Source: Brachyspira innocens ATCC 29796
GTDB taxonomy: Bacteria; Spirochaetota; Brachyspiria; Brachyspirales; Brachyspiraceae
DNA length: 64,000 nucleotides
Direction of reading: 5' to 3'
NCBI RefSeq assembly: GCF_000384655.1
Contig: NZ_ARQI01000120.1
Coordinates: forward strand, 1 to 64,000
Shown here: piece by piece, positions 1-64,000 of the stretch
Layout of the letters: every line of letters starts with the position of its first letter
Position numbering within the stretch: position 1 is the stretch's first letter
The notes under the pieces: generated by a model
What the model was told of the DNA's origin: nothing
What the model saw: only the letters and a program-made list of their open reading frames with translations
Databases searched by the model: none
Program-made: the position numbers and the translations under genes

Positions 1-178
1 TATCTTACATGTAACACAACTTTAGTATTATTTAGTACTAATTTTTTACACTTGCACTTTCGCGAAGCGTATCCGAGCTTGTCGAGGATATAAGGTTCTT
101 TGACGAAGTCCGCCTGTGGCGTGCGGCGGGAAAAAGTTGACTAAAAAAATTGACAAACTTAAAAATTTTCAGTATATA
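1..178 (+). repeat. Dispersed mosaic repeat, copy 1
   Basis: This intergenic tract upstream of the ribokinase gene contains GC-rich blocks (54-94 and about 105-131) that stand out from the AT-rich surroundings. The first block recurs in inverted orientation at about 7147-7186. The second recurs inverted at about 7793-7826 and 44165-44200. The palindrome TTACATGTAA (5-14) also recurs in other copies. The right edge (150-178) is the conserved promoter-like edge of the family. No ORF is supported here. The left end of the element may lie outside the window. Confidence 0.75.
150..178 (+). promoter_or_regulatory. Repeat-borne sigma-70 promoter upstream of ribokinase
   Basis: TTGACA at 150-155, a 17-bp spacer and TATATA at 173-178 face the ribokinase gene, 122 bp before its start codon. 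The same 29-bp block forms the edge of other repeat copies. A second possible -10 (TATAAT, 252-257) lies nearer the gene but has no good -35, so which one is used is open. Confidence 0.55.
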
Positions 179-300
179 CAAAAATTATAAAAAATTAATT
201 ATTAAACAATTATAATATTTTTTATAATTTTAAAGTTTTTAAATAACATTGTATAATAAAATTATCATTTTAATTTTATAGAAAATTAAGGGGGTGAAAT

Positions 301-1173
301 GTGAGTAAAAATATTTTGGTGATAGGAAGCATAAATAAAGATTTGGTTGTTAATACTGAACGTTTTCCTAATGAGGGAGAAACTATACTTGGAAATAGTT
401 TTACTACAGGCAATGGAGGAAAAGGAGCTAATCAGGCATGTGCTATAGGAAAATTAGGCGGTAATGTAAGCATACTTGGAGCAGTTGGAAATGACAGCTT
501 CGGAGAAGATTTATCAAATGCTCTATCTTCAAATAATGTTAATATAGATAATTTAATAATTAAAGATAATGTTTCTACAGGGATAGCCTTGATTACAGTT
601 ACTAAAAGTGGTGCAAATAATATAATTGTAGTACAGGGAGCTAATGCCTTAATAACAAAAGATGATATTAAAGAAGAGATTATATCTATGTATGATATAA
701 TAGTGATTCAGCTTGAGATACCTTTAGATACAGCAAAATATGCAGCAAAAATGGCTAAAAAGCTAGGAAAAACTGTTGTTTTAAATCCTTCCCCCGCAGT
801 TAAACTTGACAGAGATTTTTTAAGCTGCATTGATATATTAATACCGAATGAGACTGAAATAAATATTATAGGAGGAATAGATTATATTTTTGAATGCGGA
901 GTTAAAAATATTATATTAACTTTAGGAGCTTTAGGCTGTGATTTAATAACTAAAGAAGAGAGAAAACATTTTGATGCATATAATGTTCAGGTAATTGATA
1001 CTACTGCGGCAGGCGATAGTTTTTTGGGCGGAGTTGTAAGAATGCTTGCCGATGATAAAACTATGGAAGAGGCTATAATTTTTGCTGTAAAGGTATCAAA
1101 TATCACTGTTACTAGAAAAGGTGCTATAGATTCTATACCAAACTATGATGAAGTTATTAATAAAAAATGGTAA
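301..1173 (+). CDS. rbsK: Ribokinase, PfkB family
   Basis: This is a cytoplasmic sugar kinase, most likely phosphorylating ribose at C5 with ATP. The 290-residue length is normal for the family. The N-terminal GSINKDLV segment, the substrate-side GGKGANQA motif near residue 40 and the C-terminal signature DTTAAGDSF (233-241, with D239 as catalytic base) are all present and closely match bacterial ribokinases. Translation starts at a GTG preceded by a strong AAGGGGG SD. The ATG overlapping it by two bases is followed at once by a stop. The gene stands alone, with no rbs transport genes beside it, so another PfkB sugar substrate is possible. Confidence 0.88.
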   Translation: MSKNILVIGSINKDLVVNTERFPNEGETILGNSFTTGNGGKGANQACAIGKLGGNVSILGAVGNDSFGEDLSNALSSNNVNIDNLIIKDNVSTGIALITVTKSGANNIIVVQGANALITKDDIKEEIISMYDIIVIQLEIPLDTAKYAAKMAKKLGKTVVLNPSPAVKLDRDFLSCIDILIPNETEINIIGGIDYIFECGVKNIILTLGALGCDLITKEERKHFDAYNVQVIDTTAAGDSFLGGVVRMLADDKTMEEAIIFAVKVSNITVTRKGAIDSIPNYDEVINKKW

Positions 1174-1188
1174 TTAATTTTTTAAAGT

Positions 1189-1226
1189 AAAGTCATATTA
1201 TTTATAAGAAATAGTATGACTTTTCT
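1189..1226 (+). terminator. Terminator after ribokinase
   Basis: An 11-bp inverted repeat (1190-1200 with 1212-1222, one G-U pair) is followed by a T-rich run, just after the ribokinase stop codon. Confidence 0.7.
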
Positions 1227-1378
1227 TTAATATTATAATTTTTACATGTATGTGATTATTAAGTTTTATTTTCTAAGTTTTGCTTAAAATATAATAGTAA
1301 ATGGTTAACTTTACTTTTATTTGTATTTTAGTATAATAGTTTTCAAAATAATAAAATTATGATTAGGAAAATGTTTAA

Positions 1379-2365
1379 ATGACTTTTGTATCGCCTAAAT
1401 TTTTATTTTTACTTTTTATATTACCAATTATAATATTTTTATATATACAAACTAGAAAGAATCATTCATATTCAGTAAAGCACCCAAGAGTAAGCATGTC
1501 AAAGGTATTAAAATCAAGATACTACGTTAAAGATATACCATTTGCTCTTATTATTCTTGCTCTTCTTTTTTCTATTATAGGTCTTGCACGTCCTGCTAAA
1601 GTGGATCATTTATCAGACATTAACGGAGAGGGTATTTATATTTCACTTGTAGTTGATGTTTCACCTTCTATGATGGCTGAAGATATGATGCCTACAAGAC
1701 TTGAGGCTTCTAAAAAAACTATGATAGATTTTATAAAAAAAAGAAACTTTGATAAAATTAGTTTGGTAGCGTTTGCATTGCGTGCTTCGGTTCTTTCTCC
1801 TTCTACATTTGATTATACTTTACTTGAAGAAGAGATTAAAAATATTAAAATAGATGAAGAAGGTTCCACTTCAATAGGGCTTGGAATAGCTACTGCTGTT
1901 GATATGCTTAGAAGTGTTAAAGGCGATAATGAAAAGATTATTATACTTCTTACAGATGGTGAAAATAATTCAGGGGAAATAGATCCTAAATTAGCTTCAG
2001 AAATAGCTTCAAACTTCAACATAAAAATATATACTATAGGTATAGGCGATGCTAATGGAAGTCATGCTTGGGTTACATATGATGATCCTAATTACGGAAA
2101 AAGGAGAATAAGAGCTGATTTTAGTCTTAATGAAGAGGCATTAATCGATATAGCTTCAACTACAGGCGGTAAATATTTTAATGCACAAAATGCTTCTGCT
2201 TTAGATAATGTTTATAATACAATAGACAGAATAGAAAAAAAGCCTATACTTGATGATGATTTAATTCAGTATGATGAACTTTATAAACCATTTATTATAT
2301 TGGCTTTCATTTTATTATGTATTAGTATCATACTTTCTACTACCAGATTTTTAATAATACCATAA
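1379..2365 (+). CDS. BatA-like von Willebrand factor A membrane protein
   Basis: This 328-residue inner-membrane protein has two hydrophobic helices near the N terminus (about 8-24 and 54-70), a vWA domain and a C-terminal helix (about 300-325). The metal-dependent adhesion site is intact: DVSPS at 93-97, a conserved Thr in GSTSIG and the Asp of LLTDGEN. This architecture matches BatA of the Bacteroides aerotolerance family, found in spirochaetes and thought to act with MoxR ATPases. No MoxR, BatB or other Bat gene is next to it. The last nine codons and two bases of the stop lie in a 29-bp sequence that is repeated at 4328-4356, on the far side of the R-M genes, so the R-M cassette inserted exactly at this gene's end and kept the stop codon. 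Confidence 0.8.
   Translation: MTFVSPKFLFLLFILPIIIFLYIQTRKNHSYSVKHPRVSMSKVLKSRYYVKDIPFALIILALLFSIIGLARPAKVDHLSDINGEGIYISLVVDVSPSMMAEDMMPTRLEASKKTMIDFIKKRNFDKISLVAFALRASVLSPSTFDYTLLEEEIKNIKIDEEGSTSIGLGIATAVDMLRSVKGDNEKIIILLTDGENNSGEIDPKLASEIASNFNIKIYTIGIGDANGSHAWVTYDDPNYGKRRIRADFSLNEEALIDIASTTGGKYFNAQNASALDNVYNTIDRIEKKPILDDDLIQYDELYKPFIILAFILLCISIILSTTRFLIIP
2336..2364 (+). repeat. Left direct repeat flanking the R-M cassette
   Basis: These 29 bp cover the 3' end of the batA-like gene and match 4328-4356 exactly and in the same orientation. The flanking bases differ on both sides. The two copies bracket the methyltransferase, endonuclease and controller genes. Confidence 0.9.
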
Positions 2366-2454
2366 TTAATAGATAGCACACATTATATATTAATTATAGT
2401 AAAGGAATATAAAATAAATATCGATAAATTTAATTGTATTTTTGGAGATAAAAT

Positions 2455-3474
2455 ATGAATTATAAATTTAAAGTTGCAAGTTTATTTGCTGGAATTGGTG
2501 GTATTTGTTACGGTTTTAAGCAAGTTGGTGCTGAAATTATTTGGGCTAATGAAATTGATAAATATGCTTGTGAAACGTATAGGCATAATTTTCAAGAAGT
2601 TAATTTAATAGAGGGAGACATTAAAAATATTGATGCTAAAGATATTCCTGATATAGATATTTTAAATGCTGGTTTTCCTTGTCAAGCTTTTTCTATTGCA
2701 GGCTACCAAAAAGGGTTTAATGATGAAAGGGGAAATTTATTTTTTGAAATTATTAGAATTTTAAAAGTAAAACGACCAAAAGCTATTTTGTTGGAAAATG
2801 TAAAAAATTTAGAAAATCATAATAATGGAAATACTTTTAAAGTTATTAAAACTAAATTAGAAGAAATTGGGTATCATATTCATTATAAAATTTTAAATAC
2901 AATGGAATATGGTAATATTCCTCAAAATAGAGAACGTATATATATAGTTGGTTTTTTATCAGAAAATGCTTATAATAACTTTGAATATCCTAAAAAGATA
3001 TTATTAAAAAAGAAGATTTCTGATATAGTAGATTTAAATGATAGAAAACCTAATAATTTTTATTATATGAATACAAGATATTATGAAGATTTATCAAAAG
3101 TTATGACTAAACAAGATACCATCTACCAATGGAGAAGAATATATTGTAGAGAAAATAAAAATAATGTTTGTCCTACTTTAACAGCTAATATGGGAACTGG
3201 GGGACATAATGTACCTTTAGTTTTAGATAATTTTGGAATAAGAAAACTTACACCTGAAGAATGTATTCTTTTTCAAGGTTTTCCTGAAACTTTTTCATTT
3301 CCAAATACCATTTCAAATAATAATAAATACAAACAAGCAGGTAATTCTGTATCTGTACCTATTATTAGAAGAATTGCCAAAAATATTATTGAAGCATTAG
3401 AGTTAAATAATAAAAATACAACCGCAAACATTAATAAAACATCAGAAAGCGGTCAGTATGTTTTTAAATTTTGA
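2455..3474 (+). CDS. DNA (cytosine-5) methyltransferase of a type II R-M system
   Basis: The 339-residue enzyme methylates cytosine C5 in DNA using SAM and would protect the host from the adjacent endonuclease. Motif I (FAGIGGICYGF) lies near residue 11. The catalytic PCQAFS motif has C76, followed by the ENVKNL motif near 117, QNRERIYIVG near 160 and the C-terminal QAGNSVSVP motif near 295. The order is that of ordinary m5C methyltransferases, and the target recognition region lies between about 190 and 270. The ATG has an SD (GGAG, 2444-2447). The gene converges on the endonuclease gene and overlaps its 3' end by 11 bp. It lies inside the direct-repeat-bounded cassette, so it is probably acquired. 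Confidence 0.95.
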   Translation: MNYKFKVASLFAGIGGICYGFKQVGAEIIWANEIDKYACETYRHNFQEVNLIEGDIKNIDAKDIPDIDILNAGFPCQAFSIAGYQKGFNDERGNLFFEIIRILKVKRPKAILLENVKNLENHNNGNTFKVIKTKLEEIGYHIHYKILNTMEYGNIPQNRERIYIVGFLSENAYNNFEYPKKILLKKKISDIVDLNDRKPNNFYYMNTRYYEDLSKVMTKQDTIYQWRRIYCRENKNNVCPTLTANMGTGGHNVPLVLDNFGIRKLTPEECILFQGFPETFSFPNTISNNNKYKQAGNSVSVPIIRRIAKNIIEALELNNKNTTANINKTSESGQYVFKF

Positions 3475-3997
3475 TATTTTTAATAGGAGGTATTTGGAAT
3501 TCTTCTATAATTTCGTGTATACTTAATCTTGGTCTTCTACCCTGATTTTGTTGGTCTCTGAATGTTTCATTTTTTGATTTATTTAGAATTTTATCGTATA
3601 TTTTTTCACTAGGAATTTCATAAATACTAACTTCATCTTTACTAGAGAAGTCCATAAAAAATAATTTATCCCAAGTACTATTTGGACCAAATGAAGTTAG
3701 ATCTGGTTTAATTTGACTTGATTTTACCTGCACTCCATCGCCTGTTTCTCTCATAACACAATCATAAGATCCAGCATTAACAACACCATTAGTTCTAACA
3801 GCATTACACCAACATGCAAACAATCCTTCTGATATTACATCTGGTATATTAATCATTCTTCCACCATGGGATTTTATATCTTTATTAAGTTCATCTACTT
3901 GACGTTTCATTAATAATAACTTTTTTTCATCTGTTTCATCAAATGCATCACCTACTACAACAATATTATTCTTTAATTTAACTTCTTCTTTTTTCAT
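3464..3997 (-). CDS. Probable type II restriction endonuclease (Bsp6I-like)
   Basis: The 177-residue product is compact, as are the Bsp6I-type (GC^NGC) endonucleases it resembles by eye. The central region has D79 in GSYDC and then QVK (90-92), a plausible PD-(D/E)xK variant with Gln in place of the acidic residue. DLTSFGP and WDKLFFMDF follow. The start is set at 3997. An in-frame ATG six codons upstream overlaps the SD (AGGAGG, 4004-4009 on this strand), which is correctly spaced for the ATG at 3997. The gene lies 22 bp downstream of the controller gene and converges on the methyltransferase, whose m5C chemistry suits a GCNGC system. The family assignment comes from memory of conserved residues and is moderate. 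An endonuclease role is well supported by context. Confidence 0.7.
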   Translation of the reverse strand: MKKEEVKLKNNIVVVGDAFDETDEKKLLLMKRQVDELNKDIKSHGGRMINIPDVISEGLFACWCNAVRTNGVVNAGSYDCVMRETGDGVQVKSSQIKPDLTSFGPNSTWDKLFFMDFSSKDEVSIYEIPSEKIYDKILNKSKNETFRDQQNQGRRPRLSIHEIIEEFQIPPIKNIKI

Positions 3998-4019
3998 TTT
4001 ATACCTCCTTAACATTAAT

Positions 4020-4247
4020 TTATTGATTTTTATTTAAAAAATTCATAAATTCTTTTAACTCAATATTTAAAGCATTAGAAATTTTTATTATATTAATAAG
4101 TGTTATATTTTTTTCGCCACGTTCAATCATTCCTATATAAGTACGATGTAAACCAGATTTTTCTGCTAATTTTTCTTGAGAAAGATTTGATTTTTTTCTT
4201 AATTGAGTTAAATGTTTTCCAAATAAAATAAGTACTTCATTATTCAT
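4020..4247 (-). CDS. XRE-type HTH protein, probable R-M controller (C) protein
   Basis: This 75-residue protein is a single helix-turn-helix domain. LRKKSNLSQEKLAEKSGLHRTYIG forms the HTH core and is followed by the typical ERGEKNITL segment. Small proteins of this type placed just upstream of the endonuclease gene are C proteins. They delay endonuclease production until the methyltransferase has acted. The endonuclease gene follows on the same strand. No clear SD precedes the ATG, which fits the leaderless or weakly translated start common in C genes. A palindrome and a half-site upstream may be its operator. Confidence 0.82.
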   Translation of the reverse strand: MNNEVLILFGKHLTQLRKKSNLSQEKLAEKSGLHRTYIGMIERGEKNITLINIIKISNALNIELKEFMNFLNKNQ

Positions 4248-4284
4248 TTCTAAAGTATAATGAATTTAATATAATATTCTACAT

Positions 4285-4327
4285 ACTATAGTTAGCATTT
4301 TTATATAATTTATTTAATATTATAGTC
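4285..4327 (-). promoter_or_regulatory. Candidate C-box operator upstream of the controller gene
   Basis: The palindrome ACTATAGT (4285-4292) and a GACTATA half-site (4321-4327, minus strand) lie 38-80 bp upstream of the controller start. They resemble the GACT/AGTC dyads of C-protein operators, but the match is loose. Confidence 0.3.
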
Positions 4328-4356
4328 TCTACTACCAGATTTTTAATAATACCATA
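4328..4356 (+). repeat. Right direct repeat flanking the R-M cassette
   Basis: This is the exact second copy of 2336-2364. Read in the batA frame it also ends in a stop codon (TAG here, TAA in the left copy), so either copy could be the ancestral gene end. Confidence 0.9.
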
Positions 4357-4459
4357 GTTTTATATGTATAATAATATTAATTAATACTATATATAATAAT
4401 AATTTTTAGATAAGTTAATAGTTATTTATACTAAATTGTAATAATTATCATATATTTCC

Positions 4460-4487
4460 TTGACTTTTATGTTAAGCAATGTAAAAT
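4460..4487 (+). promoter_or_regulatory. Candidate metK promoter
   Basis: TTGACT (4460-4465), 16 bp and TAAAAT (4482-4487) lie just upstream of metK. Transcription would begin near 4494, downstream of the possible TTG codon at 4491, which supports the ATG at 4518 as the real start. Confidence 0.55.
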
Positions 4488-4517
4488 AGATTGATTATTT
4501 TAAAAAGAGGTAAAACT

Positions 4518-5702
4518 ATGGCAGAGATAAAAAATTATTATTTCTCTTCTGAATCGGTAACAGAAGGCCATCCTGATAAGATCTGCGATGCTGTAAGCGA
4601 TGCAGTCTTAGACGAATGTTTAAAACAAGATCCTAATTCTAGAGTAGCTTGTGAAACTTTAGCAAAAACTGGAATGATTTTAATTGCTGGAGAAATCACT
4701 ACAAAAGCTAGATTGGATTATCAAAAAATCGCCAGAGATACCGTAAGGCGAATAGGTTACACAAGCAGCGAAATGGGTTTTGACGCTGATACTTGTGCAG
4801 TAATGGAGGCTATTGCTGAGCAGTCTCCAGATATAGATATGGGTGTTAGTGCTGGTAAAGGATTATTTAATTCTGAATCATCAAATGTTTCTGAAGGTGC
4901 AGGCGATCAAGGTATAATGTTCGGTTATGCTATAAATGAAACTGAAACATTTATGCCTTTAACTATACATTTAGCTCATAGATTGGCTGAACGTTTGGCT
5001 AAAGTTAGAAAAGAAAAAATAGTTGACTATTTAAGACCAGACGGTAAAAGTCAGGTTACTGTTGAATATAAAGACGGTAAAGCTGCAAGAATAGAAGCTA
5101 TCGTTATTTCTACTCAGCATGCAGCAGGTGTTGATCATAAGCAAATAGAAGCTGACATAAAAAAACATGTTATAAATGAAATATGTCCTGCTAATATGCT
5201 TGATGAAAACACTAAATACTACATTAACCCAACAGGTTTGTTTGTAGTAGGCGGTCCTATGGGAGACTGCGGATTAACAGGAAGAAAAATTATCGTAGAC
5301 AGTTACGGCGGACATGGGGCACATGGCGGCGGAGCTTTTTCTGGTAAAGATCCTACAAAAGTAGACAGAAGTGCTTGCTATATGGCTAGATATGTTGCTA
5401 AAAATATAGTGGCTTCTGGTATAGCTGACAGAGCTTTAGTACAATTTGCTTATGCTATAGGAGTGCCTGAGCCTTTATCTGTATATGTTAATACTTTCGG
5501 TACTGCAAAAGTACATGATGAAGTATTGGCTAATATAGTTTCCAAAGAGCTTGACTTAACTCCAGCTGGTATAATCAAAAAACTAGATTTAAGAAGACCT
5601 ATTTACGAAAAAACTACAGCTTACGGACACTTCGGCAGAGAGCTTCCAGAGTTTACTTGGGAGAAAACAGATATAAAAGATTTGTTTGCTAATGCTAAAT
5701 AA
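4518..5702 (+). CDS. metK: S-adenosylmethionine synthetase
   Basis: MetK makes SAM from methionine and ATP in the cytoplasm. The 394-residue length is normal. The GHPDKICD motif (ATP and metal binding) lies near residue 15, the [12 protein letters not shown] segment near 130 and the Gly-rich [16 protein letters not shown] loop near 275. The start chosen is the ATG at 4518, with SD AGAGG (4506-4510) at normal spacing. The upstream in-frame TTG at 4491 would add nine non-conserved residues. The gene directly follows the R-M cassette and was probably next to the batA-like gene before that insertion. No SAM riboswitch is visible upstream. Confidence 0.97.
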
Positions 5703-5743
5703 TTAATTAAAAAAATAAAATATAAAAAGTTTTAAACATTCAG

Positions 5744-5776
5744 GGCTTGTTAATAAAAAATATTAGCAAGCCTTAT
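5744..5776 (+). terminator. Terminator after metK
   Basis: Arms 5744-5754 and 5762-5772 pair over 11 bp with one G-U, and a T-rich tail follows. Confidence 0.75.
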
Positions 5777-5793
5777 TTATTTGTAATCAAAAA

Positions 5794-7050
5794 TTATTTT
5801 AAATTACCGAATCCTAAATATTCCATAGCTTCAAATACCCTGTCATTACATAAAGGAATATTTTCATTATCGCTCATAACACCATATAACTCTTTAACAC
5901 AGCTTTCACCAAAAGCTTGTAATTTAAAATCTTTATTATATATACAGTTAGCCATTTTTATTTCATACGGTTCATTATTATATAATAAATAATAAATTGT
6001 TCTTATTATATTTTCTAAACTATTGTTTGTGTCCAAAAATTTTTCTTTCATAGAATTATCTGAAAAAAAACGTCTTCTATCTCTAAAAGCATTAATAAAT
6101 AATAAAGCTTCATATAATTCATTATAAGATACTGTATTTATATTGTTTTCTTTTAAAGTATTTCGGCATCTGTTATAATTTTTAATATATTCATCTTCAA
6201 TTTTATAATTATCATAATATTCTTTAATAAGATATTGTAATTTTAGTTCTATTTCATTATCATTAATTTTAATATAACTTTTTTCTTTTATTTTATTTTC
6301 TTTGATCCAGTTTAAAAACTGATCCATTTCTATTTTTAATGGTAAATCATTATATTTCCTATTAATTTGAAGTTTCATAAGAGATGATGTATACATTTCA
6401 GTTAATTTTTTATAACAATCCAAAAATATTTGATATTTTCTTTTAAAATCTGAAATATATGATAATTTTTTACTTTTTTTAGTATTATCAATAGTTGTAA
6501 TATTATTAAATTTAAAATCACCTATTTCTTCTTTTAATATTTCATTAAATTTTTTTAATTTATTATCTAGATCATGATATTCTTCTTCTATTTTTGAATA
6601 TTTTTCTATTATATTATCATTTAGTACTTCAGCACTTTCCCAATAATCATAAAAACAATTTATTAGATCATCAAAAATTATATTATCAGAATCTATTGAA
6701 ACATTTATCTCTTGATTAGATAATATACCGCTTTTAGTTAAATTTGATGAACCTATAAATGCTTTTGTATTTCCAAATATATATAATTTAGGGTGAAAAC
6801 TATCTGAAGTAAAAAATCTAATATGTACATTTTTTTTATTATATACATCTTTTAATCTTTCTATAGAAGTTGCTAATGATAATCTTACAATAAGTTTTAT
6901 ATTACAATTTTTTTCTACAGCTTTATTTATTATTTCTGTATCATTAAAAAATGCAGTTGCTATAAATATATCATCATTTTCTTTTATACTAGCAATCAAT
7001 GCTGTTTTTAAAAAATCATGTTTATCATTAGAATTTGTAAATAAATTCAT
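5794..7050 (-). CDS. Phospholipase D-like domain protein, possible nuclease
   Basis: This is a 418-residue protein with an N-terminal PLD-type domain. H86 and K88 in FHPKLYIF, followed by GSSNLT (100-105), form one HxK...GSxN half-site. Only one such motif is visible, so an active enzyme would need a dimer, as in single-motif PLD nucleases of the NgoFVII/Nuc type. The rest is Lys/Glu/Asn-rich and helical, with a likely coiled coil at about 150-185 and no recognisable domain. There is no signal peptide, so it is cytoplasmic. It is a lone gene between metK and a repeat tract. Its promoter lies at the edge of repeat copy 2, and an AGGATAAG SD precedes the ATG. A defence or DNA-processing role is only an inference from the domain and from the nearby R-M genes. 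Confidence 0.6.
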   Translation of the reverse strand: MNLFTNSNDKHDFLKTALIASIKENDDIFIATAFFNDTEIINKAVEKNCNIKLIVRLSLATSIERLKDVYNKKNVHIRFFTSDSFHPKLYIFGNTKAFIGSSNLTKSGILSNQEINVSIDSDNIIFDDLINCFYDYWESAEVLNDNIIEKYSKIEEEYHDLDNKLKKFNEILKEEIGDFKFNNITTIDNTKKSKKLSYISDFKRKYQIFLDCYKKLTEMYTSSLMKLQINRKYNDLPLKIEMDQFLNWIKENKIKEKSYIKINDNEIELKLQYLIKEYYDNYKIEDEYIKNYNRCRNTLKENNINTVSYNELYEALLFINAFRDRRRFFSDNSMKEKFLDTNNSLENIIRTIYYLLYNNEPYEIKMANCIYNKDFKLQAFGESCVKELYGVMSDNENIPLCNDRVFEAMEYLGFGNLK

Positions 7051-7079
7051 TTTCTTATCCTGTATTTAAAATTAATTAA

Positions 7080-7108
7080 ATTATACTAAAAATTTTTAAG
7101 TTTGTCAA
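7080..7108 (-). promoter_or_regulatory. Consensus sigma-70 promoter at repeat edge, drives the PLD gene
   Basis: Read on the minus strand this is TTGACA (7108-7103), 17 bp and TATAAT (7085-7080), a perfect match to consensus. It ends 30 bp before the PLD gene's ATG at 7050. The same block is the edge of the dispersed repeat. Confidence 0.8.
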
Positions 7109-7320
7109 TTTTTATGTTGTTCTTTTTCCCGCCGCAAAAGTTGCTTATATCCTCGACAAGCTCGGATACGCTTCGCGAAAGTGCGAGGATAGAATTAGTA
7201 CTAAATCATACTAAAATTGTCTTACATGTAAAATAATTTATTAAATTAAAGCCCAAGTGCAGCCTTTTTGCTTCTTTGTGGCAACAAAAGAAGTGGGGTC
7301 TGGGGCAAAGCCCCAGATAT
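7080..7320. repeat. Dispersed mosaic repeat, copy 2
   Basis: This copy is inverted relative to copy 1. It starts with the promoter edge (7080-7108), then a short CCCGCCGC block, then the 41-bp block shared with copy 1 (about 7147-7186), then the palindrome TTACATGTAA. A third module (about 7265-7317) carries two hairpins, one from the CTTCTTT/AAAGAAG arms and one TGGGGC/GCCCCA. That third module also occurs in copy 7. Confidence 0.75.
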
Positions 7321-7344
7321 AAAAACAAAAATATCAATTTATTT

Positions 7345-7375
7345 CTGACAAAATATAGTTGTTTAGGTATATACT
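7345..7375 (+). promoter_or_regulatory. Promoter-like module, second spacer type
   Basis: CTGACA (7345-7350), 17 bp and TATATA (7368-7373). The spacer (TATAGTTGTTTAGG type) differs from that of the mosaic-repeat edge but recurs at 15559-15588, 39460-39488 and, inverted, 63947-63975. Confidence 0.45.
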
Positions 7376-7386
7376 ATTATTTTTAA

Positions 7387-7740
7387 TAATTAATACCTAG
7401 TTGGCAAATAAATTAAAAAATCATTAATATTATAAATTATTTCTTTTTCATTCTTTAATATATAAGCTATGAAGCTATAGTCAGGTTTAAGGTATTCTAT
7501 ATCAAAAATTATATCTTGATAATTTATACTACCATATTCTATTAATTGTAGTAATGTTTTTAATGCTTCAATTGTTTTTTTTATTATCTATTATTATGAA
7601 TTTAGAATTATCGTTTATTAAAGTTCTACAAGTATATTCCAAATTCATATTTGATATTTTCTCTATACTTGAAAGTATATCTTTATTAGAATTTGGACAT
7701 ACAATAATATGAAGTAAATTATCAGTTTTTTTATTTAATT
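7387..7740 (-). pseudogene. Frameshifted gene remnant, no start codon
   Basis: On the minus strand an open frame of about 55 codons begins directly after a stop next to repeat copy 3. It reads into a homopolymer of eight A residues (plus-strand T run near 7574-7581) and then stops. Shifting frame at that run restores about 60 more codons down to a natural stop at 7387, with composition like real local proteins (for example ENLKPDYS-type segments and IIYNINDFLIYLP). The 5' end is missing and has been replaced by the repeat. I recognise no family. An SKFIIID segment is only faintly like a PLD motif. Confidence 0.55.
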
Positions 7741-7747
7741 ATATTAA

Positions 7748-7840
7748 TATATACTAAAAATTTTTGAGTTTGTCAATGTTTTTATTGTCTTTTTCCCGCC
7801 GCACGCCACAGGCGGACTTCGTCAAAGTTGCAAAAAATTC
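7748..7840. repeat. Dispersed mosaic repeat, copy 3
   Basis: The promoter edge (minus-strand TTGACA 7776-7771, 17 bp, TATATA 7753-7748) is followed by the GC-rich block at about 7793-7826, which matches the inverse of copy 1 over more than 30 bp. The promoter points into the gene remnant. Confidence 0.75.
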
Positions 7841-7899
7841 ACATACTATAGCTTAATATTTTAAGAATATATATCAAACATGGTATAACACCTAGCTTT

Positions 7900-8111
7900 A
7901 TATAAAAAATGCAGTCTTTCACAAAGCGTATTCAAGCTTGTCGAAGATATAGGTTCTTTTGGTCATACCTACACTTACAGTGGACTTTGTCAAGTACTTC
8001 CTTCGTCGCAAAAGAACTGTTGCGTAAGCATGCAGAGCAGTGGACAAACCACCATAAACAATAAAATTAAAAGATTAGTAGTTGACAAACTTAAAAAATT
8101 TCAGTATATAA
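7900..8111 (+). repeat. Dispersed mosaic repeat, copy 4 (diverged)
   Basis: This copy has the same order and orientation as copy 1: the AAGCGTAT..CAAGCTTGTCGA block, the CTTTGTCAAG block, then the promoter edge. It has many substitutions and a longer middle. The promoter edge itself is nearly unchanged, so it is better conserved than the interior. Confidence 0.6.
8083..8111 (+). promoter_or_regulatory. Repeat-borne sigma-70 promoter upstream of pheA
   Basis: TTGACA (8083-8088), 17 bp and TATATA (8106-8111), continuing into AAAT. It faces pheA, 82 bp before its ATG, and no better promoter lies between. Confidence 0.65.
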
Positions 8112-8193
8112 AATAAATTTCTTTACAATTTACGCCTATTTAGTATAATCTTATTACTACAATAAGAAATATTTTATATTTAAGGATATTATT

Positions 8194-9318
8194 ATGTTAT
8201 CTGAAGAATTACAGGAATTAAGAAAAGAAATTGACAGAATTGATAAGCAAATAGTAAATTTGATAGATGAAAGAATGAAAGTTAGTCTTAAAGTAGGAGA
8301 GACAAAAAAGAAATATAATGCCCCTATATTTGACCCGAAAAGAGAAAAAGAAGTTATAGCAAAAAAAATAGAACTGCTTGAAAATAAAGATTTATCATCA
8401 TTAATAACAACTATGTATAATGATATAATGTACACATCAAAACAGCTTCAGAAACATTTAATTGATGAAGGTAGTGATAACAAAAAAGAAAATGGTAATA
8501 ATAAAGAAAAAATAAAATATGATAAGAGAGTAGTTTATCAGGGCAGAGAAGGCGGAAACGGACATGAGGCTGCTTTGAAATTTTTTGGTGAAAATGCATG
8601 TCTCATAAAAAAGGCATATTTTAATGATGTACTTGAAAGCATAAGAAGCGGTGAGAGTTATTACGGTGTTTTACCTTTAGAAAATTCTTCTACTGGTATG
8701 GTTAATGAGGTTTTGGATATACTTGCCGATTATAACTGCAAAATTGTTGGAGAGATATATTTACCTATAGAATACGGTCTTATGGCTAAAAAGGGGATCA
8801 GTATAAAAGATATTAAAAAGGTTATATCTCATCATCAGGCTTTGAAACAATGTTCTAATTTTATAAAAGAAAATAGTTTTGAAGAGATAACAGCATCAAA
8901 TACGGCAGAAGCTGCTTTTATAGTTTCTAATGGAGATGATAAAACCATTGCTTCTATTTCAAATAAAAATGCCTGTAAGATTTATGATTTAGATATGCTT
9001 GAAGAAAATATTGAAAATATAAAAGGAAACACTACACGCTTTATAATAGTAGCTAATTATGATAATGCTTTAAATAGCGGAAACAAAATGACTATGAGAT
9101 TTTTGCTTCCTCATGAAAACGGCAGTTTGGCTAATTCTCTTGATAAATTAAAAAGTTTTAATTTAACTTCTATAGTAAGCCGTCCTCATAGTGACAGAAA
9201 ATGGCAGTATTATTTTTATATTGATATGACAGGAGACTTTGATAAATATAAAGAAGAGTTTGAAGATTTTAAAAGAAGTGTAGAGAATTTGATAATATTG
9301 GGGCAGTATGATGAATAA
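8194..9318 (+). CDS. pheA: Bifunctional chorismate mutase / prephenate dehydratase
   Basis: PheA turns chorismate into prephenate and then phenylpyruvate for phenylalanine synthesis. Residues 1-90 are an AroQ-type chorismate mutase (LRKEIDRIDKQIVNLIDERM, then DPKREKEV). Residues from about 110 to 285 are the dehydratase, with the catalytic TRF motif in NTTRFIIV near 285. Residues from about 295 to 374 are an ACT domain with the SRP motif (SIVSRPHS) expected for phenylalanine feedback. The 374-residue length fits. A repeat-borne promoter lies upstream. Its end overlaps aroK by 11 bp, so the two aromatic-pathway genes are translationally coupled. Confidence 0.95.
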   Translation: MLSEELQELRKEIDRIDKQIVNLIDERMKVSLKVGETKKKYNAPIFDPKREKEVIAKKIELLENKDLSSLITTMYNDIMYTSKQLQKHLIDEGSDNKKENGNNKEKIKYDKRVVYQGREGGNGHEAALKFFGENACLIKKAYFNDVLESIRSGESYYGVLPLENSSTGMVNEVLDILADYNCKIVGEIYLPIEYGLMAKKGISIKDIKKVISHHQALKQCSNFIKENSFEEITASNTAEAAFIVSNGDDKTIASISNKNACKIYDLDMLEENIENIKGNTTRFIIVANYDNALNSGNKMTMRFLLPHENGSLANSLDKLKSFNLTSIVSRPHSDRKWQYYFYIDMTGDFDKYKEEFEDFKRSVENLIILGQYDE

Positions 9319-9847
9319 TAAAAATAATATAGACAATAAAGTAATATTTGTAATAGGACTCCCGGGCTCTGGAAAAAGTGCTCTATCAAAACTTCTAGCT
9401 GAAAAATTAAATTATACTCTTTATGATATGGATTCATTTATAGAAAAAAAAGAAGAGAAAACAATAACAGATATTTTTGCAGATAATGGAGAAGAATATT
9501 TCAGAAAAGTAGAAAGCGAAGTTTTAGAAGAACTTGCCCGCCTTAATAATGCTGTAATATCTACTGGAGGCGGTATAGTACTTGCAGAAAAAAATAGAAA
9601 TATTATGAAAGAAAAAGGAATTACCATTTTTATAGATAGAAATCCAGAAATTATACTTCAAAATATAGATCCTAGAGAGCGTCCTTTACTTGCGAAAGAT
9701 AAAAATAAATTATTAGAGCTTTCAAAACAGAGAGATAGTTTATATAGAGATAGTGCTGATATAATATTTACACATAACACTTGGGAAGATGACATCAATA
9801 AAACTTTTGAACAATTAAAATATGCTTTAAAAAGTTTTATTAATTAA
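9308..9847 (+). CDS. aroK: Shikimate kinase
   Basis: AroK phosphorylates shikimate with ATP in the chorismate pathway. The 179-residue length is normal. The Walker A GLPGSGKS is at 17-24, the shikimate-side DMDSFIE segment follows near 42, STGGGIV near 88 and the lid Arg in DPRERPLL near 120. The gene begins inside the end of pheA. Two consecutive ATG codons (9308, 9311) are both possible starts. Chorismate made through AroK feeds PheA, so the pair is a functional unit. aroB lies separately at 44449-45510. Confidence 0.95.
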   Translation: MMNNKNNIDNKVIFVIGLPGSGKSALSKLLAEKLNYTLYDMDSFIEKKEEKTITDIFADNGEEYFRKVESEVLEELARLNNAVISTGGGIVLAEKNRNIMKEKGITIFIDRNPEIILQNIDPRERPLLAKDKNKLLELSKQRDSLYRDSADIIFTHNTWEDDINKTFEQLKYALKSFIN

Positions 9848-9867
9848 TATAATGTTATAGTTAAATA

Positions 9868-9904
9868 AAAAAGCCACTGATAAAATAATCAGATGGCTTT
9901 TTTA
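9868..9904. terminator. Bidirectional terminator between aroK and glyQ
   Basis: GCCA-CTGAT pairs with ATCAG-ATGGC with a one-base bulge. An A run lies on the left and a T run on the right, so it can serve both converging genes. Confidence 0.75.
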
Positions 9905-9912
9905 ATTAAAAG

Positions 9913-10785
9913 TTACTTATTTTTTATTAGCGGATATCCCATTTTTTCTCTTGATTCTATATAAGCAGCAGAAACTTTTTTCATAAGCTCTCTAACTCTT
10001 GCAATATATCCAGCACGTTCAGTAACACTTATCGCATTTCTAGCATCAAGCATATTAAACACATGCGAACTTTTCATAACCATATCATAAGCAGGAAGTA
10101 CACAGCCATTAGCTAAACATCTGTCGCATTCTTCTTCATATTCTTTAAAATGTCTGAAATACATGTCAGTATCAGCTACTTCAAAGTTATATTTAGAAAA
10201 CTCTCTCTCTCCTTGCAAATGTACATCGCCGTATTTTATTCCATGACCCCATTCCAAATCATAAACATTATCAACATTTTGAAGATACATACATATTCTT
10301 TCAAGTCCGTAAGTAATTTCACCTGCTATAGGTTTTAAGTTTACACCTCCTACAGCTTGGAAATATGTAAACTGAGTAATTTCCATACCGTCAAGCCAAA
10401 CTTCCCAGCCAAGTCCCCAAGCTCCGAGTGTAGGTGATTCCCAGTCATCATGAACAAAACGTATATCATGATCTTTAAAACTTATTCCTAATGCTTCTAA
10501 ACTTTGTATATATAAATCCTGAAGATTTTCAGGAGATGGTTTCATTATAACTTGATATTGATAATAATGCTGAAGTCTGTTAGGGTTTTCTCCATATCTT
10601 CCGTCAGTTGGTCTTCTTGAAGGTTCTACATAGGCAACATTAAAAGGTTCGGGTCCTAATACTCTTAATGCAGTTGCTGGGTTAAAAGTACCTGCACCTA
10701 CTTCTAAGTCATAACCTTGCTGTATTATGCAGCCGTTTTCGCTCCAGAATTTGTTTAAAGTCATAATTAAATCTGTGAAAGTCAT
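9913..10785 (-). CDS. glyQ: Glycyl-tRNA synthetase alpha subunit
   Basis: GlyQ is the catalytic-core subunit of the tetrameric (alpha2-beta2) bacterial glycyl-tRNA synthetase. The 290-residue sequence is typical throughout: [26 protein letters not shown] at the N terminus, [20 protein letters not shown] in the class II core, and the [32 protein letters not shown] region. The beta subunit (glyS), usually next door, is not on either side here, since aroK and a lipoprotein gene flank it. No T-box leader is visible upstream. Confidence 0.97.
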
Positions 10786-10886
10786 AATAAATCTCTCTCT
10801 ATTTTTAATATAAAAAATAATACAGTAATTATATAATAGTATTAATTAAAATGCTATAACTTTATTAAAAATATTTTGTATATAGC

Positions 10887-11426
10887 TTATTTTGATAAAA
10901 GTTCTTTCATCTCGTTATAAAGTCTTATAATATCATTTGCAGCACTTTCTTTTACTTTGAAATTTTTAAATCCGTCTGCAGTTTCTACGCGTATATCTGT
11001 AATTGTCTTCATTTCTGTTACTTTATTTTCTGCCTGTATGCTGTAGCTTCTATCAACATATGCTGTATCCATAAAATATATAGAAGTTCCGTATATTACT
11101 TCAGTATCTGTTTTAGGCATTAGAGATGTATAGTATAAATTTAAAAATGTACCGTCAGAAAATTTTAACACTACTTTACTTTTTTCTGTAATATTAAAAG
11201 AGCCGTCTGTAATATATTGAGCCTCTAGTATTATATTATCAGTACCGCTTATATTTTTTAATCTGAATTTTATAGTTGCAGACCAAAAAGTTATAGAAAT
11301 ATAATCAGTTTGATAGAATTTTTGCCCGTAAAAAGAGTCTTCTATAAGATTCACTTTAGCAGCACATGATGATAATGTTAGAATAAATATAAAAAGCAGT
11401 ATTATTTTTTTCAATATTTTCTCCAA
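10887..11426 (-). CDS. Lipoprotein of unknown function
   Basis: The 179-residue product has a Lys-rich N terminus, a hydrophobic core and the lipobox LSSC with C21 as the lipidated residue, so it should be membrane-anchored outside the cytoplasm. The mature part is predicted beta-rich (alternating segments such as ISITFWSATIKFRL and KVVLKFSDGTFLNLYY) and ends in a short helix. I recognise no family. It lies upstream of glyQ on the same strand with about 100 bp between, so it may or may not be co-transcribed. Confidence 0.75.
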   Translation of the reverse strand: MEKILKKIILLFIFILTLSSCAAKVNLIEDSFYGQKFYQTDYISITFWSATIKFRLKNISGTDNIILEAQYITDGSFNITEKSKVVLKFSDGTFLNLYYTSLMPKTDTEVIYGTSIYFMDTAYVDRSYSIQAENKVTEMKTITDIRVETADGFKNFKVKESAANDIIRLYNEMKELLSK

Positions 11427-11593
11427 ACAATTTTTATATATTATATAACCATATACTATTTTGTAAATAAAAATAATTTTTTACTATTTTTCTCTATAAC
11501 TATTTTTATAATAATAGTTATTATACAATTGCTATTTTAACAGTTTTATTATATACTTTTACATCAATATTTATATTGCAAGGGGTTAAATTA

Positions 11594-12643
11594 ATGGAGA
11601 ATCCTATAAAAAATATTACAGAAACAATCATAGGCGAATGCCGTAATTTTAAACATACATTAAAAGAAATATTATACGCAATAATTATTGTACTTCTTAT
11701 AAATACATTTTTAATACAGAATTATCAAATACCAACAGGCTCTATGATACCTATTATAATGCCCGGAGACAGACTCTTTGCAAACAGATTTGTTTATGGG
11801 GTTAAATTGCCTTTTACAGACGGGCTTTTAGGATACAGACTTCCAAAGATAAAATCACCTCAAAGAGGAGATTTAGTGGTATTCAGAGCTCCTCCTTCTG
11901 CTTCTTTTGGGTGCGAGTCTGCTATGCCTTATTATGAGCCTTCTCCATTGGTTCAATTTTTAAAACTTCCAGTTATGGTGTTTGCTCTCACACCTTTTAC
12001 TTGGGACCCTAGATTTTTGCTTGCAGACTATATAGGAGAAAAACTTACTGGAGGTACGCATTTAGCACCTGCAAATTTATTTTTGGGGCTTAAAACTGTA
12101 GATTTGGATCCTAGAAAAGAATTTGTTAAGCGTGTTATAGCTACTGCTGGAGAAACTGTTGAAATTAGAAATAAAAAAATTATTATTAATGGAAATGAAA
12201 TAGAAGATAAATGGGGATATTTTTTCTATGGAAATGACAGAGAATTTGTGCCTATTATAGATATTTACGGACCTATTTATGTGCCTAAAAAAGGTGATGT
12301 TATGATATTTAAAAAGATAGTTGATAAAACAGATTATTATAATGATTACAGTTCTTTTGAAGTTTATATAAATGATGAAATAGTAAGCGATGATATAAAA
12401 TTATGGTATTGGATGAATATATATGTTCCTAATGCCAAAGACAGACCAGATGAATATATATATAATGTTCCAGAGGATTATTTCTTTGTAATGGGAGATA
12501 ATAGGGATCAAAGCTGCGACAGCAGAATGTGGGGGCTTGTTCCATACAGACATATAAAAGGTCAGCCTATGATTGCTTGGATACAGTCTAAAAGACCTGA
12601 TGACGTAGAACAAGGCTTCTTTAAATACTTTATAATTAAATAA
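11594..12643 (+). CDS. lepB: Signal peptidase I
   Basis: LepB is the membrane-bound Ser/Lys protease that removes signal peptides of exported proteins. The 349-residue product has one transmembrane helix (about 24-41), then the nucleophile S50 in PTGSMIP and the general base K179 in KRVIA followed by TAGETVEI. GDNRDQSCDSRMWGLVP lies near the C terminus. A long insert between the Ser and Lys boxes makes it longer than many homologues. The start is the ATG at 11594, served by SD AAGGGG (11580-11585). An in-frame TTG at 11576 is upstream of that SD. The next gene follows after 9 bp. Confidence 0.95.
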   Translation: MENPIKNITETIIGECRNFKHTLKEILYAIIIVLLINTFLIQNYQIPTGSMIPIIMPGDRLFANRFVYGVKLPFTDGLLGYRLPKIKSPQRGDLVVFRAPPSASFGCESAMPYYEPSPLVQFLKLPVMVFALTPFTWDPRFLLADYIGEKLTGGTHLAPANLFLGLKTVDLDPRKEFVKRVIATAGETVEIRNKKIIINGNEIEDKWGYFFYGNDREFVPIIDIYGPIYVPKKGDVMIFKKIVDKTDYYNDYSSFEVYINDEIVSDDIKLWYWMNIYVPNAKDRPDEYIYNVPEDYFFVMGDNRDQSCDSRMWGLVPYRHIKGQPMIAWIQSKRPDDVEQGFFKYFIIK

Positions 12644-12652
12644 GAATAGCAT

Positions 12653-14287
12653 ATGTATGATCAAATTTCTCAAGATACTTTAAAAGAATTATGCAAAATT
12701 TGGAAAGCAAAAAATGCAGAGGATTTAGAAATAAAATCTTCTAATGTTTTTATTGTCTCTTTTAAATTTTATGCTTTATCTAAAGAAGCTAAAAATATTA
12801 TTCTTTATGTTTTGAAAAATGAAAGCAAAGAACTAAACTCTATAGATATAGCATATTCTCTTAAATATACTCAAAAACAAATACCTGCTTTCTTTAATTA
12901 TATAGATGAAATAAAAAAATCCGGACTTTTATATTTAAAAATAAAAAGAAGAAGATTAAACTCTCATGATGATACCTTATACTTTCTTCCTAATGTTAAA
13001 CCTATAATAGAAAGTATTATACTCAAAGAAAGTATTAAAATTACTAATTATATAGATTGTACATACACTGCTAATATATATAAAAAATATCTTCAGAAAA
13101 TAATTAATATATATGAAAATGGAAATATTATCGATTATAATAAATCAAAAATGAATGATGATGAATTATTTGCTTTGTGCAAAGCTAATATTGTATCAGT
13201 TTATTTTTTTGGTGATGAGCTTCAAACTTATATAGGTATAAATAATAATAATGTTTTGTCCAATTTGGAAAAGAGCCTTAAAGATAATATTGATAGTTCT
13301 ATATTTATATATAATCATTTTAATATATTAAATGATATTGATACATTTATATATGAATGCGATGTTCAGAAATTATGTATAGATGATATCAATATTAATT
13401 TTCTTACCAACAATATAGAGCCTTCTGTCATAATAAACATATGTTCAAAATTAGATTTGATAAAACTTGATAATAAAGGTTTTATATCATTGGAATATGA
13501 TAATATAAAAAATTATTTGTCAAATTCTATAGATGATAGAAAAGAACTTATATTAAAAACTATTTATAAAAATTATCATGATTATTATAAAAAAATATTA
13601 GATATATTGGAAGAAGGAAGTATTTCAAAATCTACACTGTACGTTAAATTAAAAGAACATAATATTTCGCTTTCTATGGAAATGTATAACAATATAATTT
13701 ATTCTATGTTTGTATTAGGTATTACTGAGGTTTCTTTTTATGAGAATGCTATTTTGGCTATTAGAAAACCTGTAATTGATGATAATAATAAAAAATGCTT
13801 TATAAATGGTAATTTTGAACTTACTTTAATTAATCATTATTTATTTTCTAACAACTTTATATATATGTGCAATTTATATTTTGAACTCGATAAGCAGGAG
13901 ACTGTTTACACATACACAATGACAGAAGAAAGTGTTTTAAAAGGGAAAACTATAATCAGTGATGAAGTATCAGAATATTCTTTTGATAAGTTTTTAGCCG
14001 TATTAAAAAATATACTCATTGATAGTAATGTAGAGATGCCTAAACATGTAGAAACAAGCATAAAAAGATGGTATGACAGAGGAATAATCTCTTATGTGTA
14101 TGATAATGTTACGCTTGTGATAATTAAAGATGCTAATAAACTTGAAGAGATTATCCATGAGGCAAAAAGAAAAGGTATTATTATAAAAAAAATAAGCGAT
14201 GAATATGCTATTGTGAAATCATCTTCTACTACTAAAAAAAATCTTACCAAGTTTTTAAGACAGAGAAAGATAATAGTAACATTCTAA
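12653..14287 (+). CDS. Unknown protein with XPB/Ssl2 N-terminal-like C-terminal region
   Basis: This 544-residue cytoplasmic protein has no signal peptide or membrane helix. The C-terminal 200 residues look like the helicase-associated domain at the N terminus of XPB/Ssl2 helicases: a YTYTMTEESVLKG segment, then a helical linker with SIKRWYDRG, then a small alpha/beta part (VTLVIIKDANKLEEIIHEAK to the end). No helicase motor motifs are present, so it is not a helicase itself. The N-terminal part is helical (about 45-110, winged-helix-like). It follows lepB by 9 bp and precedes queA by 24 bp, so it is probably co-transcribed with both. The domain match was made by eye and is moderate. Confidence 0.55.
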   Translation: MYDQISQDTLKELCKIWKAKNAEDLEIKSSNVFIVSFKFYALSKEAKNIILYVLKNESKELNSIDIAYSLKYTQKQIPAFFNYIDEIKKSGLLYLKIKRRRLNSHDDTLYFLPNVKPIIESIILKESIKITNYIDCTYTANIYKKYLQKIINIYENGNIIDYNKSKMNDDELFALCKANIVSVYFFGDELQTYIGINNNNVLSNLEKSLKDNIDSSIFIYNHFNILNDIDTFIYECDVQKLCIDDININFLTNNIEPSVIINICSKLDLIKLDNKGFISLEYDNIKNYLSNSIDDRKELILKTIYKNYHDYYKKILDILEEGSISKSTLYVKLKEHNISLSMEMYNNIIYSMFVLGITEVSFYENAILAIRKPVIDDNNKKCFINGNFELTLINHYLFSNNFIYMCNLYFELDKQETVYTYTMTEESVLKGKTIISDEVSEYSFDKFLAVLKNILIDSNVEMPKHVETSIKRWYDRGIISYVYDNVTLVIIKDANKLEEIIHEAKRKGIIIKKISDEYAIVKSSSTTKKNLTKFLRQRKIIVTF

Positions 14288-14311
14288 ATAAAAAATAAGT
14301 GATTAAAAATT

Positions 14312-15388
14312 ATGACAGACTATTTAAATAAAGAGACTTACAATTTTTATTTGCCAGAAAATTTAATAGCAACAGAGCCTAATTATGAAAGGGATCATTG
14401 CAGATTAATGACTTTAAATAAAAATACTGGAGAATTAGAACATAAAATATTTGCAGATATTATAAATTATTTAAATAAAGATGATGTATTAGTTTTAAAT
14501 GACAGCAAAGTAATACCTGCAAGAATATACGCAAAAAAATCTACAGGCGGAAATGCTGAAATACTTCTTCTTAATAAAGTTAACAATGATGAAAGCACTT
14601 GGGAATGTTTGATAAAGGGTAAAAATATTAAAGAGTCTGATACACTATATTTAGATTATGCTCATTTAGACAATGTAGGAAATATTGAGGCATTTATAGA
14701 AAAAGATAATATATCTACTAAATTAATAAAGTTTTCAAAACCATTAACAAATGATATTTTAGATACTATAGGAAAAATCCCTCTTCCTCCATATATAATT
14801 CAAAGCAGAAAAAGAAAAGGTGAAGAAGAGTACAACATCAATGATAAAGAGTTTTATCAAAATGTATATGCCAAAAATGAAGGAAGTATCGCTTCTCCTA
14901 CTTCTGGACTTCATTTTACTAATGAGCTTTTAGACAAAATAAAGTCTATTGGTGTTACAGTATGTTATGTTACTTTGCATGTTGGTTTTTCTACTTTTAA
15001 TCCTCTAAAAGAAGATGATTTACGTAATCATGTTATGCATGAAGAGAAGTTTATTATTCCAAAAGAAAGTTATGATATTATAATCAATGCTAAAAAAGAT
15101 GGTAGGAGAATAGTATCATGCGGCACTACAGTTTCAAGAGTATTAGAAAGTGAATATGATAATTATGATTTCAAAAGGCTTGAAGGCTCTACAAATATCT
15201 TTATTTATCCGCCTTATAAGTTTAAATGTGTTGACGCTCTTATAACCAATTTTCACACACCGCATTCAACTTTGCTTGCTATGGTTAGTGCTTTTGCTGG
15301 CTATGATAATATAATGAATGCTTATAAAACAGCCGTAGATAATAATTATAGATTTTTTTCATATGGCGATGCTATGTTTATATACTGA
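14312..15388 (+). CDS. queA: tRNA queuosine ribosyltransferase-isomerase
   Basis: QueA transfers and isomerises the ribosyl part of SAM onto preQ1 in tRNA to make epoxyqueuosine. The 358-residue length is typical. Family landmarks are all present: the N-terminal YLPENLIATEP, VLNDSKVIPARI near 65, EGSIASPTSGLHFT near 190, LHVGFSTFNP near 225, and TNFHTPHSTLLAMVSAFAG plus the terminal YRFFSYGDAM. The last codons and the stop (ATA TAC TGA) are supplied by the edge of repeat copy 5, so the repeat sits exactly at the gene's end. It uses SAM, linking it loosely to metK. Confidence 0.96.
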   Translation: MTDYLNKETYNFYLPENLIATEPNYERDHCRLMTLNKNTGELEHKIFADIINYLNKDDVLVLNDSKVIPARIYAKKSTGGNAEILLLNKVNNDESTWECLIKGKNIKESDTLYLDYAHLDNVGNIEAFIEKDNISTKLIKFSKPLTNDILDTIGKIPLPPYIIQSRKRKGEEEYNINDKEFYQNVYAKNEGSIASPTSGLHFTNELLDKIKSIGVTVCYVTLHVGFSTFNPLKEDDLRNHVMHEEKFIIPKESYDIIINAKKDGRRIVSCGTTVSRVLESEYDNYDFKRLEGSTNIFIYPPYKFKCVDALITNFHTPHSTLLAMVSAFAGYDNIMNAYKTAVDNNYRFFSYGDAMFIY

Positions 15389-15590
15389 AAATTTTTAAGT
15401 TTGTCAAAAATATCTTTTTAAATTTAAAATATTTGCAGGGCTTTGCCATTACTGAGTAACGCTGTGTGATACTTACCAGTTATTTTATGATGTCTGTCCG
15501 AACTGTATTTGATGAAGTCGCGGCAAAAAAGTTGATAATTCTGTATAAACTGCATTAGTTTACAAAATAAAATTGTTTAGGATATACTAA
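15379..15590. repeat. Dispersed mosaic repeat, copy 5
   Basis: The promoter edge (minus-strand TTGACA 15407-15402, 17 bp, TATATA 15384-15379) overlaps the last codons of queA and points back into it. The interior is strongly diverged but keeps GATGAAGTCGCGGCAAAAAAGTTGA-like fragments near 15510-15535. A second-type promoter-like module (TTTACA 15559-15564, TATACT 15583-15588) closes it on the right, in plus orientation. Confidence 0.55.
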
Positions 15591-15641
15591 ATTATAAAGT
15601 TATTAAACTTAATTATAATACAAATGTATGTAATATAAGTT

Positions 15642-16598
15642 TTAATATTTTACAATCTCTTTTATTATTCTATTGAAATTTTTATATTCTATTTTTTCTA
15701 TCTCTTCGTTATTAAATCCAGCTTCTTTTAATTTTATTATAATATCATATGATTTTGAAGCATTTTCTAATCCTTTTACAGAAGGCGGTGTAATTTCATC
15801 TTCAAAATATTCATTATAATCAAAACCAAGCCCTATATGATCTATTCCTATTTTGTCTGCTATGTATTTTATATGATCTAAAGCCCTTTCAATAGTTTGT
15901 TTATCTTTATTTTCGTCTATAAATCCCTTATAAGAATTAAGCCCCACAACACCTTTAGTATCTCTTATAGCTTTTAATTGTTCATCTGTAAGATTTCTTA
16001 AGCTTTTGCATAATACTCTTGAATTTGAATGCGAAGCTATAATCGGAGCTGAAGTTATATCTATTACATCAAAGAAGGATTTATCATTAAGATGTGATAC
16101 ATCAACTATCATTCCTTTGTCCTGCATTTTTCTTACAGCCTTTTTACCTAAATCGGTTAGTCCTTTGTTAGGATCTCCTCTTACACCTGATGCAAGTTTA
16201 TTTTCTTCATTCCAAGTAAGAGAAGCATGTCTTGCCCCATATTCATAATATTCATCTATCAAATCAATATTATCATCTATAGATATAAGTCCTTCAAATC
16301 CTATAAAGATATATATTTTATTTTCTTTTTGTGCTTTTATAATATCATCATAGTTTTTTGCTATAAGTATTATATCTTTAATATATTCCAGTTCTTTTTT
16401 TATGCATTCTTGTATTTCTCTAACTCTTTCTAAAGCCCTATGATAGTTTTTAGGTTCTGTCCATATAACAAATATAGAGCCGCCTATTTTTCCTTTTACT
16501 AGATTATCATAATGGTATTTTTTTATTATATTATTTTCGCCTTTAAGAGTTTTTACAGCAACGTCAGTCCATATATCAGAATGGGCATCAAATATCAT
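15642..16598 (-). CDS. Membrane dipeptidase family (peptidase M19) metallohydrolase
   Basis: The 318-residue enzyme belongs to the renal-dipeptidase family of zinc hydrolases that cleave dipeptides. Zinc ligands are visible: H6 and D8 in FDAHSDIW, a Glu in GFEGLISI near 112, and a His in IASHSNSR near 200. VDVSHLND and HIGLGFDYNEYF complete the pattern. It has no signal peptide, so this copy should act in the cytoplasm. The gene is monocistronic or the distal member after the ECF S-component gene, 187 bp upstream on the same strand. Confidence 0.9.
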   Translation of the reverse strand: MIFDAHSDIWTDVAVKTLKGENNIIKKYHYDNLVKGKIGGSIFVIWTEPKNYHRALERVREIQECIKKELEYIKDIILIAKNYDDIIKAQKENKIYIFIGFEGLISIDDNIDLIDEYYEYGARHASLTWNEENKLASGVRGDPNKGLTDLGKKAVRKMQDKGMIVDVSHLNDKSFFDVIDITSAPIIASHSNSRVLCKSLRNLTDEQLKAIRDTKGVVGLNSYKGFIDENKDKQTIERALDHIKYIADKIGIDHIGLGFDYNEYFEDEITPPSVKGLENASKSYDIIIKLKEAGFNNEEIEKIEYKNFNRIIKEIVKY

Positions 16599-16785
16599 AT
16601 TTATTTTCCTATTTTTATTATTTGAATTATCGTTATTTAATTTTATATATTTCTGAAATCATATTATTTTTTATCATTATATATAATAATACATGATAAT
16701 ACTTTATCAAATATATTGCAATAAGTCTTTCTATACAAATAAAATATAAAAAACAAAATTTATTTTCAATAACTTTTTATTAATT

Positions 16786-17346
16786 CTATTTATTAATTCT
16801 AAAAAAATAAATCTTTTTTATGGCTATTGTAACCAATAAACTTGATACTATTTTATCTATCAGAGTAGCTGATAATGTTCCTATAGTTGTTGATACTGCA
16901 AGACTTTTCCCGCTATTAATTAATGCTTTAATATAAGCATCTACTGTACCAGTACTTACTCCATTAGCAAGCACTATAGAAATAGGAGAAGATATTACTC
17001 CAGAAACTATTCCTATAACAATACCGCTTATAAAAGATACTGAAATTTTTGTAAAATCATACTTTTTAGCTATTAATCCAGCCATTAATCCTATTAGAAC
17101 ATTTACAATTGCAAAATGCAGATTTATATAATCTATAGTTATGGATGTAATTATATTTGTAATTATACCGACAAAAGCACCGTATATAGGACCTAATATT
17201 ACAGCTGTTAATATTGTGCCTATAGAATCCATAAAAAGAAAAGGAATTTTTAATAATAATACTAAAAATGTCAAAGCAAAATTGGCTGCTATTCCAATAA
17301 ACATTATTAATATATTGTATTTTAATCTGCTTACCATCTTATTCAA
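16786..17346 (-). CDS. ECF transporter S component-like membrane protein
   Basis: This is a 186-residue protein made of five to six hydrophobic helices. It has the ECF S-component look: FLFMDSIGTILTAVILGPIYGAFVGIITN, where small residues and Gly/Pro mark the interface helices, and a short cytoplasmic C terminus. S components bind a vitamin or other small ligand and hand it to a shared EcfAAT energising module, none of which is nearby. The ligand cannot be read from the sequence. It could also be a general small permease. Confidence 0.65.
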   Translation of the reverse strand: MNKMVSRLKYNILIMFIGIAANFALTFLVLLLKIPFLFMDSIGTILTAVILGPIYGAFVGIITNIITSITIDYINLHFAIVNVLIGLMAGLIAKKYDFTKISVSFISGIVIGIVSGVISSPISIVLANGVSTGTVDAYIKALINSGKSLAVSTTIGTLSATLIDKIVSSLLVTIAIKKIYFFRINK

Positions 17347-17471
17347 ATCCCGTCATAAAATTATATTTTTTTATTCTAAAATACTATATAAGATATTGTC
17401 TGCTATAATAACCTAAAACAAATTTATTTTCAATATGATAAATGGTATTATTTTATTTATGATATTTTTTA

Positions 17472-17505
17472 TAAAAAACCCTAGTAAATTTTAAACTTAC
17501 TAGGG
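17472..17505 (-). terminator. Terminator after nox
   Basis: A perfect 9-bp stem (CCCTAGTAA, 17479-17487, with TTACTAGGG, 17497-17505). On the minus strand a T run follows, placing it at the 3' end of nox. Confidence 0.85.
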
Positions 17506-17537
17506 CTATATTATTAATATAAAATATTGTTTTTTAA

Positions 17538-18896
17538 TTATTTAGCAGTATAAGCAACCATAGTCATCCAAGATAATGGTTTGTTATAGTGAGGCAAGAA
17601 GAAGAAGTCAGATAATGCAAACTGATCAACAGTCATACCATTTTGTATAGCAAGAGAGAATGCATGAATAGCTTCAGCATGATTATGATTAGAAGCAATT
17701 TGAGCACCTACCATACGTCTAGTATCTTCTTCGTATATAACTTTTACTAATACATCTTCATAAGAAGGCATAAATTCAGGTCTTTCAGCATCTTTGAAGA
17801 AATTAGATTTAACTTTTAAACCTTTTTTCTTAGCAGTTTCTTCAGACCAACCAGTAGAAGCCATGTTATATCCGAATACGCATATAGCATTAGAACCTTG
17901 AGTACCACAGTATTCAACATGTTTTCCTAAAGCATTGTTAGCAGCAACAATACCCATTCTTACAGCATTAGTAGCTAAAGCGATGTATTCTTCTTTTCCA
18001 GAAGCTCTTGAATATACAGTAGCACAGTCTCCTATAGCAAATACATTAGGATCTTTTGTAGTTTTCATAGTAGTGTCTACTTTTATAGCACCATTAGGTA
18101 AAGTTTCTAAATAATCTTTATAAAGCTCACTATTAGGTCTGAAACCAACAGACATAACTACCATATCTACATCATAAGAACCTTTGTCAGTAATAACTTT
18201 TTTAACTCTGTCATCACCTTCAAATTTTTTAACAGTTTCACCTAAATGCATTTCTATGCCAGCTTCTTTGATTCTTTTTTCAGCTTCATCAGTAATTTCT
18301 TTGTCAAAATAGTTGGCCATAACTCTAGGCATAGCTTCCATTAATATAACTTCTTTACCATGATTTTTGAAAGCTTCTATAAGTTCAACACCTATATAAC
18401 CAGCACCAACTACCATAACTTTTTTTACTTCAGGTTTAGCTATTTCATCAATAATTTCTTGTCCTTGCTGGAATAATTTAGAGAAGAAAATACCTTTTTT
18501 AAGTCCGTATTCAGTACCTTCCTGCATTAAACCTTCTATAGGAGGAGTTACAGGCCAAGAACCTGTAGCAAGAATAAGTTTGTCATAATTATCATCAAAC
18601 TCTTTACCTGTTTTTAATTCTTTAACATGTAATTTTTTATTAGCCCAGTCTATTTTTGTTACATCATGTCCCATATAAACATCTATGCCTTCAGCTTTTA
18701 AACTTTCAGGGCTAGCGTAGAATAAACCTTTAGGATCTTTTACAACACCGCCAACCCAAAGTGCGATACCGCAAGCTAAGAAAGATATATTATCATTTCT
18801 GTCATAAGTTACAACTTGACAATTAGGATCTGTAGCTTTTAATGTTTTTGCTGCCCATGTACCAGCATGATTACAGCCAATTACAATAACTTTCAT
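17538..18896 (-). CDS. nox: NADH oxidase (water-forming type)
   Basis: Nox is a cytoplasmic FAD enzyme that oxidises NADH with oxygen. In Brachyspira it protects this anaerobe from oxygen, and the gene is the usual species marker. The 452-residue sequence has the FAD motif VIGCNHAG at the N terminus with H10, the redox-active C42 in FLACGIALWVGG, the NAD-binding VVGAGYIGVELIEAF near 163, and VFAIGDCATVY near 280. The redox Cys fits a four-electron, water-forming oxidase. It is monocistronic, with its own terminator, and the AAGGGG SD on this strand precedes the ATG. Divergent mtnK lies 440 bp away. Confidence 0.97.
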   Translation of the reverse strand: MKVIVIGCNHAGTWAAKTLKATDPNCQVVTYDRNDNISFLACGIALWVGGVVKDPKGLFYASPESLKAEGIDVYMGHDVTKIDWANKKLHVKELKTGKEFDDNYDKLILATGSWPVTPPIEGLMQEGTEYGLKKGIFFSKLFQQGQEIIDEIAKPEVKKVMVVGAGYIGVELIEAFKNHGKEVILMEAMPRVMANYFDKEITDEAEKRIKEAGIEMHLGETVKKFEGDDRVKKVITDKGSYDVDMVVMSVGFRPNSELYKDYLETLPNGAIKVDTTMKTTKDPNVFAIGDCATVYSRASGKEEYIALATNAVRMGIVAANNALGKHVEYCGTQGSNAICVFGYNMASTGWSEETAKKKGLKVKSNFFKDAERPEFMPSYEDVLVKVIYEEDTRRMVGAQIASNHNHAEAIHAFSLAIQNGMTVDQFALSDFFFLPHYNKPLSWMTMVAYTAK

Positions 18897-19336
18897 AATA
18901 ATTTAACCCCTTATATAAAATATTTTTATTATAAATTTAGGCATTATTATAGTACAAAATAAATACTTAGTCAAGGTATATTATGTTTATAATGAAGTTT
19001 TTTAATATTTTTTATACTAATTTTATATAATAATCTCACTAATTATTACATTTTTTCTCAATATTATTGTAAATTTTAGTATAAATATATATTTATAATT
19101 ACTTAATCATAGTAGTTTTTTATATTATAACTATTTATGTAAATATATTTTATAAAGTATTTACTGTATTTTGTAATAAAATTAATCGTTTTTTGTTACG
19201 GAATATAACTAATATTTCTAAATATCAAAAATAAAAAAATACTATGTATATAATATATTTGTAGGATATCATTATTGATATTTATACTTTTTATGCTATA
19301 TTTATAATTATCAATTTTATTTATGGATTTTATTTT
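18897..19336. other. Intergenic region between nox and mtnK
   Basis: This 440-bp, very AT-rich divergent spacer must hold the promoters of both genes. Several TATAAT-like hexamers are present, but none has a convincing -35 at the right distance. I see no ORF, repeat module, hairpin or SAM-riboswitch-like structure. Confidence 0.6.
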
Positions 19337-20563
19337 ATGGTTAGATTTAACGAATATTTTCTTATGGAAGAAAAAGATGTACTGCTTTATGTTAAAAATA
19401 AATTAAAATATTTCAAGCAGGATGATAATATAAGCTGCAAAGAAATAGGAGACGGAAATATAAATTATGTTTATAGAATAAGTAATGGAAAAGATTCTAT
19501 AATATTAAAACAAGCAGGAGTTCATACTAGGAGTAATTCTTCTGGAAGGATACTTGATATGAATAGAAATGCCAGAGAGGCTCAGGTTTTATCATATTAT
19601 GGAGATATACTTCCAGATTTAGCACCTAAGATAATATGTATAGATAAAGTGATGAATTTGTTTGTTATGGAAGATTTGAAGAATTATACAATTCTTAGAG
19701 ATGCATTAATTAAAGGACAGATATATCATCATTTGCAGGAGCAGTTAACTGATTTTATTGTTGAAAGCACTTTGTCTACTGCTGATTTTTTTACCGATGC
19801 ATTTTCAAAAAAGGATAATGTAGCCAAATATATAAATAAAGAACTTTGCAAAATAAGCGAAGAGCTTGTTTTTAGAGAACCTTTTTTTAATCTGCTTAAT
19901 GAAAATTCTTTTTCAGAATCACTAAATAAATTTGTTGAAGAGAAGTTATATAAAAATAAAACTTTACAGCTTGAGGCTGCTAAATTAAAATATGAGTTTA
20001 TGAATAATGCTCAGGCTTTGATACATGGAGATTTGCATACGGGTTCTATATTCGTTAATGATGATTATGTAAAGGTTATGGACTGTGAATTTGCTTTTTA
20101 CGGACCTATAGGGTATGACTTGGGTACTATAATAGCTAATTTTATATTTGCTTATGTTTATCATTTTAATGTTACTAATGATAAGAATTACACTTCATTT
20201 CTTTTTGTTGTTATAGATGATATTATAAGACTTTTCAAAAACAAATTTATTACCAAATTTATACATGAGACTAATGATATTTCTGTAAAAAATAATGAGG
20301 ATTTTATAGAGTTTTATTTGCTTGAAGTATTAAAAACTACTTTTGGTATATGCGGTCTTGAAATATTAAGAAGAACTACAGGCTGTGCTAAGGTAAAAGA
20401 AATAGAATCTGTAAATGATAAAGAAACTAGAAGAAATATAGAATATATACTTTTGAATATAGGTATTGAATGTATTACGTATAGAGATAAATTAGCTGAA
20501 GAAGAGAAATTTATGAAATTTATAGATAATATAATTCAAAAGATTGATTTTGATAATATTTGA
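19337..20563 (+). CDS. mtnK: Methylthioribose kinase
   Basis: MtnK phosphorylates 5-methylthioribose in the methionine salvage pathway that recycles the by-product of SAM-dependent polyamine synthesis. The 408-residue length is normal. It is a protein-kinase-fold enzyme: the Gly-rich GDGNINYVYRI near 37, the Lys in IILKQAG near 56, the catalytic HGDLHTGS loop near 230 and the metal-binding MDCEFAFYGPIGYDLG near 250. The mtnA-like gene follows directly, which supports the assignment. No clear SD precedes the ATG. The next Met, ten residues in, is a less likely start. Confidence 0.9.
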   Translation: MVRFNEYFLMEEKDVLLYVKNKLKYFKQDDNISCKEIGDGNINYVYRISNGKDSIILKQAGVHTRSNSSGRILDMNRNAREAQVLSYYGDILPDLAPKIICIDKVMNLFVMEDLKNYTILRDALIKGQIYHHLQEQLTDFIVESTLSTADFFTDAFSKKDNVAKYINKELCKISEELVFREPFFNLLNENSFSESLNKFVEEKLYKNKTLQLEAAKLKYEFMNNAQALIHGDLHTGSIFVNDDYVKVMDCEFAFYGPIGYDLGTIIANFIFAYVYHFNVTNDKNYTSFLFVVIDDIIRLFKNKFITKFIHETNDISVKNNEDFIEFYLLEVLKTTFGICGLEILRRTTGCAKVKEIESVNDKETRRNIEYILLNIGIECITYRDKLAEEEKFMKFIDNIIQKIDFDNI

Positions 20564-20601
20564 AAAATTTAAATAAATTATTTTATTTTGGAGAAACTTT
20601 T

Positions 20602-21675
20602 ATGTCTGATGAACTTAATAAACCTAGTAGAATAGATAAAGAACTTGCTTTTATGCTTCAGTTTGAAAATATTGCTTGGTATGATGACGGATGTGTAAAG
20701 ATATTGGACAGAAGAGTTTATCCTAATAAAGTACATTTTGTTGAATGTAAAACTCATAAAGAAGTATCAAAAGCTATAGCCGATATGGTAACTCAGAGTG
20801 CTGGTCCATACCTTGCTGTAGCTATGGGTATGGCATTAGCAGGTTACGAGTCAAAACATTTAGAAGGTAATGACAGAATAGATTTTTTAACTCATGCCTG
20901 CAATACTTTGGCTAATTCCAGACCTACAACAAGTGCTAGAATGATGTCTATAACAAAATCATGTTTAGAAGCTGGCAGTGAGGCTATAAAATCAGGCAAA
21001 GACCCAATAGAGGCTATGTTTAATAGGGGAATAGAGCTTTCTACAAAAAGATATTCCAAAATAAAAAAAATAGCAGAAAATCTTGTATCAATGTTTCCAG
21101 ATAAAGGCACTATACTTACTCAATGCTTTGGAGAATCTGTTGTGGGATTTATGATACAGGAGTTTCAGAAAAAGAATAAGGATATAAAGGTTGTATGTGC
21201 TGAGACAAGACCATATTTTCAGGGTGCTAGACTTACAGCAACAGTTGCATATGATCAGGGTGCCGATGTAACAGTTATAACTGATAATATGGTAGCATAC
21301 ACTATGCAGGAGAAAAAGATTGATGTATTTACTTCGGCTGCTGACTTAATATGTTTAAATGGTGCAGTAGTAAATAAAATAGGCACTTTTCAGATAGCGA
21401 TAGTGGCTAAATATTTGGGTATTCCCTATTTTGTAACAGGAGCTCCAGATAAAGGCTATCATGGATTTGAGGATATACATTTTGAGTTCAGAGACGAAAA
21501 ACTTGTAACTGAGGCTATGGGGATAAAAACTTCTAAAGAGGGCGTTAAGGGATTTTATCCTGCTTTTGACTATACTCCTCCGCATTTGGTAAGTGCTGTC
21601 GTAACAGATTTGGGTATTTACAGTCCTTATGATGTGTTTAAATATTATGTAGGCAATGATGAAGGTGAGTATTAA
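20602..21675 (+). CDS. mtnA: Methylthioribose-1-phosphate isomerase-like (eIF2B-fold) protein
   Basis: By fold and position next to mtnK this should isomerise methylthioribose-1-phosphate to the ribulose form. The 357-residue protein has the expected catalytic Cys in ILTQCFGES and Asp in VITDNMVAYTM. The family's N-terminal RGAPAIG signature is replaced by SAGPYLAVAMGMALAG, so it is a divergent member. The start is the ATG at 20602, with GGAG (20590-20593) as SD. An in-frame TTG at 20560 overlapping the mtnK stop has no SD. Its role is inferred mainly from the neighbour, and a related sugar-phosphate isomerase remains possible. Confidence 0.75.
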   Translation: MSDELNKPSRIDKELAFMLQFENIAWYDDGCVKILDRRVYPNKVHFVECKTHKEVSKAIADMVTQSAGPYLAVAMGMALAGYESKHLEGNDRIDFLTHACNTLANSRPTTSARMMSITKSCLEAGSEAIKSGKDPIEAMFNRGIELSTKRYSKIKKIAENLVSMFPDKGTILTQCFGESVVGFMIQEFQKKNKDIKVVCAETRPYFQGARLTATVAYDQGADVTVITDNMVAYTMQEKKIDVFTSAADLICLNGAVVNKIGTFQIAIVAKYLGIPYFVTGAPDKGYHGFEDIHFEFRDEKLVTEAMGIKTSKEGVKGFYPAFDYTPPHLVSAVVTDLGIYSPYDVFKYYVGNDEGEY

Positions 21676-21904
21676 CTTTTAGTTTTTTATAGTTTCTGCT
21701 TTAACATTCAAATATATAAATTAAACAAATTCATCTTGATAAAATACAGTTATTTAACTATATCTAATTAATTATATGAGATTACAATATTGATATCATC
21801 TAAAGTATATTGAGCATCTATAAAACTAGGTATATGCATATTATAAAATCATATTATCAATAGTTATTAAAATAATTTTAAAACAAGTATTCTGAGTTTA
21901 TATA

Positions 21905-23356
21905 TTAATCAAACGGATTTGAAACATCCTCTTTCATTATATCAGATAAGAAATTTATAAATAACTCAAATATAATTGGATCTATTTGAGTTTCATCTTT
22001 TATATAATTATTAAACATAAGTTCTACAGCTTCTTTGGATGTTAGTCCGTTTCTTTCATAATTTTTCTGAGGTGTTACTATTGTGTCATATAAATCTACT
22101 ATTTCCAAAACTTTAGATGGGAAAAATGCTAATGCTTCAAGAGTTTCTATATCAGATGAATTATTTGATATAAGCCATGAAGGATTTATAGATTTATTTT
22201 CTTTAATATTTTTTTGTATTAAAGTTTTTAAAATACTGTATCCGTAACCGTAGTATTCATGATGAGTTCCTACAATCAATGCTATATCATCATTATAATT
22301 TCTGAAAAATTTCAGGAATTGAAAACCTTTAATAGCATGCGATGTTGATTGTAATTTATATTCTTTGGATCTATTTATATTTAAATAATCTAATTGTTTA
22401 ATTTTTACAACATCATGCCAGAATGCTCCTGCTGCGAATGTAGCTAAGTTTTGAATAGCTATTTTTTTAAGTCCGTTTTTAAAAATATCTTCAAATTTTA
22501 TATCTTCTCTTTCTATGTTATAATGTTTAAAAACCTTTTCATAATATTTTTTGAATTTTTTATTGAAATTTGTTATGGTTTTTAATGAAAATTTATTTTT
22601 TATTTGTTTATTGTAGTATAATAAAAACTCTATAAATATTATAAATACTCTGTTCCCATGTCCTATGATGTTTCTGCAGTTAAAAGTATCGCATTCATAA
22701 AATAGTTTAATATTTGGATATATTTTGTCTATTAGTTTTACTACTGATAGTATTATACTATTAGCTATAAACTGTGTATCATATGATTCTACATTGTCAA
22801 AATATATTTGATTTATACTGTCTTTTGCTGCATTTACTAAATGTATTAAATTTACTCTTTCTATAAATGCAAGTTCTGTCATAATATCTAATATATATTC
22901 AACAGATTCTTTATATAATTTTTCATTATAGTATTGATTTAATATATCTAAAGAATTTTTTAATGATATAGTTCTCTCTTTAGGTGTTTTTTTAAGTATT
23001 AGTTCTAATATATCATATTCAAGTCTTTTAGTTTTTTCATTATCTGGAAGGCAGTCTTTATAAACTTTAAGAAATTGATCTATATTTTTAATTTGTTTAT
23101 AGTTTTTTTGGTTTTGCGGTTCAACTACCAAATCTAGTATATATTTAGCTGATTTAGTGATATAGAATTTATTAAAAACATCAATATTAACATAATTTTT
23201 ATTAAATAATAAATCAATTTTATAATTCGGCACAGAAAAATACATATTATCTTCATTTGTGCATATTATTTCCGTGGCATGAAATTTGATAATATCTTTA
23301 TTATCTTCTATAAAATCTAAATCTACTAAAACATATTTATCTAAGTTAATATTCAT
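21905..23356 (-). CDS. HD-GYP-like phosphohydrolase, paralogue 1
   Basis: The 483-residue cytoplasmic protein has an unrecognised N-terminal part (1-220) and a C-terminal HD domain. Metal-binding positions are in place: GHGNRV, AFWHDVVK, SHAIKGF, GTHHEYYGYGYS and EIVDLYDTI. Canonical HD-GYP enzymes that degrade cyclic-di-GMP read HHE...GYP. Here the GYP is GYS and the loop is one residue shorter, so the substrate is uncertain. A full-length paralogue lies at 34257-35696. It is monocistronic and divergent from the tRNA-Gln-prs unit. Confidence 0.7.
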   Translation of the reverse strand: MNINLDKYVLVDLDFIEDNKDIIKFHATEIICTNEDNMYFSVPNYKIDLLFNKNYVNIDVFNKFYITKSAKYILDLVVEPQNQKNYKQIKNIDQFLKVYKDCLPDNEKTKRLEYDILELILKKTPKERTISLKNSLDILNQYYNEKLYKESVEYILDIMTELAFIERVNLIHLVNAAKDSINQIYFDNVESYDTQFIANSIILSVVKLIDKIYPNIKLFYECDTFNCRNIIGHGNRVFIIFIEFLLYYNKQIKNKFSLKTITNFNKKFKKYYEKVFKHYNIEREDIKFEDIFKNGLKKIAIQNLATFAAGAFWHDVVKIKQLDYLNINRSKEYKLQSTSHAIKGFQFLKFFRNYNDDIALIVGTHHEYYGYGYSILKTLIQKNIKENKSINPSWLISNNSSDIETLEALAFFPSKVLEIVDLYDTIVTPQKNYERNGLTSKEAVELMFNNYIKDETQIDPIIFELFINFLSDIMKEDVSNPFD

Positions 23357-23484
23357 AAAAATTATAACTCTTTTAACTATTATGATAGCTATGATAAACT
23401 ATTTTGTTTTTTTATCAACTTTTTTGTATATGATTTTCTATTTTATTTTAGAATTATAAAAAAAAAAATATTGTTAAAAAGGTA

Positions 23485-23512
23485 TTGACAAATTTTTGTA
23501 ATGTAGTAAAAT
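23485..23512 (+). promoter_or_regulatory. Promoter of the tRNA-Gln / prs unit
   Basis: TTGACA (23485-23490), 16 bp and TAAAAT (23507-23512) lie about 42 bp upstream of the tRNA, as expected for a strong stable-RNA promoter. Confidence 0.7.
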
Positions 23513-23553
23513 GATGACACTCATAGATTTAATATATTAAATTTATTTGATAC

Positions 23554-23625
23554 TGGGGTGTCGTCAAGCGGTAAGACAATTGGTTTTGGTCCAATTATTC
23601 GAGGGTTCGAATCCTTCCACCCCAA
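23554..23625 (+). tRNA. tRNA-Gln (anticodon TTG)
   Basis: The 72-nt gene folds as a full cloverleaf. The acceptor TGGGGTG (23554-23560) pairs with CACCCCA (23618-23624). The anticodon stem ATTGG/CCAAT encloses a loop with TTG, and the T-arm carries GGTTCGAATCC. The discriminator is A at 23625, and the CCA end is not encoded, so it must be added after transcription. prs starts 25 bp later and is probably on the same transcript. Confidence 0.96.
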
Positions 23626-23650
23626 CTTTTCTACTTTTAATGGTATTTAA

Positions 23651-24604
23651 ATGGGTATAGAAGACGAAATATTGATATTAAGCGGCACAGCAAATCCTCA
23701 ATTATCAGAAGATGTTGTAAGAAATCTCGGTCTTAAATTAGGTAATATGGAAATACGTAAATTTGCTGACGGAGAGACATTTGTACAAATAGAGGAAACT
23801 GTTAGAAATAAAGATACTTATGTGATACAGCCTACAGGCCGTCCATCAAGCAGTGAAAACTGGATGGAACTCTATTGTATTATAGATGCTTTAAAAAGAG
23901 CTAGTGCTAAACGTATTACGGCTGTTATACCTTATTATGGTTATTCTAGGCAGGACAGAAAGAATGAGCCTAGAGTACCTATAACTGCTAAATTGGTTGC
24001 TAATTTGTTGTCAGAAGCTGGAGCTCATAGAGTTTTAGCTCTTGATTTGCATGCAGCACAAATACAGGGTTTTTTTGATATACCAGTTGACCATATGCTT
24101 TCAAAAAATGTGTTCTTGGATAAAATAAAAAAAGACCTTGATATGTCTAATTCTATTATAGTTTCTCCTGATATAGGGGGAGTTGGCAGAGCTAGAGCTA
24201 TAGCTAAACAGCTTAATCTTGATATCGCTATAATAGATAAAAGAAGAGACAGAGCTAATGAATGCGAAGTTATGAACATTATAGGTGATGTCAATGGTAA
24301 AGATGCCATTATTATAGATGATATAATAGATACAGGCGGTACTCTCATAAAAAGTATGCAGGCACTAAAAAAAGCTGGTATGAGAAAGATATATGTGTTT
24401 ATAACTCATGCCGTATGTTCTGGTGATGTTTATGAGAGAATTAATTCAAGTGATATAGAAAAATTATATATCACAGATAGTTTGAAAGTTATGAAAGACA
24501 GATTAGGAAGCAAAATAGAAGTTCTTTCAGTAGCCCCTGTAATTGCTGATGCTATTAGACATATACATATGGAACTTTCTATAAGTGTTCTATTTGATAA
24601 GTAA
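23651..24604 (+). CDS. prs: Ribose-phosphate pyrophosphokinase
   Basis: Prs makes PRPP from ribose-5-phosphate and ATP for nucleotide, histidine and tryptophan synthesis. The 317-residue length is normal. KFADGETFVQI lies near the N terminus, PYYGYSRQDRK near 98, the metal/substrate DLHAAQIQGFFDIPVDH near 130, and the PRPP-binding IIDDIIDTGGTL near 220. It sits directly behind tRNA-Gln and 20 bp before the L25 gene, an arrangement (prs-rplY-pth) common in bacteria. Confidence 0.97.
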   Translation: MGIEDEILILSGTANPQLSEDVVRNLGLKLGNMEIRKFADGETFVQIEETVRNKDTYVIQPTGRPSSSENWMELYCIIDALKRASAKRITAVIPYYGYSRQDRKNEPRVPITAKLVANLLSEAGAHRVLALDLHAAQIQGFFDIPVDHMLSKNVFLDKIKKDLDMSNSIIVSPDIGGVGRARAIAKQLNLDIAIIDKRRDRANECEVMNIIGDVNGKDAIIIDDIIDTGGTLIKSMQALKKAGMRKIYVFITHAVCSGDVYERINSSDIEKLYITDSLKVMKDRLGSKIEVLSVAPVIADAIRHIHMELSISVLFDK

Positions 24605-24624
24605 AATATAATAAGGAAAGAAAT

Positions 24625-25203
24625 ATGAGCGAGAATTATACTATTAAAGCTTTACAAAGAGATACAAAATTTAAAAGTGTTGGACGCAAATTGAGAAATG
24701 AAGGTTATGCATTAGCTACTCTTTATGGAAGAGAAAATCAATATTCTATCGCTGTAGAATTAAAAGAGTTTGTTAAAGTTTTCTCTTTGGCAGGGCAGCA
24801 TGATATAATTACTTTAGATATAGAAAATGATAAGGCTAGAGAAGTATTGGTAAAAGATTATCAAATAGACGGCATAAAAAGAAGTATCAGACATATAGAT
24901 TTCTATGAAATAGACAGAAACAAAAAAATCAAAACTTATGTTCCTATTCATATAGAAGGTGTACGTTTAGGCGGCGGTACTCTTGAACAAGTTGAATACG
25001 GTTTGCCTATTAGAGCTTTGCCTGGATCTATACCTAGAGAATTAATCGTTGATGTAAGCGAATTAAAAGTAGGCGATAGTTTACATATTAGCGACATAAA
25101 ATTCCCAGAAGGCGTTGATCCTGTTGGTGATGGTTCTAAAGCTGTTGTTACAGTTGTTACTACTCAAGATGATGAAGCTGCTAATAAAGGTGCTGAAGCA
25201 TAA
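24625..25203 (+). CDS. rplY: 50S ribosomal protein L25 (Ctc/TL5 type)
   Basis: L25 binds 5S rRNA. The 192-residue protein is the long Ctc form: an N-terminal 5S-binding beta-barrel (about 1-95, with KLRNEGYALATLYGRE and HIDFYEID) followed by the C-terminal TL5 domain (about 96-185, VPIHIEGVRLGGGTLEQVEYGLPIRALP). An AAGGAAAG SD lies before the ATG. Its place between prs and pth matches the conserved gene order. Confidence 0.95.
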   Translation: MSENYTIKALQRDTKFKSVGRKLRNEGYALATLYGRENQYSIAVELKEFVKVFSLAGQHDIITLDIENDKAREVLVKDYQIDGIKRSIRHIDFYEIDRNKKIKTYVPIHIEGVRLGGGTLEQVEYGLPIRALPGSIPRELIVDVSELKVGDSLHISDIKFPEGVDPVGDGSKAVVTVVTTQDDEAANKGAEA

Positions 25204-25225
25204 TTACATCTAGGATTGCTATTTG

Positions 25226-25816
25226 ATGATGAAATTAGTAATGGGACTTGGTAACCCAGGCGAACAATATAAAAATCATAGACATAATGTCGGCTATATG
25301 ATTTTAGATAGAGTTGCTAAAAAACTTAATGTCGAATTAGATATTAAGAAAAAGAAAACTGTTTTCGGCAGAGGAAAACATGGTAAAATGGAGTATTTAC
25401 TCCTAAAACCTCTTACTTTTATGAATCTTTCTGGAGAGGCAGCTCTTTATATGGCTAGCTTTATGAAAATTACTGTTGAAAATATTATAGTAATTTATGA
25501 TGATACTAGTGTTCCAATAGGGGAGTTTAGAGTTATACCTTCAAAAACCGATGATTCACAAGAAGATACTGAAGAATATACAATAGACCACAATGGCATA
25601 AAAAGTATAAGAGAATCTTTAAAAAGCTACAATTTCACTAAAATTGGAGTTGGAATAGGAGCTTGTCCTGAAAATGAGGAAAAAGCTGATTTCCTTTTAG
25701 CACCTTTCTCCAAAGATGAAAGAAAAAAAATTAGAGATATATCTGATAATGTTGTAGATGCCACTTGTATAGCATTGTTTGATTCTCCTCAGGCTGCAAA
25801 AAAGAAATATTCATGA
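25226..25816 (+). CDS. pth: Peptidyl-tRNA hydrolase paralogue 1, divergent
   Basis: Pth frees tRNA from stalled peptidyl-tRNA. This 196-residue copy keeps the N-terminal GLGNPGEQYKNHRHNVGY with the catalytic His, the MNLSGEA Asn, the YDDTSVP Asp and HNGIKS. The conserved Gly-rich loop before HNG (GGSSGG in the next gene) is replaced by a longer acidic stretch with many Asp/Glu, so RNA binding may be altered. The first in-frame codon is a TTG at 25223. The ATG at 25226 is preferred, ten bases after AGGA. The stop overlaps the start of the second pth (ATGA), so the two copies are co-translated. Confidence 0.85.
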   Translation: MMKLVMGLGNPGEQYKNHRHNVGYMILDRVAKKLNVELDIKKKKTVFGRGKHGKMEYLLLKPLTFMNLSGEAALYMASFMKITVENIIVIYDDTSVPIGEFRVIPSKTDDSQEDTEEYTIDHNGIKSIRESLKSYNFTKIGVGIGACPENEEKADFLLAPFSKDERKKIRDISDNVVDATCIALFDSPQAAKKKYS

Positions 25817-26712
25817 CTACTAAATTGATTATAGGGCTTGGAAATCCGGGCGATGAGTATAAAAATAATAGACATAATGTTGGTTTTATTCTTATTGATA
25901 AAATAGCAGAAAATTTATCTCTTAATTTTTATACCAATAAAAAGAAATCTTTATATACAAGAGGCAAATCTAAAGATATAGAATATATACTTCTTAAACC
26001 TCAGACATTTATGAATCTTTCTGGAGAATCAGCTCTTTATATATCCAAATTTTTTAATGTAAAACTTGATGATATAATAGTAATATATGATGATATGGAT
26101 ATACCATTCGGAACTTTTAAAATAAAAAAAGGCGGAAGTTCGGGCGGGCATAATGGAATAAAGAGTTTAATTGCTCAGCTTCATAGTGATGATTTTACTA
26201 GAATTAGAATAGGTATAGGAAGACCTAGTGCTGGTAAAAAAGTTAATGATTATGTACTTTCAAATTTTAGTAAAAAAGAAATGGAAGAATTAAATACCGT
26301 TATTGCTGATAATGTTATAGAGGCAGTAAAAACGGCATTATTTGAATCTCCTATAATAGCTCAAAATAAGTATAATAAAAAGATTAATAGTAAAGATAAT
26401 TCTAATAAATCTAAGGTTAATAAAAACATGATAAAAATAGTGTCAAAAAATCCTGTAAAAGAAGAAAATAAAAAAGAATTTATTGAAACAGCAAAAGAAC
26501 TTATAGAAAAAAGCAGAAAAGAAGAAGGCTGTATATCATATAGTTTATATGAAAGTTTAGACGGTAAATACTTATCTTTTATAGAAGAATGGAGAGATGA
26601 AAAAGCTATAGAAAATCATAATAATTCTGAACATTTCAAATCAATAGTTCCTAAACTTGCTCAATTAACTGAAAACGGTAAAGATGTTGTTTTGTATAAA
26701 GAGCTAAAATAA
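25813..26712 (+). CDS. pth: Peptidyl-tRNA hydrolase fused to an ABM-type monooxygenase-like domain
   Basis: Residues 1 to about 190 are a complete, canonical Pth: GLGNPGDEYKNNRHNVGF, MNLSGESALY, IYDDMDIPFG and the intact GGSSGGHNGIKS loop. A Lys/Asn/Ser-rich linker (about 191-204) leads to a C-terminal domain of about 95 residues (IKIVSKNPVKEENKKEF, GCISYSLYES, FIEEWRDEKAIENH). This is the ferredoxin-like antibiotic-biosynthesis-monooxygenase (ABM, YgiN-like) fold. I know of no reported reason to join these two activities. An in-frame Met at the domain boundary (residue 206) could also allow separate translation, but no clear SD precedes it. Confidence 0.88.
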   Translation: MTTKLIIGLGNPGDEYKNNRHNVGFILIDKIAENLSLNFYTNKKKSLYTRGKSKDIEYILLKPQTFMNLSGESALYISKFFNVKLDDIIVIYDDMDIPFGTFKIKKGGSSGGHNGIKSLIAQLHSDDFTRIRIGIGRPSAGKKVNDYVLSNFSKKEMEELNTVIADNVIEAVKTALFESPIIAQNKYNKKINSKDNSNKSKVNKNMIKIVSKNPVKEENKKEFIETAKELIEKSRKEEGCISYSLYESLDGKYLSFIEEWRDEKAIENHNNSEHFKSIVPKLAQLTENGKDVVLYKELK

Positions 26713-26821
26713 TTAATTATTATATATAAAAATATTAATTTTTATTTATTGTTATTTTATAATGTAACAAAAAAGAGAGAGATTTAAAAAACCCTCCCTT
26801 TAATTAAAGATATATATACTA

Positions 26822-27253
26822 TTAGTCGTCAAATTTTTGTCCCATTAACTGTCCTTCAGAAGTTATAAATAGTTCCATAAAATTATTTAATTTCACTTTG
26901 TAATTGCCCCATTCTTTTTCTATTTCTATTATTACAGCATTAGGATAAGTATTTTTTATAGTGTTTGCTGCAGTTTGAGGTAAAGCACTGAAAGGAATAG
27001 TATTGTATTTTCCATCTATGCTATCCCATTCACCATTATACAAAAAGTCTATTTTAGAACCGTTTGATAATTTTACTTCAAATTTTCCGTCATCTCTTTC
27101 TGCTTTCCATATCTGAGCATCAGGATAAATTTGATGTATAAAGTTTTTAGCATTCTCTGGAAGTGAAGAAGCTGGAACTATCCAATCAGCAAAGGCACTT
27201 GAAGTAGAAATAATAGTCAAAGTTATTAATAAAGCAAATAATTTTTTAGTCAT
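26822..27253 (-). CDS. Secreted PepSY-like (DUF2874) protein, paralogue 1
   Basis: The 143-residue protein has a cleavable signal peptide (about 1-22, ending SAFA) and two repeats of the PepSY-like unit. Each has a Leu-Pro helix start (SSLPENAKNFI, SALPQTAANTI), a YP(D/N)A turn, and a strand pair (FEVKLSNGSKIDF, YKVKLNNFMELFI). It ends in GQKFDD. Such proteins are exported to the periplasm or envelope, but their role is unknown. Paralogues lie at 33275-33700 and 33732-34088. Confidence 0.8.
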   Translation of the reverse strand: MTKKLFALLITLTIISTSSAFADWIVPASSLPENAKNFIHQIYPDAQIWKAERDDGKFEVKLSNGSKIDFLYNGEWDSIDGKYNTIPFSALPQTAANTIKNTYPNAVIIEIEKEWGNYKVKLNNFMELFITSEGQLMGQKFDD

Positions 27254-27577
27254 AGTAAAATCTCCTTTTAATTTGTTTTCATATGTTCTTGTAAATTATC
27301 TTTACAATTATAAGTATATCCTAAAAGCAGATTTTGTCAATATATTTTACTATAATTTTACATAAAATTTACTTAAATTGTATAAATTTCATAATATCAT
27401 AATACATTTAATACTTATTATATTTTTATCAGCTAAAAACATATAAAAAAGTAAATATTTTTTTACTTTATTTAAATTAATTTAGTAAAATATTTAAATT
27501 ATAAACACTAATTCTATTGCAATTATTTAATTATAATATTAAAGTATTAAAAGAAAATCTATATAATTGGATAATTT
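27254..27577. other. Intergenic region between PepSY-like gene and DUF2157 pair
   Basis: This 324-bp divergent spacer is almost wholly A and T. It holds the upstream regions of both flanking genes. I see no ORF, repeat copy or strong hairpin. Confidence 0.6.
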
Positions 27578-27907
27578 ATGAATAATAAAAATATAAAATT
27601 AATAACTGATAAATTAGATGAGCTTATTAACTATTTAGAAAATAATAACTTGGAAGAATTTTTTCAAAATAAAAATGAGTTTTGCTCTATGATAATAAAT
27701 GAAAACAGTGAAGATTTTAATGATACTATAAAAGAAGATATAAAAATAATTGTTCCAGAAAATTTAATAGAAAGTTTTAAAAACTTTATAAAATATTTAA
27801 AAGTATTAAGATCAATGAAATCTGATGGAAATGACTATACACAATATACTTTAGATAATATAAGATATATAAGAAAAGAAATATTTAAAGATTTAAATAT
27901 ATTATGA
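27578..27907 (+). CDS. Small helical protein of unknown function
   Basis: A 109-residue, Asn/Glu/Lys-rich cytoplasmic protein, predicted all-helical, with no recognised motif. Its stop overlaps the start of the DUF2157 membrane protein (ATGA), so it is translationally coupled to it and may be its partner. No SD is clear at its own start. Confidence 0.65.
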   Translation: MNNKNIKLITDKLDELINYLENNNLEEFFQNKNEFCSMIINENSEDFNDTIKEDIKIIVPENLIESFKNFIKYLKVLRSMKSDGNDYTQYTLDNIRYIRKEIFKDLNIL

Positions 27908-28887
27908 GCAGTAAAAAAAGATTTATATTAAGAGAATTAAAAAAATGGAATAAAGATAATATCATAACAGATGAGCAGTTTAAAATATTATCAAATAAAT
28001 ATAAAGATGATTATATAGACTTTCAGCCTATAATAAGAGCCATAATGATAACAGGTATTATAATGGTTTCTATAGGTTTTATATCTTTTATAAGTTTTTA
28101 TATATTTTCTATTTACTTTATAGCATTTTTATTTGCTATTCTTTTTTTATCTGGATTTACAGCAGATGAGATTCTTAAAAGAAAAGAAATATATATGCCT
28201 AAAACTTCTTCTGCAATAATAGCAGTATCTTCAATATTTTTATCAGCATTTATTTTTACAGTGTCATATATAATAACTCATAATAAAGATAATTTTATTC
28301 TTTTATCTCTTGTAAGCATAATAATATTTTTTATAATAGCATATATAAAGAAAAATTATGCAGTACTTTCAATGGCAATAATAGGATTAATAACTTGGTA
28401 CGGACTTGAAGGTTTTGATATATCATCAATCGATTTAATGCTTAATAATTATATAAGGTTTATAACAACAAGCATATTTATATTTTTAATAGGCATAACA
28501 GATATAAATAAAAAACTTGGAAATAAATATTTAAAATTTTCATCTATTTATTATACAATAGGATTATTATATTTAAATATTATACTTGCTGTAATGTCGG
28601 TATTCGCTACATCAAGCGAGCCTATAATATTTCAATCTTCATCAGGAGAATTATTAATATACAGCATTTTATTTTTAATTTCAGATATTATAACTCTTAT
28701 AATAGGATACAGGTTAAAAATATATTCTATAGTAAAATTTTCAATATTTTTTATCATACTTAATATGTATATAAGATACTTTGAATATTTTTATCTGGAG
28801 ATGAACACTTGGATATTTTTTATAGTATTAGGGACATCCACTATACTAATAGGTGTAATAATAGAGCGTATTATAAAATATAGATAA
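27904..28887 (+). CDS. DUF2157-like integral membrane protein
   Basis: The 327-residue protein has a cytoplasmic N-terminal segment (about 1-45, FILRELKKWNKDNIITDEQFKIL), which is the typical DUF2157 opening. About nine hydrophobic helices follow to the end. The N-terminal segment resembles a short helical domain that senses or binds a partner, but no function is established for the family. It is coupled to the small upstream gene. Confidence 0.65.
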   Translation: MSSKKRFILRELKKWNKDNIITDEQFKILSNKYKDDYIDFQPIIRAIMITGIIMVSIGFISFISFYIFSIYFIAFLFAILFLSGFTADEILKRKEIYMPKTSSAIIAVSSIFLSAFIFTVSYIITHNKDNFILLSLVSIIIFFIIAYIKKNYAVLSMAIIGLITWYGLEGFDISSIDLMLNNYIRFITTSIFIFLIGITDINKKLGNKYLKFSSIYYTIGLLYLNIILAVMSVFATSSEPIIFQSSSGELLIYSILFLISDIITLIIGYRLKIYSIVKFSIFFIILNMYIRYFEYFYLEMNTWIFFIVLGTSTILIGVIIERIIKYR

Positions 28888-28977
28888 AACAATTATATTA
28901 TTAATAGTAATATTGACTTTTAAGCATATCAAGTGTATTATTCAATAAATAATGTATATATATAAAGGAGTTTTCTT

Positions 28978-29934
28978 ATGAGAAAGATAATAGTGTCTAT
29001 TATTGCGGTTTCTCTCTTAATTATTAGCTGTCAGAAAAGCAATAATTATAATTATGTTTTTGCTACAGGCGGAACTAGCGGAACTTATTATTCTTTCGGC
29101 GGAAGTATAGCAAGTATATGGAATGCCAATATAGAAGGAATGAATGTTACTGCTCAGTCTACAGGAGCTTCTGCTGAAAATTTAAGACTTCTTAACAGAC
29201 ATGAAGCTGATTTAGCATTTGTACAAAATGATGTTATGGACTATGCTTATAATGGTACAGACATATTCGCAGGAGAGGTATTAACTAATTTTTCTGCTAT
29301 GCTTACACTATACCCAGAGATAGTACAAATAGCTGCTACAAAATCAAGCGGTATAAAAACAATAGCTGATATGAAAGGCAAAAGAGTATCTGTTGGTGAT
29401 GCAGGAAGCGGCGTTGAGTTTAATGCTAAACAAATATTAGAAGCATACGGATTAACATTTGATGATATAAATAAATCAAATCTTTCATTTAAAGAATCAA
29501 GCGACGGACTTCAAAACGGTACATTAGATGCTTGTTTTATAGTGGCAGGTATACCTAATGCAGCATTACAGGAATTATCTTTATCAAGCGATATAGTATT
29601 AGTTTCTTTGGATCAGATTCAGTTAGATGAAATGCTTAGAAAATATAAATATTATACAGAAATAACAATACCTGCAAATACTTATAATAAAGTTGATACT
29701 GATACTAAAGCCATAGCAGTAAAAGCCACTATTGCTGTTAATAACAATATACCTGAAGATGTTGTTTATAATTTAATGAAAACATTGTTTGATAAAAAAT
29801 CTGATTTATCTGTAGCTCATGCTAAAGGCGAAGAATTAAATATTGATAATGCATATCAAGGTATATCAATACCATTTCACCCTGGTGCTTTAAAATATTA
29901 CAAAGAACTAGGATATGATGTAGGAAATAACTAA
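28978..29934 (+). CDS. TAXI-family TRAP transporter substrate-binding lipoprotein
   Basis: This 318-residue binding protein feeds a TRAP importer. The lipobox LIISC gives a lipidated C18. The mature protein opens with the TAXI hallmark FATGGTSGTYYSFGG, then STGASAENLRLLNRHEADLAFVQND, and later MKGKRVSVGDAGSGVEFNA. TAXI proteins commonly bind glutamate or other organic acids, but the ligand cannot be read here. A strong AAGGAG SD precedes the ATG. A hairpin after the gene separates it from the permease genes. Confidence 0.92.
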   Translation: MRKIIVSIIAVSLLIISCQKSNNYNYVFATGGTSGTYYSFGGSIASIWNANIEGMNVTAQSTGASAENLRLLNRHEADLAFVQNDVMDYAYNGTDIFAGEVLTNFSAMLTLYPEIVQIAATKSSGIKTIADMKGKRVSVGDAGSGVEFNAKQILEAYGLTFDDINKSNLSFKESSDGLQNGTLDACFIVAGIPNAALQELSLSSDIVLVSLDQIQLDEMLRKYKYYTEITIPANTYNKVDTDTKAIAVKATIAVNNNIPEDVVYNLMKTLFDKKSDLSVAHAKGEELNIDNAYQGISIPFHPGALKYYKELGYDVGNN

Positions 29935-29959
29935 TATCAATTTTTATATTCAAAATAAT

Positions 29960-29993
29960 ATATTCATCATCTTTTATTTAAGATGGTGAATAT
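29960..29993 (+). terminator. Intra-operon hairpin after the TAXI binding-protein gene
   Basis: A 14-bp stem (29960-29973 with 29980-29993, one G-U) and a 6-base loop, followed by A/T sequence without a long T run. It probably attenuates transcription or stabilises the upstream mRNA, so that the binding protein is made in excess over the permease. Confidence 0.6.
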
Positions 29994-30008
29994 ATTAAAA
30001 TTTTTATT

Positions 30009-30515
30009 ATGTTAAAAAAAATTATTTTATCTATAACAATTATCGTAATACTTATTATTTTATTATTTATACCGCTATTTCCAAGGCTGGTATTAAATAG
30101 TGTTAAAAATAATAAAATTAATATGATACTAAAAATTGATAATAAAAAATTTATTATTTCATATACTCATTCTGTAAATAGAGGCAGAGTAAGAGATTTT
30201 TATTTTATAGATAGAGACGGAAATATCGTATTAGATAAAACTAGATTTGTTTCATATGGTGCTGGTATTGCCGAGCCTGAAAAAAATGAAAATATTGTTA
30301 TCACTGATGATTATATAGAAATAAATAATATGAATAGAATTATTAAAAATTTCTATTTATTTATAGGTGTTGTTGCCAATCATACTATGATGATAGATGA
30401 TAAAGTTATAGAATTGGACAAATTTTTTGCACCTCAAACCAATATAAAGATAGAATATAAGAAATTATCTATATTCGATTATATAGTATCGTTTATATAC
30501 CAAATAAATCAATAG
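30009..30515 (+). CDS. DUF1850-like membrane-anchored protein
   Basis: The 168-residue protein has one N-terminal hydrophobic helix (about 4-28) and an external domain with the DUF1850 motif ISYTHSVNRGRVRDFY and a VSYGAGIAEP segment. DUF1850 genes are often found between TAXI binding-protein and fused TRAP permease genes, exactly as here, so an accessory role in that transporter is likely. It is 8 bp upstream of the permease gene. Confidence 0.7.
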   Translation: MLKKIILSITIIVILIILLFIPLFPRLVLNSVKNNKINMILKIDNKKFIISYTHSVNRGRVRDFYFIDRDGNIVLDKTRFVSYGAGIAEPEKNENIVITDDYIEINNMNRIIKNFYLFIGVVANHTMMIDDKVIELDKFFAPQTNIKIEYKKLSIFDYIVSFIYQINQ

Positions 30516-30523
30516 GAGGAAGT

Positions 30524-32497
30524 ATGAAACATAAAAATGAAATTCATATGATAACAGCTGAAGAAATAGATGATTATATGAGTAAATATGACAGCGAATC
30601 AAGATACAGAAGATACAATGATTGGAAAAAATATTTAATCATAGCAATATCAGTAATATTCTGTTTGTTTCAATTATATTCAATACTTTCTGGAAGAATT
30701 ACAGCACAGGTTGTAAGAGCTACACACTTGGCATTCGTCATGCTTTTAGCCTATTTACTTTTTCCAATGAAAAAAGATATGCCCAAAGATAAACTTCCTT
30801 GGTATGATGTAATACTTGCTATTATAGGTGCTGCTTCTTGGAGTTATATTACAGTCAATTTTGATTCTTTGGTAAGACGTGCAGGTATATATACATCAAC
30901 AGATATAATTATAGGTATAATAGGTATACTTCTTGTATTTGAAGCCTGCAGAAGAATAGTAGGTCTTCCTATACTTATAATATCAATAGTTTTTATTATA
31001 TATGCATTATTTGGAGCTTATGCACCTGGTTTTTTAAATCACAGAGGATACTCTCTTCAAAGATTAGTTTCGCATTTATTTTATAACACAGAAGGTATAA
31101 TGGGTACACCTATAGGGGCATCAGCCACATTTATTTTCTTATTTATATTTTTCGGAGCATTGCTTGATAAAACTGGAATAGGACAGTTTTTTATAGATAT
31201 ATGTAATGCTATAGCTGGAGGTTTTGACGGAGGACCTGCAAAAGTAGCTGTACTTACAAGTGCTATGTTTGGTACTGTTTCTGGAAGTTCTGTTTCTAAT
31301 ACCGTAGGTACTGGAAGTTTTACAATACCTATGATGAAATCTTTAGGATATAGACCTGAATTTGCAGGTGCTGTTGAGGCTTCTGCTTCCACTGGAGGAC
31401 AGTTAATGCCTCCTATAATGGGTGCTGCTTCTTTTCTTATGGCTGAAAGTTTGGGCATACCTTATATGCAGGTTGCTAAAGCGGCTATTATTCCAGCTAT
31501 TTTATATTTTACTGGTATATTTATAATGGTGCATTTAGAGGCCAAAAAAACAGGACTTAAAGGTTTATCAAAAGATTCTCTTCCTAAAATAGGAGAGCTT
31601 TTGATGAAAAAGGGATATTTAGTTATTCCTCTACTTACTATAATATATTTCTTTGTACTTGGTAAAACTGCTATATATGCAGGACTAATGGGTATTATTG
31701 CTGCGGCTATAGTTGCTGTAGTTAACTCTATAGTAGACATCATAATGAAAAGAAAAGTAAGTTTCGGGTTTAATGATTTGATAGATGTTTTTGTTAATGC
31801 TGCTAGAAATATTATAAGTGTTGCTATTGCTTGTGCTATGGCTGGTATTATAATAGGAGTTATTACTTTAACAGGTTTAGGATTAAAAATAGGTGCTGGC
31901 TTAATATCAATATCTGGGGGAATACCTATACTTTTATTATTTTTAACTATGATAAGTTCTATTATACTTGGTATGGGAGTTCCTACTACTGCTAACTATC
32001 TTATTACTTCTACAATAGCTGCAAGTGCTATAATAGGTTTAGGGTATGAACCTTTAGCTGCTCATATGTTTGTATTTTATTTTGGTATTATAGCCGATGT
32101 TACTCCTCCTGTTGCTTTAGCTGCTATGGCTGGTGCGGCTATTGCTAAATCAGATCCGCTTAAAACTGGAATAGAGGCTACAAAACTTTCAATAGGGGCA
32201 TTTATTATTCCTTATATGTTTATATTTAATCCAGATATACTAATGATTAATACTACTATAGCTGATATTATACCTATACTTATAACTTCGCTTATAGGTA
32301 TGTTCGGAGTATCTGCAGGATTAGAAGGTTATGTATTTAGAAAATGCAAACCTTATGAAAGAATATTATTTATTATAGCAGGTCTTCTTTCTATATATCC
32401 TGAAGTTTATAGTGATATTATAGGAATAGGAATTATAGCTATACTAGTCATTATACAAATCATTACAAAAAGAAAAAATCAGGCTGCAACTGCTTAA
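30524..32497 (+). CDS. TRAP transporter permease, fused small and large subunits
   Basis: The 657-residue inner-membrane protein joins the 4-helix DctQ-like part (about 35-170) and the 12-helix DctM-like part (about 180-640), the form that works with TAXI binding proteins. The DctM-like region shows GTVSGSSVSNTVGTGSFTIP, ASTGGQLMPPIMGAASF and the repeated GMGVPTTANYLI / FGIIADVTPPVALAA segments. A GGAGG SD (30516-30520) lies before the ATG. It imports the TAXI ligand using an ion gradient. Confidence 0.93.
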   Translation: MKHKNEIHMITAEEIDDYMSKYDSESRYRRYNDWKKYLIIAISVIFCLFQLYSILSGRITAQVVRATHLAFVMLLAYLLFPMKKDMPKDKLPWYDVILAIIGAASWSYITVNFDSLVRRAGIYTSTDIIIGIIGILLVFEACRRIVGLPILIISIVFIIYALFGAYAPGFLNHRGYSLQRLVSHLFYNTEGIMGTPIGASATFIFLFIFFGALLDKTGIGQFFIDICNAIAGGFDGGPAKVAVLTSAMFGTVSGSSVSNTVGTGSFTIPMMKSLGYRPEFAGAVEASASTGGQLMPPIMGAASFLMAESLGIPYMQVAKAAIIPAILYFTGIFIMVHLEAKKTGLKGLSKDSLPKIGELLMKKGYLVIPLLTIIYFFVLGKTAIYAGLMGIIAAAIVAVVNSIVDIIMKRKVSFGFNDLIDVFVNAARNIISVAIACAMAGIIIGVITLTGLGLKIGAGLISISGGIPILLLFLTMISSIILGMGVPTTANYLITSTIAASAIIGLGYEPLAAHMFVFYFGIIADVTPPVALAAMAGAAIAKSDPLKTGIEATKLSIGAFIIPYMFIFNPDILMINTTIADIIPILITSLIGMFGVSAGLEGYVFRKCKPYERILFIIAGLLSIYPEVYSDIIGIGIIAILVIIQIITKRKNQAATA

Positions 32498-32512
32498 GAA
32501 TCATAAAATATT

Positions 32513-32537
32513 AGGGGGTGTAAAAAGCCCCTTTTTA
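32513..32537 (+). terminator. Terminator of the TAXI-TRAP operon
   Basis: AGGGG/CCCCT stem with a 10-base loop and five T residues, 16 bp after the permease stop. Confidence 0.8.
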
Positions 32538-32594
32538 TTATATAAACTATATTAAATATACTTCAAAAATTATTTTCAAAAGAAAGAAGCATAC

Positions 32595-33245
32595 CTATAG
32601 GCTATTTGTATCCCTAAAATCTAAATTGCCGTACGCTTCGCCTTTTGTAATTTCTGGTACATCAACATTTTTAAGATTAAATCCCCAATCATAGCCTAGA
32701 TAAAGTCCTATAGCTATAGCCATATCCTCTCTGAAAAATATATTATAATCAGCTATGAACTTCAAATATGTTCTAGGAGTGCTTTTTCCATCTGAAGTAT
32801 AATCTTTTCCCTTGTATTGTATTGTAAGACCTGGTCCTAAAGATAATTTTACTCCTATGTCCAAACCTAAAGAGAAATTCCTTATATAAACTTTAGGCAT
32901 ACCGCCAAAACTAAGTGAATGAGCTTCATAAATATAATTTATATTTATGTTGTTTTTATGAATAGTTGTTTTATTATATGAATATCCGAAAGTTCCTAAA
33001 AAACTCATGCTAACTAAATCAGTTATTCCTAAATAATATCCAAGTCCTATACCAACCCCGCTTTGAAAATTTACTTCATTGCCTGTAATATCATATTTAG
33101 GAATACTTCCATGCGGTATCATTATTCCCATTCCTATAGGTACATTAATATTAAAATCAAGCCCATGTCTTATTATTAGAGGATAAATATTTTGAGGTAT
33201 AGCTAATATTATCAATAATATAATTATATAATGTTTTTTTATCAT
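32595..33245 (-). CDS. Exported beta-barrel-like protein
   Basis: The 216-residue product has a signal peptide (about 1-22). The mature part consists of alternating amphipathic strands rich in Gly and aromatic residues (GVGIGLGYYLGITDLVSMSFLGTFGYSY, FSLGLDIGVKLSLG, MAIAIGLYLGYDWGF). This suggests a small outer-membrane barrel. The end (NLDFRDTNSL) lacks the terminal aromatic strand expected of a complete barrel, so it may be truncated or carry a tail. It is followed upstream by two PepSY-like genes on the same strand. Confidence 0.6.
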   Translation of the reverse strand: MIKKHYIIILLIILAIPQNIYPLIIRHGLDFNINVPIGMGIMIPHGSIPKYDITGNEVNFQSGVGIGLGYYLGITDLVSMSFLGTFGYSYNKTTIHKNNININYIYEAHSLSFGGMPKVYIRNFSLGLDIGVKLSLGPGLTIQYKGKDYTSDGKSTPRTYLKFIADYNIFFREDMAIAIGLYLGYDWGFNLKNVDVPEITKGEAYGNLDFRDTNSL

Positions 33246-33274
33246 ATTTTTTTCCGTTTTATATTTTTATATTT

Positions 33275-33700
33275 TTAATCATCAAATTTCTGACCTAGAA
33301 GCTGTCCGTTATTTGCATCTATATAAAGCTCCATCATATTATTGAGTTTTACTTCGTATATATTCCATTTCTTTTTGATTTTAGTTATTACGGTATTGGG
33401 ATAAGTTTTAGTCACAGTATTTGCTACAGACTTAGGAAGTATATTTGAAGGTAAGGCTGTATAGTTACCTTCTATCTCTTTTAAATCCCCATTTCTAAAA
33501 AACTCTATTTCTACTCCATTATCCAAAGCTATTTCATAAGTTTTTCTATCCATTTCAGCATAAATAATGGCAGTATTTTGAAAATATGTTTTTATAAACT
33601 GAAGTATACTGCTTGGTAGCTGATTTGGTGCAATATACATTCCATCAGCATAGGATAAAATAGATACTGTTAAAAATAATAATATTATTTTCTTATTCAT
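33275..33700 (-). CDS. Secreted PepSY-like (DUF2874) protein, paralogue 2
   Basis: The 141-residue protein has a signal peptide and the same two-unit layout as the copy at 26822-27253: QLPSSILQFI, then YEIALDNGVEIEFF, then ILPKSVANTVTKTYPN, then YEVKLNNMMELYI, ending GQKFDD. The first repeat has lost the usual aromatic/Asp turn. It lies 29 bp upstream of the barrel-like gene and 31 bp downstream of a decayed third copy, so the three may be one transcript. Confidence 0.78.
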   Translation of the reverse strand: MNKKIILLFLTVSILSYADGMYIAPNQLPSSILQFIKTYFQNTAIIYAEMDRKTYEIALDNGVEIEFFRNGDLKEIEGNYTALPSNILPKSVANTVTKTYPNTVITKIKKKWNIYEVKLNNMMELYIDANNGQLLGQKFDD

Positions 33701-33731
33701 GTTTCCTCTTGTTTTTATTTTTTAATTGATA

Positions 33732-34088
33732 TCATGTGTTTTCTGTCAGATTAGCATTCCTGCAAAATTTATAATTATCTAAACTAATAACATACATATT
33801 ACATTTTTTTATTATTTTTATAATAGCCTCATTCGGATTTACTCTACTAATAACTTTTTTATCTATAAAATTTGTAGGTATTTTTAAAGAATTTCTATCT
33901 ATTTCATTCCATATACCGTTATTAAAAACTACTTTATATATTAGTTTTTGAATATCTGCTATATCATTATAATTAAAATAATCTTTAATAAAATTTACAG
34001 ATTTATCAGGAAATACATTACTATAGGAAAGCACAATTTTACATAAGAGTACAAATAATAATATTATTATGATAAATCTTTTAAACAT
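33732..34088 (-). CDS. Degenerate PepSY-like paralogue 3
   Basis: The 118-residue product keeps a signal peptide and recognisable pieces of the PepSY-like unit (DKSVNFIKDYF, KVVFNNG, WNEIDRNSLKIPTNFIDKKV, MYVISLDNY). It has a deletion of about 15 residues in the first strand region and has lost the conserved GQKFDD end. It is open but looks decayed. It may be a pseudogene in progress. Confidence 0.55.
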   Translation of the reverse strand: MFKRFIIIILLFVLLCKIVLSYSNVFPDKSVNFIKDYFNYNDIADIQKLIYKVVFNNGIWNEIDRNSLKIPTNFIDKKVISRVNPNEAIIKIIKKCNMYVISLDNYKFCRNANLTENT

Positions 34089-34256
34089 GCTGTATTATTG
34101 TAATTTTTTTATACATATAATGATTACATATATAATATAACAAAATTTTCTATAAATATCAATAAAAATAATAATTAAAAAATTAAAATAATCTAGTAAT
34201 TAATAAAAAATGATATAAAATATATAAATAGCTAATTTCTTTTTTGGATAATTATT

Positions 34257-35696
34257 ATGATAATAGATTTAAAAAAATATATGTCTGTAACATTATCTCA
34301 TATAAAGACATGCATTAAGAGTATAGCTGATAAACAATTTGATATTATACTAATTAATGAAGACGGTATATTGAGTTTTATTCCATATGATAAAGCAGAA
34401 GAGGTTTTTAAATCTTTAGAGAATAACGGTTATATTGATAAATGCACTATTTATATAAATAAGCAATTCGGTGATATTATCGGAACACAGGAAAGTATAG
34501 ATGTGAATAAGCAGCATGCAGATATACATGATATTAATATATTTTACAAATTATATAAGAATTGTATATTTGAATCTGATAAGGAATATTATAATTCTCA
34601 TTTTAATGAATTAATATCTATAAGACATGTTGAAAGAATAGAATATTTAAAAAACTCGTTTAACAAATTAAAAATGTTTATCTCCCAAAGTAAATTAGAT
34701 TTAGAGCTTGCCAAATTAATAGGAAATATTTTAACAGATATAGGTATTATAGAGCGTTTAAATCTTATATATCATTTGAACTATATAAAACAAAATAGTA
34801 TATCCAATTTGAAAGATTATCAGAATGTTAAGAAAGATGATCTTATATTTGCAGATATTATAGGTACCATAGTCAATCTGCTTGAAAAAGAGTACGAAAC
34901 TTTTGGCATATTTGATAATTTATCTTCTTTTAGTGATGATAATGTTATATCACACAGCAACAGAGTTTTTGTTATGATGGTTGAGTTTCTGCATTACTAT
35001 AATGAAGAGATATCAAGAGGAATAGCTTCAAAACTTAGGGTTGATTATAGAAGAAAATATTATTCTTTTTTTAATGATATAGGAAGGAAATTTAATCTGC
35101 TTACTAAAGCTGACAGAATAGAAGATATATCAAGAGTAGGATTTAGAAAGATAGAGCAGAATGAAATAAAATATTATGCAAGAGCAGCATTTTGGCATGA
35201 TATAGCACTTGTTGATGTTTTGCCTAATATTCCTATTGTTGAGAATAATGAAGGAGATAATCATTCTATACTTGGCTTTAATCTTTTAAAATACTGCATG
35301 GCACAAAATGAATATACATACACTACAGTAGGGCTTCATCATGAATATTACGGATTTGGATATGGAATATTTATGAATATGTATAATAAGCAGTTTGCAA
35401 ATAAAAATTTTAATAATATAGAACATATATTAACTTATGATCCTAGCGATATTAATAGTTTATTAGCTTTATCATATTTTCCAGCTAAAGTATTAGAAAT
35501 AGTTGATTCTTATGATAGTTTGCATATTAAATTTTCTAAAAATAAAGAGATAGGAAATATAGCAAATGAAGTTATTTCTTTTATGTATGAGAATTTTTTG
35601 GAAGATAATATAAAAATAGATCCCATAATTTTTCATATATTTATAAAATATTTGGAAAATGTTAGGAATGCTTCTATATATGACTGTCCTTTATAA
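34257..35696 (+). CDS. HD-GYP-like phosphohydrolase, paralogue 2
   Basis: The 479-residue paralogue of the protein at 21905-23356 has the same layout: a variable N-terminal half and an HD domain with SHSNRV, AFWHDIAL, NHSILGF, GLHHEYYGFGYG and EIVDSYDSL. All metal-ligand positions remain. The GYP motif is GYG and the Lys of the usual HDIGK is not kept, so cyclic-di-GMP cleavage is not assured. It stands alone before the sigma factor gene. Confidence 0.7.
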   Translation: MIIDLKKYMSVTLSHIKTCIKSIADKQFDIILINEDGILSFIPYDKAEEVFKSLENNGYIDKCTIYINKQFGDIIGTQESIDVNKQHADIHDINIFYKLYKNCIFESDKEYYNSHFNELISIRHVERIEYLKNSFNKLKMFISQSKLDLELAKLIGNILTDIGIIERLNLIYHLNYIKQNSISNLKDYQNVKKDDLIFADIIGTIVNLLEKEYETFGIFDNLSSFSDDNVISHSNRVFVMMVEFLHYYNEEISRGIASKLRVDYRRKYYSFFNDIGRKFNLLTKADRIEDISRVGFRKIEQNEIKYYARAAFWHDIALVDVLPNIPIVENNEGDNHSILGFNLLKYCMAQNEYTYTTVGLHHEYYGFGYGIFMNMYNKQFANKNFNNIEHILTYDPSDINSLLALSYFPAKVLEIVDSYDSLHIKFSKNKEIGNIANEVISFMYENFLEDNIKIDPIIFHIFIKYLENVRNASIYDCPL

Positions 35697-35731
35697 TTAT
35701 TAAAAATTAATTATACTGCTTGACAATTTGT

Positions 35732-35766
35732 GAAAATCTTATATCCTTATAGAAAGATTTTCGTTT
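35732..35766 (+). terminator. Probable terminator after HD paralogue 2
   Basis: A perfect 9-bp stem GAAAATCTT/AAGATTTTC (35732-35740, 35754-35762) followed by GTTTTTAT. It also lies in the leader of the sigma factor gene and could attenuate it. Confidence 0.6.
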
Positions 35767-35802
35767 TTATTGTTATAAAATGTTTGTATTTTAGGAAAGT
35801 AA

Positions 35803-36732
35803 TTGCTTAAAAAAGATGTTAATCAAGAGTACAAAGGACCTGTCAGCGTATATTTAAAGCAGATAGGTGAAATAAGAAGACTCACTAAAGAAGAAGAATT
35901 AGATTTATGGCAGCGTCTTGAAGTTTGCCGAGATAAAAAGGCTTTGCTTTTAGAAAAAGAAGATGAAGAATCAAAAAAAGAGCTTGAGGCTTTAGAAAAA
36001 GAAATTGATTCTATACAGCATAAACTTGTAAAATCAAATTTAAGGCTGGTAATAAGCATAGCAAAAAGATACTACAACAGCGGTGTGCCTTTTATAGATA
36101 TTATAGATGAAGGTAATATTGGTCTTATAGAGGCAGTAAAAAGATTTGAATATAAAAAAGGGTTTAAATTTTCTACTTATGGGGTTTGGTGGATAAAGCA
36201 AAGCATAGTAAAAGAAATATCAAGCAAAAGGCATATTATACGCTTTCCTATGCATATAGCAAGGTTAATAAAAAAAAGCATACAAACTTCAAAGGTTTTA
36301 ACTCAGCAGCTAGGACGTGAACCTACTACCGATGAAATAGCCAAAGAAATGAAAATAGACAGAAAAACTCTTTCTTATATAATGATATTTACTCAGGATA
36401 CAGCTAGTGTCGATTCATTTTTTAAAAACTCTGATAATAATGATATGACATCAGTAATAGAAGATAAAAATTTCCCTTCGCCTCATCAAAAGGCATTTAT
36501 GGACAGTCTTAGAGATACATTAACTGAAGCTTTAAAATGTTTAGATGAAAAAGAGAGAACAGTTATCATTTCAAGATTTGGTTTGTATGGAAAAGAAGCA
36601 AAAACTTTAGAAGATACTGGTAAAGAATTAAATATTACACGTGAGAGAGTAAGACAGATTCAGATAAAAGCGATTAAGAAACTTGCAGGTCTTAATTTAT
36701 CTAAAGAATTAAAAAGTTTTTTGTGGGATTAG
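35803..36732 (+). CDS. RpoD-family (group 2) sigma factor
   Basis: This 309-residue alternative sigma factor directs RNA polymerase. Region 1.2 (GPVSVYLKQIGEIRRLTKEEEL) starts at residue 12. Region 2 (LVISIAKRYYNSGVPFIDIIDEGNIGLIEAV, FSTYGVWWIKQSI) lies near 95-145, region 3 near 150-200 and the region 4 HTH (TLEDTGKELNITRERVRQIQ) near 270-290. Region 1.1 is absent, so it is a non-primary, RpoS-like sigma rather than the housekeeping factor. The start is a TTG at 35803, six bases after AGGA. No upstream ATG in frame is available and the family alignment needs this N terminus, so a weak start codon appears to limit its synthesis. Confidence 0.88.
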   Translation: MLKKDVNQEYKGPVSVYLKQIGEIRRLTKEEELDLWQRLEVCRDKKALLLEKEDEESKKELEALEKEIDSIQHKLVKSNLRLVISIAKRYYNSGVPFIDIIDEGNIGLIEAVKRFEYKKGFKFSTYGVWWIKQSIVKEISSKRHIIRFPMHIARLIKKSIQTSKVLTQQLGREPTTDEIAKEMKIDRKTLSYIMIFTQDTASVDSFFKNSDNNDMTSVIEDKNFPSPHQKAFMDSLRDTLTEALKCLDEKERTVIISRFGLYGKEAKTLEDTGKELNITRERVRQIQIKAIKKLAGLNLSKELKSFLWD

Positions 36733-36831
36733 CTTTATTTATCAAATAATACAATAAATTCTTTTTTTTATTAAACAATTTCTAATTTTACCGAAAAATT
36801 AATATATAAATAAAATCATGGATGGAATTTT

Positions 36832-37701
36832 ATGTCTAACGAAATGAAAGCAAAATTAAAACCAATTATCATTATAGTAATAGTTCTTGTGATTCTAGCT
36901 GCAGGATTTTTTATTGTCAAAAGTATTTTGAGCAGTAAAAATATACCTATATTTGATTTTACTCAAAATGAAACAAATGATATGCCTGAAGATACAATTA
37001 CTACAGATGATATATTCGGTGAAGATATAACACCTGAAGAAAAAGATTTTTTAGCAACTAATAATACAATAACACCTGATAATACTAATAATGTTCAGAC
37101 AAATAATGATTCTTCTATAAATCTTTCTGGAAATGGTTTATACGAAGTAAATACTAATAATATACCAGATATAGCTCCTTCTTCAAAACCAAATAATAAT
37201 AGAGGCAGTTCTGCGTATACTTATAATACAGAAAACTCAGTATTGGTAACTACTTCTAATACTCTTAGACCTAATAATAACAATATGATGAGTATGCAAT
37301 CATCTACTAATAATGATGTAAGAATAAGTTCATTTATCATAAACTATAATGACAGATTTGTAGCAAGCAGAAGCAATCCTCTTTTAATAACTTTGGCTGT
37401 AAAAACACCTCCAGAAGCAAGATATGCCAAAATAAGAGTGTATGCTAGAAAAATAGATAACAATTACAATATATTAAGCAGAGATTTAGTATTCTATTTG
37501 CCTAAAATATATGTACTTGACGGTCAGGCTCAGACACAGTTCTATTTTGCTGGAAGAATGTCATCTGGAAACCGTTATCTTCCTAAAGGCAGATATTTAC
37601 TATATGCTGAAGCTGAAATTACCGATGCTAATGGAATGTCTGTTGGAAAAACTGGCAGATATCCGCTTCCTAAATGGAATTATGTTGTAACTTTACAGTA
37701 G
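36832..37701 (+). CDS. Membrane-anchored Asn-rich protein of unknown function
   Basis: The 289-residue protein has one N-terminal helix (about 11-31, IIIIVIVLVILAAGFFIV). A long low-complexity Asn/Thr/Ser spacer (about 45-165) follows, then a compact beta-rich C-terminal domain (about 168-289, VRISSFIINYNDRFVASRSNPLLITL to YVVTLQ). The topology suggests a periplasmic or surface domain held off the membrane by a flexible stalk. No family is recognised. Confidence 0.7.
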   Translation: MSNEMKAKLKPIIIIVIVLVILAAGFFIVKSILSSKNIPIFDFTQNETNDMPEDTITTDDIFGEDITPEEKDFLATNNTITPDNTNNVQTNNDSSINLSGNGLYEVNTNNIPDIAPSSKPNNNRGSSAYTYNTENSVLVTTSNTLRPNNNNMMSMQSSTNNDVRISSFIINYNDRFVASRSNPLLITLAVKTPPEARYAKIRVYARKIDNNYNILSRDLVFYLPKIYVLDGQAQTQFYFAGRMSSGNRYLPKGRYLLYAEAEITDANGMSVGKTGRYPLPKWNYVVTLQ

Positions 37702-37723
37702 TTTTGATTTTTCATTGATTATT

Positions 37724-37760
37724 AAAGCTCTGGTATCTTAAGAGGTATCAGGGCTTTTTA
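37724..37760 (+). terminator. Terminator after the Asn-rich protein gene
   Basis: A 12-13 bp stem with G-U pairs (37724-37737 with 37744-37757) and a short T run. Confidence 0.7.
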
Positions 37761-37836
37761 TGTATTTTGTATTATTATATGAAAATAATTTGAATAAAAA
37801 ATGTAAATATATGTTTATTTATTTTTGATAATATAG

Positions 37837-37842
37837 TATAAT
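37837..37842 (+). promoter_or_regulatory. Candidate -10 box for the 51-codon gene
   Basis: TATAAT 44 bp upstream of the ATG. The -35 region (TTTATT) is poor. Confidence 0.35.
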
Positions 37843-37885
37843 CTCTATCAGGAACAAAGCTATATTTAAAAAGGAGTTTACAAAT

Positions 37886-38041
37886 ATGGTTACAGCTATC
37901 ACAACGACTGACACAACTAATACTTATGTTACGTCAATAGGCGGGGTAAATATCACTGTTAGAAATAATTTTTCTGACAACACAGCAACAGTAGAGGTAG
38001 AACCAAAGATTACTGGCGGTGCTTTAAACGTACAAGGGTAA
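37886..38041 (+). CDS. Small Thr/Val-rich protein (51 residues)
   Basis: The ORF starts with an ATG nine bases after a perfect AAGGAG SD, ends in TAA and is followed by a strong terminator, so it is a convincing small gene with its own transcript. The product is rich in Thr, Val, Asn and Gly, has no Cys, no membrane helix and no signal peptide, and is mildly acidic. The segments TSIGGVNITV and TATVEVEP suggest a short beta structure. Its base and codon use is less AT-biased than the neighbouring genes. No family is recognised. A double-Gly at residues 19-20 recalls bacteriocin leaders, but nothing else does. Confidence 0.7.
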   Translation: MVTAITTTDTTNTYVTSIGGVNITVRNNFSDNTATVEVEPKITGGALNVQG

Positions 38042-38123
38042 TATTTTTCCCTTATCGCATGTAATTATCGGTTCTTATTTTTTTTACTTTAATGAAAAAA
38101 GTAGTTATTGTTCATTAAAAAGT

Positions 38124-38160
38124 AATGGGGCTATTGGTGGGATAATAGTCCCATTTTATT
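38124..38160 (+). terminator. Terminator of the 51-codon gene
   Basis: A 12-bp stem (38124-38135 with 38144-38155, one G-U) followed by TTATTTTTTA. Confidence 0.8.
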
Positions 38161-38301
38161 TTTTATAGTTAAATCTTATATTAAATAATTTTCAAGTTTA
38201 AAAATAATTTTTATATCTCAATTCTATATAACCATTGCAAAAAATATTTTAAAATGATAGTATAATTAATATAGTTATAATAATTTAAGGAAATTAATAT
38301 T

Positions 38302-39369
38302 ATGGATATAAAAAATATTAACGATATAAGAAAAAAAGTAAAGACTGTAAAAATAGGAAATATTTTAATAGGTTCTGATAATCCTATAAGCGTTCAGTCT
38401 ATGACAAATACAGATACAAGAGATATAAAATCTACAGTAGAGCAAATAAAATCACTTGAAAATGCAGGTGTTGATATAGTAAGGCTTGCAGTACTTGATA
38501 TGGATGCAGCAAAAGCCATAAAAGAGATAAAAAAACAAACTAAAGTACCATTAATAGCAGATATACATTTTGATCATAATTTGGCATTAGAGAGTATGAA
38601 AAGCGGTATTGATGCTTTGAGGTTAAACCCAGGTAATATAAAAAACAAGGAAAAGGTAAAAGAGGTTATAAAAGAGGCTAAAGATAGAAACCTTACTATA
38701 CGTGTAGGAGTTAATGGCGGAAGTTTAGACAGAAGCATATACAAAGAAGTAACAGCTGAAAATATGGTAAAAAGTGCCACTGAGCATATAAAATTAATGG
38801 AAGATTTGGATTTTACAAATATTAAAGTATCTTTAAAATCTTCTGATATAAAAACTACAATAGAAGCAAATATGTTATTTAGAGAAAATTTTAATTATCC
38901 AATACATCTTGGAGTGACTGAGGCTGGTACATTAAGAAGCTCGCTTATAAAAAGTACAAGTGCTTTATCATTTTTAATAATGCAGGGAATAGGAGATACT
39001 ATAAGATATTCTATAACTGGAGATCCTTTAGAAGAGGTAATGGCTGGAAAGATGCTTCTTAAATTTTTGGGACTTAGAAAAGAGCCTTCTATAGAAATAA
39101 TATCATGTCCTACTTGCGGAAGATGTCAGGTTAATGTTGAAGAGGTTGCTAGTTTTATAGAAAAGCATGTACAAAATATAAAGAAAAATATCACTATAGC
39201 TATTATGGGCTGTGTTGTTAATGGACCTGGTGAAGCTAGGCATGCTGATTTTGGTGTAGCTGGAACGGCAGATGGTAATTTTATTTTCTTTGAAAAAAAT
39301 AATGAGCCTATAAAAGTTTCAAGGGATAATATTATAGATTTTCTTACAAAAAAAATAGAAGAGTTTTAA
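38302..39369 (+). CDS. ispG: 4-hydroxy-3-methylbut-2-enyl diphosphate synthase
   Basis: IspG (GcpE) is the iron-sulfur enzyme of the MEP isoprenoid pathway that makes HMBPP. The 355-residue length suits the short bacterial form. VQSMTNTDTRD lies near 32, PLIADIHFDHNLAL near 90, the iron-sulfur ligands CPTCGRC near 272 and MGCVVNGPGEARHADFGVAG near 310. An AAGGAA SD precedes the ATG. It is monocistronic. Confidence 0.97.
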   Translation: MDIKNINDIRKKVKTVKIGNILIGSDNPISVQSMTNTDTRDIKSTVEQIKSLENAGVDIVRLAVLDMDAAKAIKEIKKQTKVPLIADIHFDHNLALESMKSGIDALRLNPGNIKNKEKVKEVIKEAKDRNLTIRVGVNGGSLDRSIYKEVTAENMVKSATEHIKLMEDLDFTNIKVSLKSSDIKTTIEANMLFRENFNYPIHLGVTEAGTLRSSLIKSTSALSFLIMQGIGDTIRYSITGDPLEEVMAGKMLLKFLGLRKEPSIEIISCPTCGRCQVNVEEVASFIEKHVQNIKKNITIAIMGCVVNGPGEARHADFGVAGTADGNFIFFEKNNEPIKVSRDNIIDFLTKKIEEF

Positions 39370-39459
39370 GTTTTGATAAAAGATTTTTAAAATAAGTATA
39401 ATATGAGATTTAATAAATTTGGTTTTGAAGCAAGTTTATCAAATATCAATAACTCAAAA

Positions 39460-39600
39460 TTGACAAACTATACTTGTTAGGTATATACTAAAAATTTTTA
39501 AGTTTGTAGATTTTTTATCCTTTGGATATGCTTCGCGAAAGAATGCATATCTATATATTAAAATGATAATTTATACAACATGTAAGACATTATTTTTATA
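39460..39600. repeat. Dispersed mosaic repeat, copy 6
   Basis: Two promoter modules meet head to head around a shared TATATAC. The second-type module on the plus strand is TTGACA (39460-39465), 16 bp, TATATA (39482-39487). The first-type module on the minus strand ends in a decayed -35 (TCTACA, at 39509-39504). TGCTTCGCGAAAG and ACATGTAAGACAT fragments of the interior follow. No gene lies downstream of either promoter at close range. Confidence 0.5.
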
Positions 39601-39644
39601 TATAACCTTATCAAGAACTTTTAAAACAAATCTAATTTAGAATT

Positions 39645-39677
39645 AAAAAAGGCTTAAGTATTAATACTCAAGCCCTT
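39645..39677 (-). terminator. Terminator after htpG
   Basis: A GGCTTGAGTATT/AATACTTAAGCC stem with one mismatch, followed on the minus strand by six T residues. Confidence 0.8.
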
Positions 39678-39741
39678 TATTAAAATTTTTAATAAACTAA
39701 TTATTTTAATCAGTTATCAATTTTAATTATTTAAACATTTT

Positions 39742-41658
39742 TTATAATTTAAGCATTAATTTACTCATTCTGCTAGCAAATAATTTTGGGTCTTCAAGAG
39801 GAAGTCCTTCAAGTATACATGCTTCATCATATAAAAGCTCGCTGTATTCTTTAAAAAGATCTGAAACTTTATTTTCATTATACTCTTTTTCTATAGCTTT
39901 GAATACATCATGAGAAGTATTAATTTCTAATACTCTTTCTGGCTTCATACCAAACATATTATTTCCAGTTTCAGCCAAAACTTTAGCCATATTAAAGCTG
40001 ATAGAATCCTCTTTATTTGACAGACAAACAACACTCTCTTTAAGTCTGTTAGTCTCTCTTACTTCAGCAACTTTATCAGTACCTAATACATCTTTTATAG
40101 CATTAAGAACTTCTTTGCTTGCACTGTCTTTATTTTCATCTTTGTTTTCAGAATTATCAGCCTGAAGTATAGAGTGAAGTTTAGTACCGTCAAACTCTCT
40201 CATCATACTAACCATAAACTCATCTACTCTGTCAGTAAAGTATAATACTTCATAGCCTTTTTCTTTCATTCCTTCCATATGAGGAAGTTTTTCTATAGCT
40301 GATTTATCTTTAGCAGCAGCATAGTATATAAACTCCTGACCTTCTTTCATTCTTGATTTATATTCTGCTAATGTTGTATATTCTCCTTCTGCTGTACTAG
40401 AAGATTCAAATAACAAAAGATTTGCAAGTTTATCTTTTTTGCTGAAATCAGAATATATGCCTATTTTTATAGATTCGCCGAACTCTTTAAAAAACTTTTC
40501 GTATTTTTTTCTGTCATTTTTAAGCATATTTTCCAAAGTATCAAGAACTTTCTTTTCAACATTAGAAGCTATTCTTTTTAATTGAGTGCTATGCTGTAAA
40601 ATTTCTCTTGAAATATTAAGTGAGAAATCTGGAGAATCAACTAATCCTCTTACAAATTTTAAATACTCTGGAAGTAAGTCTTTACATTTGCTCATTATAA
40701 ATACATTTCTTGAATAAAGTTCAAGTCCTCTTTCAAAATCAGGGTGAAGGAAATTGAAAGGAGCCTTTGAAGGTATAAATAAAAGTGCAGTATACTCTAT
40801 AGTACCTTCTGCCTTAGTATGTATAACCTCGAAAGGATCAGTATAATCATGAAAATGCTCTTTATAAAACTCATTATACTCTTCAGGCTTAACATCGCTT
40901 TTTGATTTCTGCCATATACTTATCATAGAGTTGATAGTTTTCTCTTCATACTGCTGAACTTCTTTTTCGTCCTTTTTAGGTATAGGCATATCCATAACTA
41001 TAGGATAATGAACATAATTAGAATATTTGTGTATTAAACGCTCTAATGTATATTTATTGCAGTAATCATCATCAATAAAACCTTCTTCTTCTAATTTTTC
41101 ATCTTTTCCTTTTAGTTTTAATATAATTTTTGTTCCTCTGTCTTGTTTATCAATATCTTCTACAGAGTAAGACCCGTCTCCATTACTTTCCCAGCGTACG
41201 CCTTTATCACTGTCAGCATGCTTTGTCTCTATTACAATATTATCAGCAACCATAAAAGCAGAATAAAAACCAACCCCAAACTGACCTATCAAATCAATAC
41301 CGCTTTCTTTTGATGCTTCTTTATCTTTCTGTATTCTTTCCAAAAATGCTTTAGTACCGCTTCTAGCAATAGAGCCTATATTATTAATAACATCCTCTCT
41401 AGTCATACCGATACCATTGTCCTGAATGGTTAGAGTTCTGTTTTGTTCATCTGTATCTATTTTTATTCTTAAATTATCTATGTCTGGGTATTTATCGCCG
41501 TTTGTTATAGATTCAAATCTTGCTTTATCTAATGCATCGCTTGCATTTGAGATAAGCTCTCTTAAAAATATTTCTTTATGAGTGTATATAGAATGCACCA
41601 TTAAATTTAATATTTGTTTAGTTTCGGCTTCAAAATTTAGTATTTGTTTTTCTGCCAT
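39742..41658 (-). CDS. htpG: Chaperone HtpG (Hsp90)
   Basis: HtpG is the cytoplasmic Hsp90 ATPase chaperone. The 638-residue protein has the N-terminal GHKL ATPase (ELISNASDALDKAR, DNGIGMTREDVINNIGSIARSGTKAF, GQFGVGFYSAFMVAD), the middle domain with FIPSKAPFN and NISREILQHS, and a C-terminal dimerisation domain ending near MSKLMLKL. A GGAG-type SD on the minus strand precedes the ATG. It is monocistronic with its own terminator. No CIRCE-type inverted repeat is visible upstream. Confidence 0.97.
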   Translation of the reverse strand: MAEKQILNFEAETKQILNLMVHSIYTHKEIFLRELISNASDALDKARFESITNGDKYPDIDNLRIKIDTDEQNRTLTIQDNGIGMTREDVINNIGSIARSGTKAFLERIQKDKEASKESGIDLIGQFGVGFYSAFMVADNIVIETKHADSDKGVRWESNGDGSYSVEDIDKQDRGTKIILKLKGKDEKLEEEGFIDDDYCNKYTLERLIHKYSNYVHYPIVMDMPIPKKDEKEVQQYEEKTINSMISIWQKSKSDVKPEEYNEFYKEHFHDYTDPFEVIHTKAEGTIEYTALLFIPSKAPFNFLHPDFERGLELYSRNVFIMSKCKDLLPEYLKFVRGLVDSPDFSLNISREILQHSTQLKRIASNVEKKVLDTLENMLKNDRKKYEKFFKEFGESIKIGIYSDFSKKDKLANLLLFESSSTAEGEYTTLAEYKSRMKEGQEFIYYAAAKDKSAIEKLPHMEGMKEKGYEVLYFTDRVDEFMVSMMREFDGTKLHSILQADNSENKDENKDSASKEVLNAIKDVLGTDKVAEVRETNRLKESVVCLSNKEDSISFNMAKVLAETGNNMFGMKPERVLEINTSHDVFKAIEKEYNENKVSDLFKEYSELLYDEACILEGLPLEDPKLFASRMSKLMLKL

Positions 41659-41901
41659 AATATAAACTCCTTCATTTATAAAAAATTCTTTATAGGTTAA
41701 AGATTAAATATAAAAGTATTAAAGTGAATATATAAAGTCTAAATATATAAAAGTTAAAAATAAAAAAAGTAAAAAGTTTGTGAATATTTTATAATTATAA
41801 TAAAAATTTTAAAAAAAGCAAATATTTTATTACAATAAATTTTGATTATTTATATAATATTTTATATACTATATATCATAATAAGATATTTGGGTAAAAA
41901 A

Positions 41902-42825
41902 ATGTATACTATTTTAGAATTGATACTTCCTATATTTGTTTTGATAGCATTCGGTAAAATATTAAAACATTTCAATATAATCACTAATGAAGGAATAAAA
42001 ACTATAAAAAATTTGGCAGTTAATTTATTTCTTCCATTTACTTTTTTTAATATTATTATTCATGGTACATTTAATAAGGATTCTATAGTATTAATAATAG
42101 CTGGTTTTATCATTATATTTGCTGCATATTTGTTAGGCTTCTTGTACAAACCATTATTTACAAACGATATAAGAGAATATGTGCCTTATACAAATACATG
42201 TATTGAAAGCGGAATGTTTGCTTTAGCTGTACTTAATATGATTATAGGAAAAGATAATCTCTTTCAAATAATACAAATGGATATGGTAAATAATATATTT
42301 GTTTTTACGGTGGTTACAACTGGATTGACTTTAATATCTGGAAATAAACAAAGTACCAAACAAATAATAAAATCTATATTCACAAGTCCAATAATAATAA
42401 GCCTCATATTAGGTATAATAGGTGCTTTATTTAATTTAGGAGAAAAAATTGATAATTCAAATTTGTCATCTACATACAATAGAATAATATCTTTTTTAAC
42501 AGAGCCTTTATCCCCTATGATATTAATATGTATAGGTGCTGAACTTGAATTTGAAATAGATATATTCAAAAAAGCAATTAAATTATTCTTTGTAAGATTT
42601 GCTACTATGGCGGTATTAATATCATTAACTTTATTTGTTATGTCAAAAATCATCACTGTAAATTCAATTCTTATAAAGTCTATGATTATATATTTTCTAT
42701 CTCCATCGCCTTTCATACTATTAATGTATACGAATGATGAAAAAATTAATAAATTTATATCTGGTTTCTTGTCGCTTCAAATTATAATGTCATTGATATT
42801 CTGTGTAATTATTAGTTTTGTATAA
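41902..42825 (+). CDS. AEC-family transporter
   Basis: The 307-residue membrane protein has about ten hydrophobic helices and the auxin-efflux-carrier family pattern, with the opening LELILPIFVLIAFGKILKHF. These carriers export or exchange organic acids such as malate. The start is placed at the ATG 41902, whose product begins exactly where homologues begin. An in-frame TTG at 41842 would add 20 residues that read through the probable promoter. No substrate can be assigned. Confidence 0.8.
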   Translation: MYTILELILPIFVLIAFGKILKHFNIITNEGIKTIKNLAVNLFLPFTFFNIIIHGTFNKDSIVLIIAGFIIIFAAYLLGFLYKPLFTNDIREYVPYTNTCIESGMFALAVLNMIIGKDNLFQIIQMDMVNNIFVFTVVTTGLTLISGNKQSTKQIIKSIFTSPIIISLILGIIGALFNLGEKIDNSNLSSTYNRIISFLTEPLSPMILICIGAELEFEIDIFKKAIKLFFVRFATMAVLISLTLFVMSKIITVNSILIKSMIIYFLSPSPFILLMYTNDEKINKFISGFLSLQIIMSLIFCVIISFV

Positions 42826-42864
42826 TTCTTAAAAATTAAAAAATAATAAAATTTTTTAAAAAAT

Positions 42865-42924
42865 GTTAGAATATACTAACAAAACTATTGACAATTTTTA
42901 ACCTATATGTTAGAATACTCTAAC
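42865..42924 (+). promoter_or_regulatory. Promoter with twin operators for the DUF3793-flavodoxin operon
   Basis: TTGACA (42888-42893), 17 bp and TAGAAT (42911-42916) form a near-consensus promoter. Two 16-bp imperfect palindromes of the form GTTAGAAT-N-CTAAC flank it: 42865-42880, just upstream of the -35, and 42909-42924, covering the -10. A dimeric repressor bound to both would shut the promoter. No regulator gene is adjacent. Confidence 0.7.
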
Positions 42925-42937
42925 AATAGGAGATTGA

Positions 42938-43504
42938 ATGTTTGATAAATTAATTATTGACCATTGTGCACCTGCTTTATCAGGTATAAAAATTGCTAAT
43001 ATATTTACTTGTGAATATAAGTATAAAGGAGAAGTTAATAAAAAAGTTTCTTTATACAACAATATTCTAAACAAAAGAGGTATAAACGTAGCTGTAATAA
43101 AATACTATGATAATAAGGCTGTAGTTTATGTTTATAACAAAAAAGCATTAGAAAATTATTTATCAGATGATAATATTTTTAAGTTTTTGAAAAATTACGG
43201 ATATAAGTCAAAAAATATACATGAAAGCATAGAGACTTTGAAAAGAAGAATGCAGTATTCTAAAACATTTCCTCATGAAATAGGTATATTTTTAGGCTAT
43301 CCGCTTATAGATATAAACGGCTTTATAAATAACTATGGTAAAAATAGTTTATATACTGGATATTGGAAAGTGTATCATAATAAAAAGGAAGCTATAAAAA
43401 TTTTTGATAATTATAATAGATGCAGAACTTTTTATATAAATACATTTTTAAGAGGGAAGGGCATTTTGGAGATAATGGACGATTACAAACTTCATTTTTT
43501 ATAA
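42938..43504 (+). CDS. DUF3793-like protein
   Basis: The 188-residue cytoplasmic protein has the DUF3793 pattern: HCAPALSGIKIANIF at the N terminus, LNKRGINVAVIKY, FPHEIGIFLGYPLIDINGFI near 108, and FDNYNRCR near the C terminus. The family often sits next to flavodoxins, as here, but its role is unknown. A TAGGAG SD (42926-42931) precedes the ATG. It is the first gene of the pair behind the twin-operator promoter. Confidence 0.65.
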   Translation: MFDKLIIDHCAPALSGIKIANIFTCEYKYKGEVNKKVSLYNNILNKRGINVAVIKYYDNKAVVYVYNKKALENYLSDDNIFKFLKNYGYKSKNIHESIETLKRRMQYSKTFPHEIGIFLGYPLIDINGFINNYGKNSLYTGYWKVYHNKKEAIKIFDNYNRCRTFYINTFLRGKGILEIMDDYKLHFL

Positions 43505-43547
43505 TAAAAACAAAAGATTATTATTTATTACATAAGGAGGTAATAAT

Positions 43548-43979
43548 ATGAGTGATAAAATAGCAATAATATATTGGAGCGGCACAGGTAATACTGAGTT
43601 AATGGCTCAAAATGTAAAAAAAGGCATAGAAAATGCAGGAGGAGAAGCTGATATTTTTAGTGTATCAAGTTTCGATGCTGCAAATATAAACAACTATTCA
43701 AAAATAGCTTTAGGCTGTCCTGCTATGGGTTCTGAAGTTTTGGAAGAATCAGAATTTCAGCCTTTTTATGATTCTATAAGAGGAAGTTTATCAGGCAAAA
43801 AAGCTGCTTTATTCGGCTCTTATGATTGGGGCGATGGAGAATGGATGAGAAATTGGCAGGATGATGTAAGTTCTGCAGGTGCTTCTTTAGTTAAAGACGG
43901 ACTTATTGCAAATCTTACTCCAGATGACAATGCTGTAAGTGAATGTGTAAGTTTGGGCGAAGCATTGGTTAAAGCATAA
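43548..43979 (+). CDS. Flavodoxin
   Basis: A 143-residue FMN electron carrier. The phosphate-binding loop IYWSGTGNTELMA lies near residue 7, then CPAMGSEVLEES near 57, and LFGSYDWGDGEWMRNWQDDV near 87, where the aromatic residues stack on the flavin. A perfect AAGGAGG SD precedes the ATG, so it should be well translated. It is co-transcribed with the DUF3793 gene 43 bp upstream and likely repressed through the twin operators. Flavodoxins often replace ferredoxin under iron limitation. Confidence 0.93.
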   Translation: MSDKIAIIYWSGTGNTELMAQNVKKGIENAGGEADIFSVSSFDAANINNYSKIALGCPAMGSEVLEESEFQPFYDSIRGSLSGKKAALFGSYDWGDGEWMRNWQDDVSSAGASLVKDGLIANLTPDDNAVSECVSLGEALVKA

Positions 43980-44010
43980 ATAAATAAATAAAAATAAATC
44001 ATAAAACATA

Positions 44011-44046
44011 GAGGCATTAGCTTATAAAAAGTTAATGCCTCTTGTT
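44011..44046 (+). terminator. Terminator after flavodoxin
   Basis: GAGGCATTA/TAATGCCTC stem, then TTGTTATTT. Confidence 0.75.
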
Positions 44047-44118
44047 ATTTATTAATCAAAATTATAATATCTATAGGATATTTTATTAACAGAATTTATC
44101 ATAATATTAATAATATCA

Positions 44119-44400
44119 GTATATACTGAAAATTTTTAAGTTTGTCAATTTTTTATTCAACTTTTTCCCGCCGCACACCGCAGGCGGACTTCGTCAAAGT
44201 TGCAAAAAGTGCAAATCTAAAAATAATACTAAATAGTACTAATTATATTTTACATGTAGAATAAATTATTAAATTTAGCCTGAAATATGGCCTTTCACGA
44301 CTGCGGGCTGTGCCTGCTTCTTTGTGACAGCGTCCAAAAGAAGTGGGGTTTGGCACGACTATGAAGCCACAACTATAACTAAAAAAATACTAAATAAAAA
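44119..44400. repeat. Dispersed mosaic repeat, copy 7
   Basis: The promoter edge (minus-strand TTGACA 44148-44143, 17 bp, TATATA 44125-44120) is followed by the GC-rich CCCGCCGC...GGCGGACTTCGTC block (44168-44200), an ACATGTA palindrome and the CTTCTTTGTG...AAAGAAGTGGGG module also found in copy 2. The promoter points at the flavodoxin terminator, with no minus-strand gene to serve. Confidence 0.75.
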
Positions 44401-44448
44401 AACTATAAGTATTAAGAAATTGAGTTTTGAAACAAGTCTAAAGTAAAT

Positions 44449-45510
44449 TTATTCATTTAAAATATCCTCAATACTCACTTTTTCAACACAAGGTTTTCCG
44501 ATAGATTCTAAAAATACAAAATTGATTTTATCATCGCTTCTTTTTTTATCAAGTTTAATAGCCTCTTTCAAATCTATATTATCAGGTATAGTTATAGGCA
44601 AAGAAAATGCTTTCAATATATTTTTAGCTCTTTCTAATATATTTTTATCTTTTGTTATACCTTTTTTAATACCGTACTCTATAGCAAAAATCATTCCTAT
44701 AGCAACAGCCTCACCATGAAGCAACACGCCATAACCTGCAGCATTCTCTACACTATGTCCTATAGTATGCCCGAAGTTTAAAAACATTCTCTCTTTCTGC
44801 TCTTTATAATCTATTTCTACAATATGAGCCTTTAATTCACAGTTTCTTTTAAGAATATAGTCCATATCCAATTCAGCATTATTGTAACAGTGATCCTCTA
44901 TAAGTTTTAAAAGTTTTTCATCAAATAAAAATGCATGCTTTATCACTTCAGCCATTCCTTCATTAAACTCTCTTTTAGGAAGACTTAATAAAGTATTGCT
45001 GTCTATTATAACGAGTTTAGGGCTATGAAAAGCACCTACTAGATTTTTTCCTTCTTTTATATTAATGCCAGTTTTACCTCCAACAGAAGAATCCACACAT
45101 GCAAGCAAAGTAGTAGGAATCTGCACAAAATCAATACCTCTCATCCAAGAAGCAGCGGCATATCCAGCCATATCTCCTACTACACCGCCTCCTAATGCTA
45201 TTATTATATCTTTACGGCTTAATTCATTTTTAGCAAGCGAAGAGAAAATATCAATTATGCTTTCTATATTTTTATTTGACTCTCCATGAGTAAGAACGCA
45301 TACTGAAGTTATAATATCTTCTTTTTCCAAACTTTCTTTTACTATATTAGTATAGAGTTTATTTACTATATCATCTGTAACTATTAAAGCCCTATTCCCT
45401 CTAAGTATATTTTTTACCAATTTTCCTGTTTCTTTTATTAATCCCTTTTGAACCAAAATATCATAATTAATATTTACATCATTTTTTATTTTTACTTCTG
45501 CTTTATTCAT
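44449..45510 (-). CDS. aroB: 3-dehydroquinate synthase
   Basis: AroB makes 3-dehydroquinate from DAHP, step two of the shikimate pathway. The 353-residue length is normal. The NAD-binding ALGGGVVGDMAGYAAASWMRGI lies near 105, QIPTTLLACVDSSVGGKTGIN near 130, and the metal-binding FLNFGHTIGHSVENAAGY near 245 with LLHGEAVAIGM. It is monocistronic, away from aroK and pheA. Confidence 0.96.
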   Translation of the reverse strand: MNKAEVKIKNDVNINYDILVQKGLIKETGKLVKNILRGNRALIVTDDIVNKLYTNIVKESLEKEDIITSVCVLTHGESNKNIESIIDIFSSLAKNELSRKDIIIALGGGVVGDMAGYAAASWMRGIDFVQIPTTLLACVDSSVGGKTGINIKEGKNLVGAFHSPKLVIIDSNTLLSLPKREFNEGMAEVIKHAFLFDEKLLKLIEDHCYNNAELDMDYILKRNCELKAHIVEIDYKEQKERMFLNFGHTIGHSVENAAGYGVLLHGEAVAIGMIFAIEYGIKKGITKDKNILERAKNILKAFSLPITIPDNIDLKEAIKLDKKRSDDKINFVFLESIGKPCVEKVSIEDILNE

Positions 45511-45649
45511 ATTTCTTAATCCTATTATTAGTTATTATTAATGATAACTTTTTTATTATAAATTATTTTAAAAAATAAAAAAGTTATTATATTAAAGTCA
45601 TGGTATTAATTTTTATAAAATATAATTGTATATTTGAATATTATATTAC

Positions 45650-45677
45650 TTGACAATAAAAACTATTAAACTATAAT
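45650..45677 (+). promoter_or_regulatory. Promoter of MglB paralogue 1
   Basis: TTGACA (45650-45655), 16 bp and TATAAT (45672-45677), 37 bp before the ATG. Confidence 0.75.
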
Positions 45678-45714
45678 TTAAAAATGATATTAAATGTATT
45701 AGGAGCATATAAAA

Positions 45715-46725
45715 ATGAAGAAATTTTTTATTTTATTATTGGTATTATTATCTTCTTCTCTTATTTTATATACACAGAAAAAAAATAATTCTATAGGTGT
45801 AGCACTTTATAGATATGATGATAATTATATGAAATATTTAAAACAATATATAGAAAAAAATATTACATCTTCCTTGCTTATAGTTGACTCTTATAACAGT
45901 CAATCAACTCAGAATGCCCAAATAGAAATGCTTCTAAAAAAGAATGTTAACTTACTTGCTGTTAATTTAGTAGATAAAAGTCAGGCACAAAAAGTAATAG
46001 ATAAAGTGAGCATAAAAAATACGCCTATAGTATTTTTTAATAGAGAACCAAATCCAGAAGTTATGAATACATATGATAAAGTATGGTATATTGGAGGTAC
46101 TAGCGAGGAGGCTGGAATGGCTCAAGGCAGAGTTATAGCAGAAAGCTGGAAAAACAGGCTTAATTGGGATAAAAACCAAGACGGAAAAATACAAGCTGTC
46201 ATAATAAAAGGAGACCTTAACGACTCTGATACAATAAACAGAACAGAATACATGAAAAAATATATATCATCAAACAATATAAAAATGGATATATTAGCTG
46301 AAGTTTCTGCTATGGGAAAAAAAGATAATGCAGCAAAAGTAATGGAAAATCTAATAGCCAAATACGGTGAAAAGATAGAATATATTATATGCAATAATGA
46401 TTATATGGCTTTAGGGGCATTAGAAACATTAAGGAAGTTAGGACTTAACAAAAACAGCAGAATGCTTAACTATATACCAATAATAGGAATAGACGGTATA
46501 CCAGAATGTTTAGAGGAGATAAAAAATTATGGTATATTTGCTACAGTGCTTCAAAATCCAGCAATTCAGGCTGAAGTATTATCTTCTATATCAAGCAATA
46601 TAATAAACGGCAAATCACCTTTAGACGGAACACATTTTAATTTTTATAATAATAAATATGTTGTAATACCCTATATACCAGTAACATTATCCAATATAGA
46701 CAGGGCTATAAAAATATACGAATAA
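45715..46725 (+). CDS. MglB-like periplasmic sugar-binding protein, paralogue 1 (no lipobox)
   Basis: A 336-residue periplasmic-binding protein of the galactose/glucose type, closely related to the three that follow. It alone has no Cys in or after its signal peptide (LLVLLSSSLILYTQ), so it cannot be lipidated and should be soluble or held by the uncleaved signal. By eye, ligand-site residues differ from the other copies: the His of GHPD is Asp (NDSD) and the sugar-stacking Trp of AMWD is missing (AMGKKD). NLVD, NNDYMALGAL and GIDGIPE are kept. A different ligand or a sensory role is likely. Confidence 0.85.
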   Translation: MKKFFILLLVLLSSSLILYTQKKNNSIGVALYRYDDNYMKYLKQYIEKNITSSLLIVDSYNSQSTQNAQIEMLLKKNVNLLAVNLVDKSQAQKVIDKVSIKNTPIVFFNREPNPEVMNTYDKVWYIGGTSEEAGMAQGRVIAESWKNRLNWDKNQDGKIQAVIIKGDLNDSDTINRTEYMKKYISSNNIKMDILAEVSAMGKKDNAAKVMENLIAKYGEKIEYIICNNDYMALGALETLRKLGLNKNSRMLNYIPIIGIDGIPECLEEIKNYGIFATVLQNPAIQAEVLSSISSNIINGKSPLDGTHFNFYNNKYVVIPYIPVTLSNIDRAIKIYE

Positions 46726-46942
46726 ATAGTTATAATCTAACTTTGAAGTTATTTATGAATATGCAGTATTTCCATATACAAAACTAGTTAGGTGTACAGT
46801 ATTATAAAATAAATTAGTTTTAATAATCACAAAGCATTTAAATATTATTCAAAACATTAAATTTAGTTTAAAAATAGCTCTGATATTAAGTTTATCAATA
46901 AAAAATTATAATAATAAATTATAATTTTTTACATATTTTTAT

Positions 46943-46971
46943 TTGACTTATAAGTTTTTTTTTCATAAACT
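46943..46971 (+). promoter_or_regulatory. Candidate promoter of MglB paralogue 2
   Basis: TTGACT (46943-46948), 17 bp and TAAACT (46966-46971), 31 bp before the ATG. Confidence 0.5.
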
Positions 46972-47002
46972 AAAATAATAACTAATAAAATAGGAGCTTT
47001 TT

Positions 47003-48031
47003 ATGAATAAAGCAATTTTTTCTTTTTTGATTATATCATTATTTTTATTAATAAGCTGTTCAAATAATACAAAGACGGCCGATGATGAAATAGAACTAGG
47101 AATTACAATATACAGATATGATGACAGCTTTATTTCATTTATGAGAAGAAATATTGAGACTATGCTTAATGGAAAGGCAAAATTTATAATGAATGATTCG
47201 GAAAACGATCAGGTAAAACAAAATGATCAGGTAGATGCTGCAATTCAAAGAAATGTAAATGCTTTGGCTATTAATTTGGTTGATCCTGCATCAGCAAGTT
47301 TTATGATTAATAAAATCAGACCTGCTGGAATACCTGTAATATTTTTTAATAAAGAACCAAGTAAAGAAGATATGTTAAGCTATGATAAGGCATGGTATGT
47401 AGGTACTTTAAGTGAAGAATCAGGTAATATGCAGGGAGATATAGTAGTAAAAGCATGGAAAGAAAATACTTCTTGGGATAAAAACGGTGACGGAAAAATA
47501 CAATATGTTCTTTTAAAAGGAGAAGCAGGACACCCTGATGCTGAAGCTAGAACAGAAAGAATCAAAGCTGTATTAACAGATAATGGCATAGAAATAGAAC
47601 AATTAGATGAGCAGACTGCTAATTGGGATATACTTCAGGCTCAGACAGCTGCAGATTCTTGGATAGAGAAGTACGGTAATGATATAGAGTTTATATTTTC
47701 TAATAATGATGCTATGGCTTTAGGAGCATTAAAATCTATTCAAAAAGAAGGATATAATATAGGCGATAATAATAAATTTATACCTATAGTAGGAGTAGAT
47801 GCTATACCAGAAATTATAGAAGAAATAAAAAAAGGTACAGTAGTTGGTACAGTTTTACAAAGCCCTAAAGATCAGGCTCAGGCAATAGTAGACATGCTTC
47901 TCAATGCTGCCAAAGGACAAGATGTACTTGCAGGAACTGAGTATAAACTAGACGATGTAAAAGCTGTAAGAGTACCATACAGAGCTATTACATTAGAAAA
48001 TATCAATGAGGCGGCAGAAGCATATAAATAA
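47003..48031 (+). CDS. mglB: MglB-like sugar-binding lipoprotein, paralogue 2
   Basis: A 342-residue lipoprotein (lipobox LLISC, C19) of the galactose/glucose-binding family. It keeps the calcium-loop-like DKNGDGKIQ, the GEAGHPDAEART ligand segment with His, Asp and Arg, the stacking Trp in ANWDI, FSNNDAMALGAL and VGVDAIPE. The hinge Asn of LND in paralogue 4 is LQS here. It should deliver sugar to MglA/MglC. Paralogue 3 follows after 61 bp, probably on the same transcript. Confidence 0.9.
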   Translation: MNKAIFSFLIISLFLLISCSNNTKTADDEIELGITIYRYDDSFISFMRRNIETMLNGKAKFIMNDSENDQVKQNDQVDAAIQRNVNALAINLVDPASASFMINKIRPAGIPVIFFNKEPSKEDMLSYDKAWYVGTLSEESGNMQGDIVVKAWKENTSWDKNGDGKIQYVLLKGEAGHPDAEARTERIKAVLTDNGIEIEQLDEQTANWDILQAQTAADSWIEKYGNDIEFIFSNNDAMALGALKSIQKEGYNIGDNNKFIPIVGVDAIPEIIEEIKKGTVVGTVLQSPKDQAQAIVDMLLNAAKGQDVLAGTEYKLDDVKAVRVPYRAITLENINEAAEAYK

Positions 48032-48092
48032 CAAATTTATAAATTATGTTTTAAATGTTTGAAAACAGTAAAATAAAATTTCAGGAGCATAC

Positions 48093-49127
48093 ATGGGCAG
48101 AAAAATTCTATTATTGCTAATAATTTTAACAAGTTTTATTATATCTTCATGTTCTGAAAATAAAAATAATAATAGTTTCATAGGAATTACTGTCTATAGA
48201 ACAGATGATCCTTTTGCCAACAGCTTAAAAAGTAATATAGAAAAATTTATATCTGGAAGAGCAAAATATATAGTAAATGACTCTCAAAATAATCAAACTA
48301 CGCAAAATAGTCAGGTAGATAACTATATTTCAAAAGGATCTAAAGTTCTAGTAATAAATTTAGTAGATACTCAGGCAGCACAGGATATAGTGGATAAAGC
48401 TAAAAAAAGCGATATTCCTATAATATTGTTTAATAAGGCACCAGACCTTTCAGTGATGAATAGTTATGATAAAGTATGGTATGTAGGCACTTTAAGCGAA
48501 GAAGCCGTTAATCTTCAGGGAAAAATTATTACTGATAGTTGGAAATCAAATCCTTCTTGGGATAAAAATGGGGATGGTAAGATTCAATGTGTAATACTTG
48601 AAGGAGAACCAGGTCATGCTGATACAAAAATTAGAACGGAAAATCTTATATCATTTATTGAAAATAGCGGTATAGAATTGGAAATATTGGATAAAAAAAC
48701 GGCTATGTGGAACAGAGACAGGGCTAAAACTATTGTAGATTCTTGGATGTCTAATCACAATAATGAAGATTCTGATACCAAAATAGAGTACATATTTTCA
48801 AATAATGATGAAATGGCATTAGGAGCTTTAAAATCTGTACAGGGATTCGGATATAATAAAGGCGAATCAGATAAATTTATCCCTATAGTAGGAATAGACG
48901 CCATTGATGAAACTATTAAAGAAATTGAGAAAGGAAATATAGTTGGTACAGTTCTCAATGATAGTGTGAGTCAGGCTAAAGCAGTTTCTGATTTAGCACT
49001 TAACCTATTTAAAGGTGAAACTTCAAATCCTATATTAGGTACAGCTTGGACATTAGATAATACAAAATCTGTAAGAGTACATTATAAACCAATAACTATT
49101 GAATTACCAGATACTGTAAATAAATGA
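48093..49127 (+). CDS. mglB: MglB-like sugar-binding lipoprotein, paralogue 3
   Basis: A 344-residue lipoprotein (lipobox ISSC, C20). All main ligand residues are kept: GEPGHADTKIRT, AMWNRD, FSNNDEMALGAL, VGIDAIDE and VLND. The first ligand segment reads YRTDDPF rather than YRYDDNF, so one contact differs. An AGGAG SD lies before the ATG. A terminator follows, separating paralogues 1-3 from the paralogue 4-mglA-mglC operon. Confidence 0.9.
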   Translation: MGRKILLLLIILTSFIISSCSENKNNNSFIGITVYRTDDPFANSLKSNIEKFISGRAKYIVNDSQNNQTTQNSQVDNYISKGSKVLVINLVDTQAAQDIVDKAKKSDIPIILFNKAPDLSVMNSYDKVWYVGTLSEEAVNLQGKIITDSWKSNPSWDKNGDGKIQCVILEGEPGHADTKIRTENLISFIENSGIELEILDKKTAMWNRDRAKTIVDSWMSNHNNEDSDTKIEYIFSNNDEMALGALKSVQGFGYNKGESDKFIPIVGIDAIDETIKEIEKGNIVGTVLNDSVSQAKAVSDLALNLFKGETSNPILGTAWTLDNTKSVRVHYKPITIELPDTVNK

Positions 49128-49145
49128 TATATTTAAGTAAGAAAG

Positions 49146-49180
49146 AAAGACAGCTGATAGTAATATTGGCTGTCTTTTTT
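49146..49180 (+). terminator. Terminator after MglB paralogue 3
   Basis: A perfect 9-bp AAAGACAGC/GCTGTCTTT stem running into T residues. Confidence 0.85.
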
Positions 49181-49288
49181 CAATTCTGTATTAATTTCAA
49201 ATTAATTAAGTTATATTTGTAATATAAATGTAATATTATTTTACAAAAACAATAAAAACTAATCATAATATTATAAGTAAATGTTATT

Positions 49289-49303
49289 ACGCAATTAATG
49301 CGT
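49289..49303 (+). promoter_or_regulatory. Candidate operator upstream of mglB paralogue 4
   Basis: A palindrome ACGCA-ATTAA-TGCGT lies 103 bp before the ATG and 25 bp upstream of a possible -35 (TTGACT, 49329-49334). It is CG-rich for this DNA and the right size for a LacI-type or similar repressor/activator. The matching -10 is uncertain (TTTATA at 17 bp or TATATA at 19 bp). Confidence 0.45.
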
Positions 49304-49405
49304 ATTGTCAAAATGTAAAAAATTTGTTTTGACTTGATTTAAGAAAATAAATTTATATACTAATTAAATATAGAGAATATTAATTAATTTAAGGAGTTTT
49401 CTAAA

Positions 49406-50458
49406 ATGAAAAAATCACTTATCGTTATAGGAGCATTAATAATGTCTTCTATTTTTGTACTATCATGCGGCGGCAATTCTTCTTCATCTGCAGCAGCTTC
49501 TACTGACGGTCCGACTATCGGAGTAACAATTTATCGTTATGATGACAACTTTATGTCTTTCTACAGAAGAAATATTGAAAGCAGAATCGCTGGAAAAGCT
49601 AATTTAATAATCAATGACTCACAAAATAACCAAGCTCAGCAAAATGACCAAGTTGATGTTATGATTCAAAAGGATGCAAAAGCATTAGCTATTAACTTGG
49701 TAGACCCTCAGGCAGCTCAAACTATCATAGATAAAGCTAAAGCTAAAAATATACCAGTTATTTTCTTTAACAAACAGCCTAGTGCTCAGGTTATGGCTAG
49801 CTATGATAAAACTTGGTATGTAGGTACTACTCCAGAAGAATCAGGCGATATGCAAGGAAAAATCGTTGTAGATACTTGGAAAGCTAATCCTGCTTGGGAC
49901 AGAAACGGAGACGGAGTTATACAGTATGTATTATTAAAAGGCGAACCAGGCCACCCAGATGCTGAAGCTAGAACTAGCCATGTTACTATGTACATTACTA
50001 ATAATGGTCTTAAAGTAGAAAGATTGGAACCAGAACAAACTGCTATGTGGGATACAGCAAAAGCTAAAGATATAGTAGATGCTTGGATGCAAAAACATGG
50101 CGATAAAATTGAATATATTTTCTGTAACAACGATGCTATGGCTTTAGGTGCTTTACAATCAGTACAAGCTTTAGGATACAACAAAGAAGGCGATACTACT
50201 AAATATATACCTATAGTTGGTGTTGATGCTATTCCAGAAATGATTAATGAAATCAAAAAAGGAACTGTAGCAGGTTCAGTACTTAATGACCCTGTAGGAC
50301 AATCTCAGGCTTTAGTTGATGTTACTTTGAATGCAGCAGCTGGAAAAGATCCATTAGATGGTACTACTTGGACTTTGGACGAAGTAAAAGCTATTCGCGT
50401 TCCTTATGTTCCTATAACTAAAAATAATGTAAATGTTGCTGAAGAAGCATATAAATAA
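49406..50458 (+). CDS. mglB: Glucose/galactose-binding lipoprotein MglB, paralogue 4 (operon copy)
   Basis: This 350-residue lipoprotein (lipobox VLSC, C21) is followed directly by mglA and mglC and is the canonical binding protein of the importer. It has every expected feature: YRYDDNF, NLVDPQAA, the calcium loop DRNGDGVIQ, GEPGHPDAEART, AMWDTAK, FCNNDAMALGAL, VGVDAIPE and VLNDP. Its codons are less AT-rich than the other copies, which suggests high expression, and an AAGGAG SD precedes the ATG. A hairpin after the gene would keep its mRNA in excess of mglA. Confidence 0.95.
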   Translation: MKKSLIVIGALIMSSIFVLSCGGNSSSSAAASTDGPTIGVTIYRYDDNFMSFYRRNIESRIAGKANLIINDSQNNQAQQNDQVDVMIQKDAKALAINLVDPQAAQTIIDKAKAKNIPVIFFNKQPSAQVMASYDKTWYVGTTPEESGDMQGKIVVDTWKANPAWDRNGDGVIQYVLLKGEPGHPDAEARTSHVTMYITNNGLKVERLEPEQTAMWDTAKAKDIVDAWMQKHGDKIEYIFCNNDAMALGALQSVQALGYNKEGDTTKYIPIVGVDAIPEMINEIKKGTVAGSVLNDPVGQSQALVDVTLNAAAGKDPLDGTTWTLDEVKAIRVPYVPITKNNVNVAEEAYK

Positions 50459-50480
50459 TAAATAGTTTTCACTATAACTT

Positions 50481-50520
50481 ACAGGGATATTATTTTAATC
50501 TTAATATCCCTGTATTATTA
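50481..50520 (+). terminator. Attenuator-like hairpin between mglB and mglA
   Basis: A perfect 12-bp stem ACAGGGATATTA/TAATATCCCTGT with a 9-base loop, followed by ATTATTATAATAG rather than a clean T run. It likely allows partial read-through into mglA. Confidence 0.75.
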
Positions 50521-50563
50521 TAATAGTAGAAGTAAAATTTCAATTCTTAAAGGTTTTTAATAT

Positions 50564-52069
50564 ATGGATAATAAAAAGATTGTTCTTGAAATGAAAGGTA
50601 TTTCAAAGTCTTTTCCTGGTGTTAAAGCGTTAGATGATGTTAAGCTTACGGTAAGAGAAGGAGAGGTAGTAGCTCTTATGGGCGAAAATGGAGCTGGTAA
50701 ATCTACTTTAATGAAATGTCTCTTTGGTATATACCGCAAAGACAGCGGAGAAATATTTTTAGACGGTAAAGAAGTTAATTTTACATCACCTAAACAGGCT
50801 TTAAATAATGGTGTAGCTATGGTTCACCAAGAGCTTAACCAAGTTAGACAGAGAAATATACAGGATAATATATGGCTTGGTAAATATCCGACTAAGATGG
50901 GAGTTATTATTGATGAGAAAAAGATGTATGATGATACTAAAGCAATTTTTGATGATTTAGAAATACCTCTAGATCCTAGAACAAAAGTATCTACATTATC
51001 TGTATCAGAAATGCAAATGGTTGAAATAGCCAAAGCTGTTTCTTACAACTCAAAAATATTGGTACTAGATGAACCTACAAGTTCCCTCACAGAAAAAGAA
51101 GTAGCAAAATTATTTAAAATCATCAAAAAACTTCAAAGCAGAGGTGTAGGTATGATTTATATATCTCACAAAATGGAAGAAATACTTCAGATATCTGATG
51201 AAGTTACTATAATGAGAGACGGTAAATATGTTGCTACTACTCCAGCCAAAGAATTAACCACTGATATGATTATTAAGCAGATGGTAGGAAGAGATTTAAC
51301 TAATCGTTTCCCTGAAAAAACAAATACTCCTAGTGAAAATATTTTAGAAATAAAAGACTTCACAGCATTTTATCAGCCTTCGCTTAAAGATGTTAATTTC
51401 AATGTAAGAAAAGGAGAAGTATTTGGTATAGCAGGGCTTGTTGGTGCTAAAAGAACTGAAGTATTAGAAAGTATATTCGGTATGCGTACTTTATCTTCTG
51501 GACATGTTATAAAAATGGGAGAGGAAGTTAATAACTCCTCCACTAGAAAAGCTATAAAAAATGGTTTTGCTCTAGTTACTGAAGAGAGAAGACAGACTGG
51601 TATATTTAGTATGCTTTCTATTAATTTTAATTCTACTATAGCAAATATAGACCATTATAAAAATAAATTTGGTTTTTTAGAAAATAAAAAAATGCATGAA
51701 GATACTAAATGGGTAATAGACAGTATGCAGGTAAAAACTCCTTCTGAAAAAACTGCTATACAATCTTTATCAGGAGGTAATCAGCAGAAAGTTATTTTAG
51801 GTAGATGGCTTTTAAGCAAACCTGATATTCTTATGCTTGATGAACCTACAAGAGGTATTGATGTCGGTGCTAAGTATGATATATACAGACTTATTATAGA
51901 TTTAGCAACTGTAGGAAAAGCTGTAATAGTTGTTAGTTCTGAAATGCCGGAATTACTTGGCATAACAGACAGAATAATGGTTATGAGTAATGGCAGAGTG
52001 GCAGGTATTGTTGAAACTAAAAACACTAATCAGGAAGAAATTATGGCATTGTCTGCTAAATATTTATAA
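50564..52069 (+). CDS. mglA: Galactose/methyl galactoside ABC importer ATP-binding protein
   Basis: MglA powers sugar uptake through MglC. The 501-residue protein has two ABC domains. The first has Walker [10 protein letters not shown] near 41, signature [14 protein letters not shown] near 145 and Walker [14 protein letters not shown]. The second has a degenerate Walker A (GLVGAKRTE), as in RbsA/MglA relatives, but a good [14 protein letters not shown] signature near 400 and [13 protein letters not shown]. It is co-transcribed with mglB and mglC. Confidence 0.95.
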
Positions 52070-52087
52070 TTTTTAAAAGGAAAAATC

Positions 52088-53110
52088 ATGGACACAAATA
52101 AAATAAACATTAAAACTATTAAATCATTTGTATTAAACAATGCTATATTTGCAGCATTACTTATAATAATTATAGGTATTATCATTAAAGAACCTAGTTT
52201 CTTCAGGCTCAGTAACTTCTTAAACATATTTGCTCAGGCCTCTACACGTATGATAATAGCTGTAGGAGTAGGAACACTTCTTGTAACACAAGGTAATGAC
52301 TTAGGAGCAGGAAGAGCTGTAGGACTTGCTGCTGTTGTAAGTGCTTCTCTATTACAATCACCTACTAATCCTACTAGAATGTATCCAGACCTACCTATGC
52401 TTCCAGTTATACTTCCTATACTTTTAGTTATGGTTATACTTATGGTATTTGGATTTTTAAATGGTTTTATCATTTCTAAACTTTATGTAACTCCATTTAT
52501 TGCTACTTTAGGTATGCAGCTTATACTTTACGGTGTAACTAGTACTTATTTTGACAGACCTCCATACGGTGCTCAGCCTATAGGAGGACTTGATCCTAGA
52601 TTTACTAATCTTGCTCAAGGCGGTATAAAATTAGGAAGTTTTACTATATCATACCTAATCATATTTGCGGTCATTATAACGGCTATTATGTGGGTTGTTT
52701 GGAATAAAACTAAATTGGGTAAAAACATATTTGCTGTAGGAGGCAACCCTGAAGCTGCTGCTGTAAGCGGTGTTAATATTCCTCTTACTCTTATGATAGT
52801 TTATACTATGTCTGGTGCTTTATATGGTATAGCTGGTTCTTTAGAGGTTGCACGTGTTGGTTCTGCTACTAATAATTTGGGTAATGGTTATGAACTTGAT
52901 GCTATTGCTGCCTGTGTTGTAGGAGGAGTTTCTTTCTCTGGAGGTATTGGTTCTATTTTAGGTATAGTTTCTGGAGTATTGATATTCCAAGTTATTAACT
53001 ACGGTATGACATTCGTTGGTATTTCTCCATACTTACAGTACATAATTAAAGGTGCTATAATCATCGCTGCTGTTGCTGTTGATACGCAAAAATATTTGAA
53101 AAAAGTATGA
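52088..53110 (+). CDS. mglC: Galactose/methyl galactoside ABC importer permease
   Basis: MglC forms the membrane channel of the importer. The 340-residue protein has about ten hydrophobic helices, with the family segments VTQGNDLGAGRAVGLAAVV near 65, ATLGMQLILYGVTS near 143 and NPEAAAVSGVNI...EVARVGSATNNLGNGYELDAIAACVVGGVSFSGG near 230-290. An AAAGGAAAAA SD precedes the ATG. Its stop overlaps the possible start of the next small gene. Confidence 0.95.
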   Translation: MDTNKINIKTIKSFVLNNAIFAALLIIIIGIIIKEPSFFRLSNFLNIFAQASTRMIIAVGVGTLLVTQGNDLGAGRAVGLAAVVSASLLQSPTNPTRMYPDLPMLPVILPILLVMVILMVFGFLNGFIISKLYVTPFIATLGMQLILYGVTSTYFDRPPYGAQPIGGLDPRFTNLAQGGIKLGSFTISYLIIFAVIITAIMWVVWNKTKLGKNIFAVGGNPEAAAVSGVNIPLTLMIVYTMSGALYGIAGSLEVARVGSATNNLGNGYELDAIAACVVGGVSFSGGIGSILGIVSGVLIFQVINYGMTFVGISPYLQYIIKGAIIIAAVAVDTQKYLKKV

Positions 53111-53280
53111 CGGATTTTATTATGGAATATGATAATAATAATGATCCTTTTAGGAGAGAATTTAATAAAAGAGAAACTAGAAAACGCACTTTAAAATCTT
53201 GGATATTCTTGGGATTTATAGTGATGATATTTCTCGCAGCTGAGTTTATAAGATATATTATGACTTTAATATATCATTAA
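53107..53280 (+). CDS. Small single-span membrane protein in the mgl operon
   Basis: An ORF of 57 codons begins with an ATG overlapping the mglC stop (ATGA), or 52 codons from the in-frame ATG at 53122. The N terminus is charged (EYDNNNDPFRREFNKRETRKR) and the rest is one transmembrane helix (about 30-48, SWIFLGFIVMIFLAAEFI) with a short external tail. The positive-inside pattern puts the N terminus in the cytoplasm. The terminator after it belongs to the whole mgl operon, so it is co-transcribed and may modulate or stabilise the importer. No family is recognised. Confidence 0.65.
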   Translation: MTDFIMEYDNNNDPFRREFNKRETRKRTLKSWIFLGFIVMIFLAAEFIRYIMTLIYH

Positions 53281-53290
53281 AAAATAATAA

Positions 53291-53328
53291 AAGGGGCTTA
53301 ATATAAAAGTTAAGTCCCTTTATTTTTT
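53291..53328 (+). terminator. Terminator of the mgl operon
   Basis: AAGGGGCTTAA/TTAAGTCCCTT stem with one G-U, followed by TATTTTTTAT. Confidence 0.85.
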
Positions 53329-53395
53329 ATAAAAATTTATTGTTTAAATTTTAGCTATTTTATGTATTGATAAAATACTAGGAAAATAATAAAAA

Positions 53396-53809
53396 TTACT
53401 TTATCTCTTCATATATAAGAGGCTCATCTATAAATCTTGTATATATTATGAGTCTATCCCCATCTATTTTTAATGAATATGCTGTCTGAAGTATAGATAA
53501 ATAATCGCCTTCTATTCTTCTTTTTTCTGCTGTATCAGTTTTTCTAGTGGTCTTTATCATATCTAAAGATATTAAATCGCCATCTATTTTACAGTTAGCA
53601 TAATAATCATTTATAGCAGACTTACCATACACTCTTCCATTATCTATACTAATGGTTATATTAGCATATGTATACATGCTAATTAATTTATATACCTTAA
53701 TTTTTTTTACTTCATAAGGCTCTTCTGCTATAGAAACAGAATTATGAGAACATGATATTAATAGTAAAGCTATTAACAAAACTATATAATATAAAAATCT
53801 TTTAGGCAC
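53396..53809 (-). CDS. META/HslJ-like lipoprotein
   Basis: A 137-residue lipoprotein (lipobox LLISC, C20). The mature part resembles a META domain: ITISIDNGRVYGKSAINDYYANCKIDGDLISLDMIKTTRKT and a final strand DGDRLIIYT. META/HslJ proteins sit in the envelope and have been linked to heat or drug tolerance. The start is a GTG that overlaps the stop of the upstream gene by one base, so translation is coupled. Confidence 0.65.
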   Translation of the reverse strand: MPKRFLYYIVLLIALLLISCSHNSVSIAEEPYEVKKIKVYKLISMYTYANITISIDNGRVYGKSAINDYYANCKIDGDLISLDMIKTTRKTDTAEKRRIEGDYLSILQTAYSLKIDGDRLIIYTRFIDEPLIYEEIK

Positions 53810-54312
53810 TAAAATAAAGTAAGTTCTCCCTCTTTGCTTCCGCCGCCTGTAAGATCCTCAAATGTATCCATACCGCCTGCATTATTATCCATGCCACCAT
53901 TAGCATTTCCTTTTATCATATCTTCAAATACAGGAGAACTAATTAATCTAGTATACGCCTGATTAGAGTTCTTCTCAAACTGTATATTAGGATTTGATTT
54001 AATGGCATGAGTTAAAAGAAGTTTAGCAAAACCATTTCTTCTGTAAGGATAATTCATATATATATATTTCAATACACCCTCTTTATTTATATAGTAATAA
54101 CCATTAATTCTTCCATCTATGGTTAAAAGTCCTATATTTGTATTATTAGTATGAATTATTTTATTAAAATAAGCATCAGTATAAACTTCTTCTTTGTTGT
54201 CTTTTATTTTTATATTATGTATAAAATTCTGAAGTTCATTTCTGTATATACTGTTGTATTCGATAACAACAACTGAAGGATATTCTTCATGTTCTATAAT
54301 TAGAGGTGGCAT
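53809..54312 (-). CDS. GNAT-like acetyltransferase
   Basis: The 167-residue protein looks like a GNAT N-acetyltransferase. IGLLTIDGRINGYYYI and LKYIYMNYPYRRNGFAKLLLTHAI give the strand and the acetyl-CoA-binding R-R-N-G-F-A loop. The C terminus is a flexible, Gly-rich tail (about 140-167). The start is the ATG at 54312, with TTGGAG as SD. An in-frame TTG that is part of that SD lies four codons upstream. It is coupled to the META-like lipoprotein gene. Confidence 0.65.
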   Translation of the reverse strand: MPPLIIEHEEYPSVVVIEYNSIYRNELQNFIHNIKIKDNKEEVYTDAYFNKIIHTNNTNIGLLTIDGRINGYYYINKEGVLKYIYMNYPYRRNGFAKLLLTHAIKSNPNIQFEKNSNQAYTRLISSPVFEDMIKGNANGGMDNNAGGMDTFEDLTGGGSKEGELTLF

Positions 54313-54447
54313 AATTAACTCCAAGCACTAAAAATATATTATTTTTACTATCGGCAATAATTAAGAAATTAATAATTTTTTATTGACTATTTTTCTATTT
54401 ATAATATAGTCTTTCATATAATATAATAAAAAATTAAAATAAATTCA

Positions 54448-56451
54448 ATGTTTTTTACAAATAAAAACTTTTATCAAAAACAAAAAGAAATATTCATAGC
54501 ATTTCTAAAAAGAGCTTTAGACTTTGTACCAAGCGTATTAGTTGGTATATTTATACTTGTAATATCAACTAACCTATACGGCAGAGAAAACTCTACTATA
54601 GGAATAGTTGCTATTTTTATATGTGCATTTATGAGAAATAGTTTTACAGTATGGTCTTTCCCTGCTGTAGCTTTTAGAGTACTTCTTTTAGGACTTCTTG
54701 CCACTATAGCAGAACAAAATATTATACTAGTTATATCTCTTAATTTTATAGTACCTTTTTTAATAGTATTTCTGCTTTCAGATGACTTTGTACCTAGAAA
54801 CTATTTTATATACGGCTTTGCTTATGTAATCTTTCAGGCATACAATATACCAATATCAAATATACATTTAAGAATGGAAGCTATATTAACTTCACTTCTT
54901 ATAGTATTTATATTTTTGCTTATTAATAAATTTATTACAAGACATAAAGTTTCCAACAGCCTAGCATACAGAAGTATTAAATCAATAAACAAAAAATTAA
55001 TGCTATTATACAATAAAACCTGCTCTTTGAATAGAAAAGATGAAATATTTTCTATAGTCAATGAATATACTTCTGCTATATATGTGGATTCATTAAAAAG
55101 ACATGGTATTATGAATAACAGAAATATCAATCACTTTGAAATGGTTTTATTTCTTGAAGACACAAATCAGCTTATACAAAGAGAATATCAGAATATTGAT
55201 AAACTTACTGATGATGACTGTGAATATTTTAAATATTTATATAATATACTTGAAAAAACAGCTAATTTATTAAGGCATGATATATCAAAACATGATAAAG
55301 AATATAATAGTATAATGAATGATATTCAATACTTTAATGACAATTATTATTTAAGTGATGAAAAAAGTAATTATGAATGGATATATGCCATAAAAAAACT
55401 AAAAGATATATTATCAAATATGTTTCAAAACAATAAAGATGACTTAGAAATAGAAAAACTTCTTAATTTAAAATTTATAAGATTAAAAAAAGAATTTAAT
55501 ATTAATAAATCACATTTCAGATTCTCTTTAAAAATGGGTATAGTAATGTGTATATCATTTACTATTAGATATTTTCTTCCAGATGAAATAGCAGTAAGAG
55601 GTTATTGGCTTCCTATATTATCATACATCATGATATATCCATTTTATGAAGAACAGCAGATTAATCTTAAAATAAATATATTAGGTAATTTTATAGGGGT
55701 ATTCATATTTGCTGCAGTTTTTAAATATGTACCATATGAAATGATTATTCCTTCTATAGGAGTATGCTTTGTATTATCATTTGCTTCAATAAACGGATTT
55801 TTAAAAAAGATTTACGGTACAATATCGGCGTTAATATCATCTTTTCCATATATGCCTAAATTGATGTCGGCATCATCAAGAGCTGGATTTATAATCATAG
55901 CAGTACTAATAGTATGGATATTTGATAATTTTATTATCAAAACTGAAAGTCATAAAGGAATGGTAGATAAAATAAGCGAACTTATAGAAATGGATACTAT
56001 AATACTTAATCAGATTAAAAAAGCTATAAACAATGAAGAAACTTCTCAGTATTTGTATGAGTGCCTTCTTAAAGCATATATGATTAAAAACAATATTATT
56101 ATGCATGAAAAAAATCAAACTAGATACAAAGGAACTCCTATAACTGATTCGCTTATAGAAAGCAACAGAAAATTTATAGTAGAAGCAGAACAAATAATAT
56201 TTTTAATAAAAAAATACAACAGACCTGAAGATAAACAGAATATGCTGATATTTATAGAATATATTGCAGGAATATTAGAAAACAGTGCCAAACTATTTAA
56301 AAATGAAATAATAGAGTTTAACAGCAGCGAAAATAAAAAGAAAGAAATTATAAAAAATAATTCCTACATTTTCTATAGACTTGAAAACTGCTTTGAGTCT
56401 ATAAATGAAATTAATAATTCTATAAAAAACAATATTGATAATATATTTTAA
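54448..56451 (+). CDS. FUSC-family transporter
   Basis: The 667-residue membrane protein has two hydrophobic clusters (about 25-165 and 360-490), each of about six helices, joined by a soluble helical region and followed by a cytoplasmic helical tail. FVPSVLVGIFILVISTNL opens the first cluster and RGYWLPILSYIMIYPFYEE marks the second, as in FUSC/aromatic-acid-exporter relatives such as AaeB and YccS. These export hydroxylated aromatic acids or similar compounds. The gene is alone and its substrate is unknown. Confidence 0.75.
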   Translation: MFFTNKNFYQKQKEIFIAFLKRALDFVPSVLVGIFILVISTNLYGRENSTIGIVAIFICAFMRNSFTVWSFPAVAFRVLLLGLLATIAEQNIILVISLNFIVPFLIVFLLSDDFVPRNYFIYGFAYVIFQAYNIPISNIHLRMEAILTSLLIVFIFLLINKFITRHKVSNSLAYRSIKSINKKLMLLYNKTCSLNRKDEIFSIVNEYTSAIYVDSLKRHGIMNNRNINHFEMVLFLEDTNQLIQREYQNIDKLTDDDCEYFKYLYNILEKTANLLRHDISKHDKEYNSIMNDIQYFNDNYYLSDEKSNYEWIYAIKKLKDILSNMFQNNKDDLEIEKLLNLKFIRLKKEFNINKSHFRFSLKMGIVMCISFTIRYFLPDEIAVRGYWLPILSYIMIYPFYEEQQINLKINILGNFIGVFIFAAVFKYVPYEMIIPSIGVCFVLSFASINGFLKKIYGTISALISSFPYMPKLMSASSRAGFIIIAVLIVWIFDNFIIKTESHKGMVDKISELIEMDTIILNQIKKAINNEETSQYLYECLLKAYMIKNNIIMHEKNQTRYKGTPITDSLIESNRKFIVEAEQIIFLIKKYNRPEDKQNMLIFIEYIAGILENSAKLFKNEIIEFNSSENKKKEIIKNNSYIFYRLENCFESINEINNSIKNNIDNIF

Positions 56452-56454
56452 TTT

Positions 56455-57618
56455 TTATATAAACTGATATATCTCTGTAAAATTAAAAGTACAAGTTACA
56501 AATATATCTTTCATCTCTATGTTAGGTTTATTTTGAATGGTTTCGTATATTGTATTGTATGAACTGCTTATATGAACCAAATCATTAAATGTATCTTTAT
56601 TAAAAATATTATTAGAAAATCCGTCTATCAAAGCATCTTCTATATACTTATAGCTTGTAAACTGAGTTTTTAATATTTTGTAAGATTTTTTTCCTATATT
56701 GACATGAGCGATATCATTAAAAACAACTTCTTTAAAAGCATATTGAGTGCATATCTCTGGTACAAAGTTAATAATCTCTTCTCTTATATTATTATCAGCT
56801 ATAATATTATTTATACTATCAATAAACTTTTCATAATCACCTTCAAACTTTTCAAACTCAAGAACATACTCTATAACAAAATACTCAATTTCTTCTCTGC
56901 TGTAAGGGTATTTAACATATGTAGTATCAGACTGAAGTATGAAAAAAAACTGCTTTATAGAAAAAAACTCTCCGTCATTATCCCATTTAATAATCTCATT
57001 TTGCACGCAGTTTTCTAATACTTTATTATTGATGTTATTAATTGAGCATTCTGCCATAATTTCTCCGTCTGGCATTTTTGCTCCATAAGTCTTTATAAAA
57101 CTCACTCTATTATTAGAAAGAATAAATGGCACCTCTTTTTTTATAGCATTCCATAAAAAACTGGAATATCCGTTATCTTCATCAAAACCTACATATTCAT
57201 GATAACAGTCTTCTTTATTTTCTATATTTCCAAGACCTATCATAGGACTTTCGCATACTGTAAAAATCTTTTTATTATCAAGTATATAAGTCTCTATCTC
57301 ATGATGATAAACTCCAGACAAAAAGTCTAGTATACCCTGTAAAGCACAGTATACAAAATTATCTGAAGAAAGTACTATAGCTCTATATTCATCAGAGGCT
57401 ATACTCGAAGAAGATTCAAAAAATACATCATCAAAAAGCGGTGCTTTAACATAAAAATATATAGTGCATAATATACTGTTTTTCTTTTCTATCTGAACTA
57501 TTTCAGGCTCAATAGTAATATCATAACTTAATAATCTAATAGAATCCTTTTCTATTAAATTTTTTTCTGTTATAGTTTTATGAAGTCTGTGTAACAGCAT
57601 ATCTTTATAACTATTCAT
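56455..57618 (-). CDS. Unknown cytoplasmic protein
   Basis: The 387-residue product has no signal peptide or membrane helix and no family I can name with confidence. It has an acidic composition and alpha/beta segments such as IRLLSYDITIEPEIVQI, ALQGILDFLSGVYHHEIETY and CESPMIGLGN. Its start overlaps the end of the metallophosphoesterase gene by 8 bp, so the two are co-translated and probably work together. It converges on the FUSC gene, with only 3 bp between the stops. Confidence 0.65.
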   Translation of the reverse strand: MNSYKDMLLHRLHKTITEKNLIEKDSIRLLSYDITIEPEIVQIEKKNSILCTIYFYVKAPLFDDVFFESSSSIASDEYRAIVLSSDNFVYCALQGILDFLSGVYHHEIETYILDNKKIFTVCESPMIGLGNIENKEDCYHEYVGFDEDNGYSSFLWNAIKKEVPFILSNNRVSFIKTYGAKMPDGEIMAECSINNINNKVLENCVQNEIIKWDNDGEFFSIKQFFFILQSDTTYVKYPYSREEIEYFVIEYVLEFEKFEGDYEKFIDSINNIIADNNIREEIINFVPEICTQYAFKEVVFNDIAHVNIGKKSYKILKTQFTSYKYIEDALIDGFSNNIFNKDTFNDLVHISSSYNTIYETIQNKPNIEMKDIFVTCTFNFTEIYQFI

Positions 57619-58129
57619 ACATCACCATTTTTAATATTTCATCTATGGATATTGGGCTATAATTGTGAATATCACATGCAGCATTAAATGCTCTCTTATG
57701 ATATTTTCTATCATTATGCCAATGACCATGTATTAGAACAGCATTATTATAATATCCTTCCCATTCTAATATTGGATAATGAAACAAAACAATATTTTTA
57801 ATTTTTTTATTATATTCTTCTATATTTAATACATGATAATCTTTAATAAATAAAAATAATTTTTTGTCAAACTTATCATTATCTATAAACTTATCATTAT
57901 TTCCTTTAATCAAATATTTATTTCCCTTGAGTATTTTTAAAATATTTGAAGTTTTTATATATCCTTTTTCATTTGAAAAATCGCCTACAATATATATATC
58001 ATCTTTATCAGATACTTTTTTATTCCAATTATCTATTAAAATATTATGCATAGAATTGCAGTCATCAAAAACTTTTTTTCTTGCACTATGCATATAAAAA
58101 AAGTGCGTATCTGAGGTGAAATATATCAT
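57611..58129 (-). CDS. Calcineurin-like metallophosphoesterase
   Basis: The 172-residue enzyme has all five metallophosphoesterase motifs: SDTHF (D7, H9), IVGDFS near 48, KGNNDKF near 75, LFHYPI near 115 and HGHWHND near 134. This small form resembles phosphodiesterases of unknown substrate (YfcE or phage-like). It leads the pair with the unknown 387-residue protein. Confidence 0.88.
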   Translation of the reverse strand: MIYFTSDTHFFYMHSARKKVFDDCNSMHNILIDNWNKKVSDKDDIYIVGDFSNEKGYIKTSNILKILKGNKYLIKGNNDKFIDNDKFDKKLFLFIKDYHVLNIEEYNKKIKNIVLFHYPILEWEGYYNNAVLIHGHWHNDRKYHKRAFNAACDIHNYSPISIDEILKMVMYE

Positions 58130-58337
58130 GTATAATAATATCCGTAAACAAAAACATTATATTAATTAAATATTTATTGTTTTCATTTCTTACATTTTTA
58201 ATAAAAATATAGACATTTCATAGTTTTTATCATATAATAAATTATTATATTTTCAAGCAAAATATTATTTACTATAGACATTTTTAGGTTTTTCCGATAA
58301 TATATAGTAAGATTTTCAATTTTTACGGGGCGTGTAA

Positions 58338-60746
58338 ATGGATGATTATATAAAAAGTCTGCTTAAAGATTTCTTTGAAGAAGCATTTGAGATGCTTGAC
58401 AGACTGGAACAAAATATTCTTATTTTAGATAATGAAAGAAATAATGTTGATGCCATACAGGAAATATTCAGAGCAGTACATACTTTAAAAGGAAGTGCTG
58501 GTGCCGTAGAACTTGTTGAAACACAAAAATACGCCCACAGATTTGAAGATTTATTAGACTTGATAAGAAATAACAAAATAGAAGTTGATGACGCTACTAT
58601 TGATGTTCTTTTAAAAGGTATAGATGTATTAAAAGATCTCATCAATACAGCAAGCGAAGAGGGGGAATATTCAGGCGATATAGAAGCAGAGATAAAAAAG
58701 CTGGAAGATTTTAAAAATGCCAAATTAGGCGGTCAGTCCTCTGCACCTGAAGCACCATCATCTAATACTTCTGAAAGTAAAGAGCCTGCTGCCCCTGAAG
58801 CAGAAAAAAAAGTTAATAAATATGAGCTTTTGCCTAATGACAGTGATTTGCTTGGTATAATAAGAGATAATGTTGAAGAAGGCGTAAAGACAAAGTTAGT
58901 ACATGTAAGTTTTGACCCTGAAAGCCCTATGAGAACAGTAGGAGGTGTTCAGGTATTTGTTGCCCTTAAAGATGTTGGGGAAATAATGGGAAGTATTCCT
59001 CCGCTTGAATCTTTGGAAGGCGATGAGTTTTATGAACATGTTACATATATACTCGCTACAATCAATGAAGATAAAACTATAATAGATGCTATTACATTGC
59101 CAGATGTTACTAAAGAAATATCTATTGAAGATATTATATTAGAAGAATATGAGAAATTTCTTCAGGAGAAAAAACAGAAAGAAGATGCTCAAAAAGCTAA
59201 AGAAACTGCTGCCCCTGCTGCAAATACGGCAAAAAAACCTGATGCTGCAAAAGGCGGAAAAGATCATAAAGTTGACAGACAAAGCTCTTTTTTAAGGGTT
59301 GAAAGTGACAGAATAGATGCTATGATGAATCAGGTAGGGGAGCTTGTAACAAATAAAAGTTCATATGTTCAGTATGATGATGATCTTACCTCATATCAGA
59401 AAATCATAGGAAACGGCATCAATGAGGTAAAAAGATATTACAGAGACAGCATTGTTCAAGTACTTAGAAAATTTGAAGAACATATGCAGAAAAAAGAAGC
59501 TAAAGAAATCAGAAACACATACATTGACGGATTTAATAATAAATTAACCGAACTTGTAAAAATGGAAGAGGAGTTTAAAAATACATTAGACAGATTTAGA
59601 AACTCTTATCAGCTTCTAACTAGGGTAACTAATGAGCTTCAGGAAACAGTAATGAAAATAAGAATGCTTCCTATAGCTCAGACATTTAACAGATTTCCTC
59701 GTCTTATTAGGGATTTATCAAGAGATTTGGGAAAAGAAGTAAAATTGGAAATGTACGGTGAAGAAACAGAACTAGACAAATCTGTTATTGAGGTACTAGT
59801 AGACCCATTAGTACACCTTGTAAGAAATGCTATGGACCATGGTATAGAACCTCCTGATGACAGAGAAAAAGCTGGAAAACCTAGAACTGGAACTGTTGTT
59901 TTAGGAGCTTCACATGAAGGTAACTTAATCATCATAAAAATATCTGATGACGGAAAAGGAATGATACCGCAGAAGATATTTGAAAGTGCTGTAAAAAAAG
60001 GCTTGGTATCAGCTGATGCTAAACTATCAGAAAGACAGATGCTTGAATATATATTTGCACCTGGTTTTTCTACTGCTGCCAAAATTACAAATGTATCAGG
60101 CCGCGGTGTTGGTATGGACGTTGTTAAAAAAAGTCTTGAAAAAATTAATGGTACTATCGGTATAGAAACAGAATGGGGAAAAGGTTCTACTTTCTTTTTA
60201 AGAATTCCTCTTACAGTTGCCATTATTCAGGCTCTTATTGTTGATGCAGAAAAAGAATATTATGCAGTTCCTATCAACAGTATATTAGAAACTATTAAAA
60301 TAGATGTACAGGATATTCAAGAGCTTGAGGGTATAGAGGTTATTAAAGTAAGAGATGATGTAATAAATGTATTAAGCGTTAAAGAATTATTCAGACTTCC
60401 TTCAAGATATAATAATATAAAATCATATTATGCTGTTATACTTTCATCAGAAGGCAAAAAGGTAGCACTTCTAGTTAATAACCTTATAGGTGAACAGGAT
60501 ATAGTTATAAAAACCTTGAAAGATAATATTACAAAAAGCGAAGGTTTGGCTGGTGCTACTGTACTAGGTGATGGTACTGTAAGTTTTATTTTGGATATTC
60601 AGACTATGGTAAGTTTAGGTACTAAAAGAATAATAGAAAGAGGAAAAGTTAATAACGGCTCAAAAACAAACAAAAACGATTTGAGAAGTTTTATAGAAAA
60701 ATTGAAAAATAATGAAATACCAGAAGTAAATGCAAATAAAGAATAA
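58338..60746 (+). CDS. cheA: Chemotaxis histidine kinase CheA
   Basis: CheA couples chemoreceptors to the flagellar response regulator CheY. The 802-residue protein has an HPt domain with the phosphorylated H48 (RAVHTLKGSAG), an Ala/Pro-rich linker near 135-155, a P2-like domain (about 160-285), and an Ala/Lys-rich linker. P3 runs from MNQVGELVTNKSS near 333, and P4 ATPase boxes are HLVRNAMDHGIEPP, DDGKGM, APGFSTA and GRGVGMDVVK. The CheW-like P5 runs from about 630. P3 from QVGELV to KIRMLPI spans over 100 residues, longer than the usual two-helix hairpin. No cheW, cheR or mcp gene is adjacent. Confidence 0.96.
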   Translation: MDDYIKSLLKDFFEEAFEMLDRLEQNILILDNERNNVDAIQEIFRAVHTLKGSAGAVELVETQKYAHRFEDLLDLIRNNKIEVDDATIDVLLKGIDVLKDLINTASEEGEYSGDIEAEIKKLEDFKNAKLGGQSSAPEAPSSNTSESKEPAAPEAEKKVNKYELLPNDSDLLGIIRDNVEEGVKTKLVHVSFDPESPMRTVGGVQVFVALKDVGEIMGSIPPLESLEGDEFYEHVTYILATINEDKTIIDAITLPDVTKEISIEDIILEEYEKFLQEKKQKEDAQKAKETAAPAANTAKKPDAAKGGKDHKVDRQSSFLRVESDRIDAMMNQVGELVTNKSSYVQYDDDLTSYQKIIGNGINEVKRYYRDSIVQVLRKFEEHMQKKEAKEIRNTYIDGFNNKLTELVKMEEEFKNTLDRFRNSYQLLTRVTNELQETVMKIRMLPIAQTFNRFPRLIRDLSRDLGKEVKLEMYGEETELDKSVIEVLVDPLVHLVRNAMDHGIEPPDDREKAGKPRTGTVVLGASHEGNLIIIKISDDGKGMIPQKIFESAVKKGLVSADAKLSERQMLEYIFAPGFSTAAKITNVSGRGVGMDVVKKSLEKINGTIGIETEWGKGSTFFLRIPLTVAIIQALIVDAEKEYYAVPINSILETIKIDVQDIQELEGIEVIKVRDDVINVLSVKELFRLPSRYNNIKSYYAVILSSEGKKVALLVNNLIGEQDIVIKTLKDNITKSEGLAGATVLGDGTVSFILDIQTMVSLGTKRIIERGKVNNGSKTNKNDLRSFIEKLKNNEIPEVNANKE

Positions 60747-60767
60747 GAAATAATAAATTTGAAAAAA

Positions 60768-60807
60768 TAAAAAGCAAGAAACTGTATAAACAGAATCTTG
60801 CTTTTTT
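60768..60807. terminator. Bidirectional terminator between cheA and the phospho-beta-glucosidase gene
   Basis: A perfect 10-bp stem AAAAGCAAGA/TCTTGCTTTT with T and A runs on the two sides, between converging genes. Confidence 0.8.
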
Positions 60808-60829
60808 AATTTGTGAGAGTTTAAATAAT

Positions 60830-62335
<1,506 letters not shown>

Positions 62336-62474
62336 TCAAACAATAAAATTAGTATATTAATACGGAAATTATTTAATTGGAGTTTTATACTGCACTGTGA
62401 TATTATCATAAACATATAATTTAAATAACAATAGTATAGATGATATATAGATAAAAAATTAAGGAGACTCTAAA

Positions 62475-63812
62475 ATGAAAGAAAAATTTAATGCTTTTAT
62501 GGAAAGCAAATTTCTCCCTATTATGGCTAAAGTTGCAGGAAATAGATACCTTAACTGTATTAAAGACGGTTTTGTATTTGCAACACCTTTTATTATAATA
62601 GGTTCATTTGTTTTATTACTTTTTAATTTGCCTTTGAATGATCCTACTAACTTTATGTATTTTAAACCTTATGAAAACTTTGTAAATGCATTTTCAGGAC
62701 ATTATATACAAATATTTAATGTAAGTATGGGTATAATGTCTTTATTCATATCATTCGGTATAGGCTATTCATTAGCAGGATATTATAATATAGATAAACT
62801 TACAAACGGGTTTTTGTCTATGTATTCTTTTTTACTATTATCAGCAAAATCTTTGGCTGTAACAGTAATAGGAGCAGCTTCTCAATTATTGTATGTTGCT
62901 GAAGAAACTAATGTAACTGTATTAGATGCAAGATATATGGATGCTAAAGGTCTTTTTGTAGCTATTATTGCTTCTATATTATCAGTAGAAATATCAAGAT
63001 TCTTAGTAAACAAAAGAATTATGATTCAGCTTCCTGATTCTGTTCCTCCTGCAATATCAAAATCTTTTGAAATTTTAATTCCAGTAGCAGTTATATCTTT
63101 CTTATTCCAAACTATAAACTGGATAATACAAAACAGCATGCAGATTATGATACCAGATTTGATAATGAAAATATTGCAGCCGTTATTAAGTATGTCTGAC
63201 GGTTTAGTATCTATAATTATTATATTATTATTGGTGCATATATTATGGTTCTGCGGTATACATGGTGCTAATGTTGTTAATGCTATAATAAACCCTATTG
63301 TCTTAACTAACTTGGCTTTAAACCAAGCAGCTCTTGCAGCAGGTGAACAAATACCAAAAGTATTTGCAGGAGAGTTTTTAAACAGTTTTGTATATATAGG
63401 CGGTTCAGGTGCTACTTTAGGATTATGTATAGCTATGATTATGACTAAAAGTGAACATTTAAAATATGTAGGAAAACTTTCTATAGTACCAGGATTTTTT
63501 AATATAAATGAACCTATCATGTTTGGTACTCCTATTGTTATGAACCCTATTTTTGTTATACCATTTATTATAACACCTATTATAAATGCTGTTATATCTT
63601 ACACATTTTTAAAATTAAATATAATAAGCAGAATAGTAGGATTAGTACCTTGGACTACTCCTTCTGTATTAGGTTCTTTTATATCTACTAATTTACACTT
63701 CTTAGCACCAGTATTGATAATAGGATTAATTGTATTGGACTACTTTATTTATAAGCCTTTTTTGAATATGTATGTAAAAGAATTGGAGAAAGAAGAAAGT
63801 ACTAATAATTAA
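62475..63812 (+). CDS. celB: PTS cellobiose/lactose-type EIIC component
   Basis: The 445-residue membrane protein is the channel and phosphorylation site for sugar uptake by the lactose/cellobiose PTS family. About ten helices are visible. Conserved EIIC segments include DGFVFATPFIIIGSFVLL near 31, LLLVHILWFCGIHGANVVN near 258, FVYIGGSGATLGLCIAM near 305 and FFNINEPIMFGTPIVMNP near 340. EIIA and EIIB partners are not in the window. It is divergent from the 6-phospho-beta-glucosidase gene, and an AAGGAG SD precedes the ATG. Confidence 0.92.
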   Translation: MKEKFNAFMESKFLPIMAKVAGNRYLNCIKDGFVFATPFIIIGSFVLLLFNLPLNDPTNFMYFKPYENFVNAFSGHYIQIFNVSMGIMSLFISFGIGYSLAGYYNIDKLTNGFLSMYSFLLLSAKSLAVTVIGAASQLLYVAEETNVTVLDARYMDAKGLFVAIIASILSVEISRFLVNKRIMIQLPDSVPPAISKSFEILIPVAVISFLFQTINWIIQNSMQIMIPDLIMKILQPLLSMSDGLVSIIIILLLVHILWFCGIHGANVVNAIINPIVLTNLALNQAALAAGEQIPKVFAGEFLNSFVYIGGSGATLGLCIAMIMTKSEHLKYVGKLSIVPGFFNINEPIMFGTPIVMNPIFVIPFIITPIINAVISYTFLKLNIISRIVGLVPWTTPSVLGSFISTNLHFLAPVLIIGLIVLDYFIYKPFLNMYVKELEKEESTNN

Positions 63813-63834
63813 TTATATATATATTATTATTTTA

Positions 63835-63880
63835 TAAAGCATTGTTAGTGATAAAATCATTTACAATGCTTTAATTTTTA
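63835..63880 (+). terminator. Terminator after celB
   Basis: An 11-bp stem TAAAGCATTGT/ACAATGCTTTA followed by ATTTTTAA. Confidence 0.8.
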
Positions 63881-63946
63881 ACACATACAAAACCCTCTGA
63901 AATTAAAATTTTATTAATTACACCATAGTATTAAAATATTTAATTT

Positions 63947-63975
63947 TATATACCTAAACAAATATAGTTTGTAAA
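63947..63975 (-). promoter_or_regulatory. Promoter-like module, second spacer type, inverted
   Basis: On the minus strand: TTTACA (63975-63970), 17 bp with the TTGTTTAGG spacer end, and TATATA (63952-63947). It matches the modules near 7345, 15559 and 39460. No gene is close downstream. Confidence 0.4.
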
Positions 63976-64000
63976 TTTTTTAATTAAGTTTTAATTACTG

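Follow-up and report, generated by a model that had tools for sequence, protein, structure and literature searches.

The stretch of DNA analysed here, which we call the window, covers 64,000 nucleotides of Brachyspira innocens ATCC 29796 and begins at the start of contig C120. It carries several copies of a short repeat with a promoter-like 29-bp edge. A first-pass annotation had placed this edge at seven sites, and we recovered all of them: 150-178 and 8082-8110 on the plus strand, and 7080-7108, 7748-7776, 15379-15407, 39482-39510 and 44120-44148 on the minus strand. Dinucleotide shuffles gave an expectation of 0. Six of the seven edges read TTGACA, 17 bp and TATATA or TATAAT, as had been described, and the remaining edge begins with TCTACA. 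The GC-rich modules also recur in both orientations. The edge is real, but it is one of two end types. We refer to it as the L end and to the second type, which had been overlooked, as the R end. Once R ends were found, the tracts at 7080-7369 and 15383-15583 could be read as complete L-to-R elements and 39460-39510 as an R/L junction, and one more copy was seen to leave the end of the window. The features are as follows.

1-174, plus strand: 3' part of copy 1, with the rest in contig C50 (contig overlap) and the L end at its end; target-site duplication TA at 175-176.
150-178, plus strand: L end of copy 1 (0 mismatches), outward TTGACA-17-TATATA, 122 bp before a pfkB-family kinase gene at 301.
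7084-7369, minus strand: copy 2, complete by L/R end pairing, also present and identical in genome G009.
7080-7108, minus strand: L end of copy 2, outward TTGACA-17-TATAAT (12/12 match), facing a PLD-like gene at 5794-7050.
7345-7373, plus strand: R end of copy 2 (3 mismatches to the R consensus), new to this analysis.
7752-8106, no strand assigned: copy 3, complete by edge matches and pairing, with L ends at 7748-7776 (minus) and 8082-8110 (plus).
15383-15583, minus strand: copy 4, from L and R end matches, with a degenerate R end at 15559-15587 (5 mismatches).
39460-39510, no strand assigned: R end 39460-39488 (degenerate, one base deleted) back-to-back with L end 39482-39510, from end matches.
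44124-44400, minus strand: copy 6, from its L end match at 44120-44148, plus interior modules.
63947-64000, minus strand: R end 63947-63975 (3 mismatches) of a further copy leaving the window, also new to this analysis.

The first 285 bp of C120 are identical to the end of contig C50, indicating that the first element carries on into C50. Two tracts that had been counted separately, 7748-7840 and 7900-8111, are halves of one 355-bp element (copy 3) with an L end on each side, and its plus-strand L end faces a chorismate mutase/prephenate dehydratase gene at 8194. Copy 5 is a decayed remnant that reaches ~39600 from the junction at 39460-39510, and copy 6 has no recognisable R end within 44124-44400. 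The tracts had all been called intergenic, which does not hold for 15379-15407: this end overlaps a queA-like ORF (14312-15388) whose stop codon lies within the L end of copy 4. Similarly, the TATATA edge belongs to the element only in part. The element ends at CAGTA, and beyond it come the duplicated target TA and two bases of flank. At 7080-7108 it is the target that provides the final two bases of the -10.

Two other repeats lie in the window. A 46-bp direct repeat (89% identical) occupies 2322-2367 and 4314-4359, and the alignment to G009 jumps from 2193-2364 to 4314 onward, as if the intervening DNA had been deleted in G009 or inserted in the window. The region 46021-50458 corresponds to four tandem paralogous genes of ~1 kb (60-77% DNA identity) at 45715, 47003, 48093 and 49406.

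The unit consists of an L end (TTGACAAACTTAAAAATTTTCAGTA), ~300 bp and an R end (TTGACAAATTATAATTGTTTAGGTA), with a duplicated TA on both sides. The R end, also represented as TTGACAAATTATAATTGTTTAGGTATATA, was seen opposite the L end on aligning loci, and the two ends are identical at 21 of 29 bases. The host genome contains 31 pairs of outward-facing ends spaced 159-470 bp apart, 28 of which combine L with R. Over all loci collected we distinguished 162 units (median 314 bp; L+R in 141). The mosaic look of the repeat arises from units with two L or two R ends, and from L ends attached to a right half in inverted orientation. Outward-facing terminal inverted repeats on a short, multi-copy unit lacking its own transposase are as expected of an IS630-derived MITE.

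Across the 3.28-Mb host genome we counted 81 L ends (≤3 mismatches) and 82 R ends; a reversed-sequence control for the L end returned 0. These counts are slightly inflated, since the C50/C120 overlap, with its 285 identical bases inside an element copy, is one locus counted twice. Contigs C72 and C92 have mirrored end positions, seemingly a second overlap of this kind. The repeats probably cause many assembly breaks. The first-pass annotation had proposed a search of the edge across the genus, and copies are indeed many: 23 of 26 Brachyspira genomes are positive, with 2 to 203 copies each, and the edge is absent from the other 3. In a scan of 84,980 species genomes, every title among the matches listed was Brachyspira, and a viral collection held no exact L-end copy. 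As far as searched, the family is confined to Brachyspira.

Comparing occupied with empty sites, as had also been proposed, revealed how the element inserts. A 339-bp element in G008 aligns to an empty site in G007 at 98.4% identity. The occupied site reads ATTATAA-TA-TACTTAAA...TTTCAGTA-TA-TATTAATAATG, where the element runs from TACTTAAA to TTTCAGTA, and the empty site reads ATTATAA-TA-TATTAATAATG. A second G008 element (310 bp) has inserted at the outer TA of an R end that is present without it in G007 (97.2% identity). The comparison was filtered to remove repeat-on-repeat matches. These data indicate that insertion duplicates TA, which adjoins 97% of ends. Insertion beside an existing end leaves an end-to-end junction of exactly 52 bp, and 12 such junctions occur in the host genome. 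Element positions are polymorphic between related genomes. In a 280-kb region, 0 of 11 ends in G007 were common to G008 (the genomes are ~91.5% identical where aligned), suggesting that positions turn over fast. Of the window copies, those at 7080-7369 and 7752-8106 are also found in G009, inside a locally 100% identical block.

The first-pass annotation reported no transposase. This is correct for the host genome, where DDE_3, tnp DNA and HTH searches found no trace of a transposase gene, but a parental insertion sequence (IS) is present in other Brachyspira. DDE_3 had one match among the 26 Brachyspira genomes, in Brachyspira sp. G79 (G015). It lies between two ends that span 1060 bp, one L (1 mismatch) and one R (3 mismatches). 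This decayed 1.06-kb IS (locus L175, 756-1815) has broken reading frames. The C-terminal part of its ORF remnants matches DDE_3 (E 1.7e-11) and NF033545 transpos_IS630 (E 7e-14), and its N-terminal 79 aa carry a helix-turn-helix signature below the cut-off. Judged by end spacing in the collected loci, which also include other pairs 0.6-3.5 kb apart, L175 was the only recognised candidate for an autonomous element. We recovered no intact parental IS, the sole full-length copy being the broken one.

A multi-copy IS typically breaks the contigs of a draft assembly. In G014, G024, G023 and G020, contigs break inside the same IS, adjoining L ends (MDFNLTDEEIKFLK...) or R ends (...SNKWKRELSIALAENFHLFEN*). 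From these breaks we infer that the IS is intact and present in several copies in these four genomes. The short units thus share their ends with an IS630-family element, as seen in the decayed copy and at the contig ends of the four genomes, and are probably mobilised by an IS630 (Tc1/mariner-type) transposase. Their interiors have nothing in common with the IS except the ends. A plasmid search returned only IS630 helix-turn-helix relatives (~37% identical), and a quick alignment of IS630 relatives from other spirochaetes (G180 and others) gave no comparable inverted repeats.

Taken together, the tracts are very probably non-autonomous MITE copies of the IS630/Tc1-mariner superfamily, with any promoter activity of their ends a by-product that is not kept for host genes. 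An IS630 transposase would act in trans, binding the ends, excising the unit and pasting it at TA. It would prefer TATA targets, including the outer TA of existing copies, which would produce the 52-bp junctions.

The sigma-70-like edge is part of the element, as had been claimed, and this applies to both ends. Each end carries TTGACA, 17 bp and TATA, of which the element gives the first TA and the duplication the second; two flank bases then finish the -10. Loci were retrieved without R ends, and of these ends 68% give TATATA and 5% TATAAT. With these target-supplied bases, many copies would probably have weak to good outward sigma-70 activity. The sigma-70 likeness might instead be coincidental, the ends being AT-rich transposase binding sites that drive no transcription, a view compatible with MITE identity and one that we consider possible but rather doubtful. 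Promoter-like matches overall are no commoner than in shuffles of this AT-rich DNA (126 vs 118), and the hexamers are not the only parts of the inverted repeat common to L and R. In addition, exact native TTGACA..TATAAT pairs outside elements in Brachyspira loci peak at a 16-bp spacer (23) rather than 17 bp (3), which calls for caution about the activity of 17-bp ends. Against coincidence, the ends score 10-12/12, far over typical chance matches, with A/T-rich DNA upstream; the end at 7108-7080, at 12/12, is the best match in the first 16 kb.

Also against coincidence are near copies of the L end in two distant spirochaetes with AT-rich DNA, G050 and G075. Here, single-copy sequences ≤3 mismatches from the L end stand before genes, and for 10 of 16 the start of an ORF on the same strand is no more than 80 bp away. 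An L-end-like sequence may therefore be a form of spirochaete promoter, and the occurrence of near-identical sequences before genes in two distant spirochaetes makes outward promoter activity of the ends plausible, as judged from sequence. We rejected horizontal transfer of the element to G050 and G075, as the matches are single-copy and apparently native promoters. The loci concerned (L260-L276) have single-copy TTGACAAAnTTAAAAnTTTTnaGTATAnT before genes, which may represent the consensus of housekeeping promoters in those lineages.

It is also conceivable, though unlikely, that the ends work in an expression circuit of the transposon itself. On the IS, a promoter-like TTGTCA-16/17-TATAAT in the L end points inward, ~8 bp upstream of the transposase start codon, and its -35 overlaps that of the outward TTGACA-17-TATA. 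Old ends accept new insertions at their outer TA, so the outward promoter of a neighbour could come to lie before a transposase gene. Clustering would in this way raise transposase expression, the MITEs then being mobile promoters for their helper. At the end of contig C76 of G024 (L233), a MITE L end abuts an IS630 L end, with the predicted outward promoter aimed at the transposase start.

The first-pass annotation also read each copy as a potential portable promoter. A stronger reading, with the edge under selection to drive neighbouring genes, we judge highly improbable. Both ends do carry TTGACA-17-TATA, three copies in the window have a gene start no more than 130 bp ahead of them, and sequences of this kind apparently serve as native promoters in distant spirochaetes. 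Placement runs the other way. Relative to expectations taken from intergenic TA sites, elements between convergent genes are enriched (45/123 vs 19.5 expected, P = 2e-8) and those between divergent genes depleted (19/123 vs 36 expected, P = 5e-4), while 59/123 lie in tandem (67 expected) and 0 are intragenic. Gene starts are faced by 38% of ends, compared to 57% for random intergenic TA sites. Isolated ends are few, with no enrichment before genes. Genes were called as plain ORFs of ≥90 aa and loci sampled via L ends, which makes these effect sizes approximate. Orthologous ends are no more conserved than the interior, although the data are few: G009 and the host genome share few copies, some in 100%-identical blocks, and G007 and G008 share none. 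The convergent enrichment and divergent depletion do not support selection as portable promoters. Under the MITE reading, promoter activity would be tolerated mainly where genes cannot be misdriven and would not be retained for host expression.

The interiors fold into hairpins. In the minimal unit, L041 (263 bp), hairpin 1 is GGTTCTTTTT-CCCGCCGC-AAAAAGAACC, hairpin 2 is CTTCTTT...AAAGAAG and hairpin 3 is CTGGGGC-AAA-GCCCCAG, and either strand of the unit is predicted to fold much more stably than its shuffles (z of -5.0 and -6.1). Stem 1 shows a compensatory switch from GTTC/GAAC to CAAC/GTTG among 17 aligned units (8 vs 8 sequences), with double-change cells exceeding all 500 shuffles. Larger units carry short GC-rich inserts within the hairpin loops. 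The module TATCCTCGACAAGCTCGGATACGCTTCGCGAA was detected in 17 of the 26 Brachyspira genomes and was absent from the other spirochaetes searched. By eye, no T tract follows the stems, and a terminator role was rejected. The strong predicted folding and the compensatory changes would also suit functional, structured small RNA genes repeated by chance. We hold this to be about as improbable as selected promoters, as the only Rfam match in the window is a tRNA, interiors rearrange, invert and lose modules, positions are polymorphic and folding is equal on both strands, as palindromes would give. Within the MITE reading, the hairpins would keep pairing while their sequences change, and the pairing may be kept by selection or by palindrome-correcting replication errors.

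Of the two classes named by the first-pass annotation, MITE-like stands (IS630 family, TA target, two distinct ends), and REP-like, meaning REP/BIME palindromic units that lack transposon ends and TA duplication and are spread by a RAYT-type enzyme, can be dismissed with near certainty despite the GC-rich hairpins, covarying stems and location near gene 3' ends, because the repeats have defined terminal inverted repeats, their insertion duplicates TA and an IS carries the same ends.

Three known systems come closest. RUP of Streptococcus pneumoniae is an intergenic MITE of ~100 copies with IS630-Spn1-like terminal repeats and a TA target (PMC2229807). The Brachyspira MITE is likewise intergenic, with ends matching an IS630-family IS and a TA target, but RUP is 107 bp, whereas the Brachyspira unit is ~300 bp, its L and R ends differ, its GC-rich interior holds several hairpins and inserted modules, and the helper IS is missing from the host genome. 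The Correia element of Neisseria (CREE/NEMIS) is a TA-flanked MITE whose 'Black' promoter has the -35 and part of the -10 in the element, insertion completing the -10 (PMC2649163). The Brachyspira MITE has this geometry at its ends, and it shares the TA flanks and the potential for hairpin RNA; host phylum and interior differ. The CREE promoter is proven at some genes, whereas the Brachyspira promoter is predicted and the elements avoid gene fronts. The CREE helper is not known in that report, whereas the probable Brachyspira helper is an IS630-family IS. ISY100, a bacterial Tc1/mariner element, encodes a single transposase with an N-terminal HTH and a C-terminal DDE domain and duplicates TA (PMC2170065). 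The Brachyspira IS resembles ISY100/IS630 in matching IS630 models; ISY100 is autonomous and biochemically characterised, whereas the only full Brachyspira copy recovered is broken. A B. pilosicoli paper provides context for Brachyspira elements (PMC3532143). The literature searched made no mention of Brachyspira together with IS630, and this is apparently a new IS630-derived MITE family, not previously described in Brachyspira.

These results describe a large and evidently mobile MITE family in most of the genus Brachyspira and name its probable helper IS. Many repeats between genes, and many breaks in draft assemblies, can be put down to this family. With up to two predicted promoters per copy, it is to be considered in transcriptome studies of Brachyspira, which are gut bacteria. 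It also provides a clean natural setting in which to ask whether selection keeps or purges transposon ends that bear promoters; their placement says that they are purged from gene fronts.

Follow-up and report, generated by a model that had tools for sequence, protein, structure and literature searches.

Tandem pth genes behind rplY in Brachyspira

The window analysed here is a stretch of 64 000 nt from the 3.28 Mb genome of Brachyspira innocens ATCC 29796 (G000). Genes for tRNA-Gln, prs and rplY and two genes for peptidyl-tRNA hydrolase (Pth), here called pth1 and pth2-ABM, lie in this order on the + strand. The features of the locus are listed below.

23651..24604, + strand: prs, ribose-phosphate pyrophosphokinase (Pfam PF13793, PF14572, PF00156)
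24625..25203, + strand: rplY, ribosomal protein bL25/TL5 (Ctc) (Pfam PF01386, PF14693)
25226..25816, + strand: pth1, 196 aa (PF01195, E 7e-49)
25535..25588, + strand: acidic stretch of pth1, 18 residues (104–121), net charge −6, replacing the Gly-rich base loop before HNG
25813..25816, + strand: ATGA overlap, formed by the pth2 start and the pth1 stop
25813..26712, + strand: pth2-ABM fusion gene, 299 aa, from ATG 25813 to TAA 26712
25825..26376, + strand: Pth domain of pth2, catalytic and 5′-phosphate residues all present
26386..26418, + strand: pth2-ABM linker, residues 192–202, the part of lowest confidence in the AlphaFold model (pLDDT <50)
26414..26430, + strand: Shine–Dalgarno (SD)-like AGG (26414–26416) 11 nt before an internal ATG (26428–26430), possible start of a free ABM
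26428..26649, + strand: ABM (YgiN-like) domain (PF03992, E 6.6e-19; nearest solved relative 4dpo)

The start of pth1 was placed at ATG 25226 (or TTG 25223) and its stop is the TGA at 25816. The protein had one Pth domain only by Pfam and scored 150 bits against the NCBIfam model TIGR00447 (cut-off 100). In the product of the second gene PF01195 was matched at residues 5–188 (E 5e-65) and PF03992 at residues 206–279 (E 2.5e-18). The latter was a full-length match to the ABM/YgiN/LsrG-like domain (66.4 bits against a curated cut-off of 23.1, covering positions 1–76 of the 78 in the profile); the match to the LsrG model of NCBIfam was below cut-off. The domain search and coordinates thus bear out a preliminary description, which had placed two overlapping pth genes at a prs-rplY-pth locus and a C-terminal YgiN-like domain on the second. 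PF01195 matches in the genome were confined to pth1 and pth2, and the ABM of pth2 gave the single PF03992 match genome-wide, so there is no second copy of this domain. The nearest named relative is Brachyspira sp. G79, whose pth2-ABM is 95 % identical to that of the window. Behind the pth locus lie a gene for a PepSY-like protein (26822–27253, − strand) and an ORF of 109 aa (27578–27907, + strand) without a Pfam match.

Two adjacent PF01195 matches were found in 25 of 26 Brachyspira genomes, the exception being an assembly of 990 contigs. rplY lay upstream of pth1 in all 25 Brachyspira loci and likewise upstream of pth in the three sister-genus loci. The overlap between pth1 and pth2 was 4 nt in 23 of the 25 genomes; there was none in G019 and a different one in G001. 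The sister genera (G026, G027 and G028) and the sister family (G029 and G030) had a single pth per genome, also behind rplY. Among plasmids pth1 had no close relative: each of the 80 records matched was below 60 % identity.

In a tree of 118 rows, pth1 was sister to the single pth of G026/G027 (support 99/88), and this group joined G028 and the sister family (100/96); pth2 branched outside all of these single-copy Brachyspirae genes but inside Brachyspirae (100/99). A 47-row tree had the same topology with weaker support (87/53 and 89/72). Its grouping with the single-copy gene of G026/G027 and its position behind rplY make pth1 most likely the resident gene, orthologous to the one pth of those relatives, and pth2 a paralogue with canonical features. 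Of the duplication and divergence proposed in the preliminary description, the tandem paralogues and their divergence stand, except that the changed copy is the resident one. AU tests of nested hypotheses gave mixed answers, so the duplication is not dated: neither a Brachyspira-only duplication (P1+P2, p-AU 0.065) nor P1+P2+g2 (0.12) was rejected, and P1+P2+family was (0.02). The branching of pth2 outside the clade of pth1 and all single Brachyspirae pths could also reflect its gain by transfer instead of duplication within Brachyspira. We consider such a transfer rather unlikely, because pth2 still falls inside Brachyspirae, no donor was found, a duplication within Brachyspira was not rejected and the pth2 stem is long.

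Catalytic residues and tRNA contacts of the two Pth proteins

Residues were compared in an alignment of 25 pth1 and 25 pth2 products (24 of the latter scorable, that of G012 being cut by a contig end) with three Pths from the sister genera, two from the sister family, 49 from other spirochaetes and 67 from other phyla, E. coli Pth serving as reference. Numbering is that of E. coli Pth, mapped from NC_000913.3; by convention it leaves out Met1, which fits the motif positions.

Both Brachyspira proteins have the fold, length, catalytic residues and prs-rplY-pth neighbourhood of bacterial Pth (PF01195, TIGR00447; E. coli Pth, 2PTH), which they depart from in being encoded by two tandem genes. pth2 was canonical throughout, with N10, H20, N68, D93, N114 and the clamp K105/R133 in all 24 scorable copies. 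In pth1 the residues N10, H20, F66, N68, D93, H113 and N114 were all retained (25/25), but residue 105 was I/V and never basic, and residue 133 was G/A in every copy (0/25 R/K), compared with R/K in 143 of the 145 other Pths. The segment 105–H113 comprised 19–22 residues in the 25 pth1 proteins, with a net charge of −2 to −7, and nine residues in all 145 other Pths, the canonical form being Gly-rich. The mean net charge of the whole protein was −3.1 for pth1, compared with +5.7 for pth2 and for the sister pths. The intact catalytic residues and acidic insertion reported earlier for the first gene, and the canonical character reported for the second, are therefore properties of the genus; that account did not mention that the residues equivalent to R133 and K105 are gone.

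A review (PMC11202043) describes a basic patch of Pth (K103, K105 and R133) that contacts the 5′-phosphate of the tRNA, and a base loop that forms the floor of the catalytic pocket. We read the altered loop of pth1 as this base loop. Judged from its residues, pth1 appears to have kept its chemistry while its grip on the tRNA was rebuilt, both 5′-phosphate contacts (105 and 133) being lost. The AlphaFold model of pth1 had a pLDDT of 91, the loop excepted (61 at residues 111–120).

In the sister genera, too, the only pth has a non-basic residue 105 (Q/S, 3/3) and must work nonetheless; loss at this position alone is therefore tolerated. Y or W was seen at the R133 position in Pths of several spirochaete families, some of them single-copy (L173, L194, L201, L204, L205, L206, L208, L337, L340 and L345).

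Both genes might encode ordinary active hydrolases, the tandem serving dosage or a split of substrates and the acidic loop being a tolerated surface change. The complete catalytic residues of every pth1, its score above the NCBIfam equivalog cut-off and the ATGA arrangement kept in most genomes are in keeping with this. We nevertheless give it a minor share of the probability, because the two contacts and the base loop were lost together in 25/25 copies with a reversal of charge, and none of the 145 other Pths had the longer loop.

The altered conserved features could alternatively mark a gene decaying toward loss, which is extremely improbable. The pth1 frame was open in 25/25 genomes, the overlap with pth2 is conserved, and median dN/dS over 117 pairs was 0.070 for pth1 and 0.088 for pth2. 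On the strength of this value pth1 is under purifying selection and not decaying, and it was rejected as a pseudogene.

CRS2, a splicing factor of plant chloroplasts that descends from Pth, sets a precedent for the use of such a protein in a new function. It was the closest solved sequence to pth1 (E 1e-28, compared with 2.5e-24 for the best bacterial Pth) and ranked eighth by fold. According to a review (PMC9275481), CRS2 lost Pth activity via substitutions. That pth1 is a non-hydrolytic RNA-binding protein of this type is nevertheless improbable: every catalytic residue is retained, the likeness is due in part to a DDTS motif present in only 3 of the 25 pth1 proteins, pth2 matches CRS2 too (E 2e-35), and an Rfam scan of the window found tRNA only and no group II intron. 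CRS2 furthermore belongs to a plant organelle and acts with CAF1/CAF2, and its alignment lacks the loop insertion of pth1; the comparison is one of sequence and fold similarity.

The ABM domain behind pth2

ABM/YgiN/LsrG-like domains (PF03992) are usually small stand-alone proteins, whereas in most Brachyspira the domain is fused behind a Pth. pth2 and ABM shared one open frame of 298–309 codons in 17 of 25 Brachyspira genomes. The preliminary description had considered that a sequencing frameshift might have joined two genes; the same open fusion in 17 genomes rules this out. ABM was a separate downstream gene in four genomes (G010, G011, G013 and G016). In G009, whose pth2 is 97 % identical to that of the window, the linker differs by one base, so that the pth2 stop overlaps the ABM start. 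ABM lay away from pth2 in G001, and the G012 locus was interrupted by a contig end. Among named records, Brachyspira sp. G79, B. hampsonii and B. alvinipulli had the fusion and B. pilosicoli did not. A sequence-similarity search found it in 11 of 12 Brachyspira loci, which overlap the 25-genome set. In the smallest Brachyspira genome (G019, 2.0 Mb) the ABM frame behind pth2 was broken (L017, 2083–2363), by error or by loss.

In the sister genus represented by G027, a separate ABM gene lies directly behind the single pth, and the pth-ABM neighbourhood is therefore older than the fusion. Because ABM was already a separate neighbour of pth there and in the four Brachyspira genomes, the fusion is a joining with the next gene and not the recruitment of a domain, which corrects the ‘domain gain’ of the preliminary description. 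The fusion is real but late and labile; as a union with an existing neighbour it is less striking than at first sight, and the altered pth1 gains in interest. A recent transfer that brought in pth2 and ABM as one unit was not supported, since ABM adjoins the single pth of G027 and the tree had no donor branch.

Outside Brachyspira, no pth-ABM fusion was found among 198 spirochaete genomes, and in 68 non-Brachyspira loci, with flanks of at most 3 kb and less where a contig ended, there was neither an ABM match (E 1e-3) nor another Pth ORF. ABM genes of the sister family (L139 and L140) were distant from pth. Five clostridial candidates (L077, L081, L091, L110 and L115) matched over most of the pth2-ABM length, but the ABM part was weak (E 0.004–0.39). 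In L077 and L110 the ABM-like part falls on a long separate downstream ORF, which we take to be RNase G. All five were rejected as fusions. A 268-codon ABM frame in G087 was also rejected as a Pth fusion, its Pth being on another contig. Nothing on Pth fused to ABM, or on Brachyspira Pth, was found in open-licence PMC papers.

AGG or a better SD-like motif stood 7–11 bases before the internal ABM Met in all 17 fusions and in seven separate ABM genes, compared with a background of 570 of 2720 in-frame pth2 positions (21 %). Under a synonymous-codon null, the probability of the motif was 1.0 in 7 of 13 distinct linkers. Since this null is uninformative where linkers have Lys-Gly codons and the linkers are related by descent, the motif is only suggestive of an internal start. 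We infer that free ABM is probably also still made from the fusion genes.

The AlphaFold model of pth2-ABM had two domains, the ABM part being less confident. ABM is a dimer-forming fold, and in a functional fusion it might pair or localise pth2 or couple it to redox or quinone stress. The prevalence of the fused frame and the position of ABM next to pth even when unfused are compatible with such a role, to which we assign a low likelihood. The domain is unfused in four genomes and by a single base in G009, moved in G001 and broken in G019; the linker is of low confidence and the SD-like motif and ATG have been retained; and no pth-ABM adjacency was seen in the other spirochaetes searched.

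rplY-linked Pths of other spirochaetes and a proposed division of labour

The phylum-wide search covered 198 genomes, of which 75 outside Brachyspira had two Pth matches; at least one copy was read for 73 of these. Residues and rplY linkage were scored in 169 non-Brachyspirae copies from 113 genomes. H20 was missing from 69 copies, found in 68 non-Brachyspirae genomes of 13 family codes (including L160, L162, L163, L165, L167–L170 and L174); 66 of them were linked to rplY, two were at contig edges and one had no detected rplY. In two-copy genomes, the rplY-linked copies comprised 66 without and four with H20, the copies without rplY one without (L256) and 54 with H20, and the copies at contig edges two of each. 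One H20-less and one H20 copy were present in 51 of the 55 genomes for which both were read. One genome (G133) had three copies (L221, L222 and L295), two of them H20-less.

H20 was present in all of 40 single-match genomes. Thirty further single-match genomes gave 26 full-length copies with H20, two H20-less copies (G070 and G194) and two fragments (one with H20); about 14 more single-match genomes lie outside this tally of 40 and 30. The sole H20-less matches of G194 (L348) and G070 (L349) come from assemblies that are 80–83 % complete, so a canonical partner may be missing.

The H20-less copies retained N10 (69/69) and R133 (68/69) and had neither N114 nor a basic 105 (0/69 for both). All 24 sampled formed one clade (SH-aLRT 100), in which N17, I22, K25, N32, N33, I162, N166 and E169 are near-invariant and peculiar. 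The base loop held 0–1 Gly in 52 of the 69, compared with at least three in 74 of 75 H20 copies without rplY. These homologues are predicted from their residues to be catalytically dead, yet all 10 tested were ‘aminoacyl-tRNA hydrolase’ above the NCBIfam cut-off. Open-licence PMC papers yielded no report on inactive Pth paralogues of spirochaetes. Conservation was compared in 49 genomes that had both a linked copy lacking H20 and an unlinked copy with H20. Within families the H20-less protein was the more similar of the two in every one of 144 pairs (median 77 % vs 52 %), and it was so in 1162 of all 1176 pairs, which are not independent. Within genera, dN among the pairs listed was 0.005–0.10 for the H20-less copy and 0.04–0.41 for the partner.

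Like these proteins, pth1 is found at the rplY locus of genomes with a second Pth, has lost the basic 105 and (as in most of them) the Gly-rich loop, and is strongly conserved. It is not a member of their family: its H20 and N114 are present in 25/25, and it falls in a separate clade. As the losses are opposite, R133 in pth1 and H20 and N114 in the others, a role common to both is only an analogy.

The reading we favour, with modest confidence, is a division of labour in which pth2 is the working hydrolase and pth1 has been re-tooled and retained for another role. pth2, with or without ABM, would carry out the bulk of peptidyl-tRNA hydrolysis. In the resident pth1 the catalytic centre would remain intact behind a mouth that has lost its 5′-phosphate clamp (K105 and R133) and whose short Gly-rich loop has become a long acidic stretch. 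It is predicted to be poor at clearing ordinary elongator peptidyl-tRNA and may have been retained to act on a different substrate or to serve in binding close to the ribosome. ABM would be a linked neighbour fused by read-through, probably also made alone. Other spirochaetes suggest a parallel, in that the rplY-linked copy would lose bulk hydrolysis where a second Pth is present and still be retained. Several observations count against parts of this. In pairwise identity pth1 was more alike than pth2 in merely 178 of 276 Brachyspira genome pairs (pth2 in 98), and the non-basic 105 of the sister pths and the Y/W at 133 in some single-copy spirochaete Pths also speak against re-tooling. Four two-copy genomes (G040, G047, G058 and G141) have two H20 copies each, contrary to the parallel.

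Pth reportedly releases nascent chains during ribosome-associated quality control, as stated in PMC11317155 with reference to Svetlov et al., and a role on 50S complexes is therefore conceivable. More tentatively, the rplY-linked Pth of spirochaetes may have a further function besides hydrolysis, perhaps on the 50S subunit close to bL25/5S rRNA, which would come to light whenever hydrolysis passes to a second Pth. Such a function would account for a very conserved, predicted-dead family in 13 or more family-level groups and, as a separate development, for the re-tooled pth1; the putative link to bL25 comes from gene order alone.

Pth is an essential enzyme and a drug target. In Brachyspira, annotation by locus would pick the wrong gene, as pth1 occupies the textbook place and the paralogue looks like the working enzyme. 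In the other spirochaetes, a seemingly broken Pth at a ribosomal-protein locus, more strictly conserved than its active counterpart, hints at a role of this protein not yet recognised.
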